Source: a virus. From it: a stretch of 23,326 bases of DNA. Positions 1-23,326 of this stretch are shown here, piece after piece; position 1 is the stretch's first letter; every line of letters starts with the position of its first letter. Location: positions 1 to 23,326 of the IMG/VR virus record IMGVR_UViG_3300045741_000515; one strand, 5' to 3'. Under the pieces are notes generated by a model, which made no database searches, was not told where the DNA came from, and was given only the letters and a program-made list of their open reading frames with translations. The position numbers and the translations under genes were made by a program.

Positions 1-275
1 GCGCGACAACGGCGCCGGCGCGTCCTCCATCGTCACAACAGCGTCGCCCGCGAGCGCAGCTAGCGCGCGATTCGCGTGCGGTCGGCGCGCCAGTAGACGC
101 ACGCTAACCCAGCGCCGCCCACGTCAGACCCCCCAGATCAGCCAATCTGACTACCTTTCACGACATCGCCATACATGACCCTACATTAACCTACTTTGGT
201 AAACTAGGCGTCATGACGTGACGCGTTATCCTAGATACCTCCTAACTACACGAAATCACAGGGTAGTACAAACAC

Positions 276-304
276 TTGACAAGCAACCTGGCCTGAGTTA
301 CCTT
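276..304 (+). promoter_or_regulatory. Sigma-70-type promoter for the leftmost gene
   Basis: A perfect -35 box TTGACA (276-281) is followed after 17 nt by TACCTT (299-304). That matches TATAAT at three positions, including the conserved first two and last. The predicted start point near 311 falls at the first base of the hairpin at 311-326. Promoter strength and the host sigma factor are inferred. Confidence 0.5.
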
Positions 305-310
305 AGTTTT

Positions 311-326
311 GCTGGCACTGGTCAGC
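311..326 (+). promoter_or_regulatory. SD-adjacent hairpin, copy 1
   Basis: Stem GCTGGC/GTCAGC closes an ACTG loop, with one G-U wobble at the fifth pair. The GGAG of the following gene is at 334-337 and its ATG at 344, so this copy has 17 nt between hairpin and start instead of 11-12. It belongs to a family of five (others at 3090, 3446, 3688, 3970) sharing the A-Y-T-G loop and an outer G-C pair. Confidence 0.65.
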
Positions 327-343
327 CAAAAAAGGAGCTGCCA

Positions 344-856
344 ATGGGTGGTCACTTTCACAACGTCGTCGCTGAACTCGCCAAGGCATTCGAGCACGCC
401 AAACGACCGGATGGTTCGTCGTACACCCGCATGAAGGAGGGTGGCCGAGCATGGGTCGCGGGTCGGTGGGCGAAAGACCTCATGCTCAACGTTCACCAGG
501 GCCTGGATGGTCGCCTGCCAGACGATTGGGTATATGAGCACACCAAGCTAATCACCTGGGATCTAATGAACCACCAGCGCGAGGACGCCGATAGCGCGCG
601 CGACGACCAACACGAAATCTGTGATGGTCTTGTCGACGTCTACAACTCGGCTCGGTCCGAGTGGCTCGCCTCCCACCTGGGGAACGCCGCCATCGTAGAC
701 GAGGCGTGTAGCGACCTCGATGTCGCCGCGGACGCTGATATCTTCACCAGGATCGGTATCGGGCAATACGTTGCACTCGAGCGTATCTTCGCCGCGGTCG
801 TTGACGCTTGCGAAACGGAAGCGCAGCGACGTGACAACGCCGCAACCGACGAATAA
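344..856 (+). CDS. Conserved phage/plasmid-type hypothetical protein (170 aa)
   Basis: First gene of the left cluster. The start at 344 is chosen because GGAG (334-337) lies 6 nt upstream; the in-frame ATG at 218 has no ribosome-binding site and would span the promoter and hairpin. The protein is soluble, with no membrane segment. A central region with GLDGRLPDDWVYEHT resembles a motif I recall from uncharacterised phage and plasmid proteins, where L-P-D-D-W/R-Y is recurrent. The second half is acidic and helical, ending QRRDNAATDE. Function unknown. It is followed by a 29-nt gap and the next small gene. Confidence 0.75.
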   Translation: MGGHFHNVVAELAKAFEHAKRPDGSSYTRMKEGGRAWVAGRWAKDLMLNVHQGLDGRLPDDWVYEHTKLITWDLMNHQREDADSARDDQHEICDGLVDVYNSARSEWLASHLGNAAIVDEACSDLDVAADADIFTRIGIGQYVALERIFAAVVDACETEAQRRDNAATDE

Positions 857-885
857 CGACCATCCAACCATCAAGGAGAGCGCCA

Positions 886-1074
886 ATGGGCACGATCAGC
901 ATCGGAGACATCGTCAAAATCTACGGGTACGAGTTTCGCGTCGAACGCGCTTGGTACCGCAACGGCCGCGCCTACTTTCGCGGGGCGTGCACCGAAGCTC
1001 GGTGCAACGACACCATCCGCCACACGGCGTACAACCATGGCGAATATCTCGCGCCGGCTGGGAGCGCGTCGTGA
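886..1074 (+). CDS. Small hypothetical protein (62 aa)
   Basis: The start ATG follows the block CAAGGAG (872-878) at good spacing. This is the same ribosome-binding block used by the hairpin-bearing genes, but no hairpin precedes it. The protein begins with a small beta-rich stretch (ISIGDIVKIYGYEFRVERAW), which suggests an SH3-like or KOW-like barrel. Two cysteines follow (GACTEARC). The stop overlaps the GTG start of the next gene, so translation is probably coupled. Function not recognised. Confidence 0.65.
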   Translation: MGTISIGDIVKIYGYEFRVERAWYRNGRAYFRGACTEARCNDTIRHTAYNHGEYLAPAGSAS

Positions 1075-1304
1075 CCCCCGCCAACCTGCGCGGATACCTG
1101 CGCGAGTACCGCCTCGCATACGGAACCACGAATGATGCGCAACTCGAATGCCGGCGCATCGCGCACAAGCTCGCCACGGCGCTCGGTCATATACCGCTCC
1201 GACAGGGCGAATCGGTAGAGTGCTCGCGTTGCGGCGCGAGCGGATACGCGCGGGAAGTCGTCGGCGGCGCGGTGCACACGGAAACTTGCGGGGTGTCACC
1301 ATGA
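1071..1304 (+). CDS. Small zinc-ribbon-like hypothetical protein (77 aa)
   Basis: GTG start at 1071 overlaps the upstream TGA as GTGA; the open frame extends further upstream but only this start gives coupling. The first half is helical and basic (LRGYLREYRLAYG). The second half has a C-x2-C pair (CSRCGASGYA) and a later Cys (TETC), compatible with a one-sided zinc knuckle. Its stop overlaps the next start (ATGA). No family recognised. Confidence 0.65.
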   Translation: MTPANLRGYLREYRLAYGTTNDAQLECRRIAHKLATALGHIPLRQGESVECSRCGASGYAREVVGGAVHTETCGVSP

Positions 1305-1507
1305 CCTACAAGATCAAGATGGTCTCCACGCGCACCGGTCGCGTCGGCTGGGTTCGTTCCGACGGTACCCCATCGGACTATGAATCCGAGGCTGGTCGAT
1401 TCGACCACGACGCCGCGAACGCGGTAATCGCCGAGTACACCGAGCACCTCACGCGCGTTGTCAAACGATGCGCCAACACCTTCACTCTCATCGAGGTGGC
1501 ACAATGA
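1301..1507 (+). CDS. Small hypothetical protein (68 aa)
   Basis: Starts at the ATGA overlap with the previous stop, beginning MTYKIKMVSTRTGRVGW. The N-terminal half looks like a short beta-hairpin. The C-terminal half is a helix (DAANAVIAEYTEHLTRVV). Its stop overlaps the next ATG in the same way, placing it inside a translationally coupled chain from 886 to 3100. Function unknown. Confidence 0.6.
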   Translation: MTYKIKMVSTRTGRVGWVRSDGTPSDYESEAGRFDHDAANAVIAEYTEHLTRVVKRCANTFTLIEVAQ

Positions 1508-1746
1508 AAATCACCGACGATCAAATCAAAGCTCTCCGTCGAGAGGCCGAGCGACACGGCGACCTCTACGTAGCGATGACATGCGTGCTTGCGCTCGGCG
1601 GCATCAAGGCACTCGAAGGCGCCGAATCGGGAACCGACGCGGCCGCACTCCTAACCGAGGAGCGTACCCAAGAATGGGCGCGAACTAGATGCGCCTGCAT
1701 CATTGCTCAATGCGCCAAACATCTCGGCATCGAAGGTGAGCCATGA
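1504..1746 (+). CDS. Small helical hypothetical protein (80 aa)
   Basis: ATG at 1504 forms ATGA with the preceding stop. Beginning MKITDDQIKALRREAERHG, it is a mostly helical soluble protein with three cysteines in the C-terminal part (CACIIAQC). Such short helical proteins starting with a DDQI or TDEQ motif are common in phage early regions, but no function can be assigned. The end overlaps the ATG at 1743. Confidence 0.6.
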   Translation: MKITDDQIKALRREAERHGDLYVAMTCVLALGGIKALEGAESGTDAAALLTEERTQEWARTRCACIIAQCAKHLGIEGEP

Positions 1747-2870
1747 AGAGGCGTAAGCCAGCTCGCCCGGACGCCCTTTCCTCACGCGAGGAGACACTTC
1801 GCGTGCTGTCTCTCGGAGGCGCTGGCGGACACTTCGGATTCGGGCGCTACCCGGAAGGTGTCTTCGCTTCGGTGCGCTTCATGGTCGTCGTGAGAGCGAT
1901 CGGCATCATCGCGCTCGCCCTTGCAGCTGCCTGCGACCCAGCCCCTCGTCCCGCCGATGATAACACCGCGCCGGATGCCGGAGTCGCCATCGCCGCGACC
2001 CCGGACGCGAACGCCAACCACGTTGGTAGCGGCAACGGGAGCAACTTCTCCGACGAGAACACACCAACCGCATGCGCGGATGGCGCCGACAACGATGGCG
2101 ACGGTCTCATCGATTGCGCAGACCCAGACTGCTCCGGCGTCGGTGCTTGCCCCGTCTGCGGCGCGGTAGACCATCCGCTGTCTTCGCCGCTCGCTCTCCC
2201 CGATGGCGTCTGCGGCACCAACGGCAACGGCGATTGCGGATGCGTGACGGACGCCGACTGCACCGGCATCTCGCCCGCCGGCCAGCACTGTTTCATCATC
2301 CCCGGGGTCGGCGGCCAGTGTCGCTCTAGCTACATCGCCAAGCTCGCGTACTCGAGTTTCGCGCCTAACCAGCGGTTTGCAGCCGGCAACCTACAATCGG
2401 TCTGCGTGACCATGGAGCACTCGTGGCTCCGTGACCTGCAGATTGAACTCATCGCGCCGTCCGGTGAGCGCGTTCGTCTCCAGAGGATGCTCGGCCAAAT
2501 CGGCGGGGAAATCTATCTAGGCGACGCGAACGACTGCGACACCAGCAACGCGCCTGTCCCGGGCACCGGCGCGACGTATTGCTGGTCCCCGACCGCGACC
2601 AACCCATCGATGCTTGCCTACGCGGATAACGCGGGGCTGATGGTCAGCGTGGTCAACTGCTACGGCGGCGGGGCTATCAGCGCAGAGCTGCCGCCCGACA
2701 CCTACGCAGCGGCGGACCCGTGGAGCAACCTGGACGGCGCCACCCTCAACGGCAACTGGGAGCTCCGCGTGACTGACCTGTGGGAGAACGACAACGGTTA
2801 TGTGTTCGAGTGGTCTCTCGCGTGGGACCAGGCGTCGCTTTCGAGCTGTGCAGGACCGGTGATTCTGTGA
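1743..2870 (+). CDS. Secreted lipoprotein with P-domain and DxDGDG repeat
   Basis: The open frame is 375 codons from the ATGA overlap at 1743. The first 46 codons do not look like an export signal, whereas ATG 1881 (or GTG 1872, with GGAAGG at 1853-1858) gives a clean lipoprotein signal: Arg5, a hydrophobic stretch and Cys18 in ALAAAC. The 1881 start is therefore the more likely functional N terminus. After a low-complexity linker comes an acidic Cys-rich stretch (ADNDGDGLIDCADPDC), of a kind common in myxobacterial exoproteins. The last 160 residues match the proprotein-convertase P-domain: HSWLRDLQIELIAPSGERV early, then NGNWELRVTDLW and FEWSLAW. P-domains form beta-sandwich accessory modules on secreted proteases; no protease domain is present here. 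Possible role: lysogenic conversion or cell-surface alteration (inference). Confidence 0.8.
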   Translation: MKRRKPARPDALSSREETLRVLSLGGAGGHFGFGRYPEGVFASVRFMVVVRAIGIIALALAAACDPAPRPADDNTAPDAGVAIAATPDANANHVGSGNGSNFSDENTPTACADGADNDGDGLIDCADPDCSGVGACPVCGAVDHPLSSPLALPDGVCGTNGNGDCGCVTDADCTGISPAGQHCFIIPGVGGQCRSSYIAKLAYSSFAPNQRFAAGNLQSVCVTMEHSWLRDLQIELIAPSGERVRLQRMLGQIGGEIYLGDANDCDTSNAPVPGTGATYCWSPTATNPSMLAYADNAGLMVSVVNCYGGGAISAELPPDTYAAADPWSNLDGATLNGNWELRVTDLWENDNGYVFEWSLAWDQASLSSCAGPVIL

Positions 2871-3100
2871 TCCGCGCGAAATGGCATCTAGACCCGATGG
2901 AACGCGCGTGGACAGCGACCCACGACAATCTATCGGCATGTGTCTCGTTCGTCGCCGGGCCACCGCACGACTTCTGGGCGTGGGACGTCGGCGTTGGCTC
3001 CACCATTGAGAGCGGACGCGCATCGTCATGCCTCGCTGCTAAAAGGGCTGCCGCCCGCGTCATGCGTCGACTATCAACGAAATGCAACCGTCGGCATTGA
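2867..3100 (+). CDS. Small hypothetical protein (77 aa)
   Basis: GTG at 2867 overlaps the lipoprotein stop (GTGA). The open frame runs further upstream but only as a shadow of the lipoprotein gene. The W-x-A-x2-D core (AWTATHD, DFWAWDVGVG) followed by a Ser/Ala-rich helix (SCLAAKRAAARVMRRL) follows a layout I recall from small phage proteins that end in a short helix. Function unknown. The stop overlaps the hairpin at 3090-3105 that serves the next gene. Confidence 0.6.
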   Translation: MIRAKWHLDPMERAWTATHDNLSACVSFVAGPPHDFWAWDVGVGSTIESGRASSCLAAKRAAARVMRRLSTKCNRRH

Positions 3101-3105
3101 CCGAC
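3090..3105 (+). promoter_or_regulatory. SD-adjacent hairpin, copy 2
   Basis: GTCGG pairs with CCGAC around CATTGA; the potential sixth pair is a C-A mismatch, leaving ATTG as the loop core. AAGGAG follows at 3106-3111 and the ATG is at 3118. It overlaps the 3' end of the upstream coding region (stop at 3098-3100). Confidence 0.7.
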
Positions 3106-3117
3106 AAGGAGATCTCC

Positions 3118-3345
3118 ATGAGTGAGCACATGTTCGGCGTATCGCGTCAAAAACCAACCCGTGCCAATGCGAAGCGTATAGATCGAATCGCCAGGCGTCA
3201 CGGCGCATATCTCGTCGAGGCCGATCTCCCAGGCACTGGATACCAGCGATGGTTTGCCGGGCCGAACCTTGGTTTTCCGTTTGATGATCAAATGGCTAGG
3301 CGCGTTTTCGACGATCTCACCAAAGCGAGCCTCCATGATGGCTGA
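3118..3345 (+). CDS. Small hypothetical protein (75 aa)
   Basis: Start fixed by AAGGAG at 3106-3111 and the hairpin immediately in front. An in-frame ATG at 3082 would lie upstream of the hairpin and is rejected. The protein begins MSEHMFGVSR and has a basic first third, then a mixed segment (YQRWFAGPNLGFPFDDQMARRVFDDL). It looks like a compact alpha/beta domain of unknown role. A GC-rich inverted repeat (GCGGC/GCCGC, 3350-3363) follows the stop without a T-run. Confidence 0.7.
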   Translation: MSEHMFGVSRQKPTRANAKRIDRIARRHGAYLVEADLPGTGYQRWFAGPNLGFPFDDQMARRVFDDLTKASLHDG

Positions 3346-3412
3346 AAACGCGGCCTCGGCCGCCCCAAACCGTGAGCGCTCTATCGGTGCCCGTAGCCAC
3401 CCAGTTTGCCGC

Positions 3413-3440
3413 TTGTCAGGGCTACGTTCCGTAGTACAAA
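3413..3440 (+). promoter_or_regulatory. Candidate promoter ahead of hairpin copy 3
   Basis: TTGTCA (3413-3418, 5/6 to TTGACA), 16-nt spacer and TACAAA (3435-3440, 4/6 to TATAAT). The predicted start near 3447 again coincides with the first bases of a hairpin (3446). The flanking gene-free stretch 3346-3445 supports a transcription start here. Confidence 0.4.
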
Positions 3441-3445
3441 CACAC

Positions 3446-3461
3446 GTCAGCATTGGCTGAC
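3446..3461 (+). promoter_or_regulatory. SD-adjacent hairpin, copy 3
   Basis: Perfect six-pair stem GTCAGC/GCTGAC with an ATTG loop. AAGAGG follows directly (3462-3467) and the ATG is at 3473. Compared with copy 4 it differs by a compensated A-T for G-C change at the fourth pair. Confidence 0.75.
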
Positions 3462-3472
3462 AAGAGGTCGCA

Positions 3473-3667
3473 ATGGCGCGCATCGAAGAAACCCGTCACA
3501 CCCGCCAACCGTCGCGAACCGGCCACGACTACTGCCGCGGCTGCAACGAGACCTGGCCGTGCGAATCCATCATCCGCTCCGTCGTGGAGCAACACGAGGC
3601 GCTTGCGCTTAACTCCGAGAAAGACCGCGAGCGGCTGATTAGTGCGTTGTGGGGGGCGTTGTCCTAA
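3473..3667 (+). CDS. Small zinc-knuckle-like protein (64 aa)
   Basis: Start set by AAGAGG at 3462-3467. Begins MARIEETRHTRQ. The middle has YCRGCNETWPC, a C-x2-C pair plus a third Cys, and upstream histidines that could complete a zinc site. The C-terminal half is a helix (ESIIRSVVEQHEALAL). Short proteins with a CxxCxxxWPC core are frequent in phages and actinobacterial genomes, without a defined function. It stands alone, separated from its neighbours by gaps on both sides. Confidence 0.7.
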   Translation: MARIEETRHTRQPSRTGHDYCRGCNETWPCESIIRSVVEQHEALALNSEKDRERLISALWGALS

Positions 3668-3687
3668 CTCAACCCACCTAACAAACC

Positions 3688-3703
3688 GTCGGCATTGGCC
3701 GAC
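3688..3703 (+). promoter_or_regulatory. SD-adjacent hairpin, copy 4
   Basis: Perfect stem GTCGGC/GCCGAC with an ATTG loop, followed by AAAGGAG at 3704-3710 and ATG at 3716. This is the most GC-rich, and so probably the most stable, member of the family. Confidence 0.75.
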
Positions 3704-3715
3704 AAAGGAGAGCGT

Positions 3716-3961
3716 ATGACGTTCGAAGACTTGACCCCGTTTCCGATCCCGTTCGAAGACTCCGACACCCCGTTCCCGATGTCGGATATCACCGCCGAGA
3801 CAGTCTTGCCGGTGAACGCTCGCGAGTGGCTGCTCCTCGGCAACCTGGCGCTCGAGGCCGCAGAGCGAGCTCGGGCAAACGGCAACGATAGCGCCGCCGA
3901 GCGATATACAACCCTCGCCCGTAGGTGCGACGCACACCTCGCCGCCGCTTCGGTAAAATGA
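3716..3961 (+). CDS. Small hypothetical protein (81 aa)
   Basis: Start at 3716 follows AAAGGAG at 5-nt spacing; an in-frame ATG at 3695 falls inside the hairpin loop and is rejected. The N terminus is acidic with a repeated PFPxxFEDSDTPFPM pattern. The rest is a helical pair (AREWLLLGNLALEAAERARANG and ERYTTLARRCDAHL) that resembles a small helical-hairpin or TPR-like unit. Function unknown. The stop is followed by hairpin copy 5. Confidence 0.7.
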   Translation: MTFEDLTPFPIPFEDSDTPFPMSDITAETVLPVNAREWLLLGNLALEAAERARANGNDSAAERYTTLARRCDAHLAAASVK

Positions 3962-3969
3962 TCACCACC

Positions 3970-3985
3970 GCCGACACTGGTCGGC
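3970..3985 (+). promoter_or_regulatory. SD-adjacent hairpin, copy 5
   Basis: Perfect stem GCCGAC/GTCGGC with an ACTG loop. Its arms are swapped relative to copy 4, yet the loop keeps the same polarity. AAGGAG is at 3986-3991 and the chosen ATG at 3998. A TAAAAT hexamer (3954-3959) lies 10 nt upstream and could be a -10 box, though no -35 is apparent. Confidence 0.75.
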
Positions 3986-3997
3986 AAGGAGATGGCA

Positions 3998-4345
3998 ATG
4001 GCCACCAAGTTAGATCTGCACATGTTGCTGCGCAAACTCACGAACGACCGCATCAGAAACCTGCTCACCACGCGGAGGTGGTGCTACATGATCCCGGTTG
4101 ACGGCTACGTCCATGGCTACGGGCACCGTGTATCCGTGGCGGTCGAAGGTGAGCTCGGTCACTACCCAACCGGCGACCTCCGAACGCTCGCTGGTGACTA
4201 CAGCAACGACGCGACCGTGCCGTGGTTCTGGGGGCCGACCTACAATAGAGCGATGAACTACTGCGAGGCACGAAACGCCCAGCTCGGCCACACTCCAGAG
4301 CGCGTGCTCGAAATCGTCATGTCCACCGTCGGAGGCACGCCGTGA
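3998..4345 (+). CDS. Hypothetical protein (115 aa)
   Basis: Two in-frame ATGs exist (3992, 3998); 3998 keeps the 6-nt GGAG-to-start spacing seen at the other hairpin genes. After a short helix (LHMLLRKLTNDRIRNLL) comes a beta-rich stretch (CYMIPVDGYVHGYGHRVSVAVEGE), then an acidic and aromatic segment (TVPWFWGPTYNRAMNYCEARNAQLG). It heads an overlapping chain running to 5933. No recognisable family. Confidence 0.7.
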   Translation: MATKLDLHMLLRKLTNDRIRNLLTTRRWCYMIPVDGYVHGYGHRVSVAVEGELGHYPTGDLRTLAGDYSNDATVPWFWGPTYNRAMNYCEARNAQLGHTPERVLEIVMSTVGGTP

Positions 4346-4590
4346 AGTACACCGAAATCTGCAACTGCACCGTCCTCCAGCTCGCGGCCATCGACCGCGC
4401 CATTCGCAGCCCATACCAGCATGCCTTGGTGCTCGGCGAGAAACCGTGGACCGGGCGCGGTCGCTCCCTGCTGGACCGCCTGCGCACCATCCGCGGCCTG
4501 AATGTGATCGAAGAGTATCGAGCAAACGGTCCATTCGTGGTACTAGCTGGAAGCATCGGACCTAGCGGATTCACCAAGGAAATCAGATGA
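4342..4590 (+). CDS. Small hypothetical protein (82 aa)
   Basis: GTG start in a GTGA overlap with the previous stop. Sequence begins MKYTEICNCTVLQLAAIDRA, mainly helical, with a Gly-rich C terminus. The stop overlaps the next ATG. Nothing in the sequence identifies a function. Confidence 0.65.
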   Translation: MKYTEICNCTVLQLAAIDRAIRSPYQHALVLGEKPWTGRGRSLLDRLRTIRGLNVIEEYRANGPFVVLAGSIGPSGFTKEIR

Positions 4591-4838
4591 TGGTCACGTC
4601 AACCGACAGCGCCCTTGTCAGGCATCCGCTACTCGATGACCTGCTCCAACTCTTCGACAACGCTATCAGGTGCGGCGCGACGGTCGACCTTGACATCCGT
4701 CGCTGCCGCATTGCAGCCAATGTGCTGCTAGCGTGGTGCAAGACGCGCGGAATCAACGGCGTGATCGACGCCGGCATGCTTTTCGTCCACATCGGCCATG
4801 CGCGCATCACCGTGCGCTTCGAACCAGAGGTGTCGTGA
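4587..4838 (+). CDS. Small hypothetical protein (83 aa)
   Basis: ATG at 4587 overlaps the upstream TGA; a second ATG follows immediately. The protein is compact alpha/beta: helices (PLLDDLLQLFDNAIRCG and ANVLLAWCKTRG) followed by two strands (AGMLFVHIG, ARITVRFEPEV). The stop overlaps the following GTG. Unknown function. Confidence 0.65.
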   Translation: MMVTSTDSALVRHPLLDDLLQLFDNAIRCGATVDLDIRRCRIAANVLLAWCKTRGINGVIDAGMLFVHIGHARITVRFEPEVS

Positions 4839-5305
4839 CGGACGACGCCCAGAACGCCAAGCTAGCCGCTCGACTCCTCGAACAACGCGGAACCGCCAGC
4901 CAACGCGAGCGGTGGGCCGTCGGGCTCCTACCGGAGGACGAGCTCCTGGCGTTAGCCCGCGATGTCCTGTTCGCGCCGTTCGCGCCGTTCGCGCGTTGGC
5001 GCAAGCTGATGTCCTCCGATATCGTGCATCGCCAAACCTGCAACGGCGGCACGGTCACCTTCAGCACGCGCCAGCCAGCGGACCTCTCAGCCGAGGAGTG
5101 GGCGATACTCAAGAAGATCACAACTGCGGCGACGGCTGGCAAGGCGTTATTCCGCGAGCACGGGACCACGGCCACCGTGGATCTCGTCGAGCACGTCGGA
5201 AGCTGCTTCAAATGCAAGGCCGAGGTCTTCGGCAGGTCCGCGTCGGTTCGCCTGGAATGGGCCGGGCGACCGCTGAGCCGCGAGTATGCGTTGGAGGTCG
5301 TATGA
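4835..5305 (+). CDS. Hypothetical protein (156 aa)
   Basis: GTG start in GTGA overlap with the upstream stop. N-terminal helices (AKLAARLLEQRG, DELLALARDVLF) are joined by a repeat-encoded FAPFAPFA stretch (three near-copies of a 9-bp unit, about 4973-4992) to a second domain. That domain has a probable CxxC (GSCFKCKAEVF) and an earlier Cys (HRQTCNGGTVTF), perhaps a small zinc-binding fold. It lies mid-chain. Function unknown. Confidence 0.65.
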   Translation: MTDDAQNAKLAARLLEQRGTASQRERWAVGLLPEDELLALARDVLFAPFAPFARWRKLMSSDIVHRQTCNGGTVTFSTRQPADLSAEEWAILKKITTAATAGKALFREHGTTATVDLVEHVGSCFKCKAEVFGRSASVRLEWAGRPLSREYALEVV

Positions 5306-5514
5306 AACTCTCCCTTTTGGAAACTTTCGCTCGTGGGGCCGCTCCTGGCCCTTGGTGTGTTGGCCCATCGTATCCGCCGTGCGTCAAGACGCAAAGCGCT
5401 GGCCCGGGTAACTCGCACGTGATTCGTTGCAAGCCTCGGACGCTCATCCGCTGCCACCGCTGCAATGACGGCGTGCACCAGCGGTGCCGCGATGGCAAGG
5501 GGTGCAAGTCATGA
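5302..5514 (+). CDS. Cysteine-rich small protein (70 aa)
   Basis: ATG in ATGA overlap. The N terminus (MKLSLLETFARGAAPGPWCVG) is followed by several cysteines and histidines in the last 30 residues (IRCKPRTLIRCHRC, then QRCRDGKGC), enough for one or two zinc sites. The A-P-G-P-W motif near residue 15 recurs in small phage proteins. Possibly nucleic-acid binding; that is inference. Overlaps the next gene by 4 nt. Confidence 0.6.
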   Translation: MKLSLLETFARGAAPGPWCVGPSYPPCVKTQSAGPGNSHVIRCKPRTLIRCHRCNDGVHQRCRDGKGCKS

Positions 5515-5933
5515 TCTCTCGCGATGTCATCATCAACGCGGCTGCAGCTGTTGTCGCGCATACTGTCGAATACTCCAGCGTTGAGGACAACCGCGCAGTG
5601 GTCGAGAAATTCGCGAAGGTCCTGATCGAGCAACACGCCGAGATACACCAAGCGCTGCACGAGTTAGAACGCATACGCGAAACCGCGCTCTGCTTTCAGA
5701 TCGACATCGTGACAAGCGACGAGCTCGCGAACGTCTGCCTCGCATCAACAGAGGGCCGTCCAGTCAAGGTCGAGACCGAAATCGAGCGACTCCGCGCCGC
5801 GCTGAAAGAGGCACTGGACGGTTGGGGGCGCTGGGCTCTCGACGCCTGGCGCAATGCCCCGCCGCACTTCGATACGCAATCGCTGCCATTGGACCGTATT
5901 GCCGAGCTGCGCAAGCTGCTGGAGGCGTCATAA
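5511..5933 (+). CDS. Helical protein, paralogue of the 6151 gene (140 aa)
   Basis: ATG at the ATGA overlap. Mostly helical: VEKFAKVLIEQHAEIHQALHELE is a likely coiled coil. The C-terminal half, ERLRAALKEALDGWGRW ... IAELRKLLEA, is matched in the 96-aa protein two genes downstream (LRAALREALDIWQARW ... IADLRRLLGA), so the two share a duplicated module. The downstream copy lacks about 45 residues between the two conserved blocks. Function unknown. Confidence 0.65.
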   Translation: MISRDVIINAAAAVVAHTVEYSSVEDNRAVVEKFAKVLIEQHAEIHQALHELERIRETALCFQIDIVTSDELANVCLASTEGRPVKVETEIERLRAALKEALDGWGRWALDAWRNAPPHFDTQSLPLDRIAELRKLLEAS

Positions 5934-5935
5934 GC

Positions 5936-6154
5936 ATGAAATCAACTATCACCGTCTGCGACGGAGACCAGCACTCCTTCTGCCGCGGCATCGTCGTGAC
6001 CATGTCCACCACTGACGGCGATATCCGCGGCGTGGTCGTCGCGATCACGGGCGCAACGTTAACGATCAAGCCCGCAACCTGGTGGCGCCGAGCGTATTGG
6101 CGTGCACGGCGTTGGTTGGGGTTCCGTGCGCGTCGCTGGCTGTGGTTCCGATGA
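5936..6154 (+). CDS. Small protein with basic-aromatic repeat tail (72 aa)
   Basis: Starts 2 nt after the upstream stop, with GGAGG (5921-5925) about 10 nt before the ATG. The first 45 residues look like a small beta fold (STITVCDGDQHSFCRGIVV). The last 25 are striking: a Trp/Arg-rich tail in which R-A-R-R-W-L-x-F occurs twice in tandem. Such a tail could bind RNA or insert into membranes; neither is proven. The stop overlaps the next ATG. Confidence 0.6.
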   Translation: MKSTITVCDGDQHSFCRGIVVTMSTTDGDIRGVVVAITGATLTIKPATWWRRAYWRARRWLGFRARRWLWFR

Positions 6155-6441
6155 GCGACACTGACGTCGTGCAGCTGGCGAAGGACGTACTGGACGAGCC
6201 CGCGCAGTCCGTATGGTCAGGTCATGCGCGCATGCTTGCTCGCGCCGTCCTGGCCAAGCATGCCGAACTCGACATCATGGCTATGGAGCGAGACGCCTTT
6301 CGCGTCGACTGCGACCAGCTCCGCGCCGCGCTGAGAGAGGCGCTTGATATTTGGCAAGCGCGGTGGACGCCCTTCGAAGATGAATCACATCGGATAGAGG
6401 CACGCATCGCCGATCTCCGCAGGCTACTTGGAGCGCCATGA
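6151..6441 (+). CDS. Helical protein, paralogue of the 5511 gene (96 aa)
   Basis: ATG in ATGA overlap. Shares two blocks with the 5511 gene product: an N-terminal helix (LARAVLAKHAELD versus FAKVLIEQHAEIH) and the C-terminal LRAALREALD-W ... IADLRRLL module. The duplication is old, since the proteins are clearly diverged. It probably forms helical bundles. No function recognised. Confidence 0.65.
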   Translation: MSDTDVVQLAKDVLDEPAQSVWSGHARMLARAVLAKHAELDIMAMERDAFRVDCDQLRAALREALDIWQARWTPFEDESHRIEARIADLRRLLGAP

Positions 6442-6758
6442 GCGACAGCAAATTCGAACACCCGGCAGGTATACCCGACGCTCTGTTTACTTCAGAAATG
6501 GTCGGCGAATCGATCGACATGTCGACGCTACCGCTCGATGAACAGCGTGCGATCATGGGCTTCGCGGTGCAGGACATCGCCGACGATGGGCCAGAAGATC
6601 GTGGCACGTTCGTCATCACCGCGTACGTACCGGCGACGACCATCACGCACACAAACGGTCCGATGTCACGCGAGACGATCCGCCACTGGCGTATCAGGCG
6701 TCGCGCCACAAAACAGCGAATGCGGCAGACACGCAAGCGCCGTAGGGGATATGCATGA
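6438..6758 (+). CDS. Hypothetical protein with basic C terminus (106 aa)
   Basis: ATG in ATGA overlap with the previous stop. The N-terminal two-thirds are acidic and mixed alpha/beta (MSTLPLDEQRAIMGFAVQDIADDGPED). The last 30 residues are strongly basic (HWRIRRRATKQRMRQTRKRR), which suggests nucleic-acid binding. Its stop is in the same frame as the following open frame at 6771, only 12 nt away. Function unknown. Confidence 0.6.
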   Translation: MSDSKFEHPAGIPDALFTSEMVGESIDMSTLPLDEQRAIMGFAVQDIADDGPEDRGTFVITAYVPATTITHTNGPMSRETIRHWRIRRRATKQRMRQTRKRRRGYA

Positions 6759-6770
6759 CCGATCAAGGCA

Positions 6771-7004
6771 ATGCGCCATGGCGTCCCAATTCCAGTCATC
6801 CAGCCGCAGCACATCACGGCAATGAAGCTGCAGGCCGGTCGCCCCAAGGACGTGGTCGACCTCGAGTTTCTGCTCCTCGATAGCGGGATGGCCTACAGCA
6901 AGGCTCGAAATCTTGTCAAACGATATCTCGGGGTGTACGCAGCCGAGGAGCTCGATCGATTGCTCGATGAACTGAAATGGCAGCGCACACGTCGGCGTCG
7001 GTAG
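6771..7004 (+). CDS. C-terminal fragment of a nucleotidyltransferase-like protein (77 aa)
   Basis: The sequence PIPVIQPQHITAMKLQAGRPKD-VVDLEFLL followed by VKRYLGVYAAEELDRLLDEL resembles the C-terminal part of MNT/AbiEii-like or DUF6036-like nucleotidyltransferases, where a K-x-x-A-G-R-x-x-D segment is followed by a helical tail. The N-terminal catalytic half (G-S-x10-D-x-D) is absent. It is therefore either a truncated relic or a repurposed small protein. A weak AAGG precedes the ATG. A rival ATG at 6755 (ATGA with the upstream stop) opens a 42-codon frame without coding character. Confidence 0.5.
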   Translation: MRHGVPIPVIQPQHITAMKLQAGRPKDVVDLEFLLLDSGMAYSKARNLVKRYLGVYAAEELDRLLDELKWQRTRRRR

Positions 7005-7009
7005 CACAG

Positions 7010-7038
7010 TTGCGGCGTCACGCGCGCGGTGATAGCGT
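7010..7038 (+). promoter_or_regulatory. Candidate leaderless promoter for the lysis cassette
   Basis: TTGCGG (7010-7015), 17-nt spacer and TAGCGT (7033-7038) lie 8 nt before the ATG at 7047. A start point 6-8 nt after the -10 would give an mRNA with almost no 5' leader, and the gene has no convincing Shine-Dalgarno. Confidence 0.4.
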
Positions 7039-7046
7039 CTAGGGTT

Positions 7047-7298
7047 ATGTGGTCCGCCATCAAAGAAATGCTGTCCAGCAAAAAGGCTATCGCCATGATC
7101 ATCGCCGGCGCCGTTTGGGCTGCCGGTCGCCTCGGATGGCATGTCGACTCGAGCGAAATGACCGCGGCGATTAGCCCGTTGTTGACGTACATCCTTGCGC
7201 AGGGCGTTGCTGACTTCGGCAAGGGCGCCGCACAGGTGAAGGCGGCGTCCGCGGCGATTGCCGCGCTACCGGCCGAGCCTGCCGCGCCAGCTGCTTGA
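7047..7298 (+). CDS. Holin-like two-TM protein (83 aa)
   Basis: Start at ATG 7047; an in-frame GTG at 7029 lies inside the promoter. Two hydrophobic segments are visible: residues about 13-32 (KAIAMIIAGAVWAAGRLGW) and about 44-60 (AAISPLLTYILAQGVADFG). A short charged stretch and an Ala/Pro-rich tail follow. Size, topology and position directly before spanin-like genes fit a class II holin, which would permeabilise the inner membrane at a set time. No sequence-level holin family can be named. The stop overlaps the next ATG (TGATG). Confidence 0.65.
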   Translation: MWSAIKEMLSSKKAIAMIIAGAVWAAGRLGWHVDSSEMTAAISPLLTYILAQGVADFGKGAAQVKAASAAIAALPAEPAAPAA

Positions 7299-7750
7299 TG
7301 TGGGAAGTAATCGTCGGCGCTTTCGGCGCCACTGCGGTCGCCTTGGCCGGATTCGGGCTGAGCTTCACTGCGCTCCGGCGCTCGAGTCGCGATGCCGACC
7401 GCGCCGACAAGTCAGAGGCCGACCTGAAGGCGTCCATTGCGGCGCTGGCAATCAGTGAGCACTCCGCCGAGATGCTTCGCCGTGAAACCACGGACCTCAA
7501 GCTGACCAACGCAGCCCTGATGGCCAGGGCTACCACCGCGGAGAGACAGCGCGATGATCTCCTCCATGCGATCGAAAACGTTCCGCCTGGCGCCGACAGT
7601 GGCGGCACTCTCATTGCTGCTGTGCATGGCGAGCTTGAACGCCTGCGGACACTGTCCCAGGCCGCAACCGGCGCCGCCGCCGGAAGTCAGACTGGCGGAG
7701 AGACCGGCATCGTGCATGACGCCGCCGCCGGCGGTCCTGCCAAACCCTGA
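7298..7750 (+). CDS. Inner-membrane spanin-like protein (Rz-type, 150 aa)
   Basis: An N-terminal membrane segment (residues about 3-24, IVGAFGATAVALAGFGLSFTA) is followed by a long charged helical region (about 25-95, rich in E, R, K and A), compatible with a periplasmic coiled coil, then a Gly/Ala-rich tail. Position after a holin-like gene and overlap with an out-of-frame lipoprotein gene match the Rz/Rz1 arrangement. Spanins fuse inner and outer membranes in the last step of Gram-negative lysis, so the host is Gram-negative. Start at ATG 7298; a TTG at 7295 is less likely. Confidence 0.65.
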   Translation: MWEVIVGAFGATAVALAGFGLSFTALRRSSRDADRADKSEADLKASIAALAISEHSAEMLRRETTDLKLTNAALMARATTAERQRDDLLHAIENVPPGADSGGTLIAAVHGELERLRTLSQAATGAAAGSQTGGETGIVHDAAAGGPAKP

Positions 7751-7871
7751 CCGTTGGACGACTCCAACGGCCGGCGGTTCGGCCGTCATCCCATCGTCTG
7801 AACTCGTCGCTATCGTCGCGCTGCTCCACGCCTACAACGAGAGCCTCGCAGCCTGTGCCGCCGTCCACTAG
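7554..7871 (+). CDS. Outer-membrane spanin-like lipoprotein (Rz1-type, 105 aa)
   Basis: Begins inside the previous gene in the +1 frame and extends past its end. Signal peptide with a basic N terminus, hydrophobic core (VAALSLLLCMASLNAC) and lipobox L-N-A-C (Cys31 from ATG 7554; ATG 7566 is an alternative start). The mature part is proline-rich (PRPQPAPPPEVRLAERP, then TPPPAVLPNP), as in Rz1. The mature protein would be anchored in the outer membrane and contact the inner spanin. Its last 17 nt overlap the next gene. Confidence 0.7.
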   Translation: MISSMRSKTFRLAPTVAALSLLLCMASLNACGHCPRPQPAPPPEVRLAERPASCMTPPPAVLPNPDRWTTPTAGGSAVIPSSELVAIVALLHAYNESLAACAAVH

Positions 7872-8418
7872 AAAGAGGGCGCCGCGCTGCGCGTACATCG
7901 AGCGCGACCAGCGATGTCGACGTGCGGGAATCGGCAATCCGCCGCTCTGCGAGGCGCATCGGCTCGTGTTAGAGGATGAGGCCATGCGTCCGCAGCGCTC
8001 CGGAGAGAAACTCGTCGGGCTCATCGGTCGCGCGTTGCGTGGCCAGAAGATCTCAGACGATCATCTGTATGCTGGCGTAGAGGATTTCGTGCAGATGTTC
8101 TCTCGCGCGCCGGACGACCCGCCGCACAATCCAATCGAAGCAGCTCGAGCTCGCGCGCAAGACTTCCTGCGACGCGCCAATGCCCAGCAGGGTCACCGCC
8201 AGGCGCCGCCGAGGCCGCCGCCGCGAAAACCGACTGGGCCCGACCCTCGGGTAACCCTTGGCTTCGCCGCCGGCCAGAAGGTCACCGTTGCCGAGGTGAA
8301 AGCCCGGCACCGAGACCTGGCCCGCCGCCACCACCCAGACAAGGGTGGCGACGTCAGGCGAATGGCCGCCGTGAACGATGCCGTCAAGCAGCTACTCTCC
8401 GAGCTTCGTACCACCTGA
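7855..8418 (+). CDS. J-domain protein with N-terminal Cys/His module (187 aa)
   Basis: GTG start at 7855 overlaps the spanin gene end. Residues 12-34 hold C-x8-C-x10-C-x2-H (ending PPLCEAH), a probable zinc-binding module. A helical middle and a Pro/Arg-rich linker (RQAPPRPPPRKP) follow. The C terminus is a J-domain: the helix-II stretch VAEVKARHRDLARR, the HPD motif at 160-162 (HPDKGGD) and helix III. J-domains stimulate DnaK ATPase, so it may recruit host Hsp70 for virion assembly or replication (inference). The same type of Cys/His module begins the phosphatase at 11723-12304. Confidence 0.75.
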   Translation: MPPSTRKRAPRCAYIERDQRCRRAGIGNPPLCEAHRLVLEDEAMRPQRSGEKLVGLIGRALRGQKISDDHLYAGVEDFVQMFSRAPDDPPHNPIEAARARAQDFLRRANAQQGHRQAPPRPPPRKPTGPDPRVTLGFAAGQKVTVAEVKARHRDLARRHHPDKGGDVRRMAAVNDAVKQLLSELRTT

Positions 8419-8443
8419 CAGCAGCCTCCGCGCCCTGTAGGAT
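8415..8443 (+). promoter_or_regulatory. Candidate leaderless promoter for the virion module
   Basis: CTGACA (8415-8420, 5/6 to TTGACA), 17-nt spacer and TAGGAT (8438-8443). The GTG start of the transglycosylase is 6 nt downstream, so the predicted start point is at the start codon. The AGGA inside the -10 could act as a Shine-Dalgarno if transcription came from upstream. Confidence 0.45.
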
Positions 8444-8449
8444 GGGGCG

Positions 8450-9151
8450 GTGCCCGTCTTGCGTGGTAGCGCGCTGTTTGGGGGTCCGCATGGCGGACGC
8501 CGGCCCGTTCGCGCGCGAGCTCCAATGCAGGTTGGTGACGCGTCCATCGACCTCGTCTTCCCGGCGGCGGTCGAGCAGTGGCGCTCGCTGGTCCAGAAGT
8601 ACGCAGGAGCGACGCCGATACCGTTCCTTCTGGCGTGGATCCAAAAGGAGTCGGGCGGTAACCCATGCTCCTACACCAGCCTACGCGAGAGCGGGGTCTT
8701 CCAACTCATGCCGCCCGACAACTTGACTCAGGGCGGCACCACTGAGGCTGCGCTCCGCGCTGCTTGTATCGGTTCGTCGCAGTCTCCTGCGCGAGCACTG
8801 ACCAACGACGAGGCCGAGGAGCAAATCCGCTCTGGGATGCAGTACGTCGACTACGCTCGCAGCTACGCGCGTGCTCTGGTCAACTGGCCGGAATCCGGGA
8901 CCGATTTCTGGAAGCTCGTCAAGATGGTCCACGTCGCGCCAGCTCGAGTGTCTCAGTACGCGCCGGGCACATCGAGCTGGGCGGAGTTCCGCAAGGCCGC
9001 GGCGCCGACCACGCCGGCATCATGGCTCGACAACGCCGAATGGGTCGGGTCCTATGGCGTTGGCGGCGGCGGTTCGACCACGGCGATACTTGTGCTCGCT
9101 GCGATTTCGATCGTCGGAGCCATGCTCTATCTTCGCAACAGGAGCCGTTGA
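8450..9151 (+). CDS. Membrane-anchored lytic transglycosylase (233 aa)
   Basis: An SLT-like (goose-lysozyme fold) peptidoglycan-cleaving domain spans roughly residues 35-160. The likely catalytic Glu67 lies in QKESGGNP, followed by the family hallmark ESGVFQLMP. The C terminus has a Gly-rich linker and one membrane segment (about 210-227, TTAILVLAAISIVGAMLYL) with a basic end. It would cleave the glycan backbone during entry or release. C-terminal anchoring is unusual for an endolysin and suggests a virion- or membrane-bound enzyme. The GTG start at 8450 sits behind a promoter/AGGA; an internal ATG at 8525 has no ribosome-binding site. Confidence 0.8.
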   Translation: MPVLRGSALFGGPHGGRRPVRARAPMQVGDASIDLVFPAAVEQWRSLVQKYAGATPIPFLLAWIQKESGGNPCSYTSLRESGVFQLMPPDNLTQGGTTEAALRAACIGSSQSPARALTNDEAEEQIRSGMQYVDYARSYARALVNWPESGTDFWKLVKMVHVAPARVSQYAPGTSSWAEFRKAAAPTTPASWLDNAEWVGSYGVGGGGSTTAILVLAAISIVGAMLYLRNRSR

Positions 9152-9642
9152 TGTTTGGAAAGCAAGCCCCGACCTCGTCTCAAAAGCTCGGCGTCAACAC
9201 CTCGACGGACCGAACCATCGGAACGGCACCGGCGCCATCGCCAGCGCTTGCCGGCGCCGAGGTCAAGACCGAGGTCAACACGTACATCGCCAAGCCGGCG
9301 TCCGACGGCACGGCGGCGGTGCTCTACAACGGCGACCGACAGTACGCTCGAGTCACGTTGGTTCTTGAGACCGCGGGACCGGTCGTGGTCGGGACGAAGC
9401 AACAGCTCTACCCGGTCACCTCGGGCAAGGGCGAGCGCCTTGACACTGGCGTTCCGTTCACCTTCAACATCGCCAAGGGCGACCGCATCTGGGTGGCAAC
9501 TACGTCGATCAACCGAATCAAGGTTCAGATCGGCCCAGTGCCGTGGCTCGAGCAGATCACCGGCCTGCTTGGCGGCATCGTCTCGCAGGTCACCGGCGTT
9601 CTCGGCGGCCTCGTCTCGAAGATCACCGGAGGACGACAGTGA
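9151..9642 (+). CDS. Probable virion protein (163 aa)
   Basis: ATG overlaps the transglycosylase stop (TGATG). An N-terminal Ser/Thr/Ala/Pro-rich linker (1-35) leads to a beta-rich domain (about 36-125, with YNGDRQYARVTLVLETAG and FTFNIAKGDRIWVATT). The C terminus has a repeated hydrophobic element (GLLGGIVSQ, VLGGLVSKITGG) that looks amphipathic or membrane-associated. It has no recognised homologue from memory. The context, between a transglycosylase and a beta-rich 266-aa protein, suggests a capsid, vertex or membrane-associated virion component. Confidence 0.55.
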   Translation: MFGKQAPTSSQKLGVNTSTDRTIGTAPAPSPALAGAEVKTEVNTYIAKPASDGTAAVLYNGDRQYARVTLVLETAGPVVVGTKQQLYPVTSGKGERLDTGVPFTFNIAKGDRIWVATTSINRIKVQIGPVPWLEQITGLLGGIVSQVTGVLGGLVSKITGGRQ

Positions 9643-10439
9643 GCTACCCGCAGCCGAACGCAGATCAGTACGCCATCAACGGCTACCAGTATTTCCGCCT
9701 CAACACTCTCTTGAGCTCGCCGGGCGACATCTACGAGTCACAGCAGAGCAGCCTCGCGCTGTCGCTAGGGCCCGACTCCGACATCTCGAAGGTCGCGGTG
9801 GCGTACTTCGACGACCAGGTTCCGACGTTCATGCAGATGACGTCCATCGGGTCGGAGCGAACGTTCGTGGGCCGCATTGATGCGCGCAACGAGGTTCCGT
9901 ATCAGCCCAGCAACCGGCCGGGTCGTATCTTCTTTTGGTCGGACGACCTATACGACACGTCGTTTCGCCCGCCCGGTTTCAGCGTGCTCAACGACAAGTT
10001 CAACGTCGTCACGCCACGTCTGGATGTGATCCAATACTTCTCGACGCCGCCGACGCTACTGCCGGCGCGCAACGACAAGACGTACAACTTCCAGAACATC
10101 GTCACGGGCGTGAGTCCGACGTTCAACTCGTACTTGATGATCCCATACTGGGGTCGCAAGTACGCGATGGTCGAGCTCACGAACAAATCGACCGGGGCGA
10201 CTGGGTTCTCCTTGTCCGGTGTCAACTTCGCCGTTTCGCCGTCGTCCGCTGGCTATACTCAGATCACCACGATCGTCGCGGACGCTCCCATCGGCGTCAA
10301 CGCCCAGGTCTCGGCGCTCGTCAAGTCCGACGCGCACGGCATGTTTGACATGCTGATGCTCACCTTCCATCGCGTAAACGCCGCCGACGTGGTGATGGGT
10401 CCCGTCCGTGTCTTCGTGAGCGATTCCACCACCAGCTAG
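9639..10439 (+). CDS. Probable virion protein, capsid candidate (266 aa)
   Basis: GTG start with GGAGG (9628-9632), overlapping the previous stop (GTGA). The protein is beta-rich and cysteine-free, with many aromatic and Pro-containing loops (NGYQYFRLNTLL, RIFFWSDDLYDTSFRPPGF, NSYLMIPYWGRKYAMVELTNKS). There is no signal peptide or membrane segment. It is the largest product of this cluster and has the length and character of a small major capsid or spike protein. Membership of the double-jelly-roll class is only a possibility. Confidence 0.55.
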   Translation: MSYPQPNADQYAINGYQYFRLNTLLSSPGDIYESQQSSLALSLGPDSDISKVAVAYFDDQVPTFMQMTSIGSERTFVGRIDARNEVPYQPSNRPGRIFFWSDDLYDTSFRPPGFSVLNDKFNVVTPRLDVIQYFSTPPTLLPARNDKTYNFQNIVTGVSPTFNSYLMIPYWGRKYAMVELTNKSTGATGFSLSGVNFAVSPSSAGYTQITTIVADAPIGVNAQVSALVKSDAHGMFDMLMLTFHRVNAADVVMGPVRVFVSDSTTS

Positions 10440-10451
10440 GACGACATCACC

Positions 10452-10814
10452 ATGACCATCGCAGCAGATTTACCGTCGGCAGCCGGCCTAGCGTTCAACA
10501 ATCTTCAGATCAAGTGGCTGTCGAACAACCTGAAATCAGCACTCACCGCGTTCTGGCAGGGGACCATCGCCACGTTCCCCGAACAGGAGATTAGCTCGCA
10601 TCCGGTCTCAAACTGGCTGTCGGTGATTGCGTCCATCGCGGACCAGCTCACGGCGACCAACGTGCCATATGACGGCCTGACCAACGCCGCCAACGCGGTC
10701 TACCGCCTGTGCTGGATGACGAACTACCTCGACATCACCAATCAGATCACCGACGCGCAAGCGAGACTCGGACCAAACAGCATCCTCGTCCAGTACAACA
10801 GCGCGTTCGGATGA
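10452..10814 (+). CDS. Helical virion-module protein (120 aa)
   Basis: ATG preceded by AGGA (10438-10441), partly inside the upstream stop. The protein is almost wholly helical and neutral, beginning MTIAADLPSAAGLAFNNLQ, with AFWQGTIATF and SNWLSVIASIADQLTATN segments and a helix ending NQITDAQARLG. No motif identifies it. Co-transcription with the two preceding genes suggests a structural or assembly role. Confidence 0.55.
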   Translation: MTIAADLPSAAGLAFNNLQIKWLSNNLKSALTAFWQGTIATFPEQEISSHPVSNWLSVIASIADQLTATNVPYDGLTNAANAVYRLCWMTNYLDITNQITDAQARLGPNSILVQYNSAFG

Positions 10815-10823
10815 GGAGAAAAA

Positions 10824-11051
10824 ATGAGAGTGATCGATGCTCATACTGGACGAGAAATCAAAGAAGGCGACACCGTAAAGCTTCCCGGAAGCGGATGGTA
10901 TCGAGTCCTGAAAATCAAACCGGGGCTATTGTCCGCGTCGATGTTGGCTGCCTCAAGTAACGCCGCAATGGATGGTCGATGGCTCCCACTGCAAGTGCGC
11001 TGGACTCACCCGGATTTCCTGTTTTCACATGTTGCGTTTGCTCCTACTTGA
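10824..11051 (+). CDS. Small hypothetical protein (75 aa)
   Basis: ATG with a good AGGAG (10815-10819) just after the previous stop. Begins MRVIDAHTGREIKEGDTV, then GSGWYRVLKIKPGLL: a probable SH3-like beta-barrel start. VRWTHPDFLFSHVAFAPT closes the protein. The D-x-x-x-G-R-E-I-x-x-G-D-x-V motif recurs in small phage proteins of unknown function. Confidence 0.65.
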   Translation: MRVIDAHTGREIKEGDTVKLPGSGWYRVLKIKPGLLSASMLAASSNAAMDGRWLPLQVRWTHPDFLFSHVAFAPT

Positions 11052-11069
11052 CCGGCCGACTGAGCGTCC

Positions 11070-11103
11070 TTGACGCAACCCATGCGGGTAAGTACAATGT
11101 ACT
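11070..11103 (+). promoter_or_regulatory. Promoter and palindromic operator of the toxin-antitoxin pair
   Basis: TTGACG (11070-11075), 17-nt spacer and TACAAT (11093-11098, 5/6). The perfect 13-bp palindrome AGTACA-A-TGTACT (11091-11103) overlaps the -10 box, where an antitoxin dimer could bind and shut off transcription. The ATG at 11107 lies 8 nt beyond the -10, so the mRNA would be leaderless or nearly so. Confidence 0.6.
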
Positions 11104-11106
11104 ACC

Positions 11107-11331
11107 ATGAGGACCAAGGTTATCAGGACCGGCAACAGTCGAGCTGTACTGATTCCGGCGTCAATCTCGACCTCCGAGGCGCAAGACTGGAACATTGGCG
11201 ACGAGGTTGAAATCGAGAGCATCCCCTCCGGGCTTCATATCAGAAGGAAGCCAAGACGGTCGGTGCTGACGATCGCCAAAAGAGTGATGAAACGCAACGA
11301 GGCGATGCTCCACGCGCTGGCAAAGCGATGA
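11107..11331 (+). CDS. AbrB/MazE-type antitoxin (74 aa)
   Basis: The N-terminal 48 residues (MRTKVIRTGNSRAVLIPAS, then WNIGDEVEIE and LHIRR) match the swapped-hairpin SpoVT/AbrB DNA-binding fold of MazE-like antitoxins. The basic helical tail should bind and neutralise the toxin. It overlaps the Doc-like gene by 4 nt (ATGA). Likely represses its own promoter through the AGTACA-A-TGTACT palindrome. AbrB-type rather than Phd-type partners for Doc toxins are a known variant. Confidence 0.8.
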   Translation: MRTKVIRTGNSRAVLIPASISTSEAQDWNIGDEVEIESIPSGLHIRRKPRRSVLTIAKRVMKRNEAMLHALAKR

Positions 11332-11726
11332 TCGTAACTTACCTCTCCGTGTCAGACGTTCTCGAAATCCACCAACACGCCATTGAATTATCGGGCGGAA
11401 TGGAAGGCGTTCGAGATCCGGGAGCACTGGAGGCGGCGGTTATGTCGCCGCAGGCGACCTTTGGTGGCGTGCTGCTGCTTCCATCGCTCGCGGATGTCGC
11501 CGCGGCGTATACGTTCTACCTGTGTAAGTCGCATCCGTTCTTCGATGGAAACAAACGCACGTCGCTGTTTGCCGCTATGACGTTCCTAGAAATGCATGGA
11601 TATGAGATCGAAATCCCTGAATCATGGGAAGACGCTATCGTTCAGGTGGCCAACGGCGAACTATCCAGAGAGCAATTGGCCGACTTGTACGCATCCGAGA
11701 TGGGCGACCGCGGGGATTTCGTTTAG
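11328..11726 (+). CDS. doc: Doc/Fic-family toxin (132 aa)
   Basis: Complete Doc-size protein of the Fic superfamily. The motif HPFFDGNKRTS (His69 to Ser79) is the active loop. The Lys-Arg after Asn follows Doc, where the second Gly of canonical Fic motifs is replaced and the enzyme phosphorylates EF-Tu instead of AMPylating. The upstream segments IHQHAIELSGG and GVRDPGALEAAV, with SLADVAAAYTFYLCK, match the usual death-on-curing layout. Translationally coupled to the antitoxin. Its 3' end overlaps the convergent phosphatase gene by 4 nt. It may stabilise the element or act as an anti-phage module (inference). Confidence 0.85.
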   Translation: MIVTYLSVSDVLEIHQHAIELSGGMEGVRDPGALEAAVMSPQATFGGVLLLPSLADVAAAYTFYLCKSHPFFDGNKRTSLFAAMTFLEMHGYEIEIPESWEDAIVQVANGELSREQLADLYASEMGDRGDFV

Positions 11727-12304
11727 GACGTCGGCGCGCTACTTCGCCTGACCTTCGGTCTTCCGTCGCCGACGATCTCGCAGATCTTCTTCACGAACCA
11801 CGGATTGCACAGCGCCTTCTCGCTGCGGTGCTTGCGAATGTGCGAGACGATCTGCTCTCCGCTCATGGTGGTGAGCTGGTGCAGAGCGAGCGCAACCACG
11901 AGCGCTGACCTGTTCAGACCCATCTGGCAGGTCACCAGCGCACGCTTCCCTTGCACGACGGTCTTGCCTACCGCCACCGAGGTCTGCATCACGAGCTTGA
12001 GTTCTGCTGGGTCGAGCGCATCATCCGGGATGGGGCACCGCAGGACAGTTCCATGGAACGCCAGGCGCTCGGGCTGGAGCTCGGCGGCGCATAGGACGAG
12101 CAAGTCGACCTGCGGGAGGTCGCGGTCGAACGGAGGAGCCCCACCAATCCAGAGGCGCGGTGCGATGGCGCTGGCGTCGTATGGCTTGCGCTTGGCCGCG
12201 GATGCCCATCCACCCCGCTGTCCGGGCGGGGCCTTCGCGTGGAGCTCGCAGAACGGCCCCTCCTGCGCCGCCCATTCGCAGCTCGGCGCGAGGCAGCGGC
12301 TCAC
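11723..12304 (-). CDS. Cysteine-dependent dual-specificity-type phosphatase (193 aa)
   Basis: GTG start at 12304 overlaps the upstream stop (GTGA); the longer open frame to 12400 is rejected. Residues 4-22 form a Cys/His module (C-x4-C-x9-C-x2-H, ending PFCELH), like that of the J-domain protein at 7855. The phosphatase domain starts around IAPRLWIGGAPPF. The P-loop is VTCQMGLNRS, with catalytic Cys126 and Arg132 (C-x5-R). PIPDD (about 92-96) supplies a candidate general-acid Asp. The fold resembles dual-specificity/tyrosine phosphatases. Last gene of a three-gene minus operon; the neighbouring divergent gene is kinase-like. Confidence 0.8.
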   Translation of the reverse strand: MSRCLAPSCEWAAQEGPFCELHAKAPPGQRGGWASAAKRKPYDASAIAPRLWIGGAPPFDRDLPQVDLLVLCAAELQPERLAFHGTVLRCPIPDDALDPAELKLVMQTSVAVGKTVVQGKRALVTCQMGLNRSALVVALALHQLTTMSGEQIVSHIRKHRSEKALCNPWFVKKICEIVGDGRPKVRRSSAPTS

Positions 12305-12540
12305 CCTTCGGCCTTTGGAGCAAAGCCCTGGCACTCGCAGCACCGATACACCTTGCCTGTGTCCGTCGGGTCCGCCGGGGCGAGGCAGACCGTGCCGCAA
12401 CCGCAGTGCTGGGACCTAGCATGCGAGCATGCGACGCATGGCGCCTCATCGTGCCCGCCAACGTACCGTTCAGCCTCGCGCGCGAGCTTGACGGCCGCAG
12501 CCTTCAACGCCTGCCCCCAGGTCGACCTGGGCCTGGTCAT
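12301..12540 (-). CDS. Cys-rich zinc-binding small protein (79 aa)
   Basis: ATG at 12540 overlaps the upstream stop (ATGA) and its stop overlaps the phosphatase GTG. After a basic helix (TWGQALKAAAVKLAREAERY) come three Cys/His clusters: CVACSHARSQHCGCG, a single Cys in TVCLAPADP, and YRCCECQGF. This looks like a zinc ribbon that could bind nucleic acid or protein. It is likely an accessory to the phosphatase operon. No named family. Confidence 0.65.
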   Translation of the reverse strand: MTRPRSTWGQALKAAAVKLAREAERYVGGHDEAPCVACSHARSQHCGCGTVCLAPADPTDTGKVYRCCECQGFAPKAEG

Positions 12541-12806
12541 CTCGCGCGGACCTCGACGTTGGCGCCGCTGGCGGCCTCGAGCTTCTTCATGCGCGCCTCG
12601 GCGATGTCGAGCACGCGGCGGACGCCGGCGAAGTGCTTCGAGTTGAGAAAGTTGGTTTTCTCCTTGACACCGTCACGCTCGAAGACCTTGAAGATTCCGA
12701 CGGAGAGAGCGCCGTTGGAGCGGCGGCGGGAGATCACTGCGGTCACCCCATCCGGGTCGCAAATCTCATCGATGTCCTCATAGCCGTTGCGAATGCCGTT
12801 GTTCAT
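12537..12806 (-). CDS. Phage-type small hypothetical protein (89 aa)
   Basis: First gene of the minus operon. The start at 12806 is preceded on the minus strand by GGAGGAG at good spacing. The protein has a beta-rich first half (VTAVISRRRSNGALSVGIFKVFERDG) then NFLNSKHFAGVRRVLDIAEARMKKLE, a helix. The arrangement of four strands plus a long helix recalls PC4/p15-like single-stranded-DNA-binding proteins in phages, but I hold this only weakly. Confidence 0.6.
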   Translation of the reverse strand: MNNGIRNGYEDIDEICDPDGVTAVISRRRSNGALSVGIFKVFERDGVKEKTNFLNSKHFAGVRRVLDIAEARMKKLEAASGANVEVRAR

Positions 12807-12884
12807 CCAGTGCTCCTCCAGAGGCCAACAGTACGAAAGTCCGCCACTCCCGTCCAGCCCCGGATCTCGGATAGGATTGCTGGT
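12807..12884. promoter_or_regulatory. Divergent promoter region between phosphatase operon and kinase-like gene
   Basis: 78 bp separate the two divergent starts. On the plus strand TAGGAT (12872-12877) lies 7 nt before the ATG at 12885, the same hexamer and near-identical spacing as in front of the transglycosylase gene. No -35 box is recognisable. On the minus strand GGAGGAG precedes 12806. Shared regulation of the two genes is inferred. Confidence 0.35.
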
Positions 12885-15146
12885 ATGAGCACGGACAAGA
12901 GCGCCGCCGGCGTTCGGCTAAGGCGCGAGCTGCGCGAGTTTCGCGAAACGGAGGCCAGACGCCTCGATGAGATTCAGCGCGCATTCGCGCGTTCGCCTGC
13001 CATTCGTGGCGGCGCCGGCGCGCAGGCCCGCATGGCAATCAAGAGCGGCGAGCTCTCTGATACCAAGTACGGCAGATACCGGGTGACGTTCTTCGGCCCC
13101 GACGGTCCGCATGGTCACATTACCAAGGACGCCGATCGCGACATCGCCGAAGAGACAAAGAGAGTGCTCGAACCGCCGATCGTTCCGATGAGCGACGATG
13201 AGGTCATGGCATGGACCTCAACAGAGGAATTCCATCGCGGGGCCAAACTCACCGCGTACATACAGGGCGAGAACACGCTGCGCTGGCTCGCCGGCAAGGC
13301 TGGGCGAACAGAATGGGCACAGGGCATCATCGCCCACGCAAACGACGTCGGCTCCCGGGACGGGACGGTCAACGTTCGCAACAAGCCATACGCACCAGAC
13401 GCGCTCGACGACGCCATTGAGATCCTCTCGGCGGCGATAAGAGAGCTGCCTCCGCCAGCGGTCCACAATCCGCCTGGCGGTTGGTGGCGTAAACGACCGG
13501 CACCAAGAGACAACCCAACCTGGACCCCAAGGACGCTGACCTACAGCGACTTCTATCGCACCGGCGTCCAAGACTGCGGCAATGTCCTATCGCTCGATGA
13601 CTTCGATCTCAGGCATGGCGGTTCCATCAAGCAAATCGTCGACCGCACATGGGGCGAATGGGAAGAGGATGGAATGATGGCCAGCTGGCTCGCCCAGCAA
13701 GACGACTTCGAGGGTCTCGACCCAAGCAGGTGCTACGAGAATTGGAGAGCAGGCTGGAAGGCGTGCGCGGTCGCCACTCTTGAGGAGCACATCGAGCGAA
13801 CAGCAGACGCCAATGACAACCCGCCCGCCGGCTGGTGGCGCAAACCAAGCCCGAAAGACCAACCGTGCTATCAGACGAAATCGGAAGCGCTCGCGCGGTT
13901 TCTCGAGGTCAACTATGAAATCGTCGAGAACTACGGCGGCGCCGACTATGAGGTCTCGCCGTCCGAGTTCGATTCGATCAACCACAAGTACGACCTGAAG
14001 GGACCCAAGGCCGTCAGGACGATCGCCGACGCTGTCTGGGTTGCGATGCCAGTCGGCAAGCCCTACTGCCTCGACCGCATCGACCTGGACGCGCTCAATG
14101 ACACGAGTCCCGCGCGCGAGAGCAGTGTGCCGTTTCGCCTGCCGGACTCCATCTATGAGTCACAGCTCGCAGCCGAGGAAGCCCGCTACTACGCCAGCGG
14201 CCACGAGGAACCGCCCGAGCCAGAGTGGGTCACCGAGCACGAGCCGGTTCACACGTTCCCTCCACTGCCGCCCGTGCCGTACTGGCTGCAGCTCGAGAAG
14301 CGCGAGCCGGGCGTCGAGGTATACAAGATCAAACAAGAGGCGCGCCCACTCGGGCCACTGCCATCGCGCGACGTCAAACCAATGCGTCTGCAACTCGAAG
14401 AACGCGAACCCGGAGTGGAGACCTACAGAATGTCAAACCCATCCAAGCTAGGACACTCGGAGCCGATTGAAAACCCCGCCTGGGTCACCAACATCCTCTC
14501 GAGACACTACGAGGCACTAGAGGAGAGCATCCCTGCGATGTGGCTTCCCAAGCTCACACAGGCACAAGGTTTTCGAGGGAAGATCGTCGCGACGATGAAG
14601 GAACTGGGGTGCGGATCATACGGATGCGCGATCCCGAGCCTGGACCCAAACGTCATCCTGAAGATCACCACCGATGACACCGAAGCCCAGTTCGCCCACG
14701 AGTTAGCCAACAACCTGTCCGCGCCGATCGTTGTCAAATACCACCAGGCGTTCTCGTTACCAGATAAGTACAAAGGTCGCTCGGTGTACCTGCTCTGGCG
14801 CGACTCGGCTGAGCGCATCGGCGAGGTTGACAAGGTCGCCCACGAGACTCGCGGCGCGGACCGACGGGAAATTGAGAAGGCCATCCACGCCCAGCATAAG
14901 GCGGCACAGAAAGCCTTCGAGGCGCTCTACACCGGTGAGCCAGCTGAGGAGCTCATCGAGGAGTGGGAGGTGAAGGCTCGCGAGATGGGACAGAAGGTTC
15001 CCGAGTTGGCGGAACTCGCCGAAGGAATGATCACGGTACTACATAAGGATCGTGTCTTCATGGGCGATGTCCACGCTGATAACGTAGGACTTGTCAATGA
15101 AAGGTGGGTGATCACCGATCCTGGCCACGTGGCAAAACTGCTGTAG
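12885..15146 (+). CDS. Large multidomain protein with C-terminal kinase-like domain (753 aa)
   Basis: Start at ATG 12885: 84 upstream in-frame codons overlap the divergent gene and are rejected. N-terminal helical region 1-50, then a mixed domain. The motif NPP[G/A]GWWRK occurs at 195-203 and 312-320, and LQLE[K/E]REPGVE at 468 and 502, both in linker-like sequence. The last 190 residues form a kinase-like fold: glycine loop G575-C-G-S-Y-G, VILKIT with Lys593, Glu606 in AHEL, catalytic loop GDVHADN (727-733; Asp728) and metal-binding Asp745 in ITDPG. The GDxHxxN loop resembles the aminoglycoside-phosphotransferase/ABC1 group more than classical HRD kinases. Substrate unknown. Its 3' end overlaps an HNH remnant on the other strand. 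Confidence 0.7.
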   Translation: MSTDKSAAGVRLRRELREFRETEARRLDEIQRAFARSPAIRGGAGAQARMAIKSGELSDTKYGRYRVTFFGPDGPHGHITKDADRDIAEETKRVLEPPIVPMSDDEVMAWTSTEEFHRGAKLTAYIQGENTLRWLAGKAGRTEWAQGIIAHANDVGSRDGTVNVRNKPYAPDALDDAIEILSAAIRELPPPAVHNPPGGWWRKRPAPRDNPTWTPRTLTYSDFYRTGVQDCGNVLSLDDFDLRHGGSIKQIVDRTWGEWEEDGMMASWLAQQDDFEGLDPSRCYENWRAGWKACAVATLEEHIERTADANDNPPAGWWRKPSPKDQPCYQTKSEALARFLEVNYEIVENYGGADYEVSPSEFDSINHKYDLKGPKAVRTIADAVWVAMPVGKPYCLDRIDLDALNDTSPARESSVPFRLPDSIYESQLAAEEARYYASGHEEPPEPEWVTEHEPVHTFPPLPPVPYWLQLEKREPGVEVYKIKQEARPLGPLPSRDVKPMRLQLEEREPGVETYRMSNPSKLGHSEPIENPAWVTNILSRHYEALEESIPAMWLPKLTQAQGFRGKIVATMKELGCGSYGCAIPSLDPNVILKITTDDTEAQFAHELANNLSAPIVVKYHQAFSLPDKYKGRSVYLLWRDSAERIGEVDKVAHETRGADRREIEKAIHAQHKAAQKAFEALYTGEPAEELIEEWEVKAREMGQKVPELAELAEGMITVLHKDRVFMGDVHADNVGLVNERWVITDPGHVAKLL

Positions 15147-15499
15147 CGGGCTGTCCTTGCTTGGCTGCATCGCGTTTCGCCAGATATCGCAAATGAAAGC
15201 ATTCGGGGCACATCAGTCGTTTCACATGGCCGAGTGAGCATGTCCCCGACATCTTCTTCTGCTTCCGCGGGAGTGGGCCGCGAGCTGCTGTGGCGGCACG
15301 ACTTGCCTCACAGCAAATCGCGTTGTATTGCCGATAGCACGCTAGGCACCGCGTTCCATTGCTCGTTTTCTTTAAGTTGCCGGCAATCAGCTCATGGCCG
15401 CGCTTGCAGCGAGCCCATCCAAATCCAGCATCCGCTATTGGGCTCGACGGCAACTTTCGACCAGAAATTTTCGGGCAGTCTTGGGTCCATGAAATTCAT
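15112..15499 (-). pseudogene. HNH endonuclease remnant with internal deletion and frameshift
   Basis: From an ATG at 15499 (or 15490) the minus strand encodes PENFWSKV...GCWIWMGSL, the characteristic opening of phage HNH homing-type endonucleases. It then runs into a stop. In the +1 frame, directly adjacent, CKRGHELIAGNL...TRCLAC appears, the usual zinc-binding C-terminal segment of the same family. The whole central catalytic HNH region (expected H-R...DHLC...CVNPxHL) is missing. The two halves join near 15405-15413 in different frames. A downstream second C-x2-GH/C-x2-C unit (CSLGHVKRLMCPEC) follows. The second half is open for 113 codons and could still yield a small zinc protein from TTG 15453. 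Confidence 0.65.
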
Positions 15500-15520
15500 G
15501 CCCTGCTGTACCCTACCGGT

Positions 15521-15793
15521 GTGACAAAGGCCGCCGTCGCCATCCTCGACCTCTTGCTCTGGTGCATCCAGGGCATCGTCATGCTCGCGCTGATCGTCCC
15601 GGTCCAGCGCGCCGGTCAAGCGCTGACCTGGTTCAGCTGGCACGTGCTCATCCGCGTGGTCTATTACCATGGCATCGTCATCCCTCGTCGGCGCCTCGCA
15701 GGTGGCCAGCTCTGGCGTGACACCGACCTCTTGCTCGGCATCGCGCCGCCACCCAGCGAGCTCGAGCGCCTATCAAGGCTCGCGAGCAACTGA
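15521..15793 (+). CDS. Small membrane protein (90 aa)
   Basis: GTG start chosen because upstream codons of the same frame overlap the HNH remnant. Hydrophobic segment at residues about 6-28 (VAILDLLLWCIQGIVMLALIV), a second weaker one (TWFSWHVLIRVVYYHGIVI), then a basic and charged tail. No Shine-Dalgarno is seen; TACCCT lies 6 nt before the start. Function unknown. Overlaps the next gene by 1 nt (TGATG). Confidence 0.5.
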   Translation: MTKAAVAILDLLLWCIQGIVMLALIVPVQRAGQALTWFSWHVLIRVVYYHGIVIPRRRLAGGQLWRDTDLLLGIAPPPSELERLSRLASN

Positions 15794-16014
15794 TGTACTC
15801 GTACACTACGGTCCAGGTCGGCGACGAACCGTGGATCGCAGTGTACTACAACCGCGTCGCGACCACGACTGGAACAACGAACGTTCGCATCCGCGTCCGC
15901 CGGGCATCGTCACAGCCTGCCCTTGTAGATCCATGGCGACCTTCGAACATTAATGCGCCAACACCCATTCCGGTGTGGCCGGTTGCAATACGTCGTTTTC
16001 GCGGCGATACATGA
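15793..16014 (+). CDS. Small hypothetical protein (73 aa)
   Basis: ATG shares a base with the previous TGA. The first 40 residues look beta-stranded (YSYTTVQVGDEPWIAVYYN and TTNVRIRVRR); the rest is proline-rich (ALVDPWRPSNINAPTPIPVW). Its stop overlaps the glycosyltransferase ATG (ATGA). No family recognised. Confidence 0.55.
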   Translation: MYSYTTVQVGDEPWIAVYYNRVATTTGTTNVRIRVRRASSQPALVDPWRPSNINAPTPIPVWPVAIRRFRGDT

Positions 16015-16661
16015 CCATGCTTCCCCGTGTCGTCGGCCTCCTGCCGACCTACAACCGACCCGAGATGGCGCACCGCGCAGCTCACCTGTTCCTCGAGCAG
16101 GACTACAGCGGACCGATGTCACTGCTCGTGTTCGACGATGGCGAGCGTCAGTCTGAGTTCTGCGCGAGCTGCATGGGCAACATCGAGCTCGTCCGCCATT
16201 CCAGGATGAACCTGCCATCGAAGCGCAACGCGATGATGAAGCGTGTGCGCGATACGTCGGCGCTGTACTTCCTATGGGACGACGACGATTACCACGGCCA
16301 GCGCAGGGTTAGCCGTCAGGTCGACGTGCTCGCTCACCACCAGGCGTGCATCCTTCGACCGACGCTGTACTACAACTCCATCTCGAAGGAGCTCAAGACA
16401 TCGAGGTGGATCTCCGACGGGACCGTTGGCTACACGTGGGACTTTTGGGTGCGGCGCGGCCGGTTCGACGAGAACGTTGACCCGGGCAGTGGGTTCCGGT
16501 TCGTGAACGACCCATCACTGGTCTCCATCCCTGGCGAGCTCGACTACATGGTTGTCGTGCACGCGGGGCAGCGTCACACGCCGCCGGCATTCGGGGCGCC
16601 CGACTTCTCGGATGCGCCGGTAGACTCGAGCTGGGCTGAAGATCGGTTACGATTGCGATAG
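16011..16661 (+). CDS. GT-A-type glycosyltransferase (216 aa)
   Basis: Family-2-like signature: the N-terminal strand VVGLLPTYNRPEMA, FDDG at 41-44, LPSKRNAMM (KRN 71-73) and the acidic WDDDDYH (89-95), which supplies the DxD metal/nucleotide-sugar site. The C-terminal half contains an acceptor-like region (YTWDFWVRRGRFDENVDPG). The protein is soluble. ATG 16011 overlaps the upstream stop. It could modify phage DNA, host surface glycans or virion proteins; the sequence does not decide. The next gene starts 7 nt after. Confidence 0.8.
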   Translation: MTMLPRVVGLLPTYNRPEMAHRAAHLFLEQDYSGPMSLLVFDDGERQSEFCASCMGNIELVRHSRMNLPSKRNAMMKRVRDTSALYFLWDDDDYHGQRRVSRQVDVLAHHQACILRPTLYYNSISKELKTSRWISDGTVGYTWDFWVRRGRFDENVDPGSGFRFVNDPSLVSIPGELDYMVVVHAGQRHTPPAFGAPDFSDAPVDSSWAEDRLRLR

Positions 16662-16668
16662 AGGAACC

Positions 16669-17097
16669 ATGCGCGTCTACGTTGGAGCATCAAGCCGTGA
16701 GACCGCACGGGCCGAAATGTGGATGGCAGCGCTCAAAGCTGTCGGGATCGAGGTCGTTTCGACCTGGCCGGAAGTCATCCGCAGAAACGGCGGCGAGGCC
16801 AATCCGATGCACGCACCTCGAGAAGACCGCGCCGTCTGGTCCGAGGACGACCTCGCCGAGCTCTCAACGGCGACGGTGTTCTGGTTTCTCCTGCCAACCG
16901 GTGAGATATCAGCCGGCGCCTACACGGAGTTCGGGTACGCGCTGTCCATGAACGAGATGTCCGTCGACTTTTGGGTGCTCACGTCCGGCAAGGAGACGTC
17001 CATCTTCACCGCGCTCGCGGATAACTTCGAGGAAGACCGGGATGCCTTCAAGGCGATCATGATGCGATGGGGCTTGATTAAGACGATCGAGGCATGA
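16669..17097 (+). CDS. Nucleoside 2-deoxyribosyltransferase-like protein (142 aa)
   Basis: Rossmann-like start MRVYVGASSRETARAEMW, with EDDLAELSTATVFWFLLPTGE and then SAGAYTEFGYALSMN, in which Glu87 is in the position of the catalytic Glu of the family. Such enzymes exchange or hydrolyse the glycosidic bond of (deoxy)nucleosides. GAGG precedes the ATG. Phage copies are usually read as nucleotide-salvage or base-modification genes. It ends convergently, overlapping the methyltransferase by 20 nt. Confidence 0.75.
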   Translation: MRVYVGASSRETARAEMWMAALKAVGIEVVSTWPEVIRRNGGEANPMHAPREDRAVWSEDDLAELSTATVFWFLLPTGEISAGAYTEFGYALSMNEMSVDFWVLTSGKETSIFTALADNFEEDRDAFKAIMMRWGLIKTIEA

Positions 17098-17836
17098 GGT
17101 CATGGGCGATTACGCGTCCGACTAGCTCGGCGCATTGCGGCACGACCGAGTCACCGAGCATCTCTAGTCGAGCGATGTCCACCCGCTCGGGAAACCCATT
17201 AGCCACTCGTAGACGCCCGGCGACGGGTTCCCACCAGTGCCCAGCCAGGTCTGTAAACGAGCGCACCTGGGCCATTTTCGCATCGATGGTGCGAGCTGAT
17301 TGTGTTTGCGCGTTGGCGTAGCCAACAACGAAGACGCGGGCGCGGGCATGGGGAGCCCCAACATCTCGCGCGTCAATCCGAAGGGCACGCGTTCGGTATC
17401 CGAGCACGTGCAACCCCCTCCGCACTGGGGGCAGCCATTTGCGGGTAGCGGCGCCTGCAACGTTCTCGACGACGACGATCTGTGGCTCAACTTCTTCGAC
17501 GATGCGGATGTACTCACGCCAGAGGCCGGACTTCGAGCCTTCGATTCCGCCGCCGCGCCCTCGAGATGCGTCACTAAGATCTTGACACGGGAAACCGCCA
17601 CAAATCACCTCTACTTGATCAAGAGCGTTCTCGGACATGCTTGTGCGCCGACTACCCGATACGACGCGCACATCGTTAAAACGCTTCGCTTTCGGCCAGT
17701 GTTTCGCAAGCACGGCGCGGCGGTTCGGGTCGATCTCGACCTGCCAAGCAACACGGCCGAGTCCGGCGCGTTCTAAGCCAAGCTCCAGTCCGCCAATCCC
17801 GGCGAACAGCGAGCCTATGCGCAATGTGTCACTCAT
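17078..17836 (-). CDS. C5-cytosine DNA methyltransferase (252 aa)
   Basis: Contains motif I (SLFAGIGGLELGLERAG), motif IV with the catalytic Cys84 (GGFPCQDLS), motif VI (VVVENV, 121-126), motif VIII (HARARVFVVG) and the C-terminal GDSVVPQ motif. The enzyme methylates cytosine C5 in DNA using S-adenosylmethionine. At 252 residues it is short, with a small target-recognition region between VIII and IX. No cognate restriction gene is nearby, so it is likely an orphan protective methyltransferase. Third gene of the minus unit, 24 nt after the annealing protein. Confidence 0.9.
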   Translation of the reverse strand: MSDTLRIGSLFAGIGGLELGLERAGLGRVAWQVEIDPNRRAVLAKHWPKAKRFNDVRVVSGSRRTSMSENALDQVEVICGGFPCQDLSDASRGRGGGIEGSKSGLWREYIRIVEEVEPQIVVVENVAGAATRKWLPPVRRGLHVLGYRTRALRIDARDVGAPHARARVFVVGYANAQTQSARTIDAKMAQVRSFTDLAGHWWEPVAGRLRVANGFPERVDIARLEMLGDSVVPQCAELVGRVIAHDLMPRSS

Positions 17837-17860
17837 TTGGCGCTAACCTGATGTGATGCT

Positions 17861-18922
17861 TCATCGCTCGTCGTTCGGAGACCCGGACATCCACGGCGGT
17901 TCTGCTTCTGGGTCATCCGTCGGCAACGTCTGCTGCTCGGCCTTGCGCTTCTTCATCGCGTCCTTCATCGCATCCTTCACCGCGGTCGTACCCTTGGCCT
18001 CCGCCTTGGCCTCGACCTTCTCCTTGGCGACGTCGAGCTTGGACTTCGGCGCCTTCGCCGCGAGCTGTTCAGCACGAGCGGTGAGCGCCTCGGGCCAGGT
18101 TGCCTCGCCATCGCGGATGGCAACGAACAGGCGCCGCAGCTGCTCGATTTCCGCCGGTGTGGCGACGTCGAGTTTGTGACCGAGCCATTCCTCGAGGTCC
18201 ATCGGCTGAACGCCCTGGTCGGCGAACGCGTCGCATACGGCGTTGCGTACGGCGTCGGGGTCTTTGGCGGACTCGTCCTTCAGGATGGCGTTGCAGATCT
18301 CATAGGCTTCGTCCTGTAGGTTGCCCGGGATGATGCGGAGGATGCAAGTTCGCAGCGCCTTGGAAACGAGCGCGCCCTGCTTGTTCAGGATGTCATCATC
18401 GCTGGCCTCGACGATGAACACGCGGTCGCCGTAGCTGTTCGCGCGTTCAGCGATGGGACGCTGGCCTTTGCGAAGGTTGCGGCGCTCGACGGTCTTGGAG
18501 ACCGTGACGTCGACCGGCCAGACGACGTTCGATTCGAGGTCGGTGGCCGACACGCGCATGATCCTAGTGTGCTCGTCGTCGTAAATCTGCGTGACCTCCA
18601 TCGCGATGTTGCCAAAGCACCGGGCGGCGGCCTCGGCAAAGCGAATCGACAACCCTTCGACGCCATCACCAATCGGCTTGCGATAGATGGCGGCGGCGGC
18701 GAAGTTGGGACGCCGGCATTCCTTGATCAGCGATGTCCTGACTTGGTCTAGGTTACGCGGCCGATGAAGCGCCATTGTGTATCTCGCTTCAATTTCAGCC
18801 CGCGCCTTGGCGACGAGCGCCGCGGTCGCGTTGCTCTCGCGTGACACGCTCACCCCGCCGAGATCGCGGCGAATCAGCTGGTTGGCTTCCGGTCGGTGTC
18901 CGTTGCTGCTCATGTCTTCCAC
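17861..18922 (-). CDS. Single-strand annealing protein (353 aa)
   Basis: GTG start at 18922 follows AGGAGG at 6-nt spacing, just after the exonuclease stop. The core (residues about 35-220) matches a phage family I recall alongside YqaJ exonucleases: LIKECRRPNFAAAAIYRKPIGDG, then GLSIRFAEAAARCFGN and KALRTCILRIIPGN. It is best read as a Redβ/RecT-like annealase, by analogy and context. Residues 240-275 resemble the helical tail of this group. The C terminus is Lys/Ala/Glu-rich, then an acidic end with DDPEAEPPW. Role: homologous recombination and replication with the exonuclease. Confidence 0.7.
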   Translation of the reverse strand: MEDMSSNGHRPEANQLIRRDLGGVSVSRESNATAALVAKARAEIEARYTMALHRPRNLDQVRTSLIKECRRPNFAAAAIYRKPIGDGVEGLSIRFAEAAARCFGNIAMEVTQIYDDEHTRIMRVSATDLESNVVWPVDVTVSKTVERRNLRKGQRPIAERANSYGDRVFIVEASDDDILNKQGALVSKALRTCILRIIPGNLQDEAYEICNAILKDESAKDPDAVRNAVCDAFADQGVQPMDLEEWLGHKLDVATPAEIEQLRRLFVAIRDGEATWPEALTARAEQLAAKAPKSKLDVAKEKVEAKAEAKGTTAVKDAMKDAMKKRKAEQQTLPTDDPEAEPPWMSGSPNDER

Positions 18923-18923
18923 G

Positions 18924-20033
18924 TCAATCCTCCTTGCTCGAGTTCTTGCTCCACGACCTCGGCACGCAAAAGCGCCTCGTTCCTGGAACCGGTTCGGTGT
19001 GTAGCGCGATACTGCGCCGTTCGTCTGCGATGTTCGTGAGCGCGGTCGACCAGTCGCCGAGCTTGCTCATGACCGTCGACCAGTCATCGCTCTGTGCGCA
19101 ATCCAGGATGTCGCCGGTCGCGCTGAGCACGAGCTGGGCCTCGGTGACCAGCGAGCGCCAGGCCGCCTCCCAGTTGGTCCTCGAGCTCGCCTTGGATGCC
19201 TTGTAGGAGATGGAGCTCCGGCCCTTCTTCTCAGCTGGGTCGCCCCACTTGAGGCCAGCGTGGTCGCCACACACCGCCTTGAGATTCTGCTTGAGGATTT
19301 CGACCTCGGCCTCGACCTCCCTGGACCGCTCGAGTGCGAGCCGTAGCCGATGAACGGTCGCCATCGCCTCTGGCTTGTCATCCAGCGAGACCAGGTCTGT
19401 ATGGCGTTGTGGGTATGTTGTGGATAGGTACCTTGAATAACTCTCAGAACCATCCGGGTTTGGAGGAACGTCCCTTCGGATGTGATCTACCAGGAAACGT
19501 TCGGCGCTCTCACGAAGCATGCCGATCAGATCTTCGTCGCGCTGGATGCGGTAGTCGGTTGGTTGGCCATCGATGAACGCCGTGAGGTGCCATTCATCCA
19601 GGCCGGACACGAACAGATTCCACTCGCACTGGATGAGCTCGTGCTGCGGGACCTCATCGGTTCCCGGGTCGCCGTACTGGTGCGCGGCGCGGAAGGAATG
19701 TGTTTTGATCTCCAAGCCGTTGCACGGGCGAGCCTCGCGCGCCCGGTAACAAACTCCGTCGGGAGTTGCAAGGGCCCATGCGACCGTTGGGTGCTGCAGC
19801 GTGCCCGGGACTTCCACGCGAACGCCGTGGCGCTCGGCGTAGTCATCGCGGATGGGACCTTCAAGGATGTCACCCCAGCGAGTTCGGTCGTTGCCGAGGA
19901 ATGGCGCAGCGCGTCCAGTTTTCTCTAAGTAAACATCGATGGCCGACCGGTAGGGGTGGAGACCCACCAGAGACGCTACATCTGTGGCTGTGATGCCAGT
20001 CCGTCGCTGGGCTAGCTGTTCAGGGCTGAGCAT
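18924..20033 (-). CDS. YqaJ-type recombination exonuclease (369 aa)
   Basis: YqaJ-like viral recombinase nuclease. GITATDVASLVGLHPY near the start, TRWGDILEGPIRDDY with Glu58, ATPDG with Asp92 and LEIKT (Glu108/Lys110) form the expected D-ExK active site. The EVPQHELIQCEWNLFVSG helix follows. The enzyme would resect double-stranded ends 5' to 3' for the annealing protein. First gene of the minus unit; no Shine-Dalgarno, but TAGCTT lies 6 nt before the ATG on this strand. The C terminus (about 230-369) is helical and probably mediates oligomerisation or partner binding. Confidence 0.85.
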   Translation of the reverse strand: MLSPEQLAQRRTGITATDVASLVGLHPYRSAIDVYLEKTGRAAPFLGNDRTRWGDILEGPIRDDYAERHGVRVEVPGTLQHPTVAWALATPDGVCYRAREARPCNGLEIKTHSFRAAHQYGDPGTDEVPQHELIQCEWNLFVSGLDEWHLTAFIDGQPTDYRIQRDEDLIGMLRESAERFLVDHIRRDVPPNPDGSESYSRYLSTTYPQRHTDLVSLDDKPEAMATVHRLRLALERSREVEAEVEILKQNLKAVCGDHAGLKWGDPAEKKGRSSISYKASKASSRTNWEAAWRSLVTEAQLVLSATGDILDCAQSDDWSTVMSKLGDWSTALTNIADERRSIALHTEPVPGTRRFCVPRSWSKNSSKED

Positions 20034-20177
20034 GAATGCAAGCTAGCAAGCACGTCTGACAACCGACTGCTCCGGTGGATGTTCACAGGGTTGTTCACAG
20101 GGCTATCGTCGGTCTAAATTTTTTGTCTTCAAAAATACTGGACGAAATGACCTTCACCGGCGTAGGACCATGCTCAC
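20034..20177. promoter_or_regulatory. Divergent control region with DnaA-box-like repeats and AT-rich stretch
   Basis: 144 bp between the exonuclease and regulator starts. TGTTCACAGGG occurs twice (20080-20090, 20092-20102), with a 12-bp period. The second copy lies in TTGTTCACA (20091-20099), 8/9 to the DnaA box TTATNCACA; the first is a weaker match. An AT-rich block at 20115-20137 follows. The repeats could be operators for the adjacent XRE protein or DnaA sites; no promoter boxes are clear except TAGCTT at 20045-20040 (minus). Confidence 0.5.
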
Positions 20178-20444
20178 ATGGCAGCGCTTCGTAAGACATA
20201 CCCGAGACGACGCATAGCCCACCGTCTCAGGTTGTTGCGCATCAGAGCCGGGGTAACCCAAGAGGAGATCGCTGGCCAATTGCGACTCAGACGCAACCAG
20301 TGGTGCAGAATCGAAGCGGGAGATCAGTCAATTCCAGCAGAGCGTTTAGTCGATATCGCTCGCATTATCAGCGCAACTGTCGACGAGCTCCTAGGGATCA
20401 AAAAAAGCAAGACAGCTAACAACCAACCCATTGGAACGCCCTAA
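20178..20444 (+). CDS. XRE-family helix-turn-helix regulator (88 aa)
   Basis: HTH_3 domain at about residues 15-75: LRLLRIRAGVTQEEIAGQLRL, then NQWCRIEAGDQSIP and the closing helix ERLVDIARIISATVDELLG. The basic N terminus and a short tail complete it. It probably binds operators in the divergent region just upstream and switches the recombination and replication units. The AGGA upstream is about 10 nt from the ATG. Overlaps the next start (TAATG). Confidence 0.85.
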   Translation: MAALRKTYPRRRIAHRLRLLRIRAGVTQEEIAGQLRLRRNQWCRIEAGDQSIPAERLVDIARIISATVDELLGIKKSKTANNQPIGTP

Positions 20445-21400
20445 TGGACTGGTCCAACGAAGAGTACGTCCGTCTCTACACACGAGAGACAGCCGACGAC
20501 CTGGACCTCTCATGGGAGGCTATCGCGCTATGGCGAGCGATGCTGTGCAAGTTCGATCGGGCCGGCGTTATCCAGGCGAAAAACGGCTGGCGCAGTGTAG
20601 CCGCGCTTACTAGGATTCCACTTGAAGTAGTCGAGCGGGCGGGGGCAGAACTCATCCTCGATGGCAGGGTGAGGGTAGCTCACGGTGGCTTCCTCGCGCC
20701 AAACTTCACGGAGGCACAGACGGCGTCCAAAAGTGACAAGGCGCGTCAAAAAGAGTCGCGAGATCGTAGGCGAGCTAACTATACGGTCACAAAACGTGAC
20801 GTTCTGTCACAAAACGTGACCGAAAGTCACGACGCGTCACACGCTGTCACGTTTGGTCACGCGCTGTCACAAAATGTCACTCTTACCTCTGCTCTGCCTC
20901 CCGTTGCTCCCGTTGCTTTATCTCTCCCTGTCACAAAACGTGACACCACGCCCCTGTCGCAAGACGCGACAGGGGAGACGGGCAGCCCCCTTGGCTTGGT
21001 TTCGGTTCCAGACCATCCGGCGGCGCTCGCAAACCAACCCAAGTCCAGACCCAAGCCTAAGTCGTTCGCTTCACCTGAAGCCATTGCAGCCGCGACCCGA
21101 TTGCTGACCCGCGTCATCGCCAACAACCCGAGCAGCACGCTTGCGAAGGCGCCTGAAGCCAAAAGGGAACAGACCGCTGTGCGATGGGCCAACGCCATGC
21201 GCTTGCTGCACGACGTGGACGGTCACAGCTGGGAGGAAATCGACAAGGTGATCGACTGGTCACAGCAAGAAGCCTTTTGGAAAACGACCATCCTGAGCGG
21301 CGACAATCTTCGAGAGAAATGGGATCGGCTGACAGCCAAGATCAACCACCCCATCAATCAAAAACCATCCGAACAGATCCGCAACCACAAGGTACTCTAG
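20444..21400 (+). CDS. Phage replication initiator / replisome organiser (318 aa)
   Basis: N-terminal winged-helix-like domain (about 1-85), a flexible linker (about 95-205) and a conserved helical C terminus (WANAMRLLHDVDGHSWEEID, then FWKTTILSGDNLREKWDRL) typical of phage replisome organisers. Such C-terminal domains are proposed to interact with the helicase or helicase loader, and the next gene is a DnaB. Residues about 115-146 are encoded by a phased GTCAC/GTGAC array (20786-20880), reminiscent of the lambda O gene carrying its own origin. Start at TAATG with the regulator stop. Confidence 0.8.
   Translation: MDWSNEEYVRLYTRETADDLDLSWEAIALWRAMLCKFDRAGVIQAKNGWRSVAALTRIPLEVVERAGAELILDGRVRVAHGGFLAPNFTEAQTASKSDKARQKESRDRRRANYTVTKRDVLSQNVTESHDASHAVTFGHALSQNVTLTSALPPVAPVALSLPVTKRDTTPLSQDATGETGSPLGLVSVPDHPAALANQPKSRPKPKSFASPEAIAAATRLLTRVIANNPSSTLAKAPEAKREQTAVRWANAMRLLHDVDGHSWEEIDKVIDWSQQEAFWKTTILSGDNLREKWDRLTAKINHPINQKPSEQIRNHKVL
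20786..20880. repeat. Phased GTCAC/GTGAC iteron array, candidate origin
   Basis: Ten half-sites begin at 20786, 20796, 20806, ... 20876, exactly every 10 bp (one helical turn). Orders: GTCAC, GTGAC, GTCAC, GTGAC, then six GTCAC. Pairs at 20786/20796 and 20806/20816 form palindromes with AAAAC spacers. A 10-bp period is not a multiple of the codon length, so the array is selected at DNA level even though it stays open in frame. Binding by the initiator itself is inference from the lambda O parallel. Confidence 0.8.
20930..20975. repeat. Palindrome GTCAC-N5-GTGAC and 10-bp perfect hairpin
   Basis: One more palindromic half-site pair (20930-20934 and 20940-20944) lies 54 bp after the array, across a pyrimidine-rich stretch (20881-20930). 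A perfect inverted repeat CCCCTGTCGC/GCGACAGGGG (20951-20960, 20966-20975) follows, with a 5-nt loop. This variant keeps the GTCGC/GCGAC half-sites 10 bp apart. It could be a single-strand primer-loading structure or a further binding site. Confidence 0.7.
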
Positions 21401-21402
21401 CC

Positions 21403-22740
21403 ATGGACGCACAACACGAACTCGAACAATCCGTCATCGGCGCGGTTTTGCTACGCGCCGACACTCTCGCGCTCTTGCCAACGCTCGAGACCGGCGACTT
21501 CCACGATCTCCGAGGGCGAGCAACCTGGGACGCGATACGCAAGCTCGAGTACGCCGGTCAGCCCATCGACGTCACGACCATCGGCGACGAGCTCGGCCGC
21601 GACGGCAAGTTAGACTCGGTTGGCTGGACGTATCTCAGCGGCTGCGCGGTTCACGTGCCGACGGTGGACAACGCAATCGAGTACGCAAAGCGACTGCGCG
21701 ACGCGAGCCTTCGTCGTCGGCTTTTGGAATCGCTCTCCGAGGTTCTGCAGGCCGCGAAAGACGGTCAACTCACCGGCGCAGAGCTGCTCTCGATGGCTGC
21801 CGAAAAGCTGTCCGTCCTCGACGCGGAACAACCCGAGGATGCGCTTAGCATCGGCGACGTTCTCCGACGGCGCATGAAGCAGCTCGAGCAAATCGCCCAA
21901 GACCGCGCGACTGGCGTGCGCTCACTGAGCGGTTTTCCAACCGGTATTGCGAGGCTCGACGAGAAAACAGGCGGATGGCAATCGGGGATCGTCTCGATTG
22001 TCGCAGCCAGGCCAGGCACCGGAAAGAGTTCCTGTCTGCTTGCCACCGCCGACGAATGCAGCAAGGCCGGGTTTGGTGTTCACCTGTTTTCCCTCGAAGA
22101 CACCGATAGCTCGTACGCCGACCGCGCGATGTCTCGCGACTCCGGCGTGCCAGCTGAAGTCATTCGCAATGCCGAGCTCAATCGCGAGCAGATGCTCAAG
22201 CTGCACTCAACGCTCAACGCACTCACCCGTCGACAAGGCTGGCTGTTCGATGGGCGCAGTGGCATTACCGCCGACGAAATAGTTCGCTCGGTTCGGCGCC
22301 ATCGCAAGACCAACGGCACGCGCGTGGTCATCGTCGACTACGTGCAACTCGTGAAGCGCCCGCCGCGAGCATCCGCGCATGAAGCGCTGAGCGAAATCGT
22401 CACGACGTTTGCCGACGCTGCTAAGCAGGACAACCTAGCTTACGTGGTCCTGAGTCAGCTCAACCGCGAGCTCGAGAAACGCGTCGACAAGCGTCCACAA
22501 CTCTCAGACCTACGCGAGAGCGGCTCGCTCGAGGAACGCGCCAAGTGCGTCGTCGGTTTGTATCGAGGCGCGCTTTACGACGACAAACCCAAGAGTGGGG
22601 TCGACTACGCACCAGACAGCCCGCCGCCGAGTCTCGAGGAATTTGAACGTCAGGTGCAACTGCTTGTGCTCAAGAACAGCAACGGCAGAACCGGTGTGAT
22701 TTACGCCAGCTGGTTCGGCCCCACGACGAGAATGGAGTGA
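21403..22740 (+). CDS. dnaB: DnaB-type replicative helicase (445 aa)
   Basis: N-terminal helical domain (LEQSVIGAVLLRADTLALL, GDFHDLRGRATWDAIRKL) and a RecA-like C-terminal domain. Walker A ARPGTGKSS at 202-210, Walker B VVIVDY (308-313), sensor VLSQLNRELEKRVDKRPQLSDLRESGSLEERA, and the arginine region near the end. Length and domain order fit a complete DnaB. It unwinds the fork 5' to 3' and would be recruited by the preceding initiator. Start at ATG 21403, 2 nt after the upstream stop. Confidence 0.9.
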   Translation: MDAQHELEQSVIGAVLLRADTLALLPTLETGDFHDLRGRATWDAIRKLEYAGQPIDVTTIGDELGRDGKLDSVGWTYLSGCAVHVPTVDNAIEYAKRLRDASLRRRLLESLSEVLQAAKDGQLTGAELLSMAAEKLSVLDAEQPEDALSIGDVLRRRMKQLEQIAQDRATGVRSLSGFPTGIARLDEKTGGWQSGIVSIVAARPGTGKSSCLLATADECSKAGFGVHLFSLEDTDSSYADRAMSRDSGVPAEVIRNAELNREQMLKLHSTLNALTRRQGWLFDGRSGITADEIVRSVRRHRKTNGTRVVIVDYVQLVKRPPRASAHEALSEIVTTFADAAKQDNLAYVVLSQLNRELEKRVDKRPQLSDLRESGSLEERAKCVVGLYRGALYDDKPKSGVDYAPDSPPPSLEEFERQVQLLVLKNSNGRTGVIYASWFGPTTRME

Positions 22741-22970
22741 TCGTGATCGATTTTGACCTAATAATGGGCTCTGCATGGGTTCTCGAGTGGTCTCCGACGC
22801 AAAAGTGCATCCACATCGACCAGCTCGGTCGCGTTCTCGCGACGAACCTGAAAACTTCGCTGCGCGGCGATGCACCTGGATATATCCCGCTCGGCATCTT
22901 CGCCTCGAGCGAGGAAGCTCACGACGCCGCAAGCAGTCTCGAGCCTGCCCTGCTGGAGGCAGCCAGGTGA
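22737..22970 (+). CDS. Small hypothetical protein (77 aa)
   Basis: GTG start in GTGA overlap with the helicase stop; a second GTG at 22743 is an alternative. Strand-rich first half (SAWVLEWSPTQKCIHIDQLGRVLA) and a C-terminal helix (SSEEAHDAASSLEPALLEAA). Function unknown. The stop overlaps the next GTG (GTGA). Confidence 0.6.
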   Translation: MIVIDFDLIMGSAWVLEWSPTQKCIHIDQLGRVLATNLKTSLRGDAPGYIPLGIFASSEEAHDAASSLEPALLEAAR

Positions 22971-23134
22971 CCACGGTCAAGGCCGGCGAATTCCCGCTGG
23001 CCGCGGACGGCCGTGAGGCTGACTCACCATCTGCCGGCGTGGTTCCGCGAAGTCCGGCGCTTTCTGCGAATCGATGGTTTGCTCTAGGACGAACGTTTGT
23101 TTTTCATGTCGCCAACCACGCGGAGTCGAATTGA
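22967..23134 (+). CDS. Small hypothetical protein (55 aa)
   Basis: GTG in GTGA overlap with the previous stop, beginning MTTVKAGEFPLAADGREADS and ending FVFHVANHAESN. It has low secondary-structure content and no clear homology from memory. Other frames in this stretch are also open, so the assignment rests on the overlap alone. It may be the last gene of the replication unit. Confidence 0.4.
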   Translation: MTTVKAGEFPLAADGREADSPSAGVVPRSPALSANRWFALGRTFVFHVANHAESN

Positions 23135-23326
23135 ATGCGCCTCTGGGCAAATGGCAGCGTCTCATGGGCATCCAGGCCATCCGGTGAAAGTCGGTCGGCT
23201 ATTCGACCTCAACTTTCGTACTACGCTAGGCGCCCTGCGTGGACTACGTGGTGGCTACGTAGTACCACGGCGTGCGTGGTAGTACCAAGCACCAAGACCG
23301 TTGATCTGACTTGGCTGGTAGGTCGG
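23135..23326. other. Right-edge non-coding region with inverted repeats
   Basis: No gene with a ribosome-binding site is visible; a 61-codon open frame (23097-23282) has a TTG start and no such signal. Inverted repeats lie at ACTACG(23243-23248)/CGTAGT(23258-23263) and TACCACG(23263-23269)/CGTGGTA(23275-23281), the latter with a 5-nt loop. GTAGTAC or its complement occurs three times (23218, 23259, 23279). This could be a promoter/operator region for a downstream gene; a T-run needed for an intrinsic terminator is absent. Confidence 0.4.

Follow-up and report, generated by a model that had tools for sequence, protein, structure and literature searches.

A helically phased array of GTSAC half-sites inside a phage initiator gene as a probable part of the replication origin

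An uninterrupted series of GTSAC half-sites (GTCAC or GTGAC), spaced at one per DNA helix turn within a phage replication initiator gene, very probably represents the initiator-binding part of the phage replication origin, to judge from the sequence and its relatives. The window, that is, the whole stretch of DNA that was analyzed, comprises 23,326 nt of the viral record IMGVR_UViG_3300045741_000515. The preliminary description had proposed a compact origin of a non-lambda phage in the linker-coding part of the initiator gene; the identity of this gene and the placement of the array are supported by the present analysis, and the origin role is what we infer. The features that appear to be new are the tandem, one-per-turn form of the array, its spread in uncultured phages, the switch of the site motif at a fixed spacing, and a tract with a 5-bp period; the open-access full-text literature that was searched contained no account of GTCAC arrays or of such a layout, which does not prove that none exists. 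The sequence rule that emerges may locate the replication origins of many uncultured phages without experiment.

The array and the initiator gene that contains it

The half-sites start at positions 20786, 20796 (reverse), 20806, 20816 (reverse), 20826, 20836, 20846, 20856, 20866 and 20876, with no gap, so that their orientations read > < > < > > > > > > along the array. They are read in all three codon phases of the gene, as VT, as RD or H, and as S. Both the positions and the use of three phases agree with the preliminary description, and its contention that protein repetition is insufficient to account for the pattern also holds: in 2000 synonymous-codon shuffles of the gene, which preserve the protein, the longest chain at 10-bp steps never exceeded 6 sites (a single case), vs 10 in the actual gene, and the longest chain in 2000 codon-order shuffles was 2. 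The number of pentamers in the whole window is ordinary (70 vs 62 expected); their exceptional feature is the phasing only, not the number. The dyads within and beyond the array are listed in Table 1; a dyad of the first type is also present in L049, L080, L089, L093 and L094, and the third dyad begins 54 bp past the start of the last array site.

Table 1. Features of the initiator locus in the window
Feature	Position	Strand	Basis or remark
Replication initiator gene, 318 aa (N-domain, linker, C-domain)	20444..21400	+	ORF, PHROG, phi80 gp15 homology
N-domain coding part: predicted winged helix, then basic C-terminal helix	20444..20785	+	26-member alignment A2, AlphaFold2
Ten GTSAC half-sites (GTCAC/GTGAC), exact 10-bp steps	20786..20880	.	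inside initiator gene
Dyad 1, GTCAC-AAAAC-GTGAC	20786..20800	.	sequence
Dyad 2, GTCAC-AAAAC-GTGAC	20806..20820	.	other frame: SQNVT, not VTKRD
Pyrimidine-rich tract, candidate unwinding element	20881..20929	+	adjoins array 3' end
Dyad 3, GTCAC-AAAAC-GTGAC	20930..20944	.	off 10-bp register
Variant dyad, GTCGC-AAGAC-GCGAC	20956..20970	.	symmetric; both arms changed alike
C-domain coding part, DnaD-like/O-like helicase recruitment domain, aa 200-311	21041..21376	+	PHROG, phi80 gp15
DnaB-type replicative helicase gene, next after initiator	21403..22740	+	Pfam DnaB_C, E 1.4e-54

The initiator matches PHROG families 2514 (E = 2e-22), 391 (E = 1e-17), 4880 and 277, with the annotations DnaD-like helicase loader, O-like and replisome organizer. 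The AlphaFold2 model of the N-domain, the presumed reader of the half-sites (pLDDT 82.9, pTM 0.70), matches winged-helix domains in structure comparison; the domain has no significant match in Pfam. The C-domain aligns over 111 columns with that of phi80 gp15 (32% identity, E = 4e-15), and the linker that connects the two domains is encoded by the array. Sequence searches of the PDB with the N-domain or the C-domain gave no convincing match, and the closest matches among bacterial genomes come from Polyangiaceae and other deltaproteobacterial metagenome bins.

The genes around the initiator encode an HTH regulator, a RecE-like exonuclease and DnaB. Known plasmid centromeres may consist of phased short direct repeats, and the array could in principle be a partition site for a ParR- or ParB-like protein; however, neither a partition ATPase nor a ribbon-helix-helix gene was recognized among these neighbors and the array travels with initiator N-domains, so that such a role is extremely unlikely.

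Several other features of the window are worth recording. In the region that separates the divergently oriented exonuclease and HTH genes, TGTTCACAG is repeated in tandem, 12 bp apart, at 20077-20100, and is a possible operator of the HTH regulator. The leftward cluster at 17078-20033 (minus strand) encodes a C5-cytosine methyltransferase, a phrog_3657 protein and the YqaJ/RecE-like exonuclease. A MazE-like antitoxin gene followed by a Fic/Doc-family gene (11107-11726) is likely to be a toxin-antitoxin pair, and a gene for a proprotein convertase P-domain protein, unusual for a phage, is located at 1743-2870.

Phasing of the half-sites in related initiators

A search for five GTSAC units at 10-bp steps in 2.9 million viral contigs matched 98 stretches, compared to 11 for the reversed pattern. 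Nearly all of the reversed-pattern matches are simple tandem decamers; most of the GTSAC matches in long ORFs, by contrast, show spacers of differing sequence within ORFs about 300 aa long, and the array genes with a PHROG family match mostly encode replication proteins. Because the scanned loci were preselected for the array, relatives were gathered through the N-domain peptide alone, with tblastn E-values that apply inside candidate stretches and not to the whole collection. This yielded group 1, which consists of 67 nonredundant N-domain relatives including the window; redundancy was removed by shared 14-mers rather than by phylogeny, and therefore the locus counts are not counts of independent events. 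No N-domain relatives of this group were found in cultured phages.

At least one 10-bp GTSAC pair is present in 63 of the 67 group-1 genes (synonymous shuffles predict 20.8 and never exceed 30), and the pairs number 285, vs 26 expected from the same shuffles (maximum 40). The distances between sites peak at 10, 20-21, 30-32, 40-42, 50-53 and 60-63 bp, that is, they track the DNA helix (10-10.5 bp per turn) and not the codon. The phased sites occupy all three frames, with GTGAC absent from the frame in which it would give a stop and GTCAC occurring there. The nearest relative, L049, matches the window at each of the 50 site bases but at only 24 of the 45 spacer bases (P = 6e-9), and 18 of 32 residues are shared by the two proteins across the array. 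The preliminary description had suggested examining related initiators for phasing that persists while the linker changes, and this is the pattern seen, both in L049 and in the 67 relatives, where helical phasing is far above the level of synonymous shuffles. Selection on the array acts at the DNA level.

These observations bear on the possibility that the array is incidental to a linker peptide that is itself repetitive (VT..SH..), with selection or slippage acting at the protein level. The linker is indeed of low complexity and partly repetitive as a protein, and some 12-bp GTSAC arrays are in-frame repeats such as GNVTGNVT. However, a 10-bp step is off frame, with every phase occupied; about 90% of the 10-bp pairs disappear in shuffles that preserve the protein; the pentamers stay while the spacers vary; and a family may switch the pentamer yet keep the spacing. 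A peptide-level origin of the array is thus highly unlikely.

Within the initiator gene, the order is N-domain, array, tract and C-domain, and a DnaB-like gene lies downstream of the initiator in 26 of the 60 testable relatives. One array-bearing initiator (L027:1735-3231) contains an extra T5orf172/MUG113-like stretch between the N-domain and the array.

A second group of initiators, to which that of the E. coli phage Tritos (L189) belongs, has an N-domain weakly related to that of group 1 (hhalign E = 6e-6, probability 85%) and was gathered in the same way, via the N-domain (n = 70). GTSAC pairs at 10 bp are found in 45 of the 70 members (11.7 expected) and total 120, vs 13 expected from synonymous shuffles. 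Most of the other 25 members have GNAACGCCA in place of GTSAC (18 members), with identical 10-bp spacing and location, and AACGC occurs as a 10-bp repeat in 21 of these 25 (2.9 expected). In this group, the sequence of the site has switched and the spacing is fixed. Several alignment columns co-vary with the motif switch, but none is clean and the phylogeny was left in, so that no specificity residue is claimed. Families with a changed site and unchanged spacing offer a way to work out recognition by the N-domain. In Tritos (L189:1489-2559), a second GTCAC cluster with steps of 10, 10 and 11 is found at gene positions 128-192, in the part coding for the DNA-binding domain, in addition to the linker cluster; related loci such as L002, L003 and L082 encode a similar SRNVTRGH stretch at this position.

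The notion of 10 bp as the sole spacing was dropped because 11-bp scans give similar initiator genes: with four units, the 11-bp scan recovered at least 35 different ORFs whose spacers are diverse and of which many belong to replication families, and the matches listed for the 12-bp scan, also with four units, are lambda-O orthologues mixed with protein-level repeats. The numbers from these four-unit scans, which are lower bounds, are not comparable with those obtained with five units at 10 bp. GTSAC at 11-bp steps was observed in many other phage initiators (L277-L396), often with short-period tracts behind. It seems that both 10-bp and 11-bp forms of the helical design exist.

Comparison with lambda and other origins

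The preliminary description had likened the array to the lambda iterons in gene O, and the likeness proved closer than claimed: in lambda, too, 5-bp half-sites lie about 10 bp apart around AAAAC (CCCTC-AAAAC-GAGGG in lambda, GTCAC-AAAAC-GTGAC in the window). The half-sites CCCTC/GAGGG and their near forms are located at positions 350, 360, 370, 380, 394, 404, 417 and 428 of lambda gene O. The origin of lambda and the probable origin of the window both lie between the parts of the initiator gene that code for the DNA-binding and C-terminal domains, with a tract 3' of the sites. The differences are substantial as well: lambda has four dyads at steps of 20, 24 and 23 bp, in contrast to the denser and more regular array of ten ungapped sites, the last six of them head to tail; a P-type loader gene adjoins O where the window has the DnaB gene; and the lambda tract is AT-rich, whereas that of the window is pyrimidine-rich. 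The N-domain shows no detectable homology to lambda O (hhalign probability 7.9%, 33 columns). Given an N-domain with no detectable homology, a tract that is not AT-rich and the lack of a P-type loader, we do not file the system in the lambda O family; the window origin probably works like that of lambda, without family membership.

The iterons of lambda are proven elements of the origin to which O binds; lambdoid O proteins, which are dimers, bind the iterons as well as single-stranded DNA of the AT-rich tract (PMC7466680). A viral contig (L413) encodes a lambda O orthologue (49% identity over the N-terminal 161 residues) with GTSAC half-sites at 11-12 bp steps in the lambda iteron position, directly preceding an AT-rich stretch nearly identical to that of lambda. 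The role of the GTSAC half-site is therefore backed by homology and not just by analogy, and the textbook iterons of lambda would be one case of a broader design with a half-site per helix turn. In phi80, whose gp15 is homologous to the window initiator in the C-domain, the half-site steps in gene 15 are 10, 11, 10 and 21.

The layout of N-domain, linker and DnaD-like C-domain also resembles the RepA_N initiators (pSK41, pTZ2162) and the Vibrio cholerae PLE RepA. RepA_N initiators consist of an N-domain, an origin-encoded linker and a DnaD-like C-domain, the pSK41 origin is inside rep, and in origins of this type semi-palindromic sites converge on a poly-A tract (PMC5703833, PMC7145576). The window C-domain is DnaD-like by its match to PHROG 2514 (E = 2e-22), and the N-domain model compares to the RepA_N N-domains 4pql, 4pt7, 5kbj and 4pta with Z scores of 7.3-8.1, a range in which generic winged helices score likewise. 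RepA_N (PF06970) gave no Pfam match in the window initiator up to E = 1, and four Rep boxes differ from the continuous one-per-turn array.

The adjoining 3' tract and a possible route to strand opening

In most relatives, a second repeat with a period of 5 bp lies directly 3' of the array. The group-1 units are CCTAG/CCGTG/CTGAG (lag-5 identity of 0.49, vs at most 0.396 in synonymous shuffles and 0.26 elsewhere in the gene), and those of group 2 are TAGAG/AAGAG/GAGAG (0.586, vs at most 0.387 in synonymous shuffles). Since the period is not a multiple of three, this is a DNA pattern; where an in-frame stop would arise, the TAG unit is swapped for CCGTG, AAGAG or GAGAG and the ladder continues. 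AT enrichment of the group-1 tract is mild (about 0.41 vs 0.33). The pyrimidine-rich tract of the window occupies the same site, with a pyrimidine content of 75-82%; over 20881-20930, C+T amounts to 82%, a value reached by only 0.03% of the window 50-mers. A 5-bp period in the window's own tract is not significant (P = 0.37), and its AT content is only slightly elevated (47% vs 42% in the gene), short of a clear AT-rich tract of the lambda type. The 5-bp tract amounts to a testable proposal for strand opening in GC-rich phages that have no obvious AT-rich element.

An initiator bound within its own gene could stall transcription, and in many Rep_3 plasmids control through iterons is a main means of regulating copy number (PMC5703833), a precedent for considering the array an operator for self-repression or a site of handcuffing against over-replication rather than a replication start. 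Against this, the array agrees in position, in order and in its flanking tract with the lambda origin and its proven iterons, and conservation of the adjacent tract extends over two N-domain groups, although an operator would not need it; we consider this explanation quite unlikely.

For the array as an origin, we infer that the initiator binds and forms a filament, that the DNA then melts and that the helicase is loaded. The N-terminal winged-helix domain would read the GTSAC half-site, one protomer per helix turn; as the half-sites are one turn apart, adjacent protomers would be neighbors on the same face of the helix and may assemble into a cooperative, filament-like complex. Under the resulting strain, the DNA would open in the strand-asymmetric tract that adjoins the array on its 3' side, and DnaB, the product of the next gene, could be brought onto the opened strand by the C-domains on their flexible, origin-encoded linker. 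GC skew along the 23-kb fragment has no clear turn at the array, a fragment this short being uninformative.

A combination of double-strand sites followed by a short-period tract is known from DnaA boxes and DnaA-trios (PMC10797057), and a tract behind the phased half-sites could likewise be followed by the initiator as a single strand. The two arrangements differ in period (5 vs 3) and in sequence; moreover, the tract of the window is without a significant 5-bp period, and its phage initiator has no recognized AAA+ domain. We tentatively raise the possibility, which we regard as rather doubtful, of a large, unnamed class of phage origins in which half-sites phased at 10 or 11 bp are followed by 5-nt CCTAG/TAGAG units, each taken by one protomer after opening, with TAG avoided unit by unit; if it exists, this layout would be the phage counterpart of DnaA boxes and DnaA-trios, with a different step. 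A DnaT-type C-domain that would take one 5-nt unit each was considered and dropped, given that in the DnaT-ssDNA structure the strand is bound in two-nucleotide segments per subunit (PMC4132743). Finally, the initiator gene of a firmicute phage, Lactobacillus phage JNU_P2 (L272), has no phased GTCAC array but contains at gene position 366 a purine tract of strong 5-bp period, AAAGT/AAAGG, with a lag-5 identity of 0.77.
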